A DNA stretch of 64,000 nt from Nostoc sp. NMS9. GTDB lineage: Bacteria > Cyanobacteriota > Cyanobacteriia > Cyanobacteriales > Nostocaceae. The stretch lies in contig NZ_JABXKL010000083.1 of assembly GCF_017114995.1 (NCBI RefSeq), forward strand, positions 124,001-188,000. The letters are read 5' to 3'. Shown here piece after piece: positions 1 through 64,000 of the stretch. Each line of letters begins with the position of its first letter. The first letter of the stretch is position 1. Below the pieces are notes generated by a model. It did not search any database. It was not told where the DNA came from and saw nothing but the letters and a program-made list of their open reading frames with translations. A program made the translations under genes and the position numbers.

Positions 1-125
1 GCTAGTCGCAATAACTCACCATTCTTTTTACTTGCCCATCCTTGCTCTGGTACAGTCACAACCTGATGACCTGTGATTTCTGGCTTTAATTTCTTAGGTA
101 GGCATTCATCAAGCAGCACTTTCAT
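1..125 (-). CDS. DUF5615 PIN-like toxin, N-terminal part (cut by window edge)
   Basis: The ATG at 123-125 on the minus strand opens a frame that runs off the left edge and gives 41 residues. It begins MKVLLDECLPKKL and continues with GHQVVTVPEQGW. The early LLDECLP motif, with its acidic residues, is typical of DUF5615 PIN-like ribonuclease domains, the usual partners of DUF433 antitoxins. It overlaps the end of the DUF433 gene by 17 bases, which suggests translational coupling. The catalytic acidic residues of the second half lie outside the window, so completeness cannot be judged. Confidence 0.8.
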   Translation of the reverse strand, partial: MKVLLDECLPKKLKPEITGHQVVTVPEQGWASKKNGELLRL

Positions 126-330
126 AAGAAGATAATACCGTTTTCAGAGCTAGCTTGAGAAATGCTGTTGCCTGTGCGCGGCTCACAGTGGGAAAATCTT
201 CTAGAAAGTCATCGAGGCGATCACTTGCTTCGAGATAATCAACCAATGTTTGTACTGGTACGCGAGTTCCATAGAAAACTGGTGTACCAGAAAGGATGTC
301 GGGAGAAGTTTGTATTAGTTGAGATTCCAT
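109..330 (-). CDS. DUF433 antitoxin
   Basis: A 73-residue protein beginning MESQLIQTSPDILSG. It carries the DUF433 signature SGTPVFYGTRVPVQTL followed by a helix-turn-helix-like half (LDDFLEDFPTVSRAQATAFL). DUF433 proteins are small winged-helix-like antitoxins that pair with DUF5615 PIN-like toxins. The start was placed at the internal Met because the usual N-terminus begins just before the I-x3-P-x-I-xx-G motif; the open frame itself extends ten codons further upstream to 360. It lies immediately upstream of the toxin and overlaps it by 17 bases. Confidence 0.82.
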   Translation of the reverse strand: MESQLIQTSPDILSGTPVFYGTRVPVQTLVDYLEASDRLDDFLEDFPTVSRAQATAFLKLALKTVLSSYESAA

Positions 331-482
331 ATCGCATCTGGCAGTGTGATATTGAAGCATTGCATAAGCTGGTTACATTGTCGCCAATTAATTTCAGAGT
401 AACGCGATCGCATCTCCCCCTCACCAAGCCAACCAAAATCATACTGTGCAACAATAGCTGTAGCTTAGTCAGAGTACAAAAT

Positions 483-677
483 ATGGACTGGCGACAGTAC
501 ATTCATTCAGACCCCAAAATTTTGCTGGGTAAGCCGATTGTCAAAGGAACTCGTTTATCTGTAGAGTTCTTATTGGGTTTGTTTGCTGCGGGGTGGACAG
601 AACAACAAGTGCTAGAAAACTATCCTACTCTTACCTCAGAAGCACTAAGGGCGGTATTTGCTTTTACAGCAGAGTGA
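483..677 (+). CDS. orphan DUF433 antitoxin-like protein
   Basis: 64 residues from the ATG at 483 (MDWRQYIHSDPKILLGKP). The motif LLGKPIVKGTRLSVEFLL and the tail WTEQQVLENYPTLTSEALRA fit DUF433. It is divergent from the DUF433/DUF5615 pair, sharing about 150 bases of upstream DNA. No DUF5615 gene follows, since the next gene points towards it from 717. It may be a solitary antitoxin, an anti-addiction decoy, or the survivor of a lost pair. The frame is open upstream to 162, but that part overlaps the opposite-strand gene and has no family resemblance. Confidence 0.75.
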   Translation: MDWRQYIHSDPKILLGKPIVKGTRLSVEFLLGLFAAGWTEQQVLENYPTLTSEALRAVFAFTAE

Positions 678-716
678 ATTTTTGACTTTACGGTGTAATT
701 GTAATCGCATTTCCCT

Positions 717-3700
717 TTATTCACCCATTGAAACTTGACTGCGGTCAAACAACCACCCATCGCCGACTATTTCCTCTAGGCGTTGATTGAGTCGGGAAAG
801 GAAATATTCTGGCTCATTCAGCCGTTGCTGAACAAACCAAGTATTAAATGCTTCCTGCGTCTCAATTCCTTGCCTACCAGCCGCCCCTGATATCATCGTC
901 AAACTATGCCCTTGAAATTCCTCTAACTGGGGATGACCTTCACCTCGGTCGTTGCAAAAGAAAATTGCCGTTGCTCCTAGTAAAGCTTCTAGTTCATCAC
1001 CTTGAGGGATTCTATTATAGAAAACACGGATTAACTGAATGGTTTGTGCTAAGGAAGTTTGAATTCTCAGCGTCAACCAGATTGCTTGAGCTAGGTAAAC
1101 CAAACCGTTGCTTTCATCTGCTACACCTAAATTACTCAAAACTGTTACCAAATCACTGTATGCACGAACCTGTGTAAGTGCTGAAACAGCTTGCAGATTT
1201 AGCTCTAATTGCCTAACTTTATCTCCAGTTTTACCTGCAAGAGAAGCCATGTTGTTGAGGGTAGCAGCCTTACCTTTAACATCGCCAATCTGCTCAGATA
1301 TTTCCAAGTCTTGCTCCCAGAGTGCGATCGCTCTAGCTATATCCCCTTGGTCGGCGATTACCTGTGCTATGTTGCCCAAGGTAGCGGCTTTACCTTTGAC
1401 ATCGCCAATTTGATCCTTTATTTCCAAGGATTGTTCCCAGAGTGCGATCCCTCTAGGTATGTCTCCTTGTTGGGCGATTACCAGTGCCATGTTGTTGAGG
1501 GTAGTGGCTTTACTTTTGACATCGCCAATCTGCTCAAATATTTCCAAGGATTGTTCCCAGAGTGTGATCGCTCTAGGTATGCCCCCTTGTTGGGCGAATA
1601 CCTGTGCCATGTTGTTGAGGGTAGTGGCTTTACCTTTGACATCGCCAATCTGCTCAGATATTTCTAAGGATTGCTCCCAGAGTGCCATCGCTCTAGGTAT
1701 GTCTCCTTGTTGGACGATTACCAATGCTATGTTGTTGAGGATAGTGGCTTTACCTTTGACATCACCAATCTGCTCAAATATTTCCAAGGATTGCTCCCAG
1801 AGTGCGATTACTCTAGGTATGTCCCATTGGTCGGCGATTACACTAGCTATATTGTTGAGGATAGTGGCTTTTTCTTGTAATTCCTCTTCAGGGCAAAGGT
1901 CTAAAGCTTTCTGATAATGGGCAACAGCCTCTTGCACAAAACCCAAAACATATTCGGCATGGGCGATGGTTCTCAAGATGCGGTAGTCTTGAAAAACTGC
2001 CAGAACTTGCTCACATAAATCAAAAGCTTCCACAAAGCGGGAATTGTTTAGCCAATAGGTTGCAATCCCATGCCCAATGCTGACAGCAATCTTCTGCTCT
2101 TTTGCCAGCAGCCCCAAACGTAGAATTTCCAGTGCTTGCGCTTCCATTTTTTGCTTAGACTCCTCCCACCAAACTTGATGGATTTTCCTCACCGCTTGCT
2201 GTCGCGTTGTTTGCCATTCTTCCTGAATCAACACTTTTTCTAGCAACGATTCTAAAATTGTCGTCATCCGGTAATTAGCTGGCTGCATGGGATGAGTAGT
2301 GGCAGACTCAACTAGACTGAGGCTGGTTAGCTTTTGCAGAAAAGAGGCAGAGGGGGAAATAGCATTGATGATTTCAACAGTAACGGGCAAGTGAAACACA
2401 CTCAACCGTGCAAGAAACTTTTGTTCTTCCGGTTCCAAAGCATCCAGCAGAGTTTGTGCCAAGATATTTTCGCGAAGGAACTTATCCTCAGTATCTTCTA
2501 GGCGACTCAGCAGTTCATCCGCCGCTAGTCCTGGTTGCTGAATTACCTCCAACAGCCACTTCAGCAACCGGGGATTACCATCAGCAATGTGAATAATTCG
2601 CTGACTTCTTAACTGCTGCCTAACTTCTTTATCTAAGGGAAAGCAGATTTTATCAATATCACTGCTGCTCATCCCTGCTAAAGATTCCAAATGTAGGCGA
2701 TGAGGTGGCAAAGTGTCTTCTTTCAAATAGCGACAGGTGACAATCAGCCGACTTTCTGCCCCGTTTTCTGCCAATGCCGCACAAATCGCTCCTAAAATTT
2801 CGTAAGCATCTGCCGTCATCCGCAGTGAACCATCTTCAATATTAGCTGTGGAGATATTCTGCTCAAAATCATCCAGCACCAGCAGCAAAGGTTGGTTGTG
2901 TTCCTTTTCAATCGCCTCAAAAAAGTTTTGCAACCGCCCTTTAAGAGACACCTTTGGTTCATTCAAAAGTGCAGGCACATGTGCAAACCGCTCAAACTTA
3001 TTAGAAAGCTTATTCAGCAAACCTATTTCATCCAGAGGCCCAATCAACACAACTCGCGCAAAGTTAGAACGCTGCACTTCCACCCGTGTACATAACCGCG
3101 CCGCCAAGCTACTTTTACCCAGTCCCCCCATCCCCGCAATAAACACACCAATTTGATCGCTAGTTTCCCGCAATGCCTTGAGACACCGTTGCAAATGCCG
3201 CCTGCGTCCGACAAATTCAAACCGACTGGCAACTTTAACTTGATTATTCTCATCGAGAAATTCTTGCTCTGGCGCTGTCAACTTCAGCTTTTCACGATTT
3301 CTTGTTCTCAGCGCTGTCACCAGTTGGTTAATGGGGCGCGTATCCCGATACATCCGCAACAGATGCCAGTCGGTGCATTCTTGGTCAATCATCTCCTGCT
3401 GCGCTGCTTTGACTGCTTCTTCAACAGTTGCCCCCGTCGCCAAAGCTTGATAAAGTGTCTGTGCCGCTACAATACCCGTGCGGTCAAACACCGGACGCGC
3501 CCAGCCTAAAACTATACCTGCCCCCGCCTTCACCAATGCCTGCGCCATCGAGGGTACTGTCCCTTTGTTAGGAACCTGTCCGGTATGACAACCAGAGAGA
3601 AAAGTTACACGCGGCCAACGTCCCCGAAAGGCTTTAGCTAAATCATTGACGGTAGTAAGTTGCAAATTCCCCACCTCATCCTCAGTGATGAAGCAGGGGG

Positions 3701-4424
3701 TATTGTCTGGCAGTGTTGCACCTTTTGGCAGTAAATAGCCGTAGCCTTTTTGGGTATAAATTATCCCGTGTCCTGTGAGGTGAAAGACATCAAAATAGTC
3801 TTCTGGGTAGGATTTCACCAAATTGGCTAACTCTACAACCGAGCCACTTTCCTCGACAATCAACGCCAAAGGCTGCTCTTTAGTTGCTTGCAAAATGTTC
3901 GCTTCTTCCTGCTCAAACCCTAGTGGTGGAACTCTGGGATCTTCAGGAGAAGTCGCCATGAACAGCAACCGCAATGGGCGATTTTGCACGCCAATCACTG
4001 GGGTTTGACGCTGCTGCACAGAACGCACTAGTAAGACGGAAATATCCTCGCGTTCTAGTAAAAACCCTGCATTAGCATATAGCAATTCCCAAGGCAGATG
4101 TGCCAATCCCAACGCTAGCCGTTCTGTTTGGGGGTTCAACCCCTGCGCTTCGCTGGTTTGAATCAAATCTAGATAAATCGTTTGCTCATCCGCATCATTC
4201 AGCGCCTTTCTCAGCCATCCCTCATTACCATCCAGCCATTGATAAAGTTGCCGTCCCAACTGGGTGAGATAGGGTAGGCGATCTCTTTGTTGAGCATAAT
4301 AATTTTGCTCACACAAATCAATCAGCGCTGCCAACTCCGTTTTATCCAGGCGACGTAAGCCATAATTACAGCGCAGTTCAAAAGTTTGCTGTTGACTGAG
4401 GGCGAAGGTGAAGTTTAGGGGCAT
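717..4424 (-). CDS. CHAT protease - STAND-type NTPase - TPR protein
   Basis: 1235 residues in three parts. Residues about 1-375 form a CHAT domain (caspase-HetF-associated), with the likely catalytic His219 in HLTGHG and Cys279 in LSGCHTGQ. Residues about 400-760 form a P-loop NTPase with Walker A GMGGLGKSS at 431-439 and a Walker B-like LLLVLDDFE at about 513-521, followed by a winged-helix-like region. Residues about 795-1090 are TPRs, including five to six near-identical 40-residue units with the core ALWEQSLEI-EQIGDVKGKAT. CHAT domains are cysteine peptidases of the caspase/separase clan. The architecture fits a signal-triggered STAND protein in which the TPRs sense, the NTPase oligomerises and the CHAT domain cuts. 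A regulated-death or defence role is inference. No partner gene is adjacent, and the upstream ribosome-binding site is weak. Confidence 0.88.
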   Translation of the reverse strand: MPLNFTFALSQQQTFELRCNYGLRRLDKTELAALIDLCEQNYYAQQRDRLPYLTQLGRQLYQWLDGNEGWLRKALNDADEQTIYLDLIQTSEAQGLNPQTERLALGLAHLPWELLYANAGFLLEREDISVLLVRSVQQRQTPVIGVQNRPLRLLFMATSPEDPRVPPLGFEQEEANILQATKEQPLALIVEESGSVVELANLVKSYPEDYFDVFHLTGHGIIYTQKGYGYLLPKGATLPDNTPCFITEDEVGNLQLTTVNDLAKAFRGRWPRVTFLSGCHTGQVPNKGTVPSMAQALVKAGAGIVLGWARPVFDRTGIVAAQTLYQALATGATVEEAVKAAQQEMIDQECTDWHLLRMYRDTRPINQLVTALRTRNREKLKLTAPEQEFLDENNQVKVASRFEFVGRRRHLQRCLKALRETSDQIGVFIAGMGGLGKSSLAARLCTRVEVQRSNFARVVLIGPLDEIGLLNKLSNKFERFAHVPALLNEPKVSLKGRLQNFFEAIEKEHNQPLLLVLDDFEQNISTANIEDGSLRMTADAYEILGAICAALAENGAESRLIVTCRYLKEDTLPPHRLHLESLAGMSSSDIDKICFPLDKEVRQQLRSQRIIHIADGNPRLLKWLLEVIQQPGLAADELLSRLEDTEDKFLRENILAQTLLDALEPEEQKFLARLSVFHLPVTVEIINAISPSASFLQKLTSLSLVESATTHPMQPANYRMTTILESLLEKVLIQEEWQTTRQQAVRKIHQVWWEESKQKMEAQALEILRLGLLAKEQKIAVSIGHGIATYWLNNSRFVEAFDLCEQVLAVFQDYRILRTIAHAEYVLGFVQEAVAHYQKALDLCPEEELQEKATILNNIASVIADQWDIPRVIALWEQSLEIFEQIGDVKGKATILNNIALVIVQQGDIPRAMALWEQSLEISEQIGDVKGKATTLNNMAQVFAQQGGIPRAITLWEQSLEIFEQIGDVKSKATTLNNMALVIAQQGDIPRGIALWEQSLEIKDQIGDVKGKAATLGNIAQVIADQGDIARAIALWEQDLEISEQIGDVKGKAATLNNMASLAGKTGDKVRQLELNLQAVSALTQVRAYSDLVTVLSNLGVADESNGLVYLAQAIWLTLRIQTSLAQTIQLIRVFYNRIPQGDELEALLGATAIFFCNDRGEGHPQLEEFQGHSLTMISGAAGRQGIETQEAFNTWFVQQRLNEPEYFLSRLNQRLEEIVGDGWLFDRSQVSMGE
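1239..1874 (-). repeat. 120-bp tandem repeats encoding TPR units
   Basis: Within the CHAT-TPR gene the DNA repeats every 120 bases, about five full units plus edges. Each unit encodes one 40-residue TPR, and many third positions are identical between units. The phrases TGACATCGCCAATCTGCTC and TTCCCAGAGTGCGATC recur in nearly every unit. Such homogeneity points to recent unit duplication or gene conversion, so the copy number probably varies between strains. Confidence 0.9.
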
Positions 4425-4482
4425 GGCTGACAGCAGTAGTTTCCACAGTAACCTTCACCGTATTATCACCTTTTTCCCGAAA

Positions 4483-5508
4483 TTATCGCCGATATTCGTC
4501 GCCACAATCGCCGATTAGCTGGTACAAATCGCGTGATTGGCGAGATACTGCATTGATGCGATCGCGATCGTCTGCATCTAAACTAAAACTAAATACTTTG
4601 GCGTTATCTTCTATATGTTCAGATACTCCAAGTCTGGCACCAACTATCACACCGCCCACAGTTGGCTGATCTAAAATGTAACGTACTGCTACGTTAGAAA
4701 TGCTTACCCCATGCTTATTAGCAATTTCCTTCAAGATAGCCAGCAACTCTTGAAATAATCGCCAACCACCCCAAGCATCAATCATATTTTTATATTTTTT
4801 CAAACTAGCAGTAGATAAATCAAATCCTCGTGGTTCCGGTTTACCTAAATAGTTTTCTGATAACAAACCGCCGCACAGTGTACCGTAACTAAAAAGCTTT
4901 ATATCATGCTGTTGACAAAAGTCCACCATATTAACTTCAGGACGGCGGTCAATAAGGGAAAATTGCACTTGGTTAGAAACAATTTTGATACCTGCTTCAG
5001 TAATAATCTTCAAGTTTTCCGTATCAAAATTAGTTAAACCTAGATGCTTAATTTTACCCTCAGTCTGAAGTTCTGCCATATATTTGAGGGCATCCAGATA
5101 ATTTTTATCCTGATATTCCCACCAGTGAAATTGCATCAAATCTAACGATTGTACATTCATCCTTCTCAAGGAAATATCAATATTTTCCTCGACGAGTTTT
5201 TTCGTCATCTTGCCTGGACGAGGTACCCATTTTGTAAAAGCTTGCACCTGAGATAAAGCATCTTTCCCACGAGTATCAATTAGTTGACAGCGAAACTCAC
5301 CAATAAAATCTTCTGCGGGGCCATAATGATCTGCTAAATCCCAAGTAGTAAAGCCAGCATCTATATATTTGAACATAGTCTCAATAGCGGCTTGGGGATT
5401 TATCCGTCCGTGTCCGCCAGAGACTTGCCACATCCCATTTAATATGCGGCAGATGTTCAAATCGGGAGTAAATTGGAGACGACTAGCTGCGGGTAAGTTC
5501 ATTTTCAA
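4483..5508 (-). CDS. aldo/keto reductase
   Basis: 341 residues with the TIM-barrel aldo/keto reductase pattern. The catalytic tetrad is visible as Asp57 and Tyr62 (DLADHYGPAE), Lys93 (FTKW) and His128 (MQFHWW). The strand-4 motif LGLTNFDTENL and a C-terminal NADPH-binding region (GVIVGARLGVSEHIEDNA) are present. The family reduces aldehydes or ketones with NADPH in the cytoplasm; the substrate cannot be told from the sequence. It appears to be a single-gene unit, separated from the cytochrome gene by seven-base repeats. Confidence 0.88.
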   Translation of the reverse strand: MKMNLPAASRLQFTPDLNICRILNGMWQVSGGHGRINPQAAIETMFKYIDAGFTTWDLADHYGPAEDFIGEFRCQLIDTRGKDALSQVQAFTKWVPRPGKMTKKLVEENIDISLRRMNVQSLDLMQFHWWEYQDKNYLDALKYMAELQTEGKIKHLGLTNFDTENLKIITEAGIKIVSNQVQFSLIDRRPEVNMVDFCQQHDIKLFSYGTLCGGLLSENYLGKPEPRGFDLSTASLKKYKNMIDAWGGWRLFQELLAILKEIANKHGVSISNVAVRYILDQPTVGGVIVGARLGVSEHIEDNAKVFSFSLDADDRDRINAVSRQSRDLYQLIGDCGDEYRR

Positions 5509-5511
5509 TTT

Positions 5512-5697
5512 ATGAGTGAGGAGTGAGAAGTTAGGAGTTAGGAGTTAGGAGTGAGAAGAGTTAATAATTAGTGAGTTGACAAGGGGGTTTTTACAGCCTT
5601 TTTAACTTTTCTACTTTATTATGAATGATTTAGGACTGCTAGAGTTAATAACGGCTAAAGTCTTAACTCCTAACTTCTAACTCCCAACTCCTAACTT
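5512..5697. repeat. inverted heptamer repeats between aldo/keto reductase and cytochrome genes
   Basis: The left side carries GTTAGGAGTTAGGAGT-type units and the right side carries the complementary CTAACTCCCAACTCCTAAC at about 5676-5694. The spacer can therefore fold into a long imperfect hairpin. These are the short tandemly repeated seven-base sequences common in Nostoc and Anabaena. It may act as a terminator for the cytochrome gene. Confidence 0.7.
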
Positions 5698-5698
5698 T

Positions 5699-6034
5699 TT
5701 AACGCCAGCCTTTTTCAGCTTGTTCGAGGACGTAAGCAGCAACATCTTGAATTTGTTGTTCATTGAGGCGTTCCTTGTAGGCTGACATATTATTTTTACC
5801 ATTGGTAACTATAGATGTAACTGCCTCTATTGAATCCATGCCATACTTTTTCAGGGCTGGCTTTTTGAGATTTTTACCTCGCCTGATGATGTTGCTGCCG
5901 TCGATATGACAACCAGCACAATGAACGCTAAATATTTGTTCACCGTTAACTGTGTCTGCTGCACTAACAGGCAAAGTAAAAGTACTGATTAATAACAAAA
6001 ACGTTACTAATACTAATGTAAGTAGTTTTTTCAA
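5699..6034 (-). CDS. petJ: cytochrome c6-type electron carrier
   Basis: 111 residues. A signal peptide of about 25 residues ends at VSA-A, so the protein should go to the thylakoid lumen or periplasm. The single haem site is CAGCH at 39-43, and the likely axial Met is Met83 in NNMSAY. The LKKYGMDSIEAV stretch and the C-terminal Y-V-x-x-Q-A-E-x-G-W are standard for cytochrome c6, which carries electrons from cytochrome b6f to photosystem I in place of plastocyanin. The section after the haem is unusually basic (RRGKNLKKPALKKY). It may therefore be a c6-like paralogue rather than the main carrier. Confidence 0.85.
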   Translation of the reverse strand: MKKLLTLVLVTFLLLISTFTLPVSAADTVNGEQIFSVHCAGCHIDGSNIIRRGKNLKKPALKKYGMDSIEAVTSIVTNGKNNMSAYKERLNEQQIQDVAAYVLEQAEKGWR

Positions 6035-6089
6035 TTAACTTCTCCAGATTTGGACATACTAGTTACAGGCATAAGTATCAGAACCAATA

Positions 6090-6314
6090 CTAGAGGGATT
6101 CAAAGTCAGTTGTAAATCCGGCAAAATTTGCACAATCTTCTTGAAAAGCTTCTGCATCACTAACATCCTCAATTTTATAAGACATGATGCGCGTACCATC
6201 TGGCATTTTTTTGGAACCAATCAATTCACCTTGATATTTCTCTGCGATCGCTTTAAAATCAACACCATAGAGTTTCCAGGCATCACCCGAACAAGTAATA
6301 TTTACTTGCCACAT
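6090..6314 (-). CDS. conserved small protein of unknown function
   Basis: 74 residues, MWQVNITCSGDAWKLYGVD..., acidic and soluble, without a signal peptide or metal motif. The two Cys residues are far apart. It lies 55 bases upstream of the cytochrome gene on the same strand, so the two may be co-transcribed. No function can be assigned. Normal composition and the complete open frame support it as a real gene. Confidence 0.6.
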   Translation of the reverse strand: MWQVNITCSGDAWKLYGVDFKAIAEKYQGELIGSKKMPDGTRIMSYKIEDVSDAEAFQEDCANFAGFTTDFESL

Positions 6315-6505
6315 ATTTAACTCCCAATTACTACCAACAAATATTCATCATCTCATAAATGGGCAACATCTTACACATCACCTCTTTGGGGTTGGAATTT
6401 TCTATCTAAAGGAAGTGCCTAGCTTAATCAGGCTACGCCATAATGTTGAGGTAGGAACATCTCTAGAAAATTTTATCCAAATTAGTTAAATTCCAAGAGT
6501 TGAAA

Positions 6506-7306
6506 ATGCCTAACAATATCAAGCAACAAATTCAAGCCGACTTACAACAAGCAAAAGAAACTGGACAATTAAGAACTGAGCGGATTCGAGAAATAGTAAA
6601 ATCCGCAGTTTCTCAAGTAGCTTCTGAATTTAAACAAGGTTCTAGTGAAGTTCGTAGCATTGTGAAAGATGCAGTTTCTGCTGTAGTTGAAAACTTCCAA
6701 GAAAAAGGTAGCGAACTCAAAGATGAAGTGACAGCTTCCATTGAAGGAGCGTTGGAAGGAATTAATAGTCAAAGACACGAAAGTATTGCTAAAACTCAGA
6801 CAGATATCAAGCGGCTACAGGCTCAACTAGATGGTGAAGAAGAACAACTCCAGCAAGAGGTTGATGTAATTTTGGCAGAGATTGAAGAGACAGGTAAGGA
6901 AAAACCTGCGAGTACCAAAACTGCAATTGATTCTGCTGTCAATGCAATTAAAGATAGTGAAGAAGTAGGATTATTAAAGAAGCGTTACGCGCAACTGCAA
7001 GCACAGCTAGCCATTGTCCGAGCTAATATGGCTGCACGCTACGGCGGACGTAATATGGAAGTTCAAGATTATCTAGACGAGGCTAAACACTGGTATGATA
7101 AAGCTCGTCCCCAAGCAGAGTCTATGGCTGTACAGGTAGAACAGAAGCGATCGCAACTAGAAGAGCAATTAGGTGAAGCTGGTACATCTTTAGCAAGAAA
7201 AGAGCGCCAAATCAAACAAACGTTGAGGCAGTTACTTTTAACAGCAGCTGACTTGTTCAAAGATAAGCAACCTGCTGATAAAGAGCGGGAGACTATTCAT
7301 AAATAG
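6506..7306 (+). CDS. long coiled-coil protein of unknown function
   Basis: 266 residues from the ATG at 6506; an in-frame TTG two codons upstream is less likely. It is almost entirely helical and charged, with repeated amphipathic segments such as VKSAVSQVASEFKQGSSEV and VKDAVSAVVENFQEKGSEL, then Glu/Gln-rich coiled coil (LQAQLDGEEEQLQQEVDVI). There is no signal peptide, membrane segment or catalytic motif. The N-terminal part recalls late-embryogenesis or apolipoprotein-like amphipathic helices, which would suit membrane association or stress protection, but this is inference. Confidence 0.72.
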   Translation: MPNNIKQQIQADLQQAKETGQLRTERIREIVKSAVSQVASEFKQGSSEVRSIVKDAVSAVVENFQEKGSELKDEVTASIEGALEGINSQRHESIAKTQTDIKRLQAQLDGEEEQLQQEVDVILAEIEETGKEKPASTKTAIDSAVNAIKDSEEVGLLKKRYAQLQAQLAIVRANMAARYGGRNMEVQDYLDEAKHWYDKARPQAESMAVQVEQKRSQLEEQLGEAGTSLARKERQIKQTLRQLLLTAADLFKDKQPADKERETIHK

Positions 7307-7331
7307 ACTGTTTTAACGTTTAATTGACTTA

Positions 7332-7366
7332 CAAAAGTAGGGTGGGAAATTCTCACCCTACTTTTG
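7332..7366 (+). terminator. hairpin terminator after coiled-coil gene
   Basis: A perfect 13-bp stem, CAAAAGTAGGGTG (7332-7344) with CACCCTACTTTTG (7354-7366), and a 9-base loop. The 3' arm contains a T run. It lies 25 bases after the coiled-coil gene's stop. Confidence 0.85.
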
Positions 7367-7417
7367 TTGAAACAGTAGTTTTCATTAAATTTTTATCAAA
7401 AGCCCTTACCCTAAATT

Positions 7418-7500
7418 CCTCTCCCCAGCTGGGGAGAGGGACTTTGTTTGAAAACTTTGAAATTAGCTCCCCTTCTCCCAATTTGGGGAGAAGGGATTGG
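7418..7500. repeat. dispersed palindromic repeat pair
   Basis: Two neighbouring palindromes, CTCTCCCCAGCTGGGGAGAG near 7421-7440 and CCCTTCTCCCAATTTGGGGAGAAGGG near 7472-7497. The design resembles dispersed noncoding repeats familiar from cyanobacterial intergenic DNA. No protein is encoded. Confidence 0.7.
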
Positions 7501-7549
7501 GAGATTGGGAGATAAGGGCTTTACTATTGCACTGTATTATAAAAAGTAG

Positions 7550-7585
7550 TAAATGGGTAATTGTCGTGCAACAATTACCCATTTA
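7550..7585 (-). terminator. hairpin terminator of the Pmp3-type gene
   Basis: A perfect 15-bp stem, TAAATGGGTAATTGT (7550-7564) with ACAATTACCCATTTA (7571-7585), and loop CGTGCA. It lies 18 bases beyond the stop of the minus-strand Pmp3-type gene. Confidence 0.8.
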
Positions 7586-7603
7586 TAAAACTCTTATTGC
7601 GTA

Positions 7604-7795
7604 TTAGTAAATACGTCCTTCTCGATTAACTTGCTCGTCATGCTTGGCGATAACCCAAATTGCATGAATACTACCGGGAAGCCAACCTAAAACTGTAAGC
7701 ACAATGTTAATAATCAGAGTCGGGCCAACTCCAACTGTCAAGAAAACACCTAAAGGAGGAACTAACAAACCTAGAAGAAAACGAACTAATTTCAT
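7604..7795 (-). CDS. Pmp3/YqaE family small membrane protein
   Basis: 63 residues with two hydrophobic segments. It shows the family pattern LLVPPLGVFL, then a Gly-Pro turn, then NIVLTVLGWLPGSIHAIWVI and a short charged tail. Pmp3/YqaE proteins are stress-induced plasma-membrane proteins that affect membrane potential and salt tolerance in other organisms. It is a single gene with its own terminator. Confidence 0.9.
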   Translation of the reverse strand: MKLVRFLLGLLVPPLGVFLTVGVGPTLIINIVLTVLGWLPGSIHAIWVIAKHDEQVNREGRIY

Positions 7796-7920
7796 GATGT
7801 TACAACTTTGTGATTTTGTTTAATTACATTCATTTGAGGATGCCGAGTTAGGAAATCCATCTTCGGAGATTTTATGTAGGTGAGAAACGTTATTTAACTG
7901 GCGTTTCTACTCCTTCTAAC

Positions 7921-8322
7921 TTATCTAGAAGAAGGTAATTCAGCTTTATTATTTAGATCACCACTGCTAGTTAAAAGGTTTCTTTCAACAAAGTAGTTGT
8001 TAATAAAGGTGTTAGCAAAGGTTAAAATTACTGGACCAAGCAGGAAACCAATAATTCCGCGAACTGCGAACCCAGGAACTAGCACTGCTGCTAACCAAAA
8101 ACACAAACCGTTGACGACGAGCGAAAATGCTCCAAATGAGAGAAAGTTAAGTGGTAGGGAAAGAGCAGACAGAACTGGTTTAACTGAACCGTTAATTAGA
8201 CCAATTATTAAAGCGGCAATCAAAGCTGCGGGGAAATTAGCAATATTAACGCCTGGAACAACTAAATCAACAATCAACAGGCTCAAAGCTGTAGCTAGCG
8301 CGGTTAAAAATGGAGTCAACAT
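7921..8322 (-). CDS. phage holin family 4 (Phage_holin_4_2) membrane protein
   Basis: 133 residues with four hydrophobic segments. Typical family features are the Gly/Ala-rich ALIAALIIGLINGSVKPVL, the central LSLPLNFLSFG and FANTFINNYFVE near the end. Despite the name, chromosomal members are common in bacteria and have no proven holin role. No phage genes are nearby, so a housekeeping or stress membrane role is more likely. Confidence 0.82.
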   Translation of the reverse strand: MLTPFLTALATALSLLIVDLVVPGVNIANFPAALIAALIIGLINGSVKPVLSALSLPLNFLSFGAFSLVVNGLCFWLAAVLVPGFAVRGIIGFLLGPVILTFANTFINNYFVERNLLTSSGDLNNKAELPSSR

Positions 8323-8676
8323 TTTTTCTTACCTAAATAACTAGAGATTTTTTTACGACTTCTTATATGATCTTTAACTATCTGCTAGGGTTTCACCTCC
8401 CTTGCAAGATAGAATTTCTTTCTACCATTAGGTCTATCATTGAGAAAACTATAGTGATTCTAAATACACTTTATGGGCGCATAGCTGTATGCCTATACAT
8501 TAAACATAGGAATAGAGACGTAGCAGTGCTACGTCTCTACAAGGGTTCTGGATAACACATATTAATTTCTGGAGATTTCTAAGGTATTGCAATGTTTTTA
8601 AGGGCGCGTTAAACAAATTTAACGCTCCCTAGAAATTTAAGATTAATTTAATGTCACAAGGCAAAAATCACTCAGG
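8323..8676. other. gene-free spacer with two inverted repeats
   Basis: It holds a near-perfect 27-base palindrome, TAGAGACGTAGCA-G-TGCTACGTCTCTA at 8513-8539, a design seen as a dispersed repeat in Nostoc genomes. A second stem, GGGCGCGTTAAA with TTTAACGCTCCC at 8602-8629 (one mismatch), may end the ferredoxin transcript. No credible gene was seen. Confidence 0.6.
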
Positions 8677-9009
8677 TTATCCCGACTCAGGCTTATAGTA
8701 AAGGGCTGATTTATATAAGACTTGTTCTTGATGGGTTTCTAAAGTGCAATCAGACAAAGGATAAGTTACACAAGTAACAACATAACCAGCCTGTATTTCG
8801 CTGGGGCGCAGAAATTTTTGCTCACTTTGATCGACTTCACCACTAATAAGTTTAGCAATACACGCAGAACATTCGCCTTGTTTACACCCAGATGGTAGGC
8901 GGATACCAGCTTCCTCCGCCATATCCAGAATATATTGATCGTCTGGTACTGGAATGGTGCGATCTAATCCAAGTGTAGGATTGATAAATCGAACTTGATA
9001 AACTACCAT
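8677..9009 (-). CDS. plant-type [2Fe-2S] ferredoxin
   Basis: 110 residues with cluster ligands Cys42, Cys47, Cys50 (SGCKQGECSAC) and Cys80 (YVVTC), the standard C-x4-C-x2-C-x29-C layout. It is a soluble one-electron carrier. It differs from photosynthetic PetF in its Lys-rich cluster loop and a C-terminal extension to SALYYKPESG, so it is probably a specialised isoform of unknown partner. It follows tex by 13 bases on the same strand, so the two may share a transcript. Confidence 0.9.
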   Translation of the reverse strand: MVVYQVRFINPTLGLDRTIPVPDDQYILDMAEEAGIRLPSGCKQGECSACIAKLISGEVDQSEQKFLRPSEIQAGYVVTCVTYPLSDCTLETHQEQVLYKSALYYKPESG

Positions 9010-9022
9010 CTGCTGTTTCTAA

Positions 9023-11182
9023 TTATTGTTTAACTGCTTTCATCGACAAACTAATCCGTTTGAGTTTCTCGTTGATTTCTAACACCTGGACTTTGACTAC
9101 TTGTCCAACTTTGACAATTTTGTTGGGATCGTCTACAAATCTATCAGCAAGTTGGGATATATGCACCAAGCCATCTTGATGTACGCCGATATCCACAAAT
9201 GCACCGAAGTTGGCGACGTTCGTCACAATTCCCTCTAGTTCCATTCCCACATTTAAGTCCCTGATTTCTTTAATTCCTTCTCTGAAGGTGGCATACTTAA
9301 ACTCAGCACGAGGATCTCTACCTGGTTTTTCGAGTTCGCTGAGAATGTCGCGCAGTGTGGGTTCGCCGACGCTATCGGTAACGTATTTCTTCAGGTTGGT
9401 CTTTTTGAGTTTTTCGGCAATTTGTGTTACCTGATTTAATGGCACACTTAGATCGGATGCGATCGCCTCTACTACAGAATAACTCTCTGGATGCACTGCT
9501 GTATTATCCAAAGGGTTATCACCACCGCGAATCCGCAGAAAACCCGCTGCTTGTTCAAAAGCTTTTGGCCCCAACTTCGTAACTTTCAACAGTTGTCGGC
9601 GATTTTTAAAGGCTCCATGCTGGTTGCGATGGGCGACAATATTATTGGCAACAGTTGCCGTAATCCCAGAGACGGAAGTGAGAAGTTCTTTGGAAGCGGT
9701 GTTTAAGTCTACGCCGACGTAGTTAACGCAGCTTTCCACAGTGTCATCCAATTTCTTTTTCAACAACTTCTGATCGACATCGTGCTGATATTGTCCCACA
9801 CCAATCGATTTGGGATCGATTTTCACCAGTTCCGCCAAAGGGTCTTGCAAACGGCGACCGATGCTAATGGCACCACGGACGGTAATATCTAAATCGGGAA
9901 ACTCTTCCAGCGCCACAATACTAGCAGAATATATAGATGCGCCAGACTCATTCACCATCACCTTAACTGGTTTGCGTTCTATGGTTTGCAATACTTGCGT
10001 GACAAATTCCTCTGTCTCGCGGGAGGCTGTACCGTTACCGATGGCGATTAACTCAATTTTGTACTTTTCAATCAGATTTTTGACAGTTTGTGCTGCTTTG
10101 AGTCGCTGTTCAGCCGCTTGGTGGGGAAATACCGCCTGATATTCCAAAAATTGTCCAGTTTGGTCGAGGACGGCAACCTTACACCCAGTTCTAAATCCAG
10201 GGTCTATCGCTAGGGTTGGTTTCATCCCTGCTGGTGCAGACAGCAGCAACTCCCGCAGATTAGTTTCAAATGTCTTAATTGATTCTATATCTGCATAAAC
10301 TTTTTTATCAGAAATTACCTCTCCCATTAGAGAGATTTTCATCAAGCGGTTGAATGCATCCTTCAGCATCGCCTGATAAAAATCCCGAATTGTCCGTACT
10401 TTGGTTTTGATTTCTTTCGACTCAAGATAGTAAAGTACCGTATCCTCATCAAAAGCAATTTCAAAGCTTAATACTTTCTCAGTTTCACCCCGACACAACG
10501 CCAGCATATTGTGTGGTGCAATATTTTTTACCCTAATTTGATAGTTACGATACATCTCAAATTTGGTTGTACCTTCGGGATAATCATCTTTGATGCGGGA
10601 GACAAATACACCTTCTTCTAAAAGATAGTCGCGGATATATGCGCGTAACTCAGCTTTTTCAGCGACTTCTTCCGCTAAAATGTCAGCAGCACCTTTGAGC
10701 GCCTCTTCTGCTGTTTTTACTCCCTGCGTTTCCGAAATATACTTAGCCGCTGCTTCCTCTAGTGAAGCCGTTGCAGCATTTTTGACATTTAACGACTTGA
10801 TGAACTCTGCTAGGGGTTCTAGTCCTTTTTCTCTAGCGATGGTGGCGCGGGTGCGGCGCTTTGGTCGATAAGGTAAGTATAAATCCTCAAGTTCAGTTTT
10901 TTGTAAGCAGGATGAGATTTTGGCTTTAAGTTCATCTGTAAGTTTACCTTGTTGAGCGATCGCACTTAAAATCACCGATTTCCGTTCTTCCAGTTCTGTT
11001 AAATAAGTATATCGATCAGCCAGTTCACGTAGTTGCACTTCATTCATCTCATCGGTGCGCTCTTTCCGGTAACGTGCAATAAAGGGAATTGTTGCACCCT
11101 CCGCCAAAAGTTCCAGCGCGTTTTGCACCTGATGGGATTTGAGGTTTATTTCAGTTGCCAGTATTTGAGGAATGTTCAGCAT
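9023..11182 (-). CDS. tex: Tex family RNA-binding transcription accessory protein
   Basis: 719 residues, the usual Tex length. It begins with the conserved N-terminal helical region (ILATEINLKSHQVQNALELL... TIPFIARYRKERTDEM). It has a YqgF-like domain (LAIDPGFRTGCKVAVLD), helix-hairpin-helix motifs (LLTSVSGITATVANNIVAHR) and a C-terminal S1 domain (GIVTNVANFGAFVDIGVHQD). Tex and its relative Spt6 bind nucleic acid and influence transcription; it is cytoplasmic. The start is the first Met of the family pattern. Confidence 0.95.
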   Translation of the reverse strand: MLNIPQILATEINLKSHQVQNALELLAEGATIPFIARYRKERTDEMNEVQLRELADRYTYLTELEERKSVILSAIAQQGKLTDELKAKISSCLQKTELEDLYLPYRPKRRTRATIAREKGLEPLAEFIKSLNVKNAATASLEEAAAKYISETQGVKTAEEALKGAADILAEEVAEKAELRAYIRDYLLEEGVFVSRIKDDYPEGTTKFEMYRNYQIRVKNIAPHNMLALCRGETEKVLSFEIAFDEDTVLYYLESKEIKTKVRTIRDFYQAMLKDAFNRLMKISLMGEVISDKKVYADIESIKTFETNLRELLLSAPAGMKPTLAIDPGFRTGCKVAVLDQTGQFLEYQAVFPHQAAEQRLKAAQTVKNLIEKYKIELIAIGNGTASRETEEFVTQVLQTIERKPVKVMVNESGASIYSASIVALEEFPDLDITVRGAISIGRRLQDPLAELVKIDPKSIGVGQYQHDVDQKLLKKKLDDTVESCVNYVGVDLNTASKELLTSVSGITATVANNIVAHRNQHGAFKNRRQLLKVTKLGPKAFEQAAGFLRIRGGDNPLDNTAVHPESYSVVEAIASDLSVPLNQVTQIAEKLKKTNLKKYVTDSVGEPTLRDILSELEKPGRDPRAEFKYATFREGIKEIRDLNVGMELEGIVTNVANFGAFVDIGVHQDGLVHISQLADRFVDDPNKIVKVGQVVKVQVLEINEKLKRISLSMKAVKQ

Positions 11183-11717
11183 TAGGTGTCTAAAATGAAA
11201 ATGCTACTTCTAAAGGTAATATGCTAGATCCTTATCCTGGCGCAAGGCCAAAGTTTTAAGCTAATTTACCAGAGGATTGCTCGCAAGAGTACAATTGGCG
11301 AAATAGACAAAACCCACCTACGCAAGTTTTATAACCCTTTCAATCCGCGTAGATGAATGAGAATTTGTCTATCACAGCGCAGCTTGGCTGAGTCGGGAGA
11401 AAGGCAAAAGTAACATCATCCACAGAAATTGTCTGTTCCTAAACACTAGGCAAAATCGCGTAGCGTTTCGTACCTAATTTTAAAGCCTGCTACGCACACC
11501 ATCCACCACAAAAAAAGAGTTGTCAAGCTTTTAGGCCCTTCATCTGTCGCAATAATTATTCCAATTGGCTTAATATATAACGTTGCATAATCTTGACTTT
11601 CTATAATATTTATTTCGCTCGACTGTTGTAGCCAAAACCTTGTTGGGTGTAAGATCAACCAACTTCCAAAAAATTCGTTTTAAAAACACTACAACCTTTA
11701 GTTCAGAGGTTAGTAAA
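11183..11717. other. intergenic stretch, no credible gene
   Basis: 535 bases with several degenerate GC-rich snippets (CGCGTAGCGTTTCGTACC near 11458) that look like dispersed repeats. A 70-codon minus-strand frame here has no family resemblance and is not called. It presumably holds the promoters of tex and the small membrane gene. Confidence 0.5.
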
Positions 11718-11936
11718 ATGGCTTTGTTTTTCTTGATACCACTATGTACTGCTTTAGCTACTGGCTATTTCTTCAAAAAGAGTAGTGATGAAATTGCATA
11801 TCTTGCAGGTGTATTTGCAGCTATTAGCTTGATTTTAACTTTAGTATTAGCACCTTGGCAGATTCAGTTTGGATTATTAATCATTGTCTTCGTCATTACC
11901 AACAGACTTTTACAAGATAATGAGTCCAAACAATAG
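11718..11936 (+). CDS. small two-helix membrane protein, unknown function
   Basis: 72 residues from ATG 11718 (MALFFLIPLCTALATGYFF), with AGAGGT about ten bases upstream. It has three hydrophobic stretches, roughly residues 2-20, 30-46 and 48-62, separated by KKSSDE, and the tail QDNESKQ. No known family was recognised. A decayed copy follows at once, showing that the unit was tandemly duplicated. The open frame extends to 11640 but the upstream part reads as noncoding. Confidence 0.62.
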   Translation: MALFFLIPLCTALATGYFFKKSSDEIAYLAGVFAAISLILTLVLAPWQIQFGLLIIVFVITNRLLQDNESKQ

Positions 11937-11976
11937 GAAAACAACCTAGAGAAACCTCTATCCAGGCAAAAAAACT

Positions 11977-12174
11977 TAGCGTTGTTTTTGTTGATACCAC
12001 TATGTACTGTTTTAGCTACTGCCTGCTTGTTCAAAAAGAGTACTAATGAAATTGTCTGCTTTGCAGCTATTAGCTTGATTTTAAGTCTAGTATTAGCACC
12101 TTAGCAGATTCAGTTTGGATTGTTAATCATTATTACCAACAGACTTTTGTGAGGATAATGAGTCCAAACGATAG
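11977..12174 (+). pseudogene. decayed tandem copy of the small membrane protein gene
   Basis: The stretch matches the gene at 11718-11936 along its length, for example TTGATACCACTATGTACTG, CAGCTATTAGCTTGATTTTA and the end GATAATGAGTCCAAAC. The copy has no ATG at the equivalent position. It lacks about 12 bases after GAAATTG and about six near ATCATT, and the Trp codon in GCACCTTGG is a stop (CCTTAG). It is therefore non-functional. The flanks after both copies (CCTCTATCCAGG and CCTCTACCCAGC) also match, so the duplicated unit was about 240 bases. Confidence 0.88.
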
Positions 12175-13340
12175 AAAAACCTCTACCCAGCCAAGGAAAA
12201 TTGGCGGACTACTAACTCTGTCTGAGATAGGTAAATTTAGATGAAGATTTTTGTGGATAGATAAAAAACAATTCAAACTCTTGATTGTCATCTAAAAATT
12301 ACGGCTGTAATTTAGTGTAACGTTGTGTGATATTATCAGCACAAGTAGTGTTGTTCAAGTTTCAATTTTCCTTGAATCAACTCTTAGCTTTGCATTTATC
12401 GAGTCTAATACTAACTCTTTACTTCTACAAGTTTAATAACCAGAAATTACTTCATAAATGTACAAATTTCCAAGACAAAAATTCATAATAAATGAGGATT
12501 TTTATTTTATGAAGTTTTTGTTTAAGTGTATTTGTCAGTAGATAAATTTTTGATAAAGTATGGCGATAAATTTGCAACATACCTTTCTCGTGGTATTCTA
12601 GTAAGTAATTACATGTAACAATAAATTTGGAGAAAAAAGCCTATTTAAAACTACGAGGAAAAATCAAGCAAACCTAATACTAAATGGTGTAGAAGGATCT
12701 CAAATTCAATGCAAGCAACGTCAACTTAAAGTTGATTAGCCAACGCTAGTTTGAATTAGTTGTTTTGTTAAAAAGGCTCCATTTGGACATTCAGTAAAAT
12801 TCCCCATAAACCTGTAAAGCGTATTACTGTAGATTGATTTATCTCCTATCTATGATTTACGCAGCCAGTCAGACTTGTATTACTTATTGTGTTCCCATGC
12901 CCAAAAAGAGCACGTATACATACTCAATTTGAGTAAAAACCTTTACTTTTATAAATCGGCTTAATTGCCAGCTGAGATTACAGATATGTCTGTGAGTCGG
13001 GAGAAAGTTTATGATATGTCAATACATTAATCAATTTTCCTGGAACAAATAGAGAATATTTATCAATCCAGCTAGGTTTTATAGTTTGAGAAGATCAATA
13101 GTATCTTCAAAAGATTTCTACAACAGGATACAACTGATGAAAGTTAATGAATCGGTTAATCAAAAATTCTAGCACTCCATTTTGATTTAGGTGCATCTGT
13201 TGAATATGTAGGTGGAATCGGAGTTCAGCATCAGCGATGTCTATGATGGGCTACATCTACGCACACTGCAAACTTTGTGTATGTAGAGAGAATTTGTGAC
13301 AAAGTTCTCAACCTTCCCTATGTCTGCATCTACTACTAGA
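12175..13340. other. long AT-rich gene-poor region
   Basis: About 1.2 kb with stops in all frames and no recognised RNA gene, repeat family or protein remnant. A HIP1-type palindrome (TCGCGATCGCGC) lies just beyond it at about 13344-13355. It could be decayed accessory DNA or a long regulatory region for the operon at 13704. Confidence 0.45.
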
Positions 13341-13619
13341 TTATCGCGATCGCGCTAAAAAAAAATAGTGTTGGAGCAAACCTGGGTAGCACAGAAAATA
13401 TCTGTAATTCACAGTTGGGCAAACTCTAAATTGATTGTCCCAATTGCCAAGCAATAAACTGGTTTGCTTGGGAGTATAATCCAGTAAAACAATTAAGCCT
13501 GCTTTACTCCGAATCATATCGAACGTTTCCATGATAGAGCAATCATCTTGGAATATGACATAGTATTTAGTTTTTAACTCTAGGGCATGAGCTTCAACGA
13601 TCATTTTGATATCAGTCAC
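13341..13619 (-). CDS. uncertain short ORF
   Basis: A 92-residue frame, MTDIKMIVEAHALELKTKYY... with the segment SKAGLIVLLDYTPKQTSLLL. The middle is protein-like in composition, but the C-terminal quarter (PGLLQHYFFLARSR) includes a HIP1 site and looks like read-through. No family was recognised and no ribosome-binding site is clear. It may be a decayed gene or chance. Confidence 0.28.
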   Translation of the reverse strand: MTDIKMIVEAHALELKTKYYVIFQDDCSIMETFDMIRSKAGLIVLLDYTPKQTSLLLGNWDNQFRVCPTVNYRYFLCYPGLLQHYFFLARSR

Positions 13620-13703
13620 TTCAACATAGTCTTCCTAATGTTCAAAACAACTGGTTTTTTACTGCCCAGTTCATACCTACTATCTTGATTAAGGCAAAGT
13701 ACG

Positions 13704-14096
13704 ATGAAATCTATGTCGCAAAAAAGTTCAAACTTTAAAATAATCCCTTATATTATTTTATTTGTAAGTATTTTATTTAGTATCTGTGGACAATTGCTGA
13801 TGAAAAATGCCATGATTTATACAAATGAGGGAGTATTTACTTGGGAGTTTTTTCAGAAATTATCATTAGCTATTACTGTTTACTGTTTAGGAATAGTAAA
13901 TTGGATATTGGCTCTGCGCTCTGTAAAATTGAGTATTGCTTATCCCCTGACTAGTTTAAATTATGTTGGGATACTTTTCGGTTCATACTACTTTTTTAAT
14001 GAGGTTATTACATTAACTCGAATAGTAGGAGTCATCACTATCTTCGTGGGTGTTCTTTTAGTAGTTAATCCCATAAGAAAGTTCAAATTTAGATAA
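13704..14096 (+). CDS. EmrE/ArnF-like four-helix membrane protein
   Basis: 130 residues with four hydrophobic helices in the small multidrug resistance/EamA arrangement. Markers are GQLLMKNAM in helix 1, WILALRSVKLSIAYPLTSL in helices 2-3 and IVGVITIFVGVLLV in helix 4. Proteins of this size that pair with a second small member and sit beside a polyprenyl-phosphate glycosyltransferase often act as lipid-sugar flippases (ArnE/ArnF type). It is the first gene of a four-gene run, 27 bases before the next. An alternative start is Met4. Confidence 0.78.
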   Translation: MKSMSQKSSNFKIIPYIILFVSILFSICGQLLMKNAMIYTNEGVFTWEFFQKLSLAITVYCLGIVNWILALRSVKLSIAYPLTSLNYVGILFGSYYFFNEVITLTRIVGVITIFVGVLLVVNPIRKFKFR

Positions 14097-14123
14097 TTAA
14101 TTACTTCAAAGAAAAAGTTAAAA

Positions 14124-14480
14124 ATGAGTATTTTTACTTGGCTAAATTTAATGCTTGTCGTTTTGTTTGGAACAACAGCTCAACTTTCACTCAAATATGG
14201 ACTTTACATTTCTAATTCTAATAAAGGAGAAAGCGGCTCTCTCAAAAATCTCTTATTATCTCGTTATTTTTTGATTTGGTTTATCTGCTATACATTTATG
14301 ACTATATTGTGGCTTTATGTATTGCGGACAATTCCTTTAAGTCAAGCGTTTCCAGTTTTAGGATTAATGTATGCATTTGTACCAATTGCTTCTCACTATC
14401 TTTTAAAAGAAGAGGTTATGTTTAGCCAGTGGTTAGGAATTTCCGTTATTATAACTGGCGTAATTCTAGTTGTACATTAA
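14124..14480 (+). CDS. EmrE/ArnE-like four-helix membrane protein
   Basis: 118 residues with four predicted helices. GTTAQLSLKYGLYI matches the A-Q-x-x-L-K-x-G core of helix 1, LRTIPLSQAFPVLGLMYAF matches helix 3 and WLGISVIITGVILVVH ends the protein. Two unequal small multidrug-type proteins side by side suggest a heterodimer. With the previous gene it probably moves a lipid-linked product across the membrane. The ninety bases to the next gene hold no terminator. Confidence 0.78.
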   Translation: MSIFTWLNLMLVVLFGTTAQLSLKYGLYISNSNKGESGSLKNLLLSRYFLIWFICYTFMTILWLYVLRTIPLSQAFPVLGLMYAFVPIASHYLLKEEVMFSQWLGISVIITGVILVVH

Positions 14481-14570
14481 CAGCTTAATAGGCAAATAAT
14501 CAGATTATTAATACTAACAATTTCTGAACATCATCCTCTAAAACATTTTCACAAAATCTAAATTTAATTT

Positions 14571-15875
14571 ATGAATATAGGCATCGTTGGCGGAGGCATA
14601 ACTGGGCTAGTATTAGCTCAACGTCTTTCACATCAAGGACATAAAGTCACTGTCTTTGATAGTAACAAGCAGCTTGGTGGACTTACTACCTATCATGATT
14701 ACGGATTATTTACCTGGGATCGCTTTTATCACGTTATCCTACCTTCTGATACTCACTTAATAAATTTTCTTAGAGATATTGGTCTTGGAGATAAATTGCG
14801 TTGGCATCGAAGTTTAACAGGTTTTTACGACAAGAAAAAGTTTTATTCTATTAGTAACAGTATAGAATTTCTGCGTTTTCCTCTATTTGGACTTATAGGT
14901 AAAATCAGATTAGCTTTTACTCTCCTATATGGTTCACGCCTTAATAACTGGCGGCGTTTAGAGAAGATTTTAGTTGAAGATTGGCTATTGAAACTAGGTG
15001 GTAAAAACACATACGAAAAGCTCTGGAAACCTTTGCTTTTATCCAAATTAGGAGAAAACTATAAGCGAATATCAGCAGTTTTTATCTGGGCTTATATCAA
15101 ACGACTATTTTCAGCGCGCGATTCTTCATTAAATAAAGAACAACTTGGTTATGTCTCTGGCGGTTATAAAACTGTTTTTGACCATATAGAAAAATTAATT
15201 TACGCGGCTGGAGGTCATATCCACAAAGGTATTGCAGTTAAATATATCGCACCTCATCCAGGGGGTGGAATGTGGGTAGAATATCAGGGTAAAAAAGAGC
15301 ATTTTGATAAAGTCATCTTTACTGGCCCAGTTAATATCTTGCAACAGGTTGCTGCCAAGGAACTAGTGAAAGTTTTAGGCACTGGTGAAACAGTAGAATA
15401 CCTGGGTGTAATCTGCATGGTACTGATTACTCATAAACCTCTAGTTCCTTATTACGTAGTAAATATCGCCGATAAAAATATTCCTTTTACCGGAGTTATT
15501 GGTATGAGTAACTTAGTTTCTTTACAAGAGACAGCAGGGTATCACATTACATTCCTACCAAAATATATACTTTCCACTGACCCGTTGTTAAAACAACCAG
15601 ATGACGAATTACGCCCAATATTTTTCCAAGGTATACGTTTAATGTTCCCCGAACTCAAAGCAGATGACATTGTGGCAGCACATATTAATCGAGCGATTAA
15701 AGTACAGCCACTACAAGTTTTAAATTATTCCAGCCTTGTTCCAAAAGTGAGTACTGAAAACGATGATTTTTTCGTTGTCAATACCTCACAGTTGGTTAAT
15801 GATAGCGTCAACAACAACGCAGTAGTTCGACAAGTCGATGAATTTCTCCAAAAATCAGCATTACTGAATTCTTGA
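14571..15875 (+). CDS. FAD-dependent amine oxidase/desaturase-like oxidoreductase
   Basis: 434 residues. The N-terminal Rossmann motif is GIVGGGITGLVLAQRL, then VFDSNKQLGGLT, the usual FAD-binding start of the amine oxidase, protoporphyrinogen oxidase and UDP-galactopyranose mutase superfamily. A conserved YEKLWKPLLLSKLG and GGYKTVFDHIEKLI follow. No membrane anchor is obvious. The position between two flippase-like genes and a glycosyltransferase suggests it acts on a sugar or lipid intermediate, though the substrate is unknown. Confidence 0.8.
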   Translation: MNIGIVGGGITGLVLAQRLSHQGHKVTVFDSNKQLGGLTTYHDYGLFTWDRFYHVILPSDTHLINFLRDIGLGDKLRWHRSLTGFYDKKKFYSISNSIEFLRFPLFGLIGKIRLAFTLLYGSRLNNWRRLEKILVEDWLLKLGGKNTYEKLWKPLLLSKLGENYKRISAVFIWAYIKRLFSARDSSLNKEQLGYVSGGYKTVFDHIEKLIYAAGGHIHKGIAVKYIAPHPGGGMWVEYQGKKEHFDKVIFTGPVNILQQVAAKELVKVLGTGETVEYLGVICMVLITHKPLVPYYVVNIADKNIPFTGVIGMSNLVSLQETAGYHITFLPKYILSTDPLLKQPDDELRPIFFQGIRLMFPELKADDIVAAHINRAIKVQPLQVLNYSSLVPKVSTENDDFFVVNTSQLVNDSVNNNAVVRQVDEFLQKSALLNS

Positions 15876-15920
15876 AATTTGAGTAATCACATTTTATTTT
15901 AAAAATCACACGAGGTCTTT

Positions 15921-16745
15921 ATGAGTCTTTTTGTACTTTTACCCGCATATAACGAGCAAGAATCAATTCGACCCTTGTTCAAAAAGTTTCAAACATTGCA
16001 GCAAATCTTTAATATAGAGATAGAACTGATTCTTGTCGATGATGGCAGTAGTGATAAAACTGCTCAGACTGCTTTAGAAGAATCTCAATCACTGGGTATA
16101 TTACTGAAATTAGTCCAACATCCCAAAAATGCTGGTTTAGGTCAAGCAATTAAAACAGGTTTTACGACTTTCTTAGAAATTTCCAAAGAAGGTGATTTTT
16201 TAGCAGCGATGGATTGCGACAATACTCAACCACCAGAACTGTTAATAAAAATGTATGACACTATGATAGCTGGTAGCTATGATATTGCGATCGCATCTAG
16301 ATATCGAAAAGGTTCTAAAGTCATAGGCTTATCAAAATTTAGAGAGCTGATGAGTTACGGAGCCAGCTGGCTTTTCAGAATTGTAGCCCGTGTACCAGGC
16401 GTAAAAGACTACACTTGTGGTTACAGACTGTATAACCGTACTTTCCTCAGTAAACTGGATATGTATTATGGGGACAATCTATTCACTGAAAGTGGATTTG
16501 CTTGCATGATAGATTTACTGCTAAAAGCCAAAGCCCTCAAACCAAAAATCGTAGAAATTCCAATGATTTTGAGATACGATCAAAAGCCGACTGCTAGCAA
16601 AATGAAAATTCTTAAAACTATTACTCGAACACTGAAGCTCTTGTTTAAGAATCTAGCATCAACAGAGCCAAATTCCAATTTAGGTCAGACTTTAAAAGAG
16701 CAAGAGACAGTGAGAATTCCACTTAAAATGGCAAATCGTAAATAA
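15921..16745 (+). CDS. family 2 glycosyltransferase (polyprenyl-phosphate sugar synthase-like)
   Basis: 274 residues. The GT-A fold is shown by FVLLPAYNEQESIRPL, LVDDGSSDKTAQ and the metal-binding acidic motif AAMDCDNTQPP. DYTCGYRLYNR and a basic C-terminus follow. It lacks the two C-terminal membrane helices of ArnC and resembles soluble dolichol-phosphate mannose synthases. It most likely transfers a sugar from a nucleotide donor to polyprenyl phosphate at the cytoplasmic membrane. It is the last gene of the run and is followed by a terminator. Confidence 0.85.
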   Translation: MSLFVLLPAYNEQESIRPLFKKFQTLQQIFNIEIELILVDDGSSDKTAQTALEESQSLGILLKLVQHPKNAGLGQAIKTGFTTFLEISKEGDFLAAMDCDNTQPPELLIKMYDTMIAGSYDIAIASRYRKGSKVIGLSKFRELMSYGASWLFRIVARVPGVKDYTCGYRLYNRTFLSKLDMYYGDNLFTESGFACMIDLLLKAKALKPKIVEIPMILRYDQKPTASKMKILKTITRTLKLLFKNLASTEPNSNLGQTLKEQETVRIPLKMANRK

Positions 16746-16836
16746 ACCTGAGAAGAAAAGTCTGGATTCTTTGGTTGAGAACAGTGCCAGGTAAATACAT
16801 AAGTATAAGTGTATTTTATTCTACACTTACACTTTC

Positions 16837-16862
16837 AGCGGAGCTTTCCTTGCTCCGCTTTT
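16837..16862 (+). terminator. rho-independent terminator of the sugar operon
   Basis: AGCGGAGC (16837-16844) pairs with GCTCCGCT (16852-16859), with a 7-base loop and a following TTT. A weaker imperfect stem (AAGTATAAGTGTA with TACACTTACACTT, 16801-16834) precedes it. It is placed about 90 bases after the glycosyltransferase. Confidence 0.85.
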
Positions 16863-17056
16863 GTATTCTGACTTGTGAATTCTTCGTCAAATAGCTTCAA
16901 ATTTATAGTCTGTGGGCGGATTTGCCAAGGCGTTGTTAAAGGGGAGGGAAATCCACACGTTTTTCTAGCAACTGTGGCTTTTGCTCATTTGTTAGACTGA
17001 ACAAACCAGGATTTTTCAGTCAAATCTCTGAACTACGCCAGCAGACGAGGCTACCC

Positions 17057-18529
17057 ATGCTTACAAGTACGCTACTTCTCTCGAATCAACTTCCCACTCT
17101 CCAATATTCCTCCACACCAGAGCGTTTCGATGAAACTTGGGAAGCCCCCCTGGCTACCCTTCTGGGACTAGGACGCGCCGCTGGTGCTGACTTCATCGAA
17201 TTATTTTTAGAGCGTCGCAACTATATTAGTTCTCTTGCAGAAGACGACGCTATCACAAGTATTTCACCCAGTCTGTCTACAGGCGCGGGAGTCAGGGTAT
17301 TTCGCGGTAAAGCTGACTGCTACGTTAGCACCAATGACCTTTCGTTTTCCGGTTTGAAAGCAGCCTTAGAAAAAGGTCTTTCTATCTTGGGATTACAACT
17401 ACCCACTCCTAAAGCTTTCATCCCAGAAATCAACCTAGAATTACTGAGAGATTATGCCACCAAAAGAGGTAAAGATGCATGGCTACCTGTGTGTAGCTCC
17501 ATCCGAGAAATGGGAGAAATCCTCCTAGATGGTACAGCCCACCTGAAGCAAAAAGCTAGCCACGTCCAATCGCGCCGTGCTACCTATTTCCGGGATTGGC
17601 AAGAAGTTTTAATCGCCGCCAGTGACGGGACTTTTGCCCGTGATATTCGCCTCACGCAATCAGTAGGATTTAACCTATTGTGTGCTGATGGTGCTAATCG
17701 TACCTCAATTGGCGATCGCGCGGGTAACACTAGTGATGCCAACTTCTTGAGAACCTGGGATTCTCAACAAGCCGCTGAGAAAATAGCAGAATCGGCTGGA
17801 AAAATGCTTTACGCAGATTACGTGGAATCGGGTACTTATCCCATCATTATGGCCAATCACTTTGGCGGCGTAATCTTCCACGAAGCTTGCGGACACCTGC
17901 TCGAAACCACTCAAATTGAACGCAATACCACTCCCTTTGCTGACAAAAAAGGCGAAAAAATTGCCCATGAAAGTTTGACAGCCTGGGATGAAGGGCGCTC
18001 TGAAAATGCCTTCGGAACAATTGACATGGATGACGAAGGTATGCCTGCTCAAAGAACCTTATTAATTGAAAAAGGCGTTCTGAAAAACTTCTTAGCAGAT
18101 AGAACAGGTTCTACACGCACCGGACACCCCAGAACTGGAAGTGGACGCCGCCAAAATTATACCTATGCTGCTGCTAGCCGGATGCGTAATACTTATATTG
18201 ATTCTGGCGAATATAGCAATGATGAATTATTTGCCTCCGTTGATAAAGGTATTTACTGTAAAAAGATGGGTGGTGGTAGCGTTGGTGCTACGGGTCAATT
18301 TAACTTTAGTGTTGATGAAGCCTATTTGATTGAAAATGGCAAAATCACCAAACCGCTAAAGGGAGCAATTCTCATCGGTGAAGCCAAGGAAATTATGAAT
18401 AAAATTTCCATGTGTTCTCAAGATTTGGAGATTGCACCAGGTTTTTGTGGCTCAGTCAGTGGCAGTATTTACACCACAGTCGGACAACCTCATATCAAGG
18501 TTGATTCTATTACCGTCGGTGGACGATAA
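17057..18529 (+). CDS. tldD: TldD-family metalloprotease
   Basis: 490 residues. The zinc site HEACGH lies in the stretch [30 protein letters not shown] and the C-terminal [15 protein letters not shown] are family markers. TldD forms a heterodimer with TldE/PmbA that degrades unfolded peptides and processes some modified peptides. The partner gene follows at 19002, with a disrupted unrelated gene between them. GACGAGG about 10 bases upstream of the ATG can serve as ribosome-binding site. Confidence 0.93.
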
Positions 18530-18530
18530 G

Positions 18531-18562
18531 AATTTTAGACTTTAGATTTTGGATTTTGGATT
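18531..18562 (+). repeat. seven-base repeats, left arm
   Basis: Units of the GATTTTG type (TTTAGATTTTGGATTTTGGA). The complementary units stand at 18946-18996, beyond the four-helix-bundle gene, so the two arms bracket it as an inverted repeat. Confidence 0.75.
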
Positions 18563-18922
18563 GTGAGTGAGCAGGAGTTTAAGGCTAGAACAAAGCAGCT
18601 GGCATTACGAGTCATTCGTCTAGTTGAGCAACTGGCACAAACTAGAATTTCTGATGTCATTAGCAAACAGTTATTACGTTCCGCAACTTCAGTTGGTGCT
18701 AATTATCGAGCAGCCTGTAGAGCTAAATCAAAAGCTGATTTAATTGCCAAACTCAGTATCGTGGAAGAATAAGCTGATGAAACGCTTTACTGGTTAGAGC
18801 TTGTTATTGAATCTGGATTAATGACAGCAGAAAAACTAAAAAGCCTAATGCAAAAAGCTAACGAAATTCTAGCTATGACTGTTGCATCAATAAAAACACT
18901 ACGAGAAAAATATAAGTCATAA
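18563..18922 (+). pseudogene. four-helix-bundle (S23/IVP family) gene with an internal stop
   Basis: From the GTG at 18563 the frame encodes MSEQEFKARTKQLALRVIRL... and the family motif LRSATSVGANYRAACRAKS, then ...SIVEE. A TAA at 18770-18772 follows, and the same frame continues without shift as ADETLYWLELVIESG... MQKANEILAMTVAS... KYKS to the stop at 18920-18922. Together they give 119 codons, the normal family length. The stop stands where the family usually has Glu (GAA to TAA). The family is known from 23S rRNA intervening sequences and as free-standing genes of unclear role. It may give a 69-residue fragment or be dead. Confidence 0.88.
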
Positions 18923-19001
18923 CATCCAAAATCCAAACTCTAATATCAAAAATGGAATCGTTTCCAATCCAAAATCTAAAATCCAAAATCTAAAATTGAC
19001 T
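18923..19001 (+). repeat. seven-base repeats, right arm
   Basis: Units such as AATCCAAAATCTAAAATCC, the reverse complement of the left arm at 18531-18562. It runs to within a base of the pmbA start codon, so it forms the whole leader between the two genes. Confidence 0.75.
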
Positions 19002-20342
19002 ATGCCGAATATCAATGAAATTGCAAATTCTGCCAAGGACAATGCTGATAAGCTTGGCATTAAGAAATTCGACATTTATGGCTCAACAGTAGATGACACT
19101 AGCGTGCAAGTAGACCAAGGTGAGCCAAAACAGGTCAAAGCTTCAAACCGCTCTGGTGTTACTGTTCGTGTTTGGAATGAAGATAATACAATGGGTGTCA
19201 CCAGCACCACAGATGTAGACCCCAAAGGATTGGAATTAGCTTTGAAAACTGCCTACGAAGCCAGTTTCTTTGGTGTTAAAGAAAATGTTCCTGATTTTAG
19301 TCCAGAGGCTACTACTCCGATTTCAAGTAAACCTCAGGCTAAAACATCCCAAGCACCTGTTGCTGAACTTATAGAAAAATTGTTGGTAGCTGAAAAAGAA
19401 TTACTAGCGGCTCATCCAGCAATTAAAGGTGTACCTTATAATGGTTTGTCACAAAGAGATATTGACAGATTTTATCTCAATAGCGACGGCGCAGTGAGAA
19501 CTGAATCTCACTCTTTGACATCAGTTTATCTTTACAGCAAAACTGAGGAAGAGGGCAAAAAGCCGCGCAGTGCAGGCGCTTTTAGAATCAACCAAAATTT
19601 AGATAATCTAGATATTAATGGTTGCATCAAAGAAACCGCCGATAAAACTATCAGTCACTTGAATTATGAAAAAATCAAAACTGGTAAATATCGAGTTGTT
19701 TTCTCTGCGGAAGCTTTCTTAAGTCTGTTGGGCGCTTTTTCTAACTTGTTCAATGCCCAAAGTATTTTAGACAATCAAAGTCTATCTACTCCTGATGATT
19801 TAGGTAAGCAAATTGCTTCTCCTCTGATTTCAGTTTTTGATGATGCACTGCACCCAGCTAACGTTGGTGCGGAAAGTTTTGATGGCGAAGGAACCCCCAC
19901 TCGTCAAATCTCGCTAATTGAAAATGGCGTTTTAACAAGCTTTCTCCATAGTGCAGGCACTGCTAAAAGATTAAATGCCCAGCCAACTGGTAATGCTAGT
20001 ATTGGCGCAAAAGTCAGCGTCAGTCCCAATTTTTATCACGTATTTTCAACAGCAACTCCTGAGCAAGAGTTTAGCTTAGACACTGCTGAAAATGTGATTT
20101 TTATCGATGATTTACAAGCTCTCCATGCTGGAGTTAAATCCTTGCAAGGTTCCTTTTCTTTACCGTTTGATGGTTGGCTAGTTAATAAGGGAGTAAGGAC
20201 GAGTATTGAGTCAGCAACTGTTGCTGGCGATTTCTTGGAACTTTTGAAGTCAATTATTTATGTAGAAAAAGAGCCAGAGTTAACGCCAGGGGGAGTCTGC
20301 CCGAAAATCTGGGTTAATGAACTATCGATTACCGGCGAATAA
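19002..20342 (+). CDS. pmbA: TldE/PmbA-family partner of TldD
   Basis: 446 residues from ATG 19002 (MPNINEIANSAKDNADKLG). It shares the TldD/PmbA fold (VTVRVWNEDNTMGVTSTTDV, ISLIENGVLTSFLHSAGTAK, GWLVNKGVRTSIESATVAGD) but lacks the HExxxH zinc motif, as expected for TldE, which is the non-catalytic half of the heterodimer. A TTG two codons upstream lies inside the repeat and is less likely to be the start. Confidence 0.92.
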   Translation: MPNINEIANSAKDNADKLGIKKFDIYGSTVDDTSVQVDQGEPKQVKASNRSGVTVRVWNEDNTMGVTSTTDVDPKGLELALKTAYEASFFGVKENVPDFSPEATTPISSKPQAKTSQAPVAELIEKLLVAEKELLAAHPAIKGVPYNGLSQRDIDRFYLNSDGAVRTESHSLTSVYLYSKTEEEGKKPRSAGAFRINQNLDNLDINGCIKETADKTISHLNYEKIKTGKYRVVFSAEAFLSLLGAFSNLFNAQSILDNQSLSTPDDLGKQIASPLISVFDDALHPANVGAESFDGEGTPTRQISLIENGVLTSFLHSAGTAKRLNAQPTGNASIGAKVSVSPNFYHVFSTATPEQEFSLDTAENVIFIDDLQALHAGVKSLQGSFSLPFDGWLVNKGVRTSIESATVAGDFLELLKSIIYVEKEPELTPGGVCPKIWVNELSITGE

Positions 20343-20350
20343 AACTTAGG

Positions 20351-20389
20351 AAGTGCAGAGTTAAGAGTTTAACTCTTAACTCATCACTT
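20351..20389. terminator. bidirectional terminator between pmbA and pentapeptide gene
   Basis: GAGTTAAGAGTT (20358-20369) and AACTCTTAACTC (20371-20382) form a perfect 12-base inverted repeat. It extends outward by AAGTG...CACTT (20351-20355 and 20385-20389). It sits between convergent genes. Confidence 0.8.
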
Positions 20390-20407
20390 GGAAATCATGA
20401 CTCACCA

Positions 20408-20848
20408 TTAGTCTTCACCGCCAATGCTAATGGCAGTATTAAATACATCAGCACCGCTTAAATCAATACCAGCTAAAACAGCGCCATCTACGTCACTATT
20501 ATATAAACGGGAATTACTCAAATTCACGTTGGTAAGATTGGCATTATTTAACATCGTATCGCTAACAAATGCTTGTGTGAGATTAGCAGACTTTAAATTA
20601 GCTCCAGTTAAATCTGCACCTTCTAAGTTAGCACCTTCGAGATTAGCTCCTTTTAAATTTGCATTTCTCAAGTCAACACCGATTAGATGAGCGCCTTTGA
20701 GGTTAGCTCCTGCTAGATTGCATCCCGAACATTCTCTAGTTTCTAACAAGCGGCGGACAGGGGCGGAATTTTCTGCTTTGACGGGAATGGGAGCAGCTAA
20801 GGATAGCGTGCTGAGTAAGGCTGCTGCCGTCAAAAAAATTCGTTTCAT
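20408..20848 (-). CDS. secreted pentapeptide-repeat protein
   Basis: 146 residues. A signal peptide of about 25 residues (MKRIFLTAAALLSTLSLAA) precedes some 14 A(D/N)LxG pentapeptide units, for example ANLKGANLEGANLEGADLTG in the middle. A CSGC sits at the start of the repeat region, where two Cys could cap the helix. Such proteins form a right-handed quadrilateral beta-helix, are numerous in cyanobacteria and mostly have unknown function. The signal peptide points to lumen or periplasm. The final repeats (VDGAVLAGIDLSGADVFNTA) are less regular. Confidence 0.88.
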   Translation of the reverse strand: MKRIFLTAAALLSTLSLAAPIPVKAENSAPVRRLLETRECSGCNLAGANLKGAHLIGVDLRNANLKGANLEGANLEGADLTGANLKSANLTQAFVSDTMLNNANLTNVNLSNSRLYNSDVDGAVLAGIDLSGADVFNTAISIGGED

Positions 20849-21019
20849 AATTTACCTCGGACACTTCTAGAAGTCATTAAATTCTGAACTTCTACGATAC
20901 CAGTGTGCCAAGATTACAGAATTCTGTCCTCATGCCATCGGAGGAATAATAAATTCGATCAGATTAGATATTGTTCCGTAATGTACTCCGATGGGAGTAA
21001 ATTTCAAACTGAGATTATA

Positions 21020-22033
21020 TTAAGCCTTGCCGCTACCTAATAGGTACAAGAGTGCCATCCGAACAGCGACACCGCTGGTAACTTGTGATTGAATTAGACT
21101 AAACTCTGGGTCATCCATCAATTCAGAACTAATTTCAACACCACGGTTGACTGGGCCTGGATGCAAAACTTTGACGCTAGGTTTACAAAGTTGCAGTTTT
21201 GTGCGTGTAATGCCAAATAGCTGATGATATTCTCGCAAACTTGGCAGCAAATGAGCCGTCATCCGTTCCTTTTGCAGACGTAAAGTCATGACAAAATCGG
21301 CATTCTGCAAAGCTGGTTCTAGCTGCCAATGTAGAAATAGTTGGGGATTGGGGGAATAACTTCTGCCTTCTACTTCCTCCGAGATAAACTCGGCAAAGAA
21401 TTTAGGTAAGAGGGTTGGCGGTGCTGCCAAATGCACTTCGGCACCACTGGCAATTAAACTCCAAATATTTGATCGCGCCACACGAGAATGGAGAATATCC
21501 CCAACAATGGCAATCTTTTTCCCCTTTAAAAGTTCCAGTCGCGGGTGATCTGGGTCAATTAGAGTAGTTATGGTAAATAAATCTAGCAGTGCTTGAGAAG
21601 GATGCTCATGTTGACCATCACCAGCATTGAGGACGCTAACTCGTACACCTAGACGATCCATTTCAGCCGCGATCGCATTTGGTACTCCTGCCTCTCGATG
21701 GCGGACTACCATAATATCAGTTCCCATAGCCAAATAAGTTTTCGCCGTGTCGAGAATTGTTTCTCCCTTAGTCATAGAAGATGTGGCGGCGGCGAAGTTC
21801 AGCGTATCCGCACTTAAACGTTTGGCTGCAAGTTCAAAACTGCTGCGAGTCCGGGTAGACGATTCAAAAAATAAATTCGCCACCACCTGTCCCTGCAAAG
21901 TTGGCACTTTCTTTGTCCGCCGTGATAGCACCTCTTGAAAAGAGGCAGCAGTTTGCAAAACTGTATCGTATTCAGTGGTGGTGAAGTCAGCTAGGGAAAG
22001 AATGTGATGACGATTCCAGGTAGTAGTAGGCAT
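21020..22033 (-). CDS. pyrB: aspartate carbamoyltransferase catalytic subunit
   Basis: 337 residues from the Met at 22033 ([17 protein letters not shown]). The carbamoyl-phosphate motif [21 protein letters not shown] and [10 protein letters not shown] are all present, and HPGPVNRG near the C-terminus is characteristic of ATCases. It catalyses the first committed step of pyrimidine synthesis, aspartate plus carbamoyl phosphate. The frame stays open to 22186, but those 51 codons consist of seven-base repeats and are not part of the protein. No regulatory subunit gene is adjacent. Confidence 0.95.
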
Positions 22034-22039
22034 AGAATT

Positions 22040-22198
22040 TGGGGAGTGGGGAGATGAGGGAGTGGAAAAGCAGGGGAGCAGGGGAGCAGAGGAGAAGTTG
22101 CAGTAAGTTTTTCCCCTCTGCTCTTCTGCCCCTTTGCACCTCTGCCTCTTGTGCCCAATGCCCAATCCCCTATGCCCCATGCCCAATGCCCAATCCCT
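22040..22198. repeat. purine- and pyrimidine-rich heptamer repeats
   Basis: GGAGCAG-type units (22060-22095) are followed by CCCAATG- and CCCATG-type units (22153-22195). It fills the space between pyrB and mgtE. The mgtE stop codon lies at its right edge. Confidence 0.8.
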
Positions 22199-23551
22199 TC
22201 ATGTTGGTAAATGGAAAACGTTTAAAGCTAAAGAAATTAGGCTGAGGAACGTTAAAAACCCAATTGTATCTAGCATTGTAGTCACTAACGGGCCACTAAC
22301 CAAAGCAGGGTCAAGCTTCAGCCGTGTCAAACCCATTGGCAGTAAAGTACCGAGTGTAACAGCTACAATTGTATTAGTTGCCATTACCATTCCGGCAATT
22401 AAAGCCACCCATCGTTCTTGGGGTCGCGCCCAAATTAAAGAAAGCAGGATCATGGTTGTGGCTAAAGCGAGAGCTGTACCTAAACCAGCTAGAAGTTCCT
22501 TGCGAAGAATTTTTAAGGTATCTTTGGGTGTTACCTCTCCCACTCCCAAGCCGCGAATTGTTACCGTTAATGATTGAATACCGACAGTACCACCAGTGTT
22601 AGAAAATATCGGCATGATTACTGCTAGAACTGGCACTGCGGCAATTACAGATTGAAATGGCGCGATCGCACTGGCTGCACCAATATACATTGCCATGATA
22701 CCCAACAGCCAAGGCAAGCGGTTACGGATGGTGAGTAAGGGAGAGGATAAAGCAGCTTCATCACCACTCACACCCGCCAGTTTTTGGATATCTTCTGTGG
22801 CTTCTTCTTCCAAAATATCCATGACATCATCAATGGTGACAATGCCAACCAATCGGTCTTCTCGATCGACAACGGGGATCGCGATTAAGTCGTAACGCTG
22901 CATAATTCGCGCCACTTCTTCTTGAGGAGTTTCAGTTCTCACTTTGATGACGCGATCACTAGCGATATCTTTGATGAAAACATCGGGAAAGGTAAACAGC
23001 AATTGACGCAGTGAAACTACTCTCACCAGCGTCCGGTTATCATCTGTGACGTAGGCGTAGTAAATCGACTCCTTGTCTTCGTCCTGACGGCGGATTTTGC
23101 TCAGGGCTTCGCCTACAGTCAATCCTTGCCGCAACCGGACATATTCGGTTGTCATCACCCGCCCAGCAGTGCCTTCTGGATAGCCGAGAATCGTTGCTGT
23201 TGCTTGTCTTTGTTCTGGACTCAGTTCCTGCAACAGCCTTTTGATTACCCCAGCAGGCAATTCATCAAATAATTCTGCCCGTTCGTCGGGACTCATCTCT
23301 TCTACAAGGTGCACCACCTGGACATCATGCAGAGAATTAATTAGTTCTTCCTGTACCTCTGTCGGCAGATATTCAAATACATCAATTGCCTGACCTTTGT
23401 TGAGTAAACGGAATGCGATCGCCCGTTGTTGTTCAGGTAATTGTGTAATGTATTCTCCCACATCCACAGGTTGCAAGCGATTTAAATCCCATTTCAACTG
23501 GTTTAAATCGGTAGTATCAGTCAACAAATCACGAATATCTTCTGTGAGCAT
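22199..23551 (-). CDS. mgtE: MgtE-type magnesium transporter
   Basis: 450 residues. It has an N-terminal MgtE_N helical domain with the LPxxxRAxxF-type pattern (ITQLPEQQRAIAFRLL, MSPDERAELFDEL), then paired CBS domains (MTTEYVRLRQGLTVGEAL; AIPVVDREDRLVGIVTIDDV) and a C-terminal membrane domain of about five helices with the selectivity segment GGTVGIQSLTVTIRGL. It imports Mg2+ across the plasma membrane, gated by Mg2+ binding in the N/CBS region. The start codon has a good ribosome-binding site (TAGGAGA). Confidence 0.94.
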   Translation of the reverse strand: MLTEDIRDLLTDTTDLNQLKWDLNRLQPVDVGEYITQLPEQQRAIAFRLLNKGQAIDVFEYLPTEVQEELINSLHDVQVVHLVEEMSPDERAELFDELPAGVIKRLLQELSPEQRQATATILGYPEGTAGRVMTTEYVRLRQGLTVGEALSKIRRQDEDKESIYYAYVTDDNRTLVRVVSLRQLLFTFPDVFIKDIASDRVIKVRTETPQEEVARIMQRYDLIAIPVVDREDRLVGIVTIDDVMDILEEEATEDIQKLAGVSGDEAALSSPLLTIRNRLPWLLGIMAMYIGAASAIAPFQSVIAAVPVLAVIMPIFSNTGGTVGIQSLTVTIRGLGVGEVTPKDTLKILRKELLAGLGTALALATTMILLSLIWARPQERWVALIAGMVMATNTIVAVTLGTLLPMGLTRLKLDPALVSGPLVTTMLDTIGFLTFLSLISLALNVFHLPT

Positions 23552-23565
23552 GATATATATCTCCT

Positions 23566-23590
23566 AAGTCTCCCCCGCGCTGGGAGACTT
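23566..23590 (-). promoter_or_regulatory. stem-loop in the mgtE leader
   Basis: A perfect 9-bp stem, AAGTCTCCC (23566-23574) with GGGAGACTT (23582-23590), and loop CCGCGCT. On the minus strand it ends right against the TAGGAGA ribosome-binding site of mgtE. It could control translation or stability, but no known magnesium riboswitch consensus was recognised. Confidence 0.5.
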
Positions 23591-23970
23591 CCTCACCACA
23601 GCTCAGAGGAGGTTGATACTGCCATCTTGTGGACTATGGTCCATAAAATTTCAACAATTCAATATCGATAGCTAAATCAAAGCATTGCTAGTCATCATCC
23701 TAACCTGGAATAGCACTCTCCGGTAGATACTGAGAAATTTTTAGATTTTTAGTAGCTTTATGTACATTTTTTAGCTTACTACCCGGATTTTTTGGGGAAT
23801 TATTCTGCGATCATAGTAAGTTTTTCCACTGATATAATCTGTGAAAACTGGCGATCGCTAATTAATAAATAACCATACGGATGGCTAAAAAAGGAGAGTT
23901 GTCTCCAAACCAGGGATTAGAAAACTTCTGCGTATTAACAAATGCTTGAGATACTCTTACTTGAGTGTTG
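23591..23970. other. spacer upstream of mgtE, no gene
   Basis: About 380 bases of AT-rich DNA with one HIP1 site at about 23852. It presumably contains the mgtE promoter and the end of the glycosyltransferase transcript. Nothing else was recognised. Confidence 0.45.
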
Positions 23971-25092
23971 TTAGCTGATTACTAAATCATAAATAGCTTC
24001 TAGCTTGGCAGTTTGCTTGCGAATATCAAAATTTTCGCAAATAAACTCTCGTCCTTTTTTACCCATACTTTTAGCTAAAGCCTGGTCAGACAAAAGAATA
24101 TCTAATTTTTCTGCGAGAGCTTGATCGTCTTTTTCATCAACTAAAAAGCCAGTTTCTCCATCTAAAATAGCATCAGGGATAGCGCTATGCCAGGTAGAAG
24201 CTATTGGTAAACCAGAAGCGGCGGCTTCCAATATTGAAAGCGGTAAACCTTCGCTATCACCATTCTTTGCTGTTTGACTGGGTAGAGAAAATATTTCTGC
24301 ATTTCTCATGGTTTTTTGAATCACTTCATAAGGTTTTGCCCCCATAAAATTGACTCTATTACTAATACCAAGCTCATCTGCTAGAGTTTTTAATTTTTCA
24401 GTCATTGTGCCATTTCCAATTTGAATAACTGACACATCTGGATGCTTACTGGCAATCCGGGCAAAGGCTTTTAATAGGGTATCAATTCCTTTTTTTTCAG
24501 TATGTCTGCCTACACATAAAATATATCTTTCACTTTTTGATTCACTGGCTGGGGCAAATTTTTCTAAATCTATACCACTATTTAGTTTAATAATTTTATC
24601 TTCAGGATAACCATATTCAATCATCTTTTTATATAAGAAACTAGAAAAAGCAATAAATTTAGATGCTTTTTGTTTTAATTCTTCTTCATGAAAAAGAAAT
24701 TGATAGAATGCTGGATTACCTGACAGCCACATAGATCGACGTGAAACTGTGATATCAAAACCATAAAATGTAACGATGAAAGGAATATTTAATTTTTCTG
24801 CCAATCGCATTGCGTAAATACCATCTGGCCCAAAATGTCCGTGGATTAATTTTAGATTTTTTAGTTCAGCCTGTTTTCCAAACATATTTGGTGAAGCAGA
24901 AATTATATGAAATAATTGCTTAATTTTCCATTGGTCATCATCACTAATAGCAATATTGTCAAAAGGAATTTCTTCTAATAGTTTACAAGTCAGAAATAAC
25001 GGTTTGTATGTTTGTAAATTCTGGGCTTGTTCTCCGATAAAAGTTTCTGATACTCTCGGATAAGCTCGACGATACATCCCAACTGTTTTCAT
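23971..25092 (-). CDS. family 4 glycosyltransferase
   Basis: 373 residues with the GT-B fold. N-terminal region HGHFGPDGIYAMRLAEKL and FYGFDIT. The second domain begins CVGRHTEKKGIDTLLKAF, and the nucleotide-sugar motif is SEGLPLSILEAAASGLPIAS (E-x7-E). It likely adds a sugar to a polysaccharide or glycolipid in the cytoplasm. It stands alone with long flanking spacers, and no polysaccharide operon is nearby. Confidence 0.9.
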   Translation of the reverse strand: MKTVGMYRRAYPRVSETFIGEQAQNLQTYKPLFLTCKLLEEIPFDNIAISDDDQWKIKQLFHIISASPNMFGKQAELKNLKLIHGHFGPDGIYAMRLAEKLNIPFIVTFYGFDITVSRRSMWLSGNPAFYQFLFHEEELKQKASKFIAFSSFLYKKMIEYGYPEDKIIKLNSGIDLEKFAPASESKSERYILCVGRHTEKKGIDTLLKAFARIASKHPDVSVIQIGNGTMTEKLKTLADELGISNRVNFMGAKPYEVIQKTMRNAEIFSLPSQTAKNGDSEGLPLSILEAAASGLPIASTWHSAIPDAILDGETGFLVDEKDDQALAEKLDILLSDQALAKSMGKKGREFICENFDIRKQTAKLEAIYDLVIS

Positions 25093-25848
25093 TGTGTTAC
25101 TCCTAATTTAAGATTAATATTTATCTTTCTAAAAAATGAACGAGATATTGGGTAAAAAACTTTTAAGTTCGTTATGCATTTACGCCCTTAGTTCTATCTG
25201 CTGCTATGTTGTATAAAATGGTAATTACCTGATTGATTCAGAACAGCAATAACAATACCAATTTTTAGTTTTTCCAAGCCAATATTAGTCTAAATCAAGG
25301 CTTTAATTATTTATGTTAGTAAGTGAAATAATAATTTTTCCGGAAGCTATTGTTTAGTAAATATCTTAGGGTGTAATAAAGCAAACTAGGATATTTATTA
25401 TCTAAACAAACCTATTAATTTTTTATGACTTACGCATTGATAGACAAGCCAAAATAGCAACTATGCTTTTCAAGGCTTCTAGCTAGATTTTTGCTAGCCT
25501 ACACAACTAACAAAATATGGTTTGTAAAAGGCTGAACCAAGGTATTTATGTGAATGCACAAGACGATTTATTTGTACAGTGCATAAGCCCTATTTTTTAT
25601 CAAACTTGATTGGGTTGAGGATAGCCTCCCTTTGTTTACTGTAATTATTTGCTGAATGTTTAACACAAACACATCAATTTTAAAACATATCTACATTAAA
25701 ATTATATTTATTTAATAAATATTTTTATAAAAATGATTTATTTTATACCAGCATAAGCATAACCTCGGAGTAGTGATTTAGTTTAGACTAGCATAAGCTC
25801 ATCCTTCGGAGTTAGGCACTCTTGATTTTTTGACATCATCCCGCCACT
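25093..25848. other. AT-rich gene-free region
   Basis: About 750 bases with no credible frame. A short direct repeat is visible: CCAGCATAAGCATAACCTCGGAGT (about 25748-25771) and CTAGCATAAGCTCATCCTTCGGAGT (about 25787-25811). The first copy leads into the MITE-like elements further right. Confidence 0.5.
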
Positions 25849-25954
25849 GATATTATGTCCGGCTAATTAGTTATAATTCCCGAATCCATGCACAAAGCCC
25901 AAAAAGCCCTCACCTCTGCGATCCTAATGATAAGTTTTTAACCGGACACGATAT
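25849..25954. mobile_element. MITE-like element, copy A
   Basis: The ends are inverted repeats: GATATTATGTCCGGCTAAT at the left against the reverse complement of the right end, ATATCGTGTCCGGTTAAAA. The match continues inward (AGTTATAATT versus ACTTATCATT), giving about 30 bases of imperfect terminal repeat around a short noncoding core. A related copy lies at 26122-26250. No transposase is present, so it would be a non-autonomous element. Confidence 0.6.
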
Positions 25955-26121
25955 GATTTAGTACACCGAATCAATATTGGATTCCCAAGACCACTCTTGA
26001 GAGTTCCTCTTTCTAAGACTCGACTCCTAAGAAACAAGGCAGGAGGCAGGAGGCAGAAGGAAAGAGGAATTGACGTGTTTCTTCCATCCATAACGGAAGC
26101 GAGCGCGTCCGTAAACAGCTT

Positions 26122-26250
26122 ATATCAAGTCCGGTTAATCACTTATGATTACCGCATCTGTGCAAAAATCCCAAAAGCCTCTTTCCCCTTGCTCCCTGCC
26201 CCCAGCAAGAACTGTGGTCTAAATGATAAGTCTTTAGCCGGACATGATAT
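26122..26250. mobile_element. MITE-like element, copy B
   Basis: Left end ATATCAAGTCCGGTTAATCA; the right end reads as reverse complement ATATCATGTCCGGCTAAAGA. Inner parts also pair (CTTATGATT with CTTATCATT). The cores of A and B share AAAGCCCAAAAAGCC-like and CTAATGATAAGT segments, so both come from one element. A 120-codon frame across copy B is an artefact of the repeat. Confidence 0.6.
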
Positions 26251-26788
26251 TACTTGGAGGGATTTTTCCACTCACGCAGAGATCGATATTTCTAGAGGTG
26301 ATTACGTTTTTGTATACCCTATGGTACGGAATCCCATCTCAATCTCCCATTCTCCATAGCCCAAGTGCAAGAAACCCACTACTTTAACGGGTTGAATTCT
26401 GCAAGTAGTTCTGAACCAAACCATGAAAACATCTACCAAATTGCTAGTTCGCCTGGACTATTACTCCATCTATACAAGTAGTATTTGGTATCAAGCAACT
26501 TCATGCGTAGTCACCTGGACGACGAAGAATCAGAAATGGGTTAGCAGATTTTACCTCATAGTCGCGGTAAAGTGTTTGAGCTTTAGCGATCGCTCTTAGG
26601 TGTGCCTAATTTTCTCTATACTTAGATATGTAATAAAAAATTGATACTATGTGATAGGCGCAATCGCTCTTTTCCTAAAAGTCACTTTTTGTAAGTGACT
26701 TGCAAAAAAGTATTAATGGTGGTATTGTGAATTTAAAGTTACGAGTTACGTAACGCATCACACATACTACTGTTCTGCTGCCGTTATT
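26251..26788. other. spacer with duplicated gene start and HigBA upstream region
   Basis: It contains the 79-base fragment described at 26389-26467 and about 320 bases of AT-rich DNA before the HigB gene. Within it, GTCACTTTTTGTAAGTGACT near 26681-26700 is an inverted repeat (AGTCACTT with AAGTGACT) and could be an operator or terminator. Confidence 0.5.
26389..26467 (+). pseudogene. truncated copy of the start of the phosphorylase-kinase-like gene
   Basis: 79 bases match 27790-27868 with about ten differences, including ATGAAAACATCTACCAAATT. It encodes MKTSTKLLVRLDYYS before similarity ends. It covers the leader and the first ~15 codons of the gene at 27824, so the HigBA module lies between two copies of that gene start. 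Confidence 0.85.
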
Positions 26789-27088
26789 ATGTCTCCGTCA
26801 AATGATTTTCCGAAGTACAAGGATAAAAGGACGGAGGAGTTTGTTGCTGGTAAAAGGGTAAAAGAGTTTCAGTCTTTTGAGAAACAAGCGTATAAACGAC
26901 TTGAAATATTAGAGGCCGCCACTAGTAAGGAGGATCTAATGCAGCTACCTAGCAATCGCTTTGAGTCTCTAGGAAGAGATAGAGAAGGTCAGTACAGTAT
27001 CCGAATTAATGAGCAGTGGAGAATTTGTTTTAATTGGACAGAAGGATCTCTTAAACCATTCAACATAGAAATCATAGACTATCACTGA
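26789..27088 (+). CDS. higB: HigB/RelE-family toxin
   Basis: 99 residues. KYKDKRTEEFVAGKRVKEF, FEKQAYKRLEILEAATS and the C-terminal QYSIRINEQWRICFNW fit the HigB plasmid-maintenance toxin group of RelE-like mRNA interferases. It is followed ten bases later by the antitoxin, in the toxin-first order typical of hig loci. The first eight or so residues are not family-like, so translation may start slightly later. Confidence 0.92.
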   Translation: MSPSNDFPKYKDKRTEEFVAGKRVKEFQSFEKQAYKRLEILEAATSKEDLMQLPSNRFESLGRDREGQYSIRINEQWRICFNWTEGSLKPFNIEIIDYH

Positions 27089-27098
27089 AAGAGGTAAA

Positions 27099-27398
27099 AT
27101 GACACGTCCACCTATCCACCCTGGAGAAATTCTTGCTGATGAAATTAATGAATTAGGTATGTCTGCAAGCGAACTAGCGCGTGTTCTTGATGTGCCTAAA
27201 AATCGGATTACCGAAATAATTAATGGACAGCGAGGAATTACTGCCGATACAGCTTTACGATTGGCACAGTATTTTGGGATTAGCGCTGAGTTCTGGATGA
27301 ATTTGCAAAAAAATTATGAGCTTAGGTTAGCTGAACAAACAGTAGGCAAAAAAATCCAAGAGACCATTCGCCCTCGCGTATTAACTTCTTGTACATAA
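27099..27398 (+). CDS. higA: HigA-family antitoxin (helix-turn-helix)
   Basis: 99 residues beginning MTRPPIHPGEILADEINELG, the HigA signature, then an HTH_3 domain (SASELARVLDVPKNRITEII, GITADTALRLAQYFG) and WMNLQKNYELRLAEQ. It neutralises HigB and normally represses its own operon through upstream operators. The short extension RVLTSCT is atypical and may be read-through into flanking DNA. Confidence 0.93.
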   Translation: MTRPPIHPGEILADEINELGMSASELARVLDVPKNRITEIINGQRGITADTALRLAQYFGISAEFWMNLQKNYELRLAEQTVGKKIQETIRPRVLTSCT

Positions 27399-27789
27399 GT
27401 CACAGCTTATACTACCAGAGCTACTAATACAGCTATTAAAATGAGACTGCGACCACCCACATATCCAGAACAACTGCGAAATCTCCTACAACAAATTGTG
27501 TGGTTACAAATGGTGAGGTGAAATTGACAACAAATATTCCTAAAGAGTGATATGTGTAGCAACCTGCAATTATAAATCCCCCAACCAGGCTCACTTTGGG
27601 TATAAATTATCGTACGTATTAATGTGTGTTTGAAAAATATCATGTTTTAGTTTGCGATCGCTAAAATTCAGTATCCAGAGGCGTATTAACAAGAGATAAT
27701 AATAAACTCACACCACCCTTAGCTATTGTCCCATCAACCATTACAGAACTTATTCTGGCTTGGTTTAGGTAATTCACTTGACAGTCACA
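27399..27789. other. spacer downstream of HigA, no gene
   Basis: About 390 bases. A 78-codon Cys- and Ile-rich minus-strand frame has no protein-like pattern and is rejected. One HIP1 site occurs at about 27655. The region likely carries the promoter of the following gene. Confidence 0.45.
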
Positions 27790-27823
27790 GGGTCAAATTT
27801 TGCAAGTTGTTCTAAACCAAATC

Positions 27824-30800
27824 ATGAAAACATCTACCAAATTGCGAGCTAGCCTAGACTATTACTACCAGCAAATCAAAACAATCATCCTGACTCGCCA
27901 GAATCCGATTACTGGTTTACTACCTGCGAGTACAGCGATTACAGCCCACGGCGATTATACTGATGCCTGGGTGCGAGACAACGTTTACAGCATTTTGGCA
28001 GTTTGGGGTTTAGGACTTGCATACCGCAAGATTGACGACGATGAAGGACGCACCTATGAATTAGAACACAGTGTCATCAAACTGATGCGCGGGTTACTCT
28101 TTGCAATGATGCGACAGGCTCATAAAGTAGAGACATTTAAACATACTCAGTCGCTACTAGATGGACTGCACGCCAAATATAATACCGCGACCGGCGATAT
28201 TGTTGTTGGTGATGATCAATGGGGACATTTGCAACTTGATGCCACATCTATATTTTTATTGATATTGGCGCAAATGACCGCAGCCGGATTGCAAATAATC
28301 TATACGATTGATGAAGTGAATTTCGTCCAAAATTTAGTTTACTACATTGGACGAGCTTACCGCACACCAGATTACGGCATTTGGGAACGTGGGAATAAAA
28401 TTAATCGTGGTAGTGCTGAGTTAAACGCCAGTTCTGTAGGCATGGCAAAAGCTGCTTTAGAAGCTATCAATGGACTGGATTTGTTTGGTGTGCGTGGTAG
28501 TCAAGCATCGGTAATTCATGTGCTACCAGATGAAATCGCCCGTGCCCGGATTACGTTAGAATCCTTATTGCCGAGAGAATCTGGTTCCAAAGAAATTGAT
28601 GCGGCGCTGTTAAGTATTATTAGTTATCCTGCCTTTGCGGTAGAAGATTTGGAGTTACGCGATCGCACTTTAAACGATATTATCAATAAACTCGCTGGTA
28701 AATACGGCTGCAAACGCTTTCTGCGTGATGGACACCAAACCGTTTTAGAAGATAATCAACGTTTACACTACGAACCGTGGGAACTCAAGCAATTTGAGCA
28801 TATTGAATGCGAATGGCCGTTATTTTTCACTTATTTAGTTCTAGATGGATTATTTAGCGGCGAACAAGAACAAGTTAAAAAATACCAAAATCTTTTAGAA
28901 TCATTACTCATAGAACAAAATGGTTTGCGTTTATTGCCAGAACTTTATTATGTTCCAGCAGAAAACATAGAAGCAGAAAAGTTAACACCTCAAACGCAAC
29001 CACGTTTCCCCAATGAAAATATTCCCTTAGTATGGGCGCAGAGTTTATATTTTCTTAGTCAAATGTTGAGTGAAGGGGTACTGGCGGTTGGTGATATCGA
29101 CCCTTTGGGAAGACATTTATGTGTGGGCAAACAGCGCGAGGCATTGGTACAAATTGCCTTGTTAGCAGAAGATGAAGATTTACAAACGAAACTAGAAGTT
29201 CACGGAATTGAAGCACAAACGCCTACTCAAGTAGAACCGATTCAAGTGAGAAAAGCTGGAGAATTTTCCGCTATTTATACCCAAATCGGACGTAACGATA
29301 AACTTGGTTTAACTGGGCGCCCAGTGCGGCGGCTGCGGAGTTTAACAACATCTAGAATATTTCGGATTAGCGGTGAAACAATTGTATTTTTGCCTTCATT
29401 CTCAGACTCTCAACAGTTTTACTTAACTCTTGATTACCATTTTTTGCTGGATCAAATTAGAAGCGAACTAGCTTACATTCAAAAATATTGGAGCGATTTA
29501 GGTCGTCCTACCTTGACTTTAATGTTGACGCACACCATGTTAGAAGCAGGTTCGGAAGCATTACTGGAATTGATGCAAGAACTGAAAGATGGTGTTTGTA
29601 ACGGTGTACGGGTGAAATTAGGGCGGCTAAATCAGCTAATGCTAACAGCCGGAATCCAAAGAATTGATTTTCTACCCAATGCAGAATTTTCGCGATCGCC
29701 AGTAAAAAATGCTAGCCCACGTTGCTATTATTTAGCATATCATCCTGAGAAAAATTGGCGCCTAGGACATACCCAAGAATTTCAAATGGAGTGTGAAACT
29801 AACTTCGGATTATTACTTTCTTATTTGCGTTCATCAGAGAATATCTACGAGCAAATTGAGTTATTGCAAACTTTAACTCGCTTGCAGGGAATGAAATTTG
29901 ATACGGGGTATGGTGGCCCAGGATATCCTGTCACCGTAGGCGATTTACTAGATGAAGTTTACACCAAAGCTGGAGATTTAGGCATTTGGGCAGTAGTGCG
30001 TCGGGCTGCGGGGTTACGTCAAATGGTTGATATCAGCCTATCAGATGCAGTAACGAGTATTTTGGTAAGGGGCAAGCAAATTGCTGTGGGTAAAGCTTAC
30101 AGTGAAGCGTCCTTGATTAGCGTACCCATGTCCCACGATGAAATTGCCGATAAAATTAATCATTTTTGTCGTGAGGATATCCGCGATCGCGTCCTCACTC
30201 AAGAGATTTTAATCTATCTTGGCATCTTAATTCGCTCAGAACCCGGACTATTCCAAGGACTACTAACGCTGAGAGTCGGCTATCTCATCTTATTGATCAC
30301 CAGCGAACTAGCGCGGGAATTGCATCTCACTCAAGATGAAGCTTACGATCACTTAATGCAACTTTCACCCTTTGAAGTTAAAGTGCGCTTGCGTCAGGTA
30401 TTAACTGGATATACTGGCATGAGTAACCTGTTACGCCAGCAAGAATCACTGCACGTCAAACAAAAAGAAAGTGATATTGCTTGGGTGGTGCTACCAGGAA
30501 TCGCCGAAGGGATAGAAGTTCCGCCTGGAGGTTGGCGACGGTTTCGCCAAGCCGAGGGTGCGACAGGGCGCGTACCAAAAGAATTTTTTAAACAAGTTTG
30601 GCTATTAATGCAACATTGCAAGGGTTTAGTAATTGGCGATAAATTAGAGCGGCGCAATCGTTTAGATAGTGAGATAATGCTGTCGGAAATGACAGCCGGT
30701 GAAAGAAATTTTGCTCTGTTAGTTGAGCATTTGCTGAATAAAATCGAAGCTCCAGAATACCGACAAGTTAATATTGAAGCATTAATTGAATTAGGAGCGA

Positions 30801-31030
30801 TCGCAGCCAATAATCCTAAGCTGCAAATTGAAGAATATATCGTTTTGGATGTGTTAATTGGTCATGCAGTGCGATTGGCATGGTTAGAGAATCATAGTCA
30901 ACGCAGCGATCGCTATGATGAGGATAAGGCGAGTGCGTGGCGATCGTTTTACAATACTTCTCCTAGAGATTGCGCTAGTTATATTTTGAAGGCATTCAGG
31001 TTCTTGACGGAATTTGTGAAAGATTTTTAA
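27824..31030 (+). CDS. phosphorylase-kinase alpha/beta-like GH15-fold protein
   Basis: 1068 residues from ATG 27824, matching the duplicated gene start at 26412; a TTG at 27800 is less likely. The N-terminal (alpha/alpha)6 domain contains TRQNPITGLLPAS, DAWVRDNVYSILAVWGLGLA, VVGDDQWGHLQLDATS, NASSVGMAKAALEA, KYGCKRFLRDGHQT and IECEWPLFFTYLVLDG. These are close to remembered human PHKA1 text. Similarity continues to the C-terminus (FFKQVWLLMQHCKGLVI; MTAGERNFALLVEHLLNKI; APEYRQVNIEALIE), so it is a full-length relative and not a stray domain. Eukaryotic subunits regulate glycogen phosphorylase kinase; the bacterial role is unknown but probably concerns alpha-glucans. No kinase gamma subunit or glycogen gene is adjacent. 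Confidence 0.9.
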   Translation: MKTSTKLRASLDYYYQQIKTIILTRQNPITGLLPASTAITAHGDYTDAWVRDNVYSILAVWGLGLAYRKIDDDEGRTYELEHSVIKLMRGLLFAMMRQAHKVETFKHTQSLLDGLHAKYNTATGDIVVGDDQWGHLQLDATSIFLLILAQMTAAGLQIIYTIDEVNFVQNLVYYIGRAYRTPDYGIWERGNKINRGSAELNASSVGMAKAALEAINGLDLFGVRGSQASVIHVLPDEIARARITLESLLPRESGSKEIDAALLSIISYPAFAVEDLELRDRTLNDIINKLAGKYGCKRFLRDGHQTVLEDNQRLHYEPWELKQFEHIECEWPLFFTYLVLDGLFSGEQEQVKKYQNLLESLLIEQNGLRLLPELYYVPAENIEAEKLTPQTQPRFPNENIPLVWAQSLYFLSQMLSEGVLAVGDIDPLGRHLCVGKQREALVQIALLAEDEDLQTKLEVHGIEAQTPTQVEPIQVRKAGEFSAIYTQIGRNDKLGLTGRPVRRLRSLTTSRIFRISGETIVFLPSFSDSQQFYLTLDYHFLLDQIRSELAYIQKYWSDLGRPTLTLMLTHTMLEAGSEALLELMQELKDGVCNGVRVKLGRLNQLMLTAGIQRIDFLPNAEFSRSPVKNASPRCYYLAYHPEKNWRLGHTQEFQMECETNFGLLLSYLRSSENIYEQIELLQTLTRLQGMKFDTGYGGPGYPVTVGDLLDEVYTKAGDLGIWAVVRRAAGLRQMVDISLSDAVTSILVRGKQIAVGKAYSEASLISVPMSHDEIADKINHFCREDIRDRVLTQEILIYLGILIRSEPGLFQGLLTLRVGYLILLITSELARELHLTQDEAYDHLMQLSPFEVKVRLRQVLTGYTGMSNLLRQQESLHVKQKESDIAWVVLPGIAEGIEVPPGGWRRFRQAEGATGRVPKEFFKQVWLLMQHCKGLVIGDKLERRNRLDSEIMLSEMTAGERNFALLVEHLLNKIEAPEYRQVNIEALIELGAIAANNPKLQIEEYIVLDVLIGHAVRLAWLENHSQRSDRYDEDKASAWRSFYNTSPRDCASYILKAFRFLTEFVKDF

Positions 31031-31096
31031 ACGCAGAGGGCGTTGAAAAAAAAATATCCCCCACCTTAGACTCCAAAAGCAGGGGTTTTATTAAAA

Positions 31097-31411
31097 CTAC
31101 TTAACAGAAACAGCATCAACATCAATAGTGCTTGCAGTGGAAGTAGAACCCTCTGGAGTATTAGGTACTTCAGTACCCACCTCACCCTTACGAGCTTTCC
31201 AGCCTTCAATCACTAGCCCAGACACCTCACTAACTAGCAGAGTCAAGAGGAAAACATCATCAATCTGTCCCACAACGGGTATAAAATCTGGGAGAACATC
31301 AAATGGGCTGACCAAATAGACCAACGTTCCTAAAATTACCCACCAACGGTATTTGGGGTTACGAAGTACATTGCGATACCAGGTGTAAAGTGATTGGATT
31401 GAAAATTTCAT
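31097..31411 (-). CDS. DUF1232 membrane protein
   Basis: 104 residues. The DUF1232 core PKYRWWVILGTLVYLVSPFDVLPDFIPVVGQIDD is clear, with one or two hydrophobic segments around the S-P-x-D-x-x-P-D motif. A Ser/Thr-rich tail follows. The family is widespread, small and of unknown function. It converges on the preceding large gene with 66 bases between stops. Confidence 0.85.
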   Translation of the reverse strand: MKFSIQSLYTWYRNVLRNPKYRWWVILGTLVYLVSPFDVLPDFIPVVGQIDDVFLLTLLVSEVSGLVIEGWKARKGEVGTEVPNTPEGSTSTASTIDVDAVSVK

Positions 31412-31740
31412 ATTTTGAACCTCCAGTTATCTTTTATTTTGACAAATTATGCTAAAAACTCACGGTGCGAATAACCGTCCTAGTTAGTTAGGAAGACGCT
31501 ACTAGTAATTTGTCAACAAAGATAAATAAGTAGGTAGTGGGTTCATCCTAAACATACATGAGTCCAATATAGACCGAACAAGAACAACCCCTTTCCTACT
31601 AGCATTGGGGAGTAATATTCAAAGCCTCTCCTTTTTTACCCAATTTTCGGGTGCAAGGCTGATTAATCGCTTGGTGCTGATATTTTCTGCTCTAGCCATA
31701 AGAGATATGCCTATGTACTGATTTTACTTTGCTAGAGATT
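31412..31740. other. spacer between DUF1232 gene and kinase gene
   Basis: 329 bases. A small inverted repeat CGTCCTAGTTAGTTAGGAAGACG lies near 31476-31498. No gene was seen. It should hold the DUF1232 promoter. Confidence 0.4.
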
Positions 31741-33462
31741 TTATAAATTGCTCGGTATAGTCTTAAACTTCTGTGCAGATCCCAAAGAATAATCTTCCAA
31801 TTTAAAATCAGCAAAAGGCTTCTTTTCTAACCTATTCCGTAGCGCCTCGTCAAGAATAACACCTGATGATTCTCTTTTAACACCAATAATTATTACACTT
31901 GTCTGATATGTAGTTAAATCCTGATTTGCCTGACAATCACTCCGTTGGAATTGACCCAAATTCAATAAGTGATAACTTTTGACACTTGGTGTATTAATAA
32001 ATAATTTTTGAACCAAAAGTTGTATTTGTTTAGAACGTTCTAAAGCTAGACGTTCTTGAACTGATCTATTACCTTTACAAGAAGCTGTGCCGACAGAGAT
32101 AATCTCATTGGGAGCTTCCATTATCTTCTCTATACCTTCTTGTTCTAAGTTCAACTTCAAAAGGTCAACACTAATAATTTCATCATTGTATTTAATTTGA
32201 AAATTGCTACCTAAAAGCCATTTATATTTTAGTGATAAAACCGTTATATTAAACTCAGCTATCCTTCCCTGGCTATCCCTACCTTCTTGATAAGAAAAGT
32301 AATCGATGTTACCTTTTTTTTCTGGATATTGTCTGTAATAAGATGTTTCAGAAAAATCTGATTTTCGCGTTGCTAAAGCCACGATACTAAGTAATCCTAA
32401 TACCACTAATAGAACTGCAAAAAATGCCAATAGCGGCACTTTTTCCAGCTGCTTATTTGGAGGTAATGAGTTGTGATTAATATCTACAGGTAAATGTTCA
32501 AGGTTAGAAGATTCTAGTATATTACTATTTGTCAGAGTAGTGTCTGTTAATTGAGTTTCGATTTCTTCTAGGGAATACAAAATTTCTTGAGTACTGGCAG
32601 GACGTTTTTCTATATCTGACGCTGTTAGCCAATCAATTAAATTCAATAGTAAGGGTGAAATCTGGGTAGCATGATTTTGCCAGTGCAACAAATTTTGCTG
32701 GACATCATACATCTCCAAAGGATGATATCCTGTCAGCAAAAATACAAAAGTGCGTCCCAAAGCAAAGAAATCTGACTGCGGTACTGCTTGACCATTCATT
32801 TGTTCTGGGGCGCTGTAGCCAGATGACATAAGTGCTGTCATCTTGTCGCCGTTGCTTAGTTGGTCTTGGTAGGTTTTATTAATTTCACTGGCGGTGCCAT
32901 AATCAATTAGTACTAGATTCCCCCAATCCTTCTCAAAGGGGGATCTAATCATGATATTAGATGGCTTAATATCTCGATGTAAATACTGTTTGCTATGTAC
33001 TACATCTAAAATTTCTATCAACTGTCTTAACCAGTCTATGGCTTGTTCTTGGGATATGGGGCTATTTTGCTGCTGTAGCCACTGTTCTAAGTTGTAGCCA
33101 TCGATTTTTTCCATTGCAATGCAATGCAACACTAAACCATTTCGGGTTTGATACTGGAAGTAACTATCTTCTTTGGGAATTCCGGGATGCTTGAATTGTC
33201 CCAACACGGTTACTTCTTGCTGAAATAGTTCTACTGCTTTGGCGTCGCCTGATAAATCCTCTTTGAGTATCTTGAGAATTTTGGGGGTATCTTGCTCGTA
33301 TGCCTCATAAACTTTACTAAAACCTGTTTTGTCACTCATCAGGCACGTCACCCGATAACGCCCTAGCAATTCTAGATGGGAACCACAACTTTGACAAAAG
33401 CGGTTTTGCTGATTATTTGGGTGATTTGGTTTAGGGCAAACAGGGTTGATACAAAGGCTCAT
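31741..33462 (-). CDS. membrane Ser/Thr protein kinase with zinc ribbon
   Basis: 573 residues from the Met at 33462. The N-terminal zinc ribbon has Cys4, Cys9, Cys23 and Cys26. The Hanks-type kinase domain (about 34-305) has the catalytic loop HRDIKPSNIM (HRD 162-164) and DYG (from 187) in place of DFG. A single membrane helix follows at about 342-363. The outer domain carries an OmpA-like piece (GTASCKGNRSVQERLALERS), suggesting envelope sensing. This layout is common among cyanobacterial Pkn kinases. The frame runs 24 codons further upstream through GGGAGTG repeats, and these are excluded. Confidence 0.88.
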   Translation of the reverse strand: MSLCINPVCPKPNHPNNQQNRFCQSCGSHLELLGRYRVTCLMSDKTGFSKVYEAYEQDTPKILKILKEDLSGDAKAVELFQQEVTVLGQFKHPGIPKEDSYFQYQTRNGLVLHCIAMEKIDGYNLEQWLQQQNSPISQEQAIDWLRQLIEILDVVHSKQYLHRDIKPSNIMIRSPFEKDWGNLVLIDYGTASEINKTYQDQLSNGDKMTALMSSGYSAPEQMNGQAVPQSDFFALGRTFVFLLTGYHPLEMYDVQQNLLHWQNHATQISPLLLNLIDWLTASDIEKRPASTQEILYSLEEIETQLTDTTLTNSNILESSNLEHLPVDINHNSLPPNKQLEKVPLLAFFAVLLVVLGLLSIVALATRKSDFSETSYYRQYPEKKGNIDYFSYQEGRDSQGRIAEFNITVLSLKYKWLLGSNFQIKYNDEIISVDLLKLNLEQEGIEKIMEAPNEIISVGTASCKGNRSVQERLALERSKQIQLLVQKLFINTPSVKSYHLLNLGQFQRSDCQANQDLTTYQTSVIIIGVKRESSGVILDEALRNRLEKKPFADFKLEDYSLGSAQKFKTIPSNL

Positions 33463-33715
33463 GACAGGAGAGTGGGGAGTGGGGAGTGGGGAGTGGGGAG
33501 GAGGGGAGCAGGGAGCAGGGAGCAGGAGAGACAAGGGGACAAGGGGGACAAGGGGGAATTATTGAACAAGTCTCTCCATTGTCTCCCCCCTCTTCCTTGT
33601 CTACCTTGTCTCTTCTCCATTCCCAATGCCCAATCCCCTATGCCCCATGCCCAATCCCCCTAAACATCGCTTCTATTAATTCTTCTGTTGCTGTATGACT
33701 AATCCCGTCTAATAA
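33463..33715. repeat. heptamer repeat block upstream of the kinase gene
   Basis: GGGAGTG tandem units (about 33470-33500), then GGGAGCA and GGGGACAA units (to about 33556) and a CCCAATG/CCCATG block (33622-33660). It contains no gene. Confidence 0.85.
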
Positions 33716-34564
33716 TCATGAGATTTTTGATCTGTGTTCTGCCAAGAAAGCTGCCACAGTTTGGTTAAATGCCTCTGGTTGTGTCAAAAATGGCCAATGA
33801 TTACCGGGAACTTGGCAGATACGTAAGTTTTTAAGATAGGTTTTGTAAGGTTGAATTTGCCATTTTTGGCGGTTCAGTCCTTGTTTTGGCTGTACGAATA
33901 GGGCAGGGATGTCAAGGGGAATTGTAAAACCGGGCACTTGCATGACTGCCTCAAAAATTCCGTCACGGGCAGCTATGGTAAATTTGCTGCCCCAACTTTC
34001 ATCGGCTTTTTGTTCTATTCCTGCTTGGAAGACTTGCTGCTGTAAGGAAGTCCATCCTTGATATTGCTTTAATTGCCGTGCTTGTTGTTCGGCTTCTTCC
34101 TGACTGGCAAAGGGCCCCATGCTTTTAAGAAAAGGCAAGAAGCGATATAACATTGGGAAAGTTACCCTGAAAAGACTAGGCATTTTCCAGATAAAAATCG
34201 GATCGACGAGAATTATACTCCGTAAACGCTTTGGGTTTTGTCTTGCCCAGATGGCGGTTAATTTACCTGTCCACGAGTGACTTACAATATGGGCAAAAGT
34301 CCATCCAAGACTATCCATAAGTGCTTCAAGGTCTGCGATCGCACTCTCAAAGCTATAATCTATCTCTGGTTTACTACTTTGGCCATGTCCGCGCATATCT
34401 GGCGCAACTATGTGGTAATCCGCCGCTAAGTAATCTCCTAAACTAGACCACACCAGAGCATGATCGCCTAAGCCATGTAACAGCAGTAAAGGTTCTTGAC
34501 CTTGATTCCATTCTAAATAAGAAAGTTGGATATCAGGCTTTGATAAAGTTTGACGTACAGGCAT
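33716..34564 (-). CDS. alpha/beta hydrolase
   Basis: 282 residues from the Met at 34564 (MPVRQTLSKPDIQLSYLEWN). LLLHGLGDHALVW gives the oxyanion segment. The nucleophile elbow is VSHSWTGK with Ser97, a Ser-x-Ser variant of the usual Gly-x-Ser-x-Gly. RSIILVDPI and GNHWPF (likely catalytic His) follow. It is probably a cytoplasmic esterase or peroxidase-type hydrolase of unknown substrate. The 52 codons before it (CPPCLPCSSA...) are repeat DNA and excluded. Confidence 0.85.
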   Translation of the reverse strand: MPVRQTLSKPDIQLSYLEWNQGQEPLLLLHGLGDHALVWSSLGDYLAADYHIVAPDMRGHGQSSKPEIDYSFESAIADLEALMDSLGWTFAHIVSHSWTGKLTAIWARQNPKRLRSIILVDPIFIWKMPSLFRVTFPMLYRFLPFLKSMGPFASQEEAEQQARQLKQYQGWTSLQQQVFQAGIEQKADESWGSKFTIAARDGIFEAVMQVPGFTIPLDIPALFVQPKQGLNRQKWQIQPYKTYLKNLRICQVPGNHWPFLTQPEAFNQTVAAFLAEHRSKIS

Positions 34565-34833
34565 CATTGCACATCCAGGCTTAGATAGTTTTGCGTTTAT
34601 ATGGTACTGCGAAAGAAGATGGAGAGCAGAGGAGCAGGGGAGACAAGGGGGACAAGGAGGAATTATTGAAAATCTCTCCTTTGTCTCTTCTCCATGCCCA
34701 ATGCCCAATGCCCAATTCAATTGTTACCATTTACCACTTTATGACTCTGAGGATTGTACCAATTGACACGAAACAATGAGGCTAATGAATGCCAAGATCA
34801 AGAAAAGGATGCCCCAAGGATATTAAAAGTACT

Positions 34834-36366
34834 ATGCCAGAATTACACCAATCAATTGCCCAGCATTATCACGAACGGACTAAATACAACCCTGAGACTC
34901 TCGCTTCCAAAAGTCAGCGGTTAGACTGGACTAAACAGCCAGTGCCCTTCAAAGAGTACAAAATTGGCTCTACTTTTGATCTCAAACCCTATATCCAAGA
35001 AAAAGCAGAGGCTTATGCTAATAACCCAGATGCTCAATGGTGGCAAAGACTTTCACGGCTATTGTTTCGCAGTTATGGATTGACGGCGAAAATGCCTTCT
35101 ATGGGTAGTGCAGTGTATTTACGTGCTGCTCCCAGTGCAGGCGGACTATACCCTGCCGAGGTGTATGTGGTTTCCCGTGGTACGTCGTTATTGCCGCCTG
35201 GTCTATATAACTACCAGTGTCGAACTCATTCTCTCATGCATTATTGGGAAAGTGATGTTTGGCAAACTCTCCAAGCAGCTTGTTTCTGGCATCCTTCTTT
35301 AGAAAATACCCAATTAGCAATTATTGTGACTGCGGTTTTCTACCGTTCTGCGTGGCGCTATGAAGATCGGGCTTACCGTCGGATTTTTCTGGATACGGGA
35401 CATCTGTTGGGTAATATCGAGTTAGCTGGTGCGATTACTGATTATCGCCCCCATTTAATCGGCGGCTTTGTGGATGAATCGGTCAACGATCTGCTTTATG
35501 TCGATCCGCAACAAGAAGGTGCGATCGCTGTCTTACCTCTGGCAGACTTGTTAGATGTTAATCAAAATTTACCATTGGGATGTACTGCTTTACCTTCCGC
35601 TACTGAAACCAGTTATCCTCAAATCCCCGATGGCGAGCTACTAACATATTTCCATCGACACACCCAGATACAATCAAGTGTAACTGGTAATTTTAATCTA
35701 CCAACTATTAAACAAGAAAAATCTTTGGAGGATAAATACAATTTTCCTTTCTGTTTAAAAATTCCCACCACCACCGCACCTATAAACTGGGGACAAAAAC
35801 TATCAGAACTGGAAAGCACTATGTATAAGCGACGCTCTACCCGCGCTTACAATGGTGATGATTTAGGCTTCGATGAATTGAAAAGTTTACTCGATTTCAC
35901 TTACCAACCGCAAAATTACATCGACCAAAGCTTAGATATTTCTCCAGACTACTTCGATCTAAATTTAATCGAAACATTCATTGCTGTTTGCGGAGTCAAA
36001 GGACTGGAAGCGGGTTGTTACTATTACGCGCCCAAAGCCCAAGAATTACGCCAAATTCGGTTTAAAAACTTTCGGCGAGAGTTACATTTTCTCTGTTTAG
36101 GACAAGAATTAGGACGGGATGCAGCAGCAGTGTTATTTCATACAGCCGACTTGAAAGCTGCGATCGCACAATATGGCGATCGCGTTTACCGTTACTTGCA
36201 CATGGATGCCGGTCATTTGGGACAACGCCTCAATTTAGCTGCAATGCACCTGAATGTAGGCGTCAGTGGTATCGGTGGATTCTTTGACGATCAAGTAAAT
36301 GAAGTTTTGGGTATTCCTGCTGATGAAGCTGTTTTATATATCACTACATTGGGACACCCAAGATAA
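34834..36366 (+). CDS. SagB/ThcOx-type FMN oxidoreductase, tandem nitroreductase domains
   Basis: 510 residues from ATG 34834 (MPELHQSIAQHYHERTKYNP). The first nitroreductase-like domain has RAAPSAGGLYPAEVYVVSRG and DTGHLLGNIELAG, the pattern of SagB dehydrogenases. A second copy begins MYKRRSTRAYNGD and ends HMDAGHLGQRLNLAAMHLNV plus GFFDDQVNEVLGIP. SagB enzymes oxidise azolines in modified peptides, but no cyclodehydratase or precursor gene is near, so this may be a stand-alone relative. Divergent from the hydrolase. An upstream ATG at 34789 is possible but less family-like. Confidence 0.87.
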   Translation: MPELHQSIAQHYHERTKYNPETLASKSQRLDWTKQPVPFKEYKIGSTFDLKPYIQEKAEAYANNPDAQWWQRLSRLLFRSYGLTAKMPSMGSAVYLRAAPSAGGLYPAEVYVVSRGTSLLPPGLYNYQCRTHSLMHYWESDVWQTLQAACFWHPSLENTQLAIIVTAVFYRSAWRYEDRAYRRIFLDTGHLLGNIELAGAITDYRPHLIGGFVDESVNDLLYVDPQQEGAIAVLPLADLLDVNQNLPLGCTALPSATETSYPQIPDGELLTYFHRHTQIQSSVTGNFNLPTIKQEKSLEDKYNFPFCLKIPTTTAPINWGQKLSELESTMYKRRSTRAYNGDDLGFDELKSLLDFTYQPQNYIDQSLDISPDYFDLNLIETFIAVCGVKGLEAGCYYYAPKAQELRQIRFKNFRRELHFLCLGQELGRDAAAVLFHTADLKAAIAQYGDRVYRYLHMDAGHLGQRLNLAAMHLNVGVSGIGGFFDDQVNEVLGIPADEAVLYITTLGHPR

Positions 36367-36573
36367 AAATAATCCCAGAGGCGCAAAGAATCCAGAGAGC
36401 TTCTTTCTGTGTCCTTTACGTCTCTGTGCAAGCTTACGGGGCTAGGATGGAGAGAAAATAAGCCTCATCGCCCTTTCTCGTTGTTGGTAGTACTTGCGCT
36501 GGTTAGGACTTAGTATCAATAATTCGGCAACTAACTCGTAGTCATCTTCCATGAAATTGACCCAATTAGATCC

Positions 36574-37015
36574 ATTTGACACTCCCCGCGATAAATCGAC
36601 GGGGATTCTTGGTTCAATGAGACCACTTAAACTAGGTTCCTTGCGTTACCTAGCCTAGAGGTGGGACTCTCCCCAAGCGTTAACTTTCCGAGGCAAGAGC
36701 GGTAGTTGCATTGCTGCAAGTCCTGTTTAACTTGAAACGATTTTGTTTCAGAGTTCTGAGTCGTCTAGCTCCTATGAATCTTTTACCTACTGCTAGGAGG
36801 AAACTAGAACAATGCAGTAGAACCGCATAGATGAGGCAGTGCGGTCTTGGGGTTTCCCCAAGTAGAGCAACTGCCGTTCAGTTATCAAGGAACAGATTGC
36901 TGTTAGGCAGTTAGGTTTTTATACAGGTTGATTACCATTCCTGTTAAAAATAAGATAACACAAAATGTTACTGGGCGATAAATCCCCCACACAGCTTTCA
37001 TCCTCGACTTTAAAG
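36574..37015 (-). mobile_element. probable IS200/IS605-derived remnant with omega-RNA-like end
   Basis: Read on the minus strand, the left edge is GAATCCCC-hairpin-GGGGAGTGTCAA (hairpin 36584-36604), the typical right end of tnpB-carrying IS605-family elements and the 3' scaffold of the TnpB omega-RNA. Further in, structured GC-rich segments (GGCAGTTGCTCTACTTGGGG) also look like such elements. No tnpA or tnpB frame is present. The right boundary is a guess. It could be a non-autonomous (PATE/MITE-like) derivative or an orphan guide RNA. Confidence 0.55.
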
Positions 37016-37017
37016 AC

Positions 37018-37056
37018 ATTAGAACCTAAAAACTTTTTGGGTTTTTAGGTTCTAAT
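37018..37056. terminator. 16-bp perfect inverted repeat
   Basis: ATTAGAACCTAAAAAC (37018-37033) and GTTTTTAGGTTCTAAT (37041-37056) with a 7-base loop. No gene ends nearby, so it may belong to the element at its left or be a free hairpin. Confidence 0.65.
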
Positions 37057-37514
37057 TTCGGGGTTTTCAGCCAAAAATTTTATAATCCAATATAAAAACT
37101 GCTATGACGGCGAATAGTCCCTCCAGATTCTTTAATTCGACCGACATATTTTTTGATACCCATACATTTAATTTATGGTTGGGGTCTAAATACCCATCCA
37201 TGACGTAATTCAGAATTGCGAATTGCGAATGGGGATTTTGGGAAATCCGGGTAATTTACGTTTTTGTCAGTTTTTCCTGAATGAATGTCCTGTTTTGCCT
37301 CTCGACTAGCTGTAGATGTGATTAGAAACGGATTATTAGGGAGAATTCTTTGAGCATCGAAAACGACGGTCGCGGCAGTGGCAGGTAGTGTTATGGCTTT
37401 TGTATTAGTTATAGATAGCGTCGGCGCAGCCCAACCTAGTCATCGCTATAGACTGGTGAAGCTCCGATATTAAGCTGGTGTTATGTTGAATGGGGCAAGA
37501 GTGATTAAAAAGGG

Positions 37515-38243
37515 TTAATGTCTCTTACCTGCTCCCAGATATAGCTCACCCACTTTCGGGTCATTCAACAATTCTTCACCAGGGCCGGAGATCGCATCAC
37601 GTCCCGATTCTAATACATATCCACGATTAGCCATCTCTAAAGCTTTACGAGCATTTTGTTCTACTAATACGATTGCAGTACCCGCCTGATTAATTTGTTT
37701 AATCTGCTCGAACACTTGTGTCACCAAATTCGGCGACAAAGCAGCAGATGGCTCATCTAAAATCAGCAAACCAGGTTCTAACATCAAAGCTTTGCCCATC
37801 GCTAGCATCTGGCGTTCTCCTCCAGAGAGAGTACCAGCAGGTTGACGACGGCGATCGCTTAGTCTGGGAAACATAGTAAATATCTTATCTTTAATTGGTT
37901 TCAGGGGAACGTTAAGCACAAAAGCACCCATCTCCAAATTCTCTTCAACACTCAGAGAGGGGAAAACATTGGCGATTTGCGGTACATAGCACATTCCTCG
38001 TTGGACAATTTGATTGGACTTTAGCCCCACGATATTTTCACCTTTGAAGGTAATTGTGCCTGTGTGGGGGATCAAAAGCCCAAAAATTGCTTTTGCCAAA
38101 GTAGATTTACCTGCACCGTTGGGGCCAATCACTGTCACCAATTCCCCTGGTGCAACCTGAAAATTCACACCTTGCAGGATATCTACATCTTTGATGTATC
38201 CAGCGTGAACATTTTGAACTTCTAATAAATAATCATTTGTCAT
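37515..38243 (-). CDS. LivF-type ABC transporter ATP-binding protein (branched-chain/neutral amino acids)
   Basis: 242 residues. Walker A GPNGAGKST, signature LSGGERQML and Walker B LLILDEPSA are all present. The C-terminus (GYVLESGRDAISGPGEELL) fits the LivF group. It would power uptake of amino acids with membrane subunits encoded elsewhere, since no permease, LivG or binding protein lies beside it. In Anabaena the Nat systems are similarly scattered. Confidence 0.9.
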   Translation of the reverse strand: MTNDYLLEVQNVHAGYIKDVDILQGVNFQVAPGELVTVIGPNGAGKSTLAKAIFGLLIPHTGTITFKGENIVGLKSNQIVQRGMCYVPQIANVFPSLSVEENLEMGAFVLNVPLKPIKDKIFTMFPRLSDRRRQPAGTLSGGERQMLAMGKALMLEPGLLILDEPSAALSPNLVTQVFEQIKQINQAGTAIVLVEQNARKALEMANRGYVLESGRDAISGPGEELLNDPKVGELYLGAGKRH

Positions 38244-38320
38244 TGGTCACTTGTCATTGGTCATTGGTCAACAGTCAAGTCAAACATAACTATTGACTGT
38301 TGACTGTTGACTATGGACTA

Positions 38321-38545
38321 TTACGGAGTTTTTTGCAACTCTGGTCGTTCTTCTGCAAGAATCGCCCCTTCTACAGGACAAACTTGGAGACAGATGCCGC
38401 AGTCGATGCAAGTGGCAAAGTCAATCCAGTACCAATCAGTTCCCTTGGTGTTTTTGCCTGGGCCATCATGAATACAAGCTACTGGACAGGCATCTACGCA
38501 GTCAGCAACGCCTTCACAGACTTCTGTAACAATTGTATGCGGCAT
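38321..38545 (-). CDS. bacterial-type ferredoxin with two Fe-S clusters
   Basis: 74 residues. The second cluster has C-x2-C-x2-C-x3-C at Cys46, 49, 52 and 56 (CIDCGICLQVCP). The first has Cys10, 16, 20 and 24 with wider spacing (CVDACPVAC), as in 7Fe or 2[4Fe-4S] ferredoxins. It is a low-potential electron carrier whose partner is unknown. The spacer to the LivF gene is filled with TTGGTCA and TTGACTG heptamers. Confidence 0.88.
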   Translation of the reverse strand: MPHTIVTEVCEGVADCVDACPVACIHDGPGKNTKGTDWYWIDFATCIDCGICLQVCPVEGAILAEERPELQKTP

Positions 38546-38829
38546 GTTCTCGATTCCCTCTCTTCTGTATCGGCTCTTTCTAGACTAGCAGGGGAGTGGG
38601 GACTGGGGATTGGAGATACTGGTGTCAAGGTGAGTCTGCATAAGACTGCAATTTTTATTCATTACTAGCTCAGAACTCGGAATTTTCAAATTTACCTTTA
38701 GTAGTAACAAAATCAAGGTTTTTGGCGTAAGTAAGCTGTCTTAGCTATTGCCGTTAGGTTCTAGGGAAATTCAGGCAAAAATACTATAATTTGTTACAAG
38801 CGTAATTTATCCTACTCCTGAAACGCAAA

Positions 38830-40188
38830 ATGCCAGAGGTTTCGCTACAGCTTTTCTTCTCTTACTCTCACAAAGACGAAGCTTTACGGGATGAACTAGC
38901 TAATCACCTGAGTACTTTGATACGGCAGGGTGTAATTTCAAGCTGGCACGATCGCAAGATACTACCAGGAGAGGAGTGGGATCACCAGATTAATGACAAT
39001 TTAAACACAGCCGATATCATTCTGTTGCTCGTCAGTTCAGACTTTATCGGTTCAAATTATTGCTGGGATGTTGAAGTCACGACAGCAATAGAACGTCACA
39101 ATACAGGAAAAGCTCGTGTCATCCCAGTTATTCTGCGAAAGGTTGATTGGAGTGACACACCGTTTGCTAAACTGCAATTTTTGCCCAAGAATGCCGATCC
39201 TGTTACCTCTTGGACTAATCGAGACGAGGCATTTACAAATGTAGCTCAGGGAATTAGGGCTACTGCTCAACAACTCAAGGGAGAACGTCAACAAAAACTA
39301 GCACTTGCAAGAAAGGAAGTTGCTATAGCTGAGTATCGTCAGTTGGTTGAGGAATTTGCGGCTGATGGCGAGATTTCTTTTGTGGAATCCGAAATATTGA
39401 AGGATTTACAAAAACAGCTAGGATTAACTCATGAAGAAGCTCGTACAGTGCGAGACAAAGTATTAGAACCTTATGGGAAATACAAGGAAAATCTAGACAA
39501 ATACAAGCAAATTTTTACCAAATTAATAGATGAACAAGGATATCCGTTAGGGGAAAAAGCTAAAGCGGATTTGAAGAAATTGCAGCAATATCTGAAGCTT
39601 AAAGATGGGGATGTAGCCCTCATAGATAATGAAGCTGAAGTACAAAGACTGCCACCAGAAGAGCAATTTACTGGTAATGATCTCCTCTCTGAGAAGGGTA
39701 TAGACTATACGCGATTGCGCGATTTACTCAAAGCTGGTAAGTGGGAAAAAGCAGATCAAGAAACTCTGGCAGTTATGCTCAAAGCCACTGGTAGAGAAAA
39801 AGAAGGCTGGCTTGATACCGAATCTATCAAAAAATTTCCCTGTACTGACTTACGCACTATTGACCAACTGTGGGTAAAACACAGCAATGGACGCTTTGGC
39901 TTGAGTGTGCAAAAGCGCATTTGGGAAAGCGTTGGAAAAGACTATGAAAAGTTTTGCGATCGCGTCGGCTGGCGGAAGTGGAGAATAGTTGTAGTTGACA
40001 AATGGTTTGGATTGAAACAACAAACCGAAAAACAAAGCGAATGGCTAAGATACTCAGACTTGAGGTTCGACACAAGTGCCCCCAAAGGACACCTTCCGGG
40101 TGCCCCCGGGAAAGGGTTTCGCGGCAATGAGGGGTGGGTGGAGGTGGGCGTTCGTGGATTCTCTCTTCTCTCGCGTCAAGACTTGTAA
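38830..40188 (+). CDS. TIR domain - helical linker - GUN4 domain protein
   Basis: 452 residues. Residues 1-145 form a TIR domain (LQLFFSYSHKDEALRDELAN, SSDFIGSNYCWDVE), with the likely NADase Glu at 82. Residues about 160-270 are helical and include a TerB-like stretch (EEFAADGEISFVESEILKDL). Residues about 285-425 form a GUN4 domain (GIDYTRLRDLLKAGKWEKAD, FPCTDLRTIDQLWVKHSNGRFG, APKGHLPG). GUN4 binds porphyrins and stimulates Mg-chelatase; TIR domains can cleave NAD+ or make cyclic nucleotide signals. The fusion suggests a sensor in which tetrapyrrole or a similar ligand controls a TIR effector. This is inference, and the bacterial proteins are little studied. Confidence 0.87.
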   Translation: MPEVSLQLFFSYSHKDEALRDELANHLSTLIRQGVISSWHDRKILPGEEWDHQINDNLNTADIILLLVSSDFIGSNYCWDVEVTTAIERHNTGKARVIPVILRKVDWSDTPFAKLQFLPKNADPVTSWTNRDEAFTNVAQGIRATAQQLKGERQQKLALARKEVAIAEYRQLVEEFAADGEISFVESEILKDLQKQLGLTHEEARTVRDKVLEPYGKYKENLDKYKQIFTKLIDEQGYPLGEKAKADLKKLQQYLKLKDGDVALIDNEAEVQRLPPEEQFTGNDLLSEKGIDYTRLRDLLKAGKWEKADQETLAVMLKATGREKEGWLDTESIKKFPCTDLRTIDQLWVKHSNGRFGLSVQKRIWESVGKDYEKFCDRVGWRKWRIVVVDKWFGLKQQTEKQSEWLRYSDLRFDTSAPKGHLPGAPGKGFRGNEGWVEVGVRGFSLLSRQDL

Positions 40189-40358
40189 GCTCTAACATAT
40201 AAGGCTTACAAAAAATTGTGAAGTTTCACAAACAAGTCATTTTGCACGAAGTATTGCAGTTTATAGGTTTCCGTTACTTGGCACTGTCGTTTTGCAGAAG
40301 TCAAAGCGAGCAGAAAATTTTTAGCCTACATTCCGCACTTATCCACTCATGAGGTGAA

Positions 40359-40553
40359 ATGGAACCGACGCCAGAGCAGAAGACGGTGATGTACAGAATT
40401 TGTCAACAATTAACAAAAATGTACACACCTATATATTTAGTAACTACCGACACTAGAACAGGCGACTTAATCATTATTGCTGGCGAAGAGATAGAAGCAT
40501 CAATTAGCCCAGAAGGAAAGGTGAGTTATGAGTCAACCGAAGCCGAATTTTGA
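40359..40553 (+). CDS. DUF6888-family small protein
   Basis: 64 residues, MEPTPEQKTVMYRICQQLTK, with YLVTTDTRTGDLIIIAGEEIE. From memory it matches the cyanobacterial DUF6888 family, whose members are usually encoded just upstream of DUF6887 genes. It overlaps the next gene by 26 bases in another frame. Function unknown. Confidence 0.72.
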   Translation: MEPTPEQKTVMYRICQQLTKMYTPIYLVTTDTRTGDLIIIAGEEIEASISPEGKVSYESTEAEF

Positions 40554-40710
40554 ACACATGACAATGAAAGACCTAAGAAAGTACATCTTGGCTCATAGAG
40601 ACGACGAAGATGCTATTCATGCAATAGCGATACGTCTTCGTAATCAGGGGAAAACAGGTACAGTTGAAGAGTTTTTAGAACACGTCAAACAGCAAACTCT
40701 TGGGGATTAG
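40528..40710 (+). CDS. DUF6887-family small protein
   Basis: 60 residues, MSQPKPNFEHMTMKDLRKYI, then LAHRDDEDAIHAIAIRLRNQ. From memory it fits DUF6887. The strong overlap with DUF6888, small size and many-copy distribution in Nostoc genomes make the pair resemble a toxin-antitoxin module, but no activity is known. Confidence 0.72.
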   Translation: MSQPKPNFEHMTMKDLRKYILAHRDDEDAIHAIAIRLRNQGKTGTVEEFLEHVKQQTLGD

Positions 40711-40778
40711 CGAGTGGGAAGTGGGGAGACAATGAGAATAACTATGCCCAATGCCCAATGCCCCATGCCCCACGCCCA

Positions 40779-41993
40779 CTAAAGCAATGGTTCTATTTTT
40801 GGTGAGCCATCAGCTTTGATCCAAGCAATTTGGGCAATGCCGCGATCGCTTGCATATTGGCGAATCGCCTCTGCATCCCTTCCGCCCAAATCAATTTCTA
40901 CCCGCACCAAATCAGTAGAATTTCTGAGTTTTTGCGCGTAGACAAAGGCAGCAGCGTTAGCACTAGGCGTCTCTGGTGCTACCAACCAGTCACTCGCTGG
41001 AGTTTCCTGTGGTAATTGCTGAGTAGACAACAAAACTTGGTATAAATCTTCAATACTTAGTCCAAAACCAATTCCGGGAATGTTTTCACCTTGAGGATGA
41101 TATAGCCCCAAAAGCTGGTCATAGCGACCACCGCGCCCTAAAACTCTGGTTTGGGATTCGGTATCATTGACAACCTCAAAGACAATACCAGTGTAATAAT
41201 CTATAGTCTGGATGAGGCTCAGATCAAGGATTAACGGAAATTTTTTCTCTGATTCTAGTAATTCTACTAGGGATTTGAGGTTATTTACTGCCTCTCGCTG
41301 TTCTTCATCTAAATCCAAACTACTGACTTTTTGTAACACGTCTGCACTTGGCCCGCGCAAATCCAGAATGATTTGGGCGCGATCGCGCAGTTTGTCACTT
41401 AGGGGTAAATTATCTATGGTGATGCGGTCAAGATGAGCGATCGCACTGCGAACTCGATCTTGGAGATTAGCAGGAAAAGCACTCAGGAGCGATCGGGTAA
41501 TTCCCGCCTCACCTAAAATTAAATGCCATCCCTGCAAACCCAATGCTGCTAAACAATCTGCTACTAACAGCAGTACTTCCGCATTCGCCAGCAATCCGCC
41601 AGTACCTAACAACTCCACCCCAGCTTGATAAAACTCTTGCTGACGATTATGCCTACTTTCCCAAGTGCGGCGAAACACATTGGCGTTGTAATACAACCGT
41701 TGTGGATAAGTGACACCAGCCATCCGAGTCACAACAGTACGAGCAATAGATGCTGTTAATTCTGGACGTAGCCCTAATTCATCATCTTCGCCATTTTGTT
41801 GTAGTTGAATCACCATCTGACGCTGAATTGCTTCCCCCGCCATTAGGGTATCCATCCGCTCTAAAGTCGAGGTGATAATCCTGTGATATCCCCAGCGATG
41901 AAACACCTGCTGTAACCGCTCTTCAATCCAGCGTTTTTTCTCCACATCCAAGGGCAATAAATCCCTGGCTCCCGCTGCTGGTTGATACACCAT
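40779..41993 (-). CDS. hisZ: ATP phosphoribosyltransferase regulatory subunit (HisZ)
   Basis: 404 residues, a histidyl-tRNA-synthetase paralogue. It has LGLRPELTASIARTVVTRMA and YNANVFRRTWESRHNRQQEF, then FEVVNDTESQTRVLGRGGRY. It lacks the C-terminal anticodon-binding domain of a true HisRS. HisZ partners with short HisG in the first step of histidine synthesis. Its start codon overlaps the preceding gene's stop by one base (TAATG), indicating translational coupling. Confidence 0.9.
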   Translation of the reverse strand: MVYQPAAGARDLLPLDVEKKRWIEERLQQVFHRWGYHRIITSTLERMDTLMAGEAIQRQMVIQLQQNGEDDELGLRPELTASIARTVVTRMAGVTYPQRLYYNANVFRRTWESRHNRQQEFYQAGVELLGTGGLLANAEVLLLVADCLAALGLQGWHLILGEAGITRSLLSAFPANLQDRVRSAIAHLDRITIDNLPLSDKLRDRAQIILDLRGPSADVLQKVSSLDLDEEQREAVNNLKSLVELLESEKKFPLILDLSLIQTIDYYTGIVFEVVNDTESQTRVLGRGGRYDQLLGLYHPQGENIPGIGFGLSIEDLYQVLLSTQQLPQETPASDWLVAPETPSANAAAFVYAQKLRNSTDLVRVEIDLGGRDAEAIRQYASDRGIAQIAWIKADGSPKIEPLL

Positions 41994-42949
41994 TATTTTT
42001 TCTTCCCACCAAACAAACCACCGAACAAACCACTACCAGATTTATCTGGTTGCTTATCTCCATTATTGGGGGATGAAGTCACCTTCTGATCGCTAGGTTG
42101 TTGTCCTAAAGCCTTATCTATTTTAGGTTTCCATTGCAGAGCCGTTTCGTCACTGGGGTCTAATTTTAGAGCGTTGTCAAAGTGGATTTTTGCCATTTTT
42201 AGCTGATTTTGCTTCAAATACACCATTGCAATTAAGCTATGACAGCGACTATTTTTCGGTTCTAGCTTCAGGGCATCCTGCAACTCTACTTTCGCTGGGG
42301 CAAATTGATTTTTGTCAATCAAAGATTGAGCGCGACGAATATACTGTTCTACAATCAAGTCTTCTTTTGGTGGTGCTGGCGCTGGTGCTGGTGGTGGATT
42401 TTTTGGTGTATTTGGCTGAGGCGTACCTGATTGGGCTTTGGGTTGAGCAGGCGGCGGCGCTGCGGATGCTTTACCCGCGCTCCGCATTAAATACACTAAA
42501 TTCAACTCACTAGCTTGGGCAATGACTTGCAGCGCTTGTTCTAAAGAATCATATTGGGTTTGGGCTAGTTTCGCGATCGCAGTTTTATAAAAATGATCGA
42601 TATTAGCTGCCTCAACTAACTGTCTAGCCAAGCCAGTGTTTAGAGTTACCGCACTAGACTCTTGTACCAGACGCTTGCCAATTTGCGACAAAATTAGAAT
42701 ATATTCAGTGCGAGTGCGATCGCCAGACAGTTTTTCGTAAGCTGGGTTAACCAACTTTGATAACAATTCGTTACCGAGATGTTTTTGAGCAGCAGTTTCA
42801 GTAAGACTACTGTCTGGGTGCAAACGGCGGGCGACTTGGAGATAGCGTTTGCGAATCTCTTTGACATCGGCATCAACTGGAACGCACAGCACTGCGTAAT
42901 GATCTATGAAATCATATTTAAATAGTCCACGATCTATTTTGAAAGACAT
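41993..42949 (-). CDS. J-domain and TPR protein
   Basis: 318 residues from the Met at 42949 (MSFKIDRGLFKYDFIDHYAV). The J domain has the HPD motif (ARRLHPDSSLTE). It continues with a Pro/Ala-rich linker (PPPAPAPAPPKEDL), a TPR block (AKVELQDALKLEPKNS, AKIHFDNALKLDPSDE) and a Gly/Lys-rich tail (LFGGLFGGKKK). It probably recruits a DnaK chaperone to a client or membrane site. Located between an inositol-phosphatase gene and hisZ, all on one strand. The frame is open upstream to 43033, but that part lacks similarity and overlaps the neighbouring gene. Confidence 0.85.
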   Translation of the reverse strand: MSFKIDRGLFKYDFIDHYAVLCVPVDADVKEIRKRYLQVARRLHPDSSLTETAAQKHLGNELLSKLVNPAYEKLSGDRTRTEYILILSQIGKRLVQESSAVTLNTGLARQLVEAANIDHFYKTAIAKLAQTQYDSLEQALQVIAQASELNLVYLMRSAGKASAAPPPAQPKAQSGTPQPNTPKNPPPAPAPAPPKEDLIVEQYIRRAQSLIDKNQFAPAKVELQDALKLEPKNSRCHSLIAMVYLKQNQLKMAKIHFDNALKLDPSDETALQWKPKIDKALGQQPSDQKVTSSPNNGDKQPDKSGSGLFGGLFGGKKK

Positions 42950-43023
42950 ATAGAGTTTTTGCACCAAAGGAGCAGTTAGATTGCTTTTAGTGTACCCAAA
43001 GTCGGCGGGAAAGCCCCCATCTG

Positions 43024-43836
43024 TTACACCCAAGCTGACAGTGGTGGAACCCGTAAAAGTTCGTTACTGAGAGAGTCGTGAATATAACTATTTGTGGCAA
43101 GAATTCTACCTAACTCAATTTTGACAGCAGTACCATCGTAGGCGGTGATTTTGCCCCCGGCTTCTTGTACTAAAATTATCCCAGCGGCAATATCCCAAGG
43201 AGAAAGTCCCCGTTCCCAGTAACCATCGACACGTCCACAGGCAACATAGGCCAAATCTAGCGATGCCGAACCGCTACGTCTAACTCCTTGGGTAAGATGG
43301 GTGAGGTGACTAAATTCTGCGTAGTTGTTATCAGAGGTTTCACGGCGATCGTAGGCAAATCCTGTTACTAGTAGGCTTTTACTCAGTTCAGATGTTGCCG
43401 AAACCTTGATGGGTTGACGGTTACGCGTTGCTCCTAAGCCAGCAGCAGCACGGAATAGCTCATTGTGAAATGGGTCATAAATTACACCAACTTGGGGAAC
43501 GCCATTAATTAACAACCCGATGGAAACAGCAAAAAATGGGTATTGATGAGCGTAGTTGGTTGTGCCATCTAAAGGATCTATTGCCCAAAGATATTCATTT
43601 TCTTGATTACCTAATTTCCCTGATTCTTCAGCAAGGATCGAGTGCTGGGGAAAGTGGCGGCGCAAAATTTCTAAAATCAACTCCTCTGAGGCTTTATCAG
43701 CAGCGGTGACTAAATCACCAGGGCGTCCTTTTTCAATAATTGCGTCTTCTAACTTACCCAAGTAACCTTGCAAAATAGCACCAGCAGCCAAGGCCGCTTC
43801 TGTCGCAATATCTAGAAAAATTTGTAGATTTGTCAT
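43024..43836 (-). CDS. inositol monophosphatase family protein
   Basis: 270 residues. The two Mg-binding motifs are [17 protein letters not shown] (with the earlier Glu in LAEESGK) and [18 protein letters not shown]. Members dephosphorylate inositol phosphates, fructose-1,6-bisphosphate, histidinol phosphate or PAP. With hisZ two genes downstream, a histidinol-phosphatase role is conceivable, but it may equally be SuhB-like. Confidence 0.9.
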
Positions 43837-43847
43837 TTGTCATTTAT

Positions 43848-43934
43848 TGGGCATGGGGCATTGGGCATTGGGCATTGGGCATTGGGCATTGGGTATTGGG
43901 TATTGGGCATGGGGCATTGGGCATTGGGCATTGG
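43848..43934 (+). repeat. GGGCATT tandem heptamer array
   Basis: About a dozen seven-base units, GGGCATT with variants GGGTATT and GGGCATG. One of the longest heptamer runs in the window, just upstream of the inositol-phosphatase gene. Such arrays are a hallmark of Nostoc/Anabaena genomes. Confidence 0.92.
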
Positions 43935-44027
43935 TTATTAATTCTTCTCCTTGACTTCCTCACTCCCCCACTTTCCCCCTCAGCACGGGCTAAACGCCCT
44001 GCTACCGCTAACAGCACTCAACACTGA

Positions 44028-44609
44028 TTAAAGATTTTGGCGGCGAAACTCGGCGGGAGTGAGGCGCATAGGCTTTTCTGGGTTCCAGATTCCTTGCCCC
44101 ATGAGTCTAGCCCATTGTTGGGCACGTTCTAAACGCTGGTCATACTTATGGTTAGGCGATCGCCCTACAAAGATTGCATTTCCTTGTTTGACTAATTCTT
44201 CATTCAATAACACCTTATTTTTCCACACATAAGCTAGAGTTCGCCCAATTTTGTCTTTTGCTTCTAAATCAAACTCCAGCGTTACCGATTGTTCTACACC
44301 ACTAATTAGATTCTCTAACTGTTCTTTTGCTGCTTCCCCCCAAGGGCGCTGTCGCAAATCTGGTGCATCAATACCCACTAACCGCACTTGGGAAATCAAA
44401 TTTGGTTGTTCAGCCATGCCTAACACTTCCAAGCTTTGACCACTAACTACCCGCGCTACTTTCACCTGGGCTTCATTGTTTGGCAATTGGTTTTTACCTT
44501 GGCAACTCACCAAGAGCAATAAGCAAGCCAAAATAGCTATTTTTCGCACCCTCTCACCAAGACGCATAGGCATCAGAAATTTGGTGATTTTGAATTGTTT
44601 ATTCCTCAT
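44028..44609 (-). CDS. thermonuclease-like (SNase) lipoprotein
   Basis: 193 residues. A lipobox LLLLVSC at about 30-36 indicates a lipoprotein. The nuclease fold shows VRLVGIDAPDLRQRPWG and KIGRTLAYVW; the first Arg, the first Asp and the later Arg of the staphylococcal nuclease site are present, and the third acidic residue is Asp instead of Glu. It is likely an envelope-anchored nuclease for degrading or taking up DNA/RNA. The start is uncertain, since Met13 or Met15 would give a more usual signal peptide. It overlaps the ferredoxin gene by 11 bases. Confidence 0.85.
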   Translation of the reverse strand: MRNKQFKITKFLMPMRLGERVRKIAILACLLLLVSCQGKNQLPNNEAQVKVARVVSGQSLEVLGMAEQPNLISQVRLVGIDAPDLRQRPWGEAAKEQLENLISGVEQSVTLEFDLEAKDKIGRTLAYVWKNKVLLNEELVKQGNAIFVGRSPNHKYDQRLERAQQWARLMGQGIWNPEKPMRLTPAEFRRQNL

Positions 44610-44967
44610 CTAAGGGTAAACCCGCTTTAATTCTTCCCTTAGCAAAATAGCGTCCAAACTGGAGTTCATAGACTTCATCTTCATCTTGCGTCTCCACTTC
44701 CAAGTCAGAACGGGGGTAACTCACACACAACAAGGCATAACTTTGCCGACGTAAATCTGGCGACAAGCCGATCGCCTCTGGTTGGTAAATTTCTCCTGAT
44801 AACACTCTCACAGCACAAGCAGTGCAAGCCCCGTTGCGGCAGGAAAACGGTAGTTCCACCCCTTGTTTTTCGCCAGTGTGCAGGATGTAGCGGTCTTCTG
44901 GTACTTGTAGAGTGTATGTTTTGCCAGTAGCGCGATCGCGAACTTTAATTGTGTATGTACGGGACAT
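44599..44967 (-). CDS. plant-type [2Fe-2S] ferredoxin with C-terminal extension
   Basis: 122 residues from the Met at 44967 (MSRTYTIKVRDRATGKTYTL). Ligands Cys43, Cys48, Cys51 (CRNGACTAC) and Cys81 (LLCVSYP). The extra tail ELQFGRYFAKGRIKAGLPLD is longer than in photosynthetic ferredoxins, so it is a paralogue with an unknown partner. The frame stays open 18 codons further up to 45021 (MDSSYSESDS...), and neither start has a clear ribosome-binding site. It overlaps the downstream nuclease gene. Confidence 0.88.
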   Translation of the reverse strand: MSRTYTIKVRDRATGKTYTLQVPEDRYILHTGEKQGVELPFSCRNGACTACAVRVLSGEIYQPEAIGLSPDLRRQSYALLCVSYPRSDLEVETQDEDEVYELQFGRYFAKGRIKAGLPLDEE

Positions 44968-45132
44968 CTGGATTTGCGTTTTGGGATTAGGACTATCAGA
45001 TTCACTGTAGCTTGAATCCATATTGCCAGAGGTTGCCCAAATTCCATAAATATTTAGGTTACAGGGTACAAAAGATAATTTTCTTTACTGTCACCTGTAA
45101 CCTATTCCCTTCCTAACTCCTAACTCTTGTAC

Positions 45133-45152
45133 AGACGCGATTAATCGCGTCT
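45133..45152. repeat. 20-base perfect palindrome
   Basis: AGACGCGATTAATCGCGTCT. It may serve as the terminator of mreD, whose stop lies 14 bases to the right, and it resembles a dispersed Nostoc repeat. Confidence 0.7.
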
Positions 45153-45165
45153 CTAACTCCCTTTA

Positions 45166-45783
45166 CTATTGCTCCAACAATTTCATCCGTTGCCACCAAA
45201 GATTCAGGGGATAATAGACCACAGGTGCCCACAGACTACTCAGAATGGCAGAGGCAAGAGCGACACGCTGATAATATGTCCAAATATCTGTCACCTTGCG
45301 CTCATTGCCCAGCAAAGTTAATTGCAACCCAAAGATAGTTTCTGCCAAAACTGCCAAAACAAAGACAATTACAGCAATCGAAATAAAATCTTCTTCAATA
45401 AAACGCTGTTTCTGGAGCAGACCAGTTAAAGCTCCGACTATACCTAAACTGATGGCATGAGTAGGATTAGGTGATGTCATTGAATCTTGAAGTAGCCCCA
45501 GAACTATACCTGCCAATGCTCCGGCAAACACCGTGCGCTTCACACTCCAAGCTACCACCCAAATTAATAGCCAGTTAGGGCCAATTCCCAACAATTCCAT
45601 ACCTGGGAATCGGGTTGGTAATAATAGTAAACATAACAGTACAGAACTAGCCGTCACTATCCAACCAAACAACTGACGTATACCGGGATGCCAACGAGCA
45701 AGCGGCTGGATTCGGAATTTCGATTTTCGCTCTGACGATTTTGGCTTTTTCTGCCTGCTACCACCAAATGCAGGAATCTTCAT
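45166..45783 (-). CDS. mreD: rod shape-determining protein MreD
   Basis: 205 residues with about five membrane helices (TASSVLLCLLLLPTRFPGME, GALAGIVLGLLQDSMTSP, IAVIVFVLAVLAETIFGLQL). The GLLQDSM stretch in the middle is typical of MreD. It is a membrane component of the elongation complex with MreC. It starts 25 bases after mreC. A basic N-terminus (RQKKPKSSERKSKFRIQ) precedes the first helix. Confidence 0.88.
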   Translation of the reverse strand: MKIPAFGGSRQKKPKSSERKSKFRIQPLARWHPGIRQLFGWIVTASSVLLCLLLLPTRFPGMELLGIGPNWLLIWVVAWSVKRTVFAGALAGIVLGLLQDSMTSPNPTHAISLGIVGALTGLLQKQRFIEEDFISIAVIVFVLAVLAETIFGLQLTLLGNERKVTDIWTYYQRVALASAILSSLWAPVVYYPLNLWWQRMKLLEQ

Positions 45784-45808
45784 TTTTCTATGGATTTTTT
45801 CAAAGAAT

Positions 45809-46603
45809 TTACTTAGACTTTTGCGGTACTTGATTTGCCGACTCTTGGTTTTCTGGCTTGGGATAAACAGCTACCCAATCGAGAGAGCGGATTGGCGGAA
45901 AAAGCTCAATTTTTGCCACTGATGCCGGAAGTTTCTTTAAATCCAGCGACTTAATTCGTCCTACTGCCAAACCGGAGGGAAATTTCTGACTATAAGTAGA
46001 TGTGGAAACTAAATCACCTACTTTGACATTTGGAACTTTTTCATAAAACTCCAATACAGCTTCAGCAGAAGAATCTCCTCGCAAAACGCCTTTAGCTGCT
46101 GTGCGGCTAATCGATACACCCACTTGACTCTTGAGGTCACTGATTAACAACACGCGGCTAGTATTAGGAGTTACACTCTCCACCAAACCCACCAATCCGC
46201 CTTCTGCTTTGACTATGAAGCCTTCCTGAATCCCTGCACTCGCACCACGATTCAGCATAACTTGTTGCCACCACTGGTCAGCGCTACGTCCTACCACCCG
46301 TGCTGGAATTGGGCGTGATGCCAGCGGCTCTTTTTCCACATAGCTTAATAAATCTTGTAACTTTGTCTTTTGACTTTCCAAATCTACTATACGGGTTTGC
46401 AATTCCATTATCCGGGCATCTCTAAGACGTTCTTCTGGAGTTGGTCCTGACTGCAACATCTCTAATGGACGGGTAATTGCCTGGTATGTCTCAAGCACTA
46501 GTTCACCTTGAGTCTGTCGCAATATCCAAGCACTACCAACTACTAAAGCTAACAACCCAATTTGCAACCCTTTACGATCCCACCAACGCCGTATTGTCAC
46601 CAT
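45809..46603 (-). CDS. mreC: rod shape-determining protein MreC
   Basis: 264 residues. One membrane helix near the N-terminus (GLQIGLLALVVGSAWIL), a coiled coil (MELQTRIVDLESQKTKLQDL) and the beta-rich MreC domain with WWQQVMLNRGASAGIQEGF and GLVESVTPNTSRVLLISD. Periplasmic scaffold that links MreB-directed wall synthesis to the PBP/RodA machinery. It lies between mreB and mreD, with a strong stem-loop upstream. Confidence 0.93.
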   Translation of the reverse strand: MVTIRRWWDRKGLQIGLLALVVGSAWILRQTQGELVLETYQAITRPLEMLQSGPTPEERLRDARIMELQTRIVDLESQKTKLQDLLSYVEKEPLASRPIPARVVGRSADQWWQQVMLNRGASAGIQEGFIVKAEGGLVGLVESVTPNTSRVLLISDLKSQVGVSISRTAAKGVLRGDSSAEAVLEFYEKVPNVKVGDLVSTSTYSQKFPSGLAVGRIKSLDLKKLPASVAKIELFPPIRSLDWVAVYPKPENQESANQVPQKSK

Positions 46604-46632
46604 ATATACCTGTATGTACTTATATAAATTAA

Positions 46633-46672
46633 GTTCTACTTGGATTCTATTTATATAGAACCCAAATAGAAC
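46633..46672. promoter_or_regulatory. stem-loop in the mreB-mreC spacer
   Basis: GTTCTACTTGGATTCTAT (46633-46650) pairs with ATAGAACCCAAATAGAAC (46655-46672), 16 of 18 positions, with loop TTAT. On the minus strand it lies about 30 bases before the mreC start, so it could set the ratio of MreB to MreC by processing or attenuation. No T run follows. Confidence 0.6.
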
Positions 46673-46704
46673 TCAAATAGAACTCAATTCTGATATTTTT
46701 TTTG

Positions 46705-47748
46705 CTACATATTGCGAGAGCTTTCGGTAACAACTCGTTCCAACTGTTTAAAGTTTTCTAACACACGACCTGTTCCGAGCACAACACAGCTCAAAGGATC
46801 GGCAGCAATGTGGGTAATAATCCCTGTTTCATGGCTAATGAGGGTATCTATGCCTTTGAGCAAAGCACCGCCACCAGCTAACATAATACCTCTGTCAATA
46901 ATGTCTGCTGCCAGTTCTGGCGGTGTGCGTTCCAGTGTCCGCTTCACAGCTTCTATAATTACTGATAGCGGTTCCAACATACTTTCACGGATTTCCGGTC
47001 CTTTGATTGTTACAGTTCGCGGTAGACCAGAAAGCAGATGTAAGCCTCGGACTTCCATCATGGCGTCATTATCATCATTAGTCGGATAGGCAGAACCCAT
47101 CCGAATCTTGATTTCCTCGGCAGTACGTTCACCAATGACTAAGTTATGAACTTTCTTAATATACTGAACGATCGCATCAGTCAGTTCATCTCCAGCAATG
47201 CGTACTGATTCGCTGATTACCGTACCTTGAAGACTCAGCACTGCAACTTCTGTTGTCCCACCACCAATATCGATGATCATGTTGCCAGTTGCTTCGGCAA
47301 CAGGTAGTCCTGCACCAATAGCCGCAGCTACAGGTTCATCAATTAAATAAACTTTTCTTGCTCCTGCTTGGTGAGCTGCATCCATGACAGCTCGCCTTTC
47401 TACTCCGGTGACGCCACTGGGAATACCAATGACGATTCGGGGTAAAATCAAAGATTTACCTTCATTTACACGCTGAATAAAGCTTTTTAGCATCAGCTCG
47501 GCTATCTCAAAGTCAGCAATTACACCATCCCGCAAAGGACGCAGAGCAATCACATTTCCCGGTGTGCGACCGAGCATTTTTTTGGCTTCTTCTCCTACTG
47601 CTAGTGCTACCTTTTCATTGACATCGATAGCAACTACAGAAGGTTCTTGTAGTACAATTCCTTTACCAGATACATAAACCAGGGTGTTTGCAGTACCGAG
47701 GTCGATACCCATATCCCATGAAGTGCGAAAGTTCCTAAAAATACCCAC
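46705..47748 (-). CDS. mreB: rod shape-determining protein MreB
   Basis: 347 residues, the bacterial actin. It has DMGIDLGTANTLVYVSGKGI (phosphate 1), IIDIGGGTTEVAVLS (phosphate 2), YLIDEPVAAAIGAGLP and MLAGGGALLKGID (adenosine motif). MreB organises lateral peptidoglycan synthesis and cell shape. It heads mreBCD, diverging from ssb 337 bases away. Confidence 0.97.
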   Translation of the reverse strand: MGIFRNFRTSWDMGIDLGTANTLVYVSGKGIVLQEPSVVAIDVNEKVALAVGEEAKKMLGRTPGNVIALRPLRDGVIADFEIAELMLKSFIQRVNEGKSLILPRIVIGIPSGVTGVERRAVMDAAHQAGARKVYLIDEPVAAAIGAGLPVAEATGNMIIDIGGGTTEVAVLSLQGTVISESVRIAGDELTDAIVQYIKKVHNLVIGERTAEEIKIRMGSAYPTNDDNDAMMEVRGLHLLSGLPRTVTIKGPEIRESMLEPLSVIIEAVKRTLERTPPELAADIIDRGIMLAGGGALLKGIDTLISHETGIITHIAADPLSCVVLGTGRVLENFKQLERVVTESSRNM

Positions 47749-48085
47749 GCGTCTGTAAGCCCCCTATGTGCGATACTTCTTGACTACAACGGTAAGAGTT
47801 AATCGTGCTTGATTCGATTATGTTTGTATCCTAAGTTGAGTAAACTAGACAATATTTTTATATGATTCCCAGAAATATTTAGTATGTCTCAAGCCCCGTA
47901 CTTTTTGATATTCTCTGGTTAGATTAGTATATCCGTATACTTTTATGTGTTTACTCCAAATAGAGTGTATAAATTTTCAAGTCAATTATATTGTTAACTG
48001 TTTAACACATTATTTTCAAGTCTTTCACAATTCGCTATGATGAAAGTCAGAACTGCTAAGTACGTTTGTACTGAAAGGTAACGCG
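47749..48085. promoter_or_regulatory. divergent promoter region of mreB and ssb
   Basis: 337 bases, AT-rich, with no frame. It should carry promoters for both directions. Individual -10/-35 sites were not assigned with confidence. Confidence 0.4.
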
Positions 48086-48448
48086 ATGAGTATCAATGTT
48101 GTCAACCTCATTGGTCGTGTAGGCGGCGACCCAGAGATTAAGTATTTTGAATCTGGTAGTGTGAAGTGTAGATTGACACTAGCAGTAAAAAGGCGATCGC
48201 GTAACAGCGATCAACCTGACTGGTTCGAGTTGGAACTATGGGGAAAGACAGCAGAGTTTGCAAAGAATTATGTGCAAAAAGGTAAACAAATTGCCGTTAA
48301 AGGTTCACTGAAGTTCGACGCTTGGAGCGATCGCCAAACAGGAGTTAGCCGCTCTAAACCAGTTATTCTAGTAGACCAAGTGGACTTATTGGGTTCTAAG
48401 CAAGATGGAGACGGAGGAACGGGAGATATGTCTCCAGAACATTTTTAA
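48086..48448 (+). CDS. ssb: single-strand DNA-binding protein
   Basis: 120 residues with the OB-fold start MSINVVNLIGRVGGDPEIKY, TLAVKRRSR and the segment DWFELELWGKTAEFAKNYVQ. Short acidic/Gly tail ends GGTGDMSPEHF, lacking the classic DDDIPF tip of E. coli SSB. It protects single-stranded DNA in replication and repair. Length and tail fit the short cyanobacterial SSB type. Confidence 0.93.
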   Translation: MSINVVNLIGRVGGDPEIKYFESGSVKCRLTLAVKRRSRNSDQPDWFELELWGKTAEFAKNYVQKGKQIAVKGSLKFDAWSDRQTGVSRSKPVILVDQVDLLGSKQDGDGGTGDMSPEHF

Positions 48449-48465
48449 TTGGGCATTGGGCATTG

Positions 48466-48503
48466 ATTATTAGTCCTTTGCTTTTACAAATGACAAAGGA
48501 CTA
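48466..48503. terminator. inverted repeat between ssb and SIMPL genes
   Basis: TATTAGTCCTTTG and the complementary CAAAGGACTAATGA form a 12-13-bp stem with a loop of about ten bases, built from heptamer-type repeats. It sits between convergent stops and probably acts in both directions. Confidence 0.6.
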
Positions 48504-48514
48504 ATGACAAATGA

Positions 48515-49261
48515 CTAATAACTAATTTGCAACGTCACCGATGCTTCTACTTCTTGTTCACCACCAACAATCGGGGTGGAAGCATCAGCCGACTTGGCAG
48601 CCTCAGCCCGTAAAAACATTGGTGGTGGTGGAGGCGCACTGGCATTGTTAACTTGAATGCTCACTATTTCTTTGGATTTAAAACCCAAGGCACTGAAAAC
48701 GGCATCAGCTTGCTGCCGCGCGTCTTGAGTAGCTTCTTTTAATGCTTGCTTTTGAGCCGCTGCGATCGCTTCATCATTCGCAACAAAACTAATGCCGTTA
48801 ATTTGTGTTGCACCTGCTTTGACTGCATCATCCAATAATGTCCCAGCTTGCTCAACAGGAATTCTAAAACTTACAGTGTTATTGGCAGCATAGCCTGTAA
48901 TCCGCTGTACATTATTGGTGTAGCTGTAAACCGGGTTGAGACGGATACCAGTGGTTTGTAATTTTTCAACATTTTTGCTCTTGAGAAACGCAACCACCGC
49001 AGATGACCTCTGAGCGGCTTCTTGCTGTACCTCCTGGGCTGTTTTCCCCTGAATCTCCACTCCTAAACTGACTTGTGCTAGGGTTGTCGGAATTGTTTCG
49101 ACTCCGCGACCACTGACACTAAGGGTTCGCCACAATTTATCTTTTTCTTGTGCGAATGCAGGTAGTACAAAAGTTGCACATAAAAGCATTGCTAAAGGCA
49201 GTATTTTCCACAAGTTTCCCGATGGAAATTGAGAACCGGGTAAAGCGGCTCTAGTCATCAT
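48515..49261 (-). CDS. secreted SIMPL-domain (DUF541) protein
   Basis: 248 residues from the Met at 49261 (MMTRAALPGSQFPS). A signal peptide ending near AFAQ (LPLAMLLCATFVLPAFAQ) sends it to the periplasm. The SIMPL core is LSVSGRGVETIPTTLAQVSL, RITGYAANNTVSFRI and KEATQDARQQADAVFSALGF. The family resembles OMP26-type proteins and has no defined chemistry. A poly-Pro stretch (APPPPPMF) sits before the last strand. The frame runs on to 49342 without similarity. Confidence 0.87.
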   Translation of the reverse strand: MMTRAALPGSQFPSGNLWKILPLAMLLCATFVLPAFAQEKDKLWRTLSVSGRGVETIPTTLAQVSLGVEIQGKTAQEVQQEAAQRSSAVVAFLKSKNVEKLQTTGIRLNPVYSYTNNVQRITGYAANNTVSFRIPVEQAGTLLDDAVKAGATQINGISFVANDEAIAAAQKQALKEATQDARQQADAVFSALGFKSKEIVSIQVNNASAPPPPPMFLRAEAAKSADASTPIVGGEQEVEASVTLQISY

Positions 49262-49751
49262 ATTTGCACTCCTCAAAGTATCCACAGATGTTTTGAATAA
49301 ACGTATATAGCAATCTTCTGGTGGTCGTTGAGAGTCAAACAATTTTGGATTTTAGATTTGCGATTTTGGATTGACCCCGACCACAAGGGTGCGGGGCATT
49401 ATGATTTTCAATTTGGGATTTTGAATTTGTTCCGCTTGACTTCGGGCGGGGCATGAACCGAAATAATCTAAAATCTAAAATTGGTACGGTCAACAGCCAC
49501 CATAAGTTTTTCACAACTCAAGTGCGATCGCTAGATACGATTTGTATGTTCTTACTTTGACACTGCGATCGTCAAAAGCTGAAATGGTTACATTTTTGGA
49601 AACTAAAAAAATACACTAATACTGCACAGCGTAAATGAAACGTTTACACTGTATTCATTTTGAATTTTGAATTTTGAATTTCGATTATGTCTTCATAGGA
49701 TGTTTTTCAGAAACGCGTCAGAATCAAAGAGAAGGATTTTCAGAGAACCTA
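49262..49751. other. spacer with inverted heptamer repeats
   Basis: About 490 bases. ATTTTGGATTTTAGATTTG units (about 49342-49375) and the complementary AATAATCTAAAATCTAAAATTGG (about 49461-49483) flank GC-rich CCCCGAC-type text. HIP1-type sites occur near 49528 and 49564. There is no gene. The first codons of a 69-codon frame here overlap the antiporter and are spurious. Confidence 0.5.
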
Positions 49752-51230
49752 ATGCATTTGTTAGATCCAATCAACTTCTCTTTTCCTCTGCTGGCCAGCG
49801 CAACACAAGCCGCAGACAGTTCAATGGTAGTCGAAGCAGTGCTACTAAGCTTAGTAGTCATTTATCTCGCCAGTAAAGTTGGTGGAGAGTTATCAAACCA
49901 AGTGGGTTTGCCGCCTGTCTTAGGCGAACTCGTTGGCGGTGTGGTTGTTGGCATCTCTGTTTTTCACCTTTTAGTGTTTCCAGAAGGCGGCACAGACAGT
50001 TCTAATTCTTTGATTGTGTCCTTCCTTCAAACCACTGCTGGTTTAACACCTGAAGCCGCTCCAGCGGTGTTTGCAGCTCAGTCCGAAGTCATTTCCGTTT
50101 TGGCAGAATTGGGTGTGATTATTCTGCTGTTTGAAATCGGCTTGGAGTCGAATTTAAAAGATTTAATGGCAGTTGGTATCCAAGCCACTGTCGTCGCAGT
50201 AGTTGGGGTAGCAGTACCCTTTGCCGCTGGGACTGTGGGACTGATGACTTTGTTTGGTATTAGCGCTGTACCCGCAATTTTTGCCGGGGCGGCTTTGACT
50301 GCTACTAGTATTGGTATGACTTCCAAGGTGCTGTCAGAATTGGGGCGGCTCAATTCTAAAGAAGGGCAAATTATTTTGGGTGCTGCTGTAATTGACGATG
50401 TACTAGGAATCATCGTTTTAGCGGTAGTAGCTAGCCTAGCTAAAGACGGCGTGGTGGATGTCAGCAAAGTCATTTATTTGATTATCAGCGCCACTGGTTT
50501 TATTTTGGGAGCAATCCTACTAGGTAATGTTTTCAATAAGTCCTTTGTAGCGATCGCTGATAAACTCAAAACACGCGGTGGACTGGTAATTCCAGCATTC
50601 ATTTTCGCCTTTGCTATGGCATACCTGGCCGCCGTCATCCACTTAGAAGCAATTCTGGGAGCTTTTGCAGCTGGTTTAGTCCTAGAAGAGACAGATAAGC
50701 GCAAAGAACTGCAAACGCAAGTCTGTCCCATTGCCGATATGTTAGTGCCAATTTTCTTTGTGACTGTTGGCGCAAAAACTGATTTGGGAGTATTAAACCC
50801 AGCAATTCCCGACAATCGTGAAGGTCTAATTATGGCAACTTTCCTGATTACAGTAGCCATTCTCGGTAAAGTAATCACAGGCTTAAGCGTGTTTGGTCAA
50901 CCGGAAATCAACCGTTTAGCGATCGGTGTGGGGATGATTCCTAGAGGCGAGGTTGGGTTAGTGTTTGCTGGTGTCGGCGCTGCCAGTGGCGCTCTCTCGA
51001 AACCATTAGGGGCAGCAATTATCATGATGGTTATCTTGACAACCTTTTTAGCTCCTCCCTTGTTACGATTTGTGTTTCCAGATCCAAAAACCGTGGACGG
51101 AAGCTCAGAGCAACTAATCTTAGACGGTTCCTCTGGGACTTCGTTGGTAATTGAACCACCTCAATCGAGGGTGCCAGCATCAAATGACAGCAGCAATTTG
51201 GGAGTAACCCCAGATTCTGGCGATCGTTAA
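49752..51230 (+). CDS. CPA2-type cation/proton antiporter
   Basis: 492 residues from ATG 49752 (MHLLDPINFSFPLLASATQA). About 12 membrane helices with the antiporter core GLPPVLGELVGGVVVGIS, ELGVIILLFEIGLESNL, AVIDDVLGIIVLAVVASL (the two Asp of the ion site) and IPRGEVGLVFAGVGA. It probably exchanges Na+ or K+ for protons; NhaS3 of Synechocystis is a comparable protein. The C-terminus is a Ser-rich soluble tail. A TTG start at 49674 would add 26 residues, but that stretch lies partly in heptamer repeats. Confidence 0.92.
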   Translation: MHLLDPINFSFPLLASATQAADSSMVVEAVLLSLVVIYLASKVGGELSNQVGLPPVLGELVGGVVVGISVFHLLVFPEGGTDSSNSLIVSFLQTTAGLTPEAAPAVFAAQSEVISVLAELGVIILLFEIGLESNLKDLMAVGIQATVVAVVGVAVPFAAGTVGLMTLFGISAVPAIFAGAALTATSIGMTSKVLSELGRLNSKEGQIILGAAVIDDVLGIIVLAVVASLAKDGVVDVSKVIYLIISATGFILGAILLGNVFNKSFVAIADKLKTRGGLVIPAFIFAFAMAYLAAVIHLEAILGAFAAGLVLEETDKRKELQTQVCPIADMLVPIFFVTVGAKTDLGVLNPAIPDNREGLIMATFLITVAILGKVITGLSVFGQPEINRLAIGVGMIPRGEVGLVFAGVGAASGALSKPLGAAIIMMVILTTFLAPPLLRFVFPDPKTVDGSSEQLILDGSSGTSLVIEPPQSRVPASNDSSNLGVTPDSGDR

Positions 51231-51799
51231 TTATTGGGGATGGGGAATGGGGCATTGGGCATTGGGCATTGCTTCTTTCTCTCCTCTGCTCCCCTGCTCC
51301 CCTGCTCCCACGGTTACTGAGCGTAGTCGTTGGCACAGCCTGTCGTAGAGAAGTATGCTCCTCTTCTCCTCCTCTGCTCCAATTGTGCAGTGGAAACTTC
51401 TATCCTCAAATCACCGTCCCGTGTGATTGTAGAATAATCATTTGTTTATAATTTCTACCAGCATTCAGAATGTTACTTAATTTCTAGTCTCCCTTGGCTT
51501 GTGAGCCTTTATCTGAATATTTTCCAGATAATTGGGGAGTAACACCCATAAATCTTGCTAGATCGTTTGACAGTAATGGGAATTATTTACTCAGTGCATC
51601 GATGGCAACAAAGAACAAACACTTATCAGTAAACAGCTATCAATTATCACTTTTCTAGCTTTATTGGGAGTTAAAGTTCTCTACCTGTAAAGGTGGAAGG
51701 TTTCGCATGGGGATTTAAACTGAATTTGAAACCTGATAAATGATTTAAGTGTGTCTAAATACCAGCTTAAAAATCAAACAAGCGATTCAGAGATTAAGT
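51231..51799. other. gene-free spacer with repeats upstream of amiC1
   Basis: GGGCATT units (51247-51270) and CCCTGCT units (51291-51308) lie at the left, followed by AT-rich DNA. No credible frame. It presumably contains the amiC1 promoter. Confidence 0.5.
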
Positions 51800-51882
51800 T
51801 TAGGTGGTGATGGTGTGATGATGATTTACCAATGAGTTGAGATATTGACGGCTCCCATGAATGTGAATTAGGAGAAAGAACT
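51800..51882 (+). promoter_or_regulatory. conserved leader of amiC1
   Basis: The text GACGGCTCCCAT, AATGTGAATTAGGAGAAAG and other pieces also occur before amiC2 (about 54127-54207). AGGAG lies about ten bases before the GTG start and is the ribosome-binding site; CTCC in GGCTCCC could pair with it. Conservation of a noncoding leader between paralogues suggests shared post-transcriptional control. Confidence 0.55.
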
Positions 51883-53763
51883 GTGAAATTACACTGGTTA
51901 CTACCCAGCACTATTGGAACTATCTTCATGCTATCGTCGCCAGCAATGGCTGCGAGACTTGAATCTTGGCGCTTTGATGCCAATCAAAACAGGCTGGAAA
52001 TTAATACTGTGGGAGCAGTTCAACCCCAAGCACAATTAATTTTCAACCCGACTCGGTTGGTCATTGATTTGCCAGGAACTACATTTGGTCGTCCGCAATT
52101 AACCCAACAGGTGGGTGGTGGAATTCGCTCAATCCGTGTTGGACAGTTTGATGTAGATACAACACGCATAGTTGTCGAACTGACTCCTGGTTACACTTTA
52201 GACCCTAAACGAGTGCAATTTGTTGGTACAACTGGCGATCGCTGGACAGTGCAATTACCGAAGCCAGAAGTTGAAAAAGTAGCTGCTTCTCCTAGAAGTG
52301 CTTACAGTGTAGTGACCCCAGACTCGGAACCTAAACCTAGTATTTCAAGGGTTGCCACTACTACACGAGGAGCAACTCAAATTGAGAGCTTACAGGTAAC
52401 AGGTGATGGGTTGTTCATTCGTACCAGTGGTGGTAATCCTCCAATTCAGGTAATTCGCAGCCGCGATCGCGCTACCATCTTCGTAGATATCTCTGGTGCA
52501 TCTTTATCATCACGGCTGACGCAGCAGAGTAATATACCCGTTAACAAACATGGTATTAGCCGCGTCGAATTCACCTCATTGCAAACCCAACCTCCTGGTG
52601 TCCGCCTAACTTTGCGGGTAGATAAAAATAGCCCGGATTGGCGAGCAACTAATAGTAACGATGGTGGTTTGATAGTTCTACCTAGTCGCGTTGTCAGATT
52701 GCCTAGAAATAATAATTCGGACAATCAGTCAGAAGCTGTTTCCTTTCCCAGTAGACCATCTGCCAATAACTCGCTAGCAACAATTGAATCTGTGCAACTT
52801 GCCGATAATGGCAAACAACTGCTAATTAGAGGCAACCAACCTTTATCTGCTACGGGAACCTGGGATAGATCCTTAGGTATTTTCCGAGTCACAATTACCA
52901 ATGCCAAGTTAGCGGCCAGAGTTACAGGGCCTACTTTTGCTCCCAATAGCCCCATTCTTCGAGTACGTCTGCAACCTCAAGCTTCCAATACAGTGGTTGT
53001 TTTAGTTCAACTAGCAGGAGGAGTGCAACTTGGGCAACCCCAGCAAATCGGCGACCAGCTTTTGGCTCTACCAATACAAGGTTCTCGGCGAGTTGTCACC
53101 CTCCCCGGAAGACCACCCTTTGCTTTACCTGGACTACCACCGCCAAACCGCGGGCCATTCCCAGACCCAAACAATCCAAATACTCAACCCCTAACACAAC
53201 CACAGCGCCGAGTTACCAATGGGCGAGTGGTAGTCATTATTGACCCCGGACATGGTGGTAAAGATTCAGGAGCGCTTGGCATTGGGGGGGCGCGCGAAAA
53301 AGATGTTATTTTGCCTATTGGTAAGAGACTTGCTGAGATTTTACAGAAAAATGGCGTACAAGTAATTATGACGCGGGATTCTGACTATTTTGTTACCCTT
53401 CCGGGACGGGTGCAATTAGCAGAGCGAGCTAACGCTGATGTATTTGTGAGCATCCACGCTAATTCAGCAGGTGCGAGTCGTCCTGATGTTAATGGCTTGG
53501 AAGTTTATTATTACGACAGCGGACTGAATCTAGCTCGTATTGTTCGTAGTAGCATTCTTCAAAGTATTGGTACTCTCAAAGACAGGGGAGTGCGGCGAGC
53601 CAGGTTTTATGTCCTCAGAAAAAGTTCTATGCCCTCCATTCTCGTAGAAACGGGTTATATGACTGGTCGACAGGATATGGCTAGGCTCAGAACTTCAGCT
53701 TACCAAAATCAAATGGCAGAAGCGATCGCTCGTGGCGTTCTTCAGTATCTAAAGAGAAGATAA
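51883..53763 (+). CDS. amiC1: N-acetylmuramoyl-L-alanine amidase with AMIN domains (AmiC1)
   Basis: 626 residues from GTG 51883. Signal peptide to about residue 23 (IFMLSSPAMAA). AMIN domains about 27-125 and again about 300-395, then a Pro-rich linker and a C-terminal Amidase_3 domain. Zinc ligands are His457 in DPGHGG, Glu in EKDVILP and His in SIHANS. A conserved ESGYxTG-like segment (VETGYMTG) ends the domain. It cuts peptide stems from septal peptidoglycan; relatives in Anabaena drill septal nanopores for cell-cell exchange. The tandem paralogue follows. Confidence 0.93.
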   Translation: MKLHWLLPSTIGTIFMLSSPAMAARLESWRFDANQNRLEINTVGAVQPQAQLIFNPTRLVIDLPGTTFGRPQLTQQVGGGIRSIRVGQFDVDTTRIVVELTPGYTLDPKRVQFVGTTGDRWTVQLPKPEVEKVAASPRSAYSVVTPDSEPKPSISRVATTTRGATQIESLQVTGDGLFIRTSGGNPPIQVIRSRDRATIFVDISGASLSSRLTQQSNIPVNKHGISRVEFTSLQTQPPGVRLTLRVDKNSPDWRATNSNDGGLIVLPSRVVRLPRNNNSDNQSEAVSFPSRPSANNSLATIESVQLADNGKQLLIRGNQPLSATGTWDRSLGIFRVTITNAKLAARVTGPTFAPNSPILRVRLQPQASNTVVVLVQLAGGVQLGQPQQIGDQLLALPIQGSRRVVTLPGRPPFALPGLPPPNRGPFPDPNNPNTQPLTQPQRRVTNGRVVVIIDPGHGGKDSGALGIGGAREKDVILPIGKRLAEILQKNGVQVIMTRDSDYFVTLPGRVQLAERANADVFVSIHANSAGASRPDVNGLEVYYYDSGLNLARIVRSSILQSIGTLKDRGVRRARFYVLRKSSMPSILVETGYMTGRQDMARLRTSAYQNQMAEAIARGVLQYLKRR

Positions 53764-54129
53764 GTAATTTAATCTAAATTTCTAAATTGTTGAGTAAGTA
53801 CATCTAATCTTTACCATTTTTATCGAATTTAGTAGTAAAACAATTTAAGTATTCTTGCGGCGGGATAGGAGTGACTTCTTTGTTATTGTCATTTGATACT
53901 TTGCAATTCAACAAATTTTGGATTTTAGATTTTGGATTTTGGATTTGTATCACCGACAACAGGTGTTAATGTAGCAGGACGCTAGTCTGGCAGGAAACTA
54001 AAATTGGGAATCTAAAATTTAAAATTGGCAGTCAAATTTATATAGGCTAATGACATGGCAAAATCAGAGGAGCGTGCTATATTTTACGCCATTAGCTGTG
54101 TCTTAAATAACAGCGCAAAACTCAAGTGT
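53764..54129. other. spacer between amiC1 and amiC2
   Basis: It contains GGATTTTAGATTTTGGATT heptamers (about 53920-53945) and the complement GAATCTAAAATTTAAAATTGG near 54008-54028. No gene was seen. Confidence 0.5.
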
Positions 54130-54207
54130 GCGCGGTGACGGTGTGAGGATTAGCCAATATGTTGAGATGTTGACGGCTCCCATAAATGTGAATCAGGAGA
54201 AAAGACT
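54130..54207 (+). promoter_or_regulatory. conserved leader of amiC2
   Basis: Copy of the amiC1 leader with TGTTGACGGCTCCCATAAAT and GTGAATCAGGAGAAAAG. AGGAG serves as ribosome-binding site for the GTG start at 54208. Confidence 0.55.
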
Positions 54208-56109
54208 GTGAAATTACGCTGGTTACTATCCAGTACTATTGGAACCATCTTCATGCTATCGTCGCCGGCAATGGCCGCGAGACTTGAATCTTGGCGTTTT
54301 GATGCTAATCAAAACAGGCTGGAAATTAATACTCAAGGGGATGTTCAACCCCAAGCACAATTAATTTTTAACCCGACTCGTCTAGTAATTGATTTACCAG
54401 GAACCTCATTTGGGCGCCCGCAGCTAACCCAACAAGTGGGCGGTGCAATTCGTTCAATCCGTGTTGGGCAGTTTGACGAACAAACAACGCGCATAGTGGT
54501 TGAACTGACTCCTGGTTATAGTTTAGACCCCAAACGAGTGCAATTTGTGAGTACAACTGGCGATCGCTGGACAGTGCAATTACCTACGCCAGAAGCCGAC
54601 AATGTACCCGCAAGAAACACTGAGGGGCAACCAGAACAAGCTATAGCCACTGATACTTCACCCAGAACATCTACACCAACATTCCCCCCAAGGAATATTT
54701 ACAATGTGGTGACAAGCGACTCTGTAAATCCACTTAACAACAGAACGCTTGTCGCCAAGGTTACTCAAATTGAGAAATTACAAGTCACAGGTGATGGGTT
54801 TTTTATCCGCACCAATGGTGGCAATCCTCAGATTCAGGTAAATCGTAGCAACGATCAAAAAGCAATTAACATCGACATTGCTGGCGCAACTTTATCACCA
54901 AGTCTAGAGCCACGGGATTTGTCGATTAATCGCTATGGTGTCAGCCGTATCCAATTCACTCAACTGCAAACAAGTCCATCAGTTGTTCGCCTGACTTTAC
55001 AAGTAGATGAAAATAGTCCAAATTGGCGAGCAACCACTAGCAGTGCTGGTGGTTTTGTAGTTCTACCCAGTCGTGGGGTTGCCCAGCTGCCTGGAAATAA
55101 CAGTCCACGTCCCATAGCACCAAGTAACACAACTGCTAGCATTCAGTCTGTGCAACTAGCTAATAATGGCACACAACTGCTGATTCGAGCCGACCAAACT
55201 TTATCTGCTACAGGAGGCTGGGATAGAACCTCTGGTCTATTCCGCATCACTATCAACAATGCTAAGTTAGCTCCCAAAGTCACAGGCCCGACTTTCAATC
55301 CTAATAGCCCGATTTTGCGAGTACGCCTGCAACCACAAGAATCCAACACTGTCACCATCTTAGTTCAACCAGCAGCCGGAGTACAAATTGGGGAACTCAA
55401 CCAGGTTGGCGACCAGCTTTTAGCTTTAGAATTACGACGCGCTAGTAGCAGCATCACACCGCCCATTGCTTTACCTCCCCTGCCATTACCAGACCAAGGT
55501 CAATTACCAAATCCCATAGATAATCCCCGTCCAATCTCCCAGCCACAGCCACGCCCCTCAGTTCCCAGAGGGAAATTGCTAGTTGTTATTGACCCAGGAC
55601 ATGGTGGAAAAGACTCAGGTGCCCCTGGTCTAGGGGGACTTTTAGAAAAGAATGTAATTCTGCCTATTGGGAAAAGGGTAGGAGCAATTTTAGAGCAAAA
55701 TGGTGTACAAGCAGTACTAACGCGGGATGCCGACTTTTTCGTAGAACTTCAGGGACGGGTAGATATTGCCAAGCGGGTTAATGCGACTTTGTTTGTCAGC
55801 ATTCACGCTAATTCCGTTGATAATCGCCCTGATGTCAATGGGTTAGAAGTATATTATTACGATAGTGGTTACAATCTGGCTGAAGTAGTTCGTAAAACCA
55901 TCCTCCAAGACATTGGTACTATCAAAGACCGGGGAACCCGCAAAGCCAGATTCTATGTTCTGAGGAAAAGCTCTATGCCTTCAATTTTGGTAGAAACAGG
56001 CTATATGACTGGTTACGAGGATAATCCCAGATTGGGAACACCAGAATATCAAAATCGGATGGCAGAAGCGATCGCTCGTGGCATCTTAAAATACTTACAG
56101 CAGAGGTAA
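54208..56109 (+). CDS. amiC2: N-acetylmuramoyl-L-alanine amidase with AMIN domains (AmiC2)
   Basis: 633 residues from a GTG start, close to AmiC1 in its first 120 and last 200 residues but divergent in the middle. Signal peptide to about residue 23, AMIN domains, then a linker rich in Pro (ALPPLPLPDQGQLPNP). Amidase_3 domain with His465 in DPGHGGKDSG, Glu in LEKNVILP and His in SIHANS. AmiC2 homologues in Nostoc punctiforme and Anabaena perforate septa and are needed for filament communication and heterocyst formation. It is followed by murI 130 bases on. Confidence 0.94.
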   Translation: MKLRWLLSSTIGTIFMLSSPAMAARLESWRFDANQNRLEINTQGDVQPQAQLIFNPTRLVIDLPGTSFGRPQLTQQVGGAIRSIRVGQFDEQTTRIVVELTPGYSLDPKRVQFVSTTGDRWTVQLPTPEADNVPARNTEGQPEQAIATDTSPRTSTPTFPPRNIYNVVTSDSVNPLNNRTLVAKVTQIEKLQVTGDGFFIRTNGGNPQIQVNRSNDQKAINIDIAGATLSPSLEPRDLSINRYGVSRIQFTQLQTSPSVVRLTLQVDENSPNWRATTSSAGGFVVLPSRGVAQLPGNNSPRPIAPSNTTASIQSVQLANNGTQLLIRADQTLSATGGWDRTSGLFRITINNAKLAPKVTGPTFNPNSPILRVRLQPQESNTVTILVQPAAGVQIGELNQVGDQLLALELRRASSSITPPIALPPLPLPDQGQLPNPIDNPRPISQPQPRPSVPRGKLLVVIDPGHGGKDSGAPGLGGLLEKNVILPIGKRVGAILEQNGVQAVLTRDADFFVELQGRVDIAKRVNATLFVSIHANSVDNRPDVNGLEVYYYDSGYNLAEVVRKTILQDIGTIKDRGTRKARFYVLRKSSMPSILVETGYMTGYEDNPRLGTPEYQNRMAEAIARGILKYLQQR

Positions 56110-56238
56110 TATAGTACAAATTACTAATTAAAGAGGTGATATTTAAACTTCTTTGACGCGCAGAATTTAGTGGTCAAATTGGAGATTGTCTGCTAAATTC
56201 TGTATTTTAAATCCCAAAACCTAAATATATATCTGCCT

Positions 56239-57105
56239 GTGTATTCATCTTCCATTTTTGAAGGCAATCTTGACGATTTTTCCGAGCGAGAACCCCAACG
56301 TGCCCCAATTGGCATCTTTGATAGTGGTGTGGGTGGGCTGACAGTACTGCGACAAATATATCGACAACTCCCTAATGAATCAATTGTTTACTTTGGGGAT
56401 ACAGCTAGACTTCCTTACGGAATTCGTTCACAAGCAGAAATTTTACGATTTACACGTGAAATTATTACCTGGCTACAACAGCAGCAGGTAAAAATGGTAA
56501 TTATGGCTTGCAACACAAGTTCTGCTTTAGCCCTAGAAACCGTGCGTCAAGAATTCAGCATACCTATTTTGGGAGTAATCCTACCGGGTGCAAAAGCTGC
56601 GGTGCAGCAAGGAAAGCGGATTGGTGTAATTGCCACTCCAGCGACAGCTAAGAGTAATGCTTATAAGCACGCTATTCTCGAAATTGCTCCTGATGTCCAA
56701 GTCTGGCAAGTAGGATGTCCAGAGTTTGTGCCACTCATCGAGCAAAACCGCATTCACGATCCTTACACTGCTGAAGTCGCACGAGCCTACCTAGAGCCTT
56801 TATTAGAGCAGGAAATTGACACCTTAGTTCACGGCTGTACTCATTATCCCCACCTGACACCAGTACTGCGATCGCTCCTCCCCTCTCAAGTTCAGTTGGT
56901 CGATCCAGCTGTTCATGTTGTGGCGGCTTGTGCCCAAGAACTAGACTTACTAGGCTTAAAAAATACTCATCTACCATTCCCAACTCGCTTCGCCGTCAGC
57001 GGTTGTGCGCAACAGTTTTCCCAGTCAGGAGTGCAGTGGCTAGGCTATACCCCAATGGTTGAAGAGGTTTCCTTCACCGATATTGCTATTTCCCAACTCC
57101 AATAA
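56239..57105 (+). CDS. murI: glutamate racemase
   Basis: 288 residues from GTG 56239. GIFDSGVGGLTVLRQI is the start of the family pattern. The two catalytic Cys lie in MACNTSS and HGCTHYP. It makes D-glutamate for peptidoglycan. The N-terminal extension (MYSSSIFEGNLDDFSEREPQ) is longer than usual, so translation may begin later, though no nearer ATG exists before the motif. Gene order amiC1-amiC2-murI-sds matches that recalled for Anabaena. Confidence 0.95.
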   Translation: MYSSSIFEGNLDDFSEREPQRAPIGIFDSGVGGLTVLRQIYRQLPNESIVYFGDTARLPYGIRSQAEILRFTREIITWLQQQQVKMVIMACNTSSALALETVRQEFSIPILGVILPGAKAAVQQGKRIGVIATPATAKSNAYKHAILEIAPDVQVWQVGCPEFVPLIEQNRIHDPYTAEVARAYLEPLLEQEIDTLVHGCTHYPHLTPVLRSLLPSQVQLVDPAVHVVAACAQELDLLGLKNTHLPFPTRFAVSGCAQQFSQSGVQWLGYTPMVEEVSFTDIAISQLQ

Positions 57106-57110
57106 AACTA

Positions 57111-57200
57111 ATTAGTCCTTAGTCCTTAGTCATTTATCGAAACAAATGACGAAGGACGAAGGACGAAGGACAAATGACAAATGACAAATGACTATTGACT
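57111..57200. repeat. inverted heptamer repeats after murI
   Basis: TTAGTCC units (57112-57130) face GGACGAA and ACAAATG units (57150-57190). The two sides can pair around TTATCGAAACAAA, making a long hairpin that may terminate murI. Confidence 0.75.
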
Positions 57201-57344
57201 ATTAACTGATATCTCCTGCTTGTGTTTTCCTTCAGTAGATGAAGGGAAACTTGTAGGAACAGTCTTTGCACCCGTTCGCTTCGCCAGTGCTAATAACAGG
57301 TAGACTGTGAACAAATATCCAGAGGCTAAAATAAAAATCATCAT
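57192..57344 (-). CDS. possible small membrane protein
   Basis: 50 residues beginning MMIFILASGYLFTVYLLLAL, one clear membrane helix, then a polar tail (AKRTGAKTVPTSFPSSTEGK). It ends inside the heptamer repeats. Size and pattern fit a single-helix small protein of the kind found in thylakoid complexes, but no family was recognised. No ribosome-binding site is obvious. Confidence 0.45.
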   Translation of the reverse strand: MMIFILASGYLFTVYLLLALAKRTGAKTVPTSFPSSTEGKHKQEISVNSQ

Positions 57345-58311
57345 AGGTATACTTCCGTAAATCATTGTTCTACTAGCAGCCTTCTAAACGAATATAAAAT
57401 TCCATAAAATTAGTAGAACCTCAGCCAAGCAAGTACATTCTTGATGACTGTAGTTTCCTATGGCAAAATTACCTATAGAGATAAAATCCTCTACGGACAA
57501 AGAATTTATAACCTAATGCGACTTCTTGCAGACCATAGATCCCACAGCAGTTAACTTGCCGTTTAGCAATCTAAAACTACGATTCTCAGCGGTCTACTTG
57601 ATCTGCTTTATTTTTGCTCAAACTGCTGGCAAAAGAGCAATGCTTGCGCTCTACGTGCGCTGAGTACGTGTAGCGGCTTCCCATAGGAATATCACACAGC
57701 TCCAAACCAGGAGTTTTGCCTATCGTAGGAAAAATTAAAGAATTTATTCCCTTAATCTAACCGACGAATATTTATTTTAGACTCACAACACCAACTCAGT
57801 AAAATCAACTAGTAGCTGACTGAACTTTTGGGGTGCGAATACCTTACAAAATTTAAAATTCCTATATTTTAGCGTAACACAACGACCCTGAATTTTGAGC
57901 TTATTCGGCTGCTAAATTTCAAATTTTTTGAAGAGCTACACCTCAATCTGGAGAAATTTAGCCTTACTCTTGGCGACGAATTTAAATCGCTTCATTTTTG
58001 TCAATAAGTAATATTGCTTAAATTATGTTTTGAACTGTGGCAAGAAAGGTGAGATGAGAAACTACTTAACACAATTTAATCTGACATTTATCTCGTGTAC
58101 TGAGAATTCATGTTTGAAGTTAGTTTAAAGTTTGAGTAGCCACAAATTAAGCATAATTGCTTATTGACAAAAACCTTAGCAACCTTAATTATCACCCATA
58201 GACTCATAAAAACAGGATTACCTGATGAAAACTTTGCGCTGGCACAGGGTTATCTTAAAATGAGTATAGGATATGTAAACTTTCGTAACCTAAGTCAGAG
58301 TCCGCCCATCC
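57345..58311. other. about 1 kb upstream of sds, no credible gene
   Basis: AT-rich spacer. Degenerate GC-rich repeat text (CTTGCGCTCTACGTGCGCTG near 57643-57662) is visible. A 69-codon frame at 58164 that overlaps the sds start has no family pattern. The region likely contains the sds promoter. Confidence 0.5.
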
Positions 58312-59283
58312 ATGACCCCAGCCACCTCCCTGTTTACCCCTGTGGAAGCAGACCTGCGACTACTAGCAGATAACCTAAAACAGCTAGTTGGAAATCGCCA
58401 CCCCATTCTGTTTGCAGCAGCCGAACATTTATTCGGAGCTGGGGGAAAGCGTATCAGACCAGCAATTGTCCTGCTAATATCGCGGGCAACAATGTTAGAA
58501 CAAGACATTACACCGCGTCATCGCCGCCTTGCTGAGATTACAGAAATGATTCACACAGCAAGCTTGGTACATGATGATGTGGTAGATGAATCAGACGTGC
58601 GGAGAGGCGTTCCTACCGTTCATAGTTTGTTCGGGAACCGCATTGCCATCTTAGCAGGAGATTTTCTCTTTGCCCAATCTTCCTGGTATTTAGCAAACTT
58701 GGACAATTTGGAGGTAGTGAAACTGCTCTCAGAAGTCATTATGGATCTGGCTACTGGGGAGATTCAGCAGGGACTAAATCGTTTTGATGCTGGTACCTCT
58801 ATTGAAACGTACATTGAGAAGAGTTACTACAAAACAGCTTCGTTAATCGCCAACAGTTCTAAAGCTGCTGGGTTACTCAGTGAAGTCTCGCGAGAAACTG
58901 TTGAGCATCTGTATAGCTACGGTCGTCATTTTGGTATAGCATTTCAAATTGTCGATGACATTTTAGATTTCACCAGTACAACAGATACCTTGGGTAAACC
59001 AGTGGGGTCGGATCTCAAAAGTGGTAATCTGACTGCACCCGTTTTATTTGCTTTGGCGGAAAAACCATCTTTGGAAGTGCTGATTGAACGAGAGTTTGCT
59101 CAAGAAGGAGATTTAGAGCAAGCACTAGCACTGATTCAAGATAGTCAAGGTATACAGCAGGCGCGAGAGTTAGCTGCTTACCATGCTAAGTTGGCAATTG
59201 AACATCTTGCAGTTCTCCCATTCTCAGAATCCCACCAGGCATTGATTAACATCGCTGAGTACACACTGAGTCGCCTCTATTAA
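58312..59283 (+). CDS. sds: solanesyl/long-chain prenyl diphosphate synthase
   Basis: 323 residues. First aspartate-rich motif DDVVDESD (in SLVHDDVVDESDVRRG), second DDILD (FQIVDDILDFTS), and GGKRIRPAIVLL. It builds the long isoprenoid chain, probably the C45 side chain of plastoquinone. It follows murI as recalled for Anabaena. The start MTPATSLFTPVEADLRLLAD matches the family. Confidence 0.94.
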   Translation: MTPATSLFTPVEADLRLLADNLKQLVGNRHPILFAAAEHLFGAGGKRIRPAIVLLISRATMLEQDITPRHRRLAEITEMIHTASLVHDDVVDESDVRRGVPTVHSLFGNRIAILAGDFLFAQSSWYLANLDNLEVVKLLSEVIMDLATGEIQQGLNRFDAGTSIETYIEKSYYKTASLIANSSKAAGLLSEVSRETVEHLYSYGRHFGIAFQIVDDILDFTSTTDTLGKPVGSDLKSGNLTAPVLFALAEKPSLEVLIEREFAQEGDLEQALALIQDSQGIQQARELAAYHAKLAIEHLAVLPFSESHQALINIAEYTLSRLY

Positions 59284-60014
59284 ATCAGTTATTAGTTCTC
59301 AGGTAGAAAGTGGGGATTTAGATGTAGGTGTATTGTGGCTTCCGTAACGCACCGAAAACCTGAAATGTTGTGTTGTGCTAACGCTTTAACACACTAAAAC
59401 AGCTTTATGTTTAATTCAATCCACTTATTTAGCAGGTAGAAAGTGGGGTTTTTATTTGGAAGTTCTTAGGGATTTCCAAAAAATAAATTACTACTACTTG
59501 TGGGGTGGATAGTGTTCGACTAATACCAATTCTGTATGAAGATGCGCTAAACCATAAGTATAAGAAAGAAAAACGAACCGCATTCGCGTTAGCGTCTCCC
59601 CTTGGGAGAAGGACGCATTCGCGCAGCGTCTCGTAAGAGTTGGACACAAAGAAAGAAGTTAAAAGGGTTTGGCGCAGCCTCACAAAGAAATGGTATAAGA
59701 GTTCACTCTAAAGACTTGCCCGCTTTTGGTTACTGGGCACCTCACAATAAAGAATGGGATATTTTTTGATGTGAAAGTTCTTAAGTATAAAACTCTGCTT
59801 TGTTAGGAAACTAAAACTTGAAAATGGAAAAATGTTCACTGATAACTGTTTTTTAATCAATTTTAGGTTTCACCGAGAGTTGAGTCAGTCGCATGGTGTA
59901 ACGGAAAGAAAAAATTTCTTTTTTCACTGATTTAGAAAACTTTTTTAAAAGAATTTGAGATTTAAATTTTTGGATGTGGGATTGTATCTAAAAAACTCCA
60001 CATCCAAATTTTTT
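59284..60014. other. spacer after sds with dispersed repeats
   Basis: 730 bases. A double GC-rich repeat, CGCATTCGCGTTAGCGTCTC (59579-59598) and CGCATTCGCGCAGCGTCTC (59613-59631), around CCTTGGGAGAAGG, is a familiar Nostoc-type intergenic repeat. GGTAGAAAGTGGGG(A/T)TT occurs twice (59302 and 59434), so a short segment was duplicated. No gene was accepted. Confidence 0.55.
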
Positions 60015-60488
60015 CTATGCAATATCAGGGGGTATCTGTTTAGGCGATCGCTGTTGTCGTAACTGTTTCTGCATCAGTTTTTCTAGTTCAGTTCGCCGAA
60101 CTTCGACGGTATGAGTGGTCTTACCCGGCGTCTCCAAAAAAACGATACTATCTACGGGTTCTAATGCCACCATTTGGAACAAAATATGGGTGACAGGAGT
60201 AATTTTAGCTAGCATTTGAGGGTCAAGCCCAGCAGGGGAAATTAGAGAGACATCCTGTATGGTAGGGAAAGCGTAAATCACACGCTTTTCCAATCCTGGG
60301 TTAGCACGATTGCTCAATGTAGTTAAAACCCAGCTTGACTCCGAATTTTGGAGAATATAGTACTGGGAGTAGCGTAATTTTTGAGCGATCGCTCTAAGGG
60401 CAGGAGCAATTGCTGCAACAAGATGTGGTGTCATACCATCGCGGGGTGCATTGTCAATCAGCAATTGAATTTGTGCTTCTAAATCCAT
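60015..60488 (-). CDS. conserved cyanobacterial protein of unknown function
   Basis: 157 residues from the Met at 60488 (MDLEAQIQLLIDNAPRDGMT). It looks like a soluble alpha/beta protein with PTIQDVSLISPAGLDPQML and HILFQMVALEPVDSIVFLET. No catalytic motif was recognised. It is divergent from hetZ with about 200 bases between the starts, so the two may share regulatory DNA. An upstream start at 60527 would add 13 residues. Confidence 0.72.
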   Translation of the reverse strand: MDLEAQIQLLIDNAPRDGMTPHLVAAIAPALRAIAQKLRYSQYYILQNSESSWVLTTLSNRANPGLEKRVIYAFPTIQDVSLISPAGLDPQMLAKITPVTHILFQMVALEPVDSIVFLETPGKTTHTVEVRRTELEKLMQKQLRQQRSPKQIPPDIA

Positions 60489-60542
60489 AATGACTTGTAT
60501 ACGACTCTTGGGTAATGGCAATAACATCTATCAAGTGTGAAC

Positions 60543-60563
60543 AATCCCATCAGAATTGGGAAT
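60543..60563. promoter_or_regulatory. small inverted repeat upstream of hetZ
   Basis: AATCCCA (60543-60549) and TGGGAAT (60557-60563) flank TCAGAAT, an imperfect palindrome in the hetZ upstream region. HetR acts on hetZ through a palindromic site in Anabaena, but this sequence is not an obvious match, so it is listed only as a candidate. Confidence 0.25.
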
Positions 60564-60692
60564 AATAAAATCAGCCATATCTTCAATATAGGATTGGCCT
60601 GCGTTTAGCTTATACGTAAAACCAAACCAGCCAATACCCACAGTCGTACAGGTTGTCTTTAAGTAAGTTAGGGTCTTTTGAAAACCGAGACT

Positions 60693-61898
60693 ATGAATTC
60701 AGCCGCAACCGCAACTATTCCATCTGCAACTATTCTGGGAGAAAATTCTACAGGCGTGGAGGCGATCTTTCAACTCCTGTCCAAGGAGTTTCAGCAGTCA
60801 ACCAAAGCTTCGGAACAGAATTGTCACGATGTCGCAAGACGTATTACCACCGAAGTCTACCGGATTTGTCATGAGAGTAAACGTATCCAAGCTTCTGGAT
60901 CTGTAGAAAGCTCGGCGATGACCTTGGCTCGGCATCGGCTGCAACAGTGTCTCAGGTACTATCAGTTGGGTTCAAATCGGGGCAGGGTCGAATTACACAG
61001 TACTCTGAGTGCAATTATTTATCGATATATTAATCCTCCTCAGAGACAATTGAGCTATCAAGGCCGGTTGACGATAATTGAAGATTTCCTCCAGAGTTTT
61101 TATCTAGAGGCGTTGAACGCTTTCCGGCGAGAAAATCAACTCGGTGCCACTTATCGCCCTCAGACGCTCTTGGAATTGTCCGAGTATATGGCATTTACCG
61201 AGCGTTACGGCAAGCGACGCATTCCCTTACCAGGTCGTCAGCAACAGCTAATTATCCTGCGGGCACAAACTTTTTCCCAACAGCAGCCCCCAGAAACCAG
61301 CGTAGATATAGAACAAGCCGCAGAAGGTAGCAATAATGAAGGTGACGGTTCTTGGGAAGAACCAGCAATTCACCAATTGCGCTCCACAATGGCAACGCAA
61401 GCCGAACCCGAACCCGAAGAAGACACCTTGCGTTCTGTTGTGGTTACGGAATTAATGAATTATCTCGAACAACGACAACAATCTGACTGCGCTGATTACT
61501 TTTCTCTCCGCCTCCAGGATTTATCAGCACAGGAAATTGAGTCAGTTTTAGGTTTAACCCCTCGTCAGAGAGATTATTTGCAGCAGCGCTTTAAGTATCA
61601 TTTAATTCGGTTTGCCCTGTTGCACCGTTGGGAATTAGTTCACGAGTGGCTGGAAGCTTCTCTGCACACAAATTTGGGCTTAACTCCCCAGCAATGGCAA
61701 GTATACACAGCACAGCTGGACAATAAGCAACGGTCTTTATTAGAGTTGAAGCAACAAGGACAAGCTGATGAAAAAATAGCAAAAACTTTAGGGCTGTCAA
61801 TGGCACAACTGCAAAAACGATGGTTTAAAATTCTTGAGCAAGCTTGGGAAATTCGTAACTCATTAGTTTCCGGATCAGGTGCATCTACTCATGAATAG
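60693..61898 (+). CDS. hetZ: heterocyst differentiation protein HetZ
   Basis: 401 residues from ATG 60693 (MNSAATATIPSATILGEN), which equals the remembered length of Anabaena HetZ. Text such as CHDVARRITTEVYRICHES, LARHRLQQCLRYYQLGSNRG and TYRPQTLLELSEYMAFTERY fits HetZ. A C-terminal helix-turn-helix-like segment (EKIAKTLGLSMAQLQKRWFK) suits a DNA-binding regulator. HetZ acts downstream of HetR in early heterocyst commitment. A linker of about 50 acidic/Gln-rich residues lies in the middle. The stop overlaps the patU start by 8 bases. A TTG at 60678 is a less likely start. Confidence 0.93.
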   Translation: MNSAATATIPSATILGENSTGVEAIFQLLSKEFQQSTKASEQNCHDVARRITTEVYRICHESKRIQASGSVESSAMTLARHRLQQCLRYYQLGSNRGRVELHSTLSAIIYRYINPPQRQLSYQGRLTIIEDFLQSFYLEALNAFRRENQLGATYRPQTLLELSEYMAFTERYGKRRIPLPGRQQQLIILRAQTFSQQQPPETSVDIEQAAEGSNNEGDGSWEEPAIHQLRSTMATQAEPEPEEDTLRSVVVTELMNYLEQRQQSDCADYFSLRLQDLSAQEIESVLGLTPRQRDYLQQRFKYHLIRFALLHRWELVHEWLEASLHTNLGLTPQQWQVYTAQLDNKQRSLLELKQQGQADEKIAKTLGLSMAQLQKRWFKILEQAWEIRNSLVSGSGASTHE

Positions 61899-62868
61899 TG
61901 ACTCAGAATCCTTACAACACCAGTGTCTCGATTGGTTATTGACAGATAATGTCAAAAATAACGAGCAATCGGTAGAATGTGAGGAAAATGACGGGGTAAA
62001 AAACCTCCTCAAGGAAGCCACTGCTTCAAAAAGTAGTGAGCCAAAATTGGGAGGAACGCCCCAGACCTTTCAACTGGGAGAAATTCCTACTGTGCAAGAT
62101 CGTTTTCAAGCTATCCTTAAGCATCGGCTACAAATTCAAGCCCAAGACCACCCGCCGTTGTTTCCCTGGGAAACACAATTAATCGAATATCCTGATTTTG
62201 TTGATGAGCCGTCAATGACACTCGTTCCTAGCTGGGGATGGATGGTACAACAGTCAAAGTTGACCTTGCCAACTCGCTTACCGGAAAGAGTTTTCCAGCA
62301 ATTGCTAGAACAATGTCAGGCTTTAGTGACATCTTCAGTGCCGTTGGGGGCAAAATTAGTTCAAGTGGTGGAGAACTTTTTTCCCAATGAGTCTCAAGCA
62401 CTAAATGACATAGCTGGATTGGTGCTAAGAAGCACCTATCGGTCTGTAAATACTCTGGAGGCAATGCCTGCTATTCAGAGCGATTACTCAGATTTACAAC
62501 TGCGTCAACAGATGGCTTTGTCGTTGCTAGCAGCGAAACAACTGCTGGAAAATCTGACTCTACCACTTTCAGCAACCAGTCCGGTGGTAGAAAGACAATG
62601 GCTAACCAGTGTTGGTGCTTTGAACATCAGAGTAGAATACCAGTCTCTAAGTAAATTTACGAAGTTGCTTGTGCAAGCTGAGTTACCTGTTAAAGGAACT
62701 TTGACGCTGCGGGGAAGTGGCACTTTAGCAATGACAACATCTTCGACTTCGGGATACTTAAATGTAGAGTTAGGCTGCGAGCAACTTAACCCAACTTATA
62801 CCCTAGAAGTTGAATTTCCAGAAATAGACGAACAGTCGTTGTTGTTTGTGATTAATCCCACGATTTAG
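61891..62868 (+). CDS. patU: heterocyst pattern protein PatU (single intact gene)
   Basis: 325 residues from ATG 61891, overlapping the end of hetZ by 8 bases, so the two are translationally coupled. It contains FPWETQLIEYPDFVDEPS and WGWMVQQSKLTLPTRLPERV, with a C-terminal beta-rich part (LTLRGSGTLAMTTSSTSGYL). In Anabaena 7120 this gene is split into patU5 and patU3; here the frame is continuous. PatU influences heterocyst pattern and acts with HetZ. A GTG four codons upstream is possible but less likely. Confidence 0.88.
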   Translation: MNSDSESLQHQCLDWLLTDNVKNNEQSVECEENDGVKNLLKEATASKSSEPKLGGTPQTFQLGEIPTVQDRFQAILKHRLQIQAQDHPPLFPWETQLIEYPDFVDEPSMTLVPSWGWMVQQSKLTLPTRLPERVFQQLLEQCQALVTSSVPLGAKLVQVVENFFPNESQALNDIAGLVLRSTYRSVNTLEAMPAIQSDYSDLQLRQQMALSLLAAKQLLENLTLPLSATSPVVERQWLTSVGALNIRVEYQSLSKFTKLLVQAELPVKGTLTLRGSGTLAMTTSSTSGYLNVELGCEQLNPTYTLEVEFPEIDEQSLLFVINPTI

Positions 62869-63201
62869 TTTAAATTTCCACCGCTAGCACACTATGTCAA
62901 TCAACGCCGATATATATTAAGAGGATTTTCCTGGTTTTGAAGCTCATCCTATTTTTCAATAAACGGTCATTAGGGTGTCTACGAGAAGCAGTTATTACAA
63001 AGACACAGAGACACCTGGATATGGGGACATGGAGATATTGAGAAAGTATTTGATTATTTCTCGATTCACCGTGTCACCCATTTCTCGTTTGTCTCCATCT
63101 CTACCCCCTATCGATCATTTTTTAACACAGTGCTAGGGTAGGAAATTACGTCCCCCGCATTGTGTTTGTTGCATCTACATCATTGCTTCTACTAGACTCA
63201 A
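62869..63201. other. spacer between patU and transglutaminase gene
   Basis: 333 bases with ACACCTGGATATGGGGACATGG-like text near 63010-63030 and no frame of interest. It probably contains the promoter of the following gene. Confidence 0.45.
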
Positions 63202-64000
63202 ATGTTTAACTTATCCAGGATGAATCGGTTTTGGCGTATCCCTGTAGGTAATTTCTGGCGGCAAAATCCGCAGGGTTCGCCTTTGATTGAAGTGGAAGAT
63301 TCAATTTTATTGCGGGTGCTGGTGCTAGCGTTGGTTATTTTGGGAATTGTGGCGACGGATATTGCCGCTGAAACTTCATTTAGTTTTTGGGCGTTACCCC
63401 TAAGTGTAGTGGGTACAATTTGGAGTTATTATCGTCGCCGCGATCGCAATGTTGCAATTAAATTCTGCATCGCCATCGGAATGTTAGTAGCACTGGGTGC
63501 TTTCTTTGGGCGATTAGTGGGAGAGTTGAATGATACGCGCTTGGGTTTGGCAGAGTTATTAATTCAACTCCAGGTATTGCATAGCTTTGATACACCCCGC
63601 CGGAAAAATTTGGGCTATTCGATTGTTATCGGACTGATTTTATTGGGTGTGGCAGCAACTCTAAGTCAGACTTTAGCATTTGCACCTGTGTTGCTGTTAT
63701 TTTTAGCGATTGCTCTGCCAACTTTAGTGCTAGATTACCGCTCACGCTTGGGTTTACAGCCATTAAAAATAAAAAATGAAAAATTCAATCAGCAGAATTC
63801 CTCAAGTCTTAATTTTAAATTTTTAATTCTAAATTTTTTACTAATTGTTGGTCTGGGGCTGGCAATTTTTGCTGTTTTACCCAGATTTCCTGGCTATCAA
63901 TTACGGAATTTTCCTGTAAGTTCTGCTATTCAAGTAAAGAGTAATTTCACAGGACGTAGTATCATTAATCCCGGTTATGTCCGCCAAGGTAAAGGTGATA
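63202..64000 (+). CDS. TgpA/DUF3488-type transglutaminase membrane protein, N-terminal part
   Basis: 266 residues before the right edge, from ATG 63202 (MFNLSRMNRFWRIPVG); an ATG at 63220 is an alternative. It shows several membrane helices (LLRVLVLALVILGIVATDIA, SIVIGLILLGVAATL, LLIVGLGLAIFAVLPRFPGY), and the ending VLPRFPGY plus SNFTGRS are markers of DUF3488/TgpA. The cytoplasmic-to-periplasmic transglutaminase core would follow outside the window. Seven-base-like AT repeat text (TTTTAAATTTTTAATTCT) occurs inside the coding region around 63813-63835. Confidence 0.85.
   Translation, partial: MFNLSRMNRFWRIPVGNFWRQNPQGSPLIEVEDSILLRVLVLALVILGIVATDIAAETSFSFWALPLSVVGTIWSYYRRRDRNVAIKFCIAIGMLVALGAFFGRLVGELNDTRLGLAELLIQLQVLHSFDTPRRKNLGYSIVIGLILLGVAATLSQTLAFAPVLLLFLAIALPTLVLDYRSRLGLQPLKIKNEKFNQQNSSSLNFKFLILNFLLIVGLGLAIFAVLPRFPGYQLRNFPVSSAIQVKSNFTGRSIINPGYVRQGKGD

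Follow-up and report, generated by a model that had tools for sequence, protein, structure and literature searches.

The locus and its protein

The stretch of DNA that we analyzed (the window) is 64,000 nucleotides long and comes from Nostoc sp. NMS9. It contains a gene whose product resembles alpha and beta, the two large regulatory subunits of phosphorylase kinase (PhK), a classic regulated kinase that turns on the breakdown of glycogen in animals. The gene, its domains and its neighbors are as follows.

27824..31030, plus strand: PhK alpha/beta-like protein, full length, 1068 aa (ORF; Pfam GH15 and KPBB_C; PDB 8jfk)
27824..29113, plus strand: D1, a GH15 glucoamylase-like domain, residues 1-430; the boundary is approximate and was set by us
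30314..31018, plus strand: KPBB_C, the PhK C-terminal region, residues 831-1065 (Pfam)
31097..31411, minus strand: DUF1232 protein (PF06803), a convergent neighbor, probably functionally unrelated
31741-33534, minus strand: Ser/Thr protein kinase bearing a 4-Cys prefix domain; its gene is separated from the PhK-like gene by 0.7 kb on the downstream side
34789-36366, plus strand: SagB-family peptide dehydrogenase-like protein, 525 aa, matched in two stretches

In the ORF list of the window, the PhK-like gene starts at the ATG at 27824 and its stop codon ends at 31030; an alternative start, a TTG lying 24 bases upstream, would give a protein of 1076 aa. Pfam analysis of the 1068-aa protein identified Glyco_hydro_15 (PF00723) at residues 10-819 (2.7e-106; 356.5 bits, cut-off 22) and KPBB_C (PF19292) at residues 831-1065 (8.9e-107; 356.1 bits, cut-off 27). 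KPBB_C is the phosphorylase b kinase C-terminal domain, and it follows the GH15-like D1 in one and the same chain. When the protein was searched against PDB, only two distinct sequences were matched at E<=1, human PhK alpha (E = 7e-254) and human PhK beta (E = 1e-215), both in 8jfk. The match to alpha consists of three co-linear stretches (8-618, 657-864 and 901-994) and that to beta of two (9-860 and 904-1059). The first-pass annotation had described a full-length bacterial relative of PhK alpha/beta, a description that an alignment limited to the first ~450 residues would have contradicted; the matches run to residue 994 with alpha and to 1059 with beta, and the ORF is, beyond reasonable doubt, homologous to both subunits along its whole length.

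We also calculated regional identities from the PhK fragments printed by the search tools, using a single human alpha and a single human beta sequence. Identity to alpha and beta was 63% and 51% at residues 1-430, 33% and 38% at residues 431-620, and 30% and 32% at residues 621-830. At residues 831-1068 it was 39% and 36%, with a counterpart at only 122 and 174 of the 238 positions, respectively. A structure model of the protein (mean pLDDT 64.5, pTM 0.49, residues 170-275 below 50) was used for fold matching only, its middling quality placing the pocket geometry beyond its reach. In VIA-align the PhK chains came first, followed by the GH15-fold glycosidases 5z3a-e, 7c24 and 7c25. The full-length PhK matches had rmsd values of 18-27 A, so that the predicted fold agrees with the PhK chains only at the level of domains.

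Two sets of residues in D1

To the human fragments we aligned 117 cyanobacterial sequences (114 distinct), namely the window protein and those of 116 of 119 loci. The three remaining loci were left out for want of an ORF of 900 aa bearing the motif used for selection, the short ones being L074, L116 and L120. Six D1 residues correspond to positions of known role in PhK.

28352..28363, plus strand: R177, Y179 and R180, counterparts of the ADP-phosphate ligands Arg211, Tyr213 and Arg214 of beta; each in 117/117
28385..28387, plus strand: E188, counterpart of the catalytic Glu185 of alpha; Glu in 117/117, in human alpha and in human beta
28541..28543, plus strand: R240, counterpart of the ADP-phosphate ligand Arg274 of beta; Arg in 116/117, His in L085
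28940..28942, plus strand: E373, counterpart of the catalytic Glu371 of alpha; Glu in 117/117 and in human alpha, Lys in human beta

L085 is the sole sequence of the 117 without R240; it reads HCR at this point, and human alpha reads HCQ. Because the sequences were picked by the motif WERG.K, which includes E188, the count for E188 taken alone is circular; beside it, a WERG.K-bearing ORF of more than 500 aa is present in 119/119 loci. All six positions were also invariant in 23/23 sequences comprising the window protein and 22 of 39 BLAST matches.

In a published cryo-EM study of human PhK (PMC10978961), Glu185 and Glu371 of alpha are named as the catalytic pair, and some catalytic residues are described as missing from beta. 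Maltose, isomaltose and glycogen were tried there as substrates, with no detectable glucoamylase activity for either the holoenzyme or the alpha-gamma-delta complex, and the authors call the reason for this, given the intact site of alpha, an open question. An intact site is thus no proof of catalysis, since human alpha has the same intact-looking site. Nevertheless, both glutamates, which had been singled out earlier for checking, are intact in the cyanobacterial protein, and direct action on alpha-glucans is therefore plausible.

The second set of residues concerns nucleotide binding. According to the same study (PMC10978961), the pocket of human beta that lies where D1, D2 and D4 meet has Arg211, Tyr213, Arg214 and Arg274 around the diphosphate of ADP, and ADP slightly shifts D2-D5 relative to D1. 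All four beta-type ligand positions are matched in the cyanobacterial chain, in what is a predicted pocket compared by its D1 residues. The first-pass annotation had missed this pocket, as it had the glycosyltransferase neighbor described below. In these columns, human beta has R, Y, R and R and human alpha has A, Y, K and H.

To see these positions against D1 as a whole, we counted the positions conserved at >=98% in the 117 sequences, which amounted to 163 of the 430. Both human chains keep 103 of them, alpha alone keeps 37, beta alone keeps 11 and neither keeps 12. The set kept by alpha alone includes R51, D130, W133, D139 and E373, and that kept by beta alone consists of R177, R180, R240, R242, T37, G43, E252, A261, I266, K297 and Q392. 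Three of the four Arg/Tyr residues in the latter set are ADP ligands (hypergeometric P = 0.0076, calculated post hoc). We infer, as the plain reading of this alignment, that the cyanobacterial chain carries both sites, of which the human subunits each kept one. The pocket arginines could also be structural, given how strongly D1 is conserved.

This last point leads to a second explanation, that the protein is a plain GH15 enzyme hydrolyzing an intracellular alpha-glucoside, with an arginine cluster that is structural or substrate-binding and no nucleotide control. The GH15 site is intact in all sequences examined, and GH15-fold glycosidases do appear behind the PhK chains in the fold matches. 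However, the arginines in question fall on positions that were mapped in beta as ADP ligands. Moreover, the cluster is kept in beta, which has lost one catalytic glutamate, and lost in alpha, which has both, the opposite of what would be expected of a substrate site. We regard this explanation as unlikely.

PhK-specific features and gene neighborhood

Several features characteristic of PhK are missing from the cyanobacterial proteins. With regard to the CaaX box, none of the 117 sequences has Cys at position -4, although at least one of them (L124) is cut by a contig end. At the residues that anchor the gamma subunit, where the alignment is variable, no sequence has Tyr in the column of alpha Tyr593, and the column of alpha Lys588 holds E in 105 sequences, R in one and K in none. 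In addition, the HMMER alignment gives no counterpart to the alpha stretches 621-758 and 967-1050. Given these absences, the cyanobacterial protein is, on present evidence, a member of the alpha/beta family and not a PhK subunit.

The gene neighborhood was examined by clustering the neighbors of 62 listed loci, 60 of which had a usable home gene, and by viewing the 18 largest clusters. Among these, no gene for a Ser/Thr kinase, phosphorylase, glycogen enzyme or calmodulin stands out as recurring beside the PhK-like gene. One cluster of 12 loci resembles sensor histidine kinases by eye, on varying sides of the gene. The DUF1232 gene follows the PhK-like gene on the opposite strand in 11 loci; it recurs within f1, the family to which the window belongs, and we rejected it as a functional partner. 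The genes for the Ser/Thr kinase, an alpha/beta hydrolase and the SagB-family protein, all downstream in the window, were likewise rejected, as among 39 loci they occupy the matching place only in L042, a locus of the same genus. The earlier statement that neither a kinase gamma gene nor a calmodulin gene is near needs amendment in that a Ser/Thr kinase gene does lie on the minus strand at 31741-33534. It is found at the matching place in only 1/5 same-genus loci, and it is therefore no conserved partner.

These observations bear on a third explanation, in which the protein would have a role like that of PhK, as a non-catalytic glucan-binding scaffold that controls either glycogen phosphorylase or a Ser/Thr kinase in the bacterial cell. 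Membership of the PhK alpha/beta family and the kinase gene 0.7 kb away in the window genome speak for it. Against it stand the poor conservation of that gene, the lack in all 117 sequences of the anchor Tyr and Lys (in a variable part of the alignment) and of the cysteine at position -4, and the invariant catalytic residues, which would be unexpected in a pure scaffold. We consider it improbable. For the regulation of glycogen phosphorylase suggested in the first-pass annotation we found no sign, there being no Ser/Thr kinase, phosphorylase or calmodulin gene that stands out as a recurring neighbor in the 18 largest clusters, and neither gamma-anchor residues nor CaaX.

A neighbor that does recur across families is a WecG/TagA/CpsF-family glycosyltransferase gene, which lies upstream of and divergent from the PhK-like gene in 27 of the 119 loci. 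Loci with this arrangement include L031, L032, L038 and L055, and the gene of L055 was assigned to PF03808 by Pfam. When positions were compared by eye in the 59 genomes outside the Nostocaceae (f1), a WecG-type gene adjoined the PhK-like gene divergently in 39, comprising 31/31 genomes of family f25, 6/7 of f6, one of f21 and one of f4; the other 20 have no such pair. In all 31 f25 genomes the adjoining gene is the only one of the WecG family. The window genome has its orthologue on another contig, with 66% identity to the L055 gene as compared with 35% for one paralogue. This link is common to distant families and is unlikely to be due to chance. Nevertheless, a cell-envelope or exopolysaccharide role together with this glycosyltransferase, for which the pairing would argue, seems doubtful to us, because the window's orthologue lies elsewhere, the pair is missing from 20/59 of the compared genomes, the 18 largest clusters showed no further envelope gene as a conspicuous neighbor, and a shared promoter or plain synteny can also yield divergent pairs.

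With regard to mobility and defence, searches of phages gave no match to the protein, those of viral contigs no relative, those of plasmids no DNA match to the gene and PADLOC no match. We rejected a mobile element; the only protein matches in plasmids were two E. coli records, which align to 25% of the query at ~25% identity, and the protein encoded by one of them is barely over the GH15 cut-off (23.7 versus 22 bits).

Descent, proposed function and comparison with known systems

The gene is widespread in cyanobacteria. KPBB_C was over the cut-off in 101 of the 386 Cyanobacteriota genomes drawn, one further genome having a hit below the threshold. Of 14 control genomes, that of Synechococcus elongatus alone gave a match. 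Among the listed genomes of f1 it was found in 42/43, the window's own included. A search with a query alignment headed by human alpha 8-620 confirmed at least 573 relatives among 84,980 species, represented by one genome each, and the best 80 of these all carry cyanobacterial names. The nearest named relative among the matches listed is L102 from Nostoc favosum, 97.8% identical to the window protein. In genome G197 the gene is present twice, as L023 and L024, whose products share 73% and 68% identity with that protein and both retain the catalytic and ADP residues.

Next, we compared the human subunits with 51 cyanobacterial sequences. Over the fragments, human alpha is 34-45% and human beta 30-40% identical to them, and alpha and beta are 37% identical to each other. 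By BLAST score, 45 of the 51 are better matches to human alpha than human beta is, and 44 are better matches to human beta than human alpha is; six f25 sequences fail both comparisons and L061 fails that with beta. This pattern fits a cyanobacterial protein near the state that preceded the duplication into alpha and beta. A family tree of 53 rows, unrooted and built by a quick method, recovered f25 and a clade of 18 rows holding the window's family (both 100), as expected from mostly vertical descent. It joined the two human rows, whose branches are very long (2.05 and 4.2); by the program's own warning, their joining and placement may be false. The earlier suggestion of an "ancestral or transferred" form thus agrees with the scores; with an unrooted tree and such long branches, the data do not discriminate between a transfer in either direction between cyanobacteria and eukaryotes and an older shared origin.

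Beside the demonstrated full-length homology and conservation of both residue sets, we propose that the protein is an adenylate-gated GH15-type glucan protein, probably cytosolic, which works as a single chain and is close to the PhK alpha/beta form before duplication; we give this a probability of about 0.5. The gene would encode a single-chain cyanobacterial member of the family, and inspection by eye reveals no obvious signal peptide. With its D1 active site intact, the protein would probably be a GH15-fold hydrolase (or transferase) of alpha-glucans or oligosaccharides. Its activity may be set by an adenine nucleotide in the D1/D2/D4 pocket, either ADP or ADP-glucose, the latter being a candidate because cyanobacterial glycogen synthesis uses ADP-glucose. 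By analogy with human beta, a motion of D2-D5 could open or close the GH15 site of the same chain. Homo-oligomers would probably form via the surfaces common to alpha and beta. In eukaryotes, duplication of such a gene may have been followed by a division of the sites: alpha would have retained the glycosidase site but not the ADP ligands, beta the ADP ligands but not the glycosidase site, and the two would have turned into scaffolds for the kinase gamma subunit. A bolder version, which we put forward tentatively, is that the protein is the living undivided ancestor of PhK alpha/beta, a glucan enzyme gated by ADP or ADP-glucose, and that its gene passed from cyanobacteria to eukaryotes, where it was duplicated, the two sites were divided between alpha and beta, and the kinase was added.

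The homology itself is not new, because bacterial members of the family are already known to databases, as the Pfam family name and the use of KEGG K07190 on bacterial data indicate. The K07190 entry (phosphorylase kinase alpha/beta) is listed among functions in two papers on gut and oral microbiome data, and thus other bacteria may carry a gene of this family. In the open-access literature searched, no title or abstract start mentioned a cyanobacterial PhK alpha/beta homologue, and we did not find there the joint presence of the two sites, the missing PhK-specific features or the glycosyltransferase link. A 2003 paper by Pallen, to judge from citations of it, is said to treat glucoamylase-like domains. 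The term "glycogen phosphorylase kinase" in the abstract of a marine Synechococcus proteomics study was set aside, as the corresponding part of its results text has glgP at that place. With one bacterial chain that has both sites, two questions could be put to the test without recourse to the 1.3-MDa complex, namely why alpha keeps its intact glucoamylase site and how the ADP site of beta arose. The protein would also be an unrecognised control point of cyanobacterial carbon storage, provided that its nucleotide is ADP or ADP-glucose.

Among known systems, GH15 glucoamylases and glycosidases (5z3a-e and Aspergillus glucoamylase) resemble the cyanobacterial protein in the D1 fold, the GH15 Pfam model and the two catalytic glutamates, but they are not known to have a KPBB_C region. 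The GH15 protein of L153 has none either by Pfam, and when a cyanobacterial D1 profile was run against the ORFs of nine GH15 or GH15-like loci, L153 alone passed the inclusion threshold, and weakly, the others yielding no alignment fit for rooting the tree. The window genome itself holds a second, generic GH15 protein (L002; G000:C68), whose relatives are scarce in the phylum, with matches in 9/98 genomes, its own included and several of them weak. PhK beta (PHKB) is similar in length (1093 versus 1068 aa) and has all four ADP-phosphate ligands, and residues 431-620 of the cyanobacterial protein are slightly nearer to it than to alpha. It differs in the Lys that replaces one catalytic Glu, in the changed R51, W133 and D139, and in its farnesylated CaaX cysteine. 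PhK alpha (PHKA; PDB 8jfk and 8z5m) is co-linear with the cyanobacterial protein in all regions, most closely in D1 as the 63% identity indicates, and shares both catalytic glutamates together with R51, D52, W133 and D139. However, human alpha has the stretches 621-758 and 967-1050, the gamma-anchor Tyr and Lys and the CaaX box, none of which the cyanobacterial protein has, and it is without three of the four ADP ligands that the cyanobacterial protein possesses.
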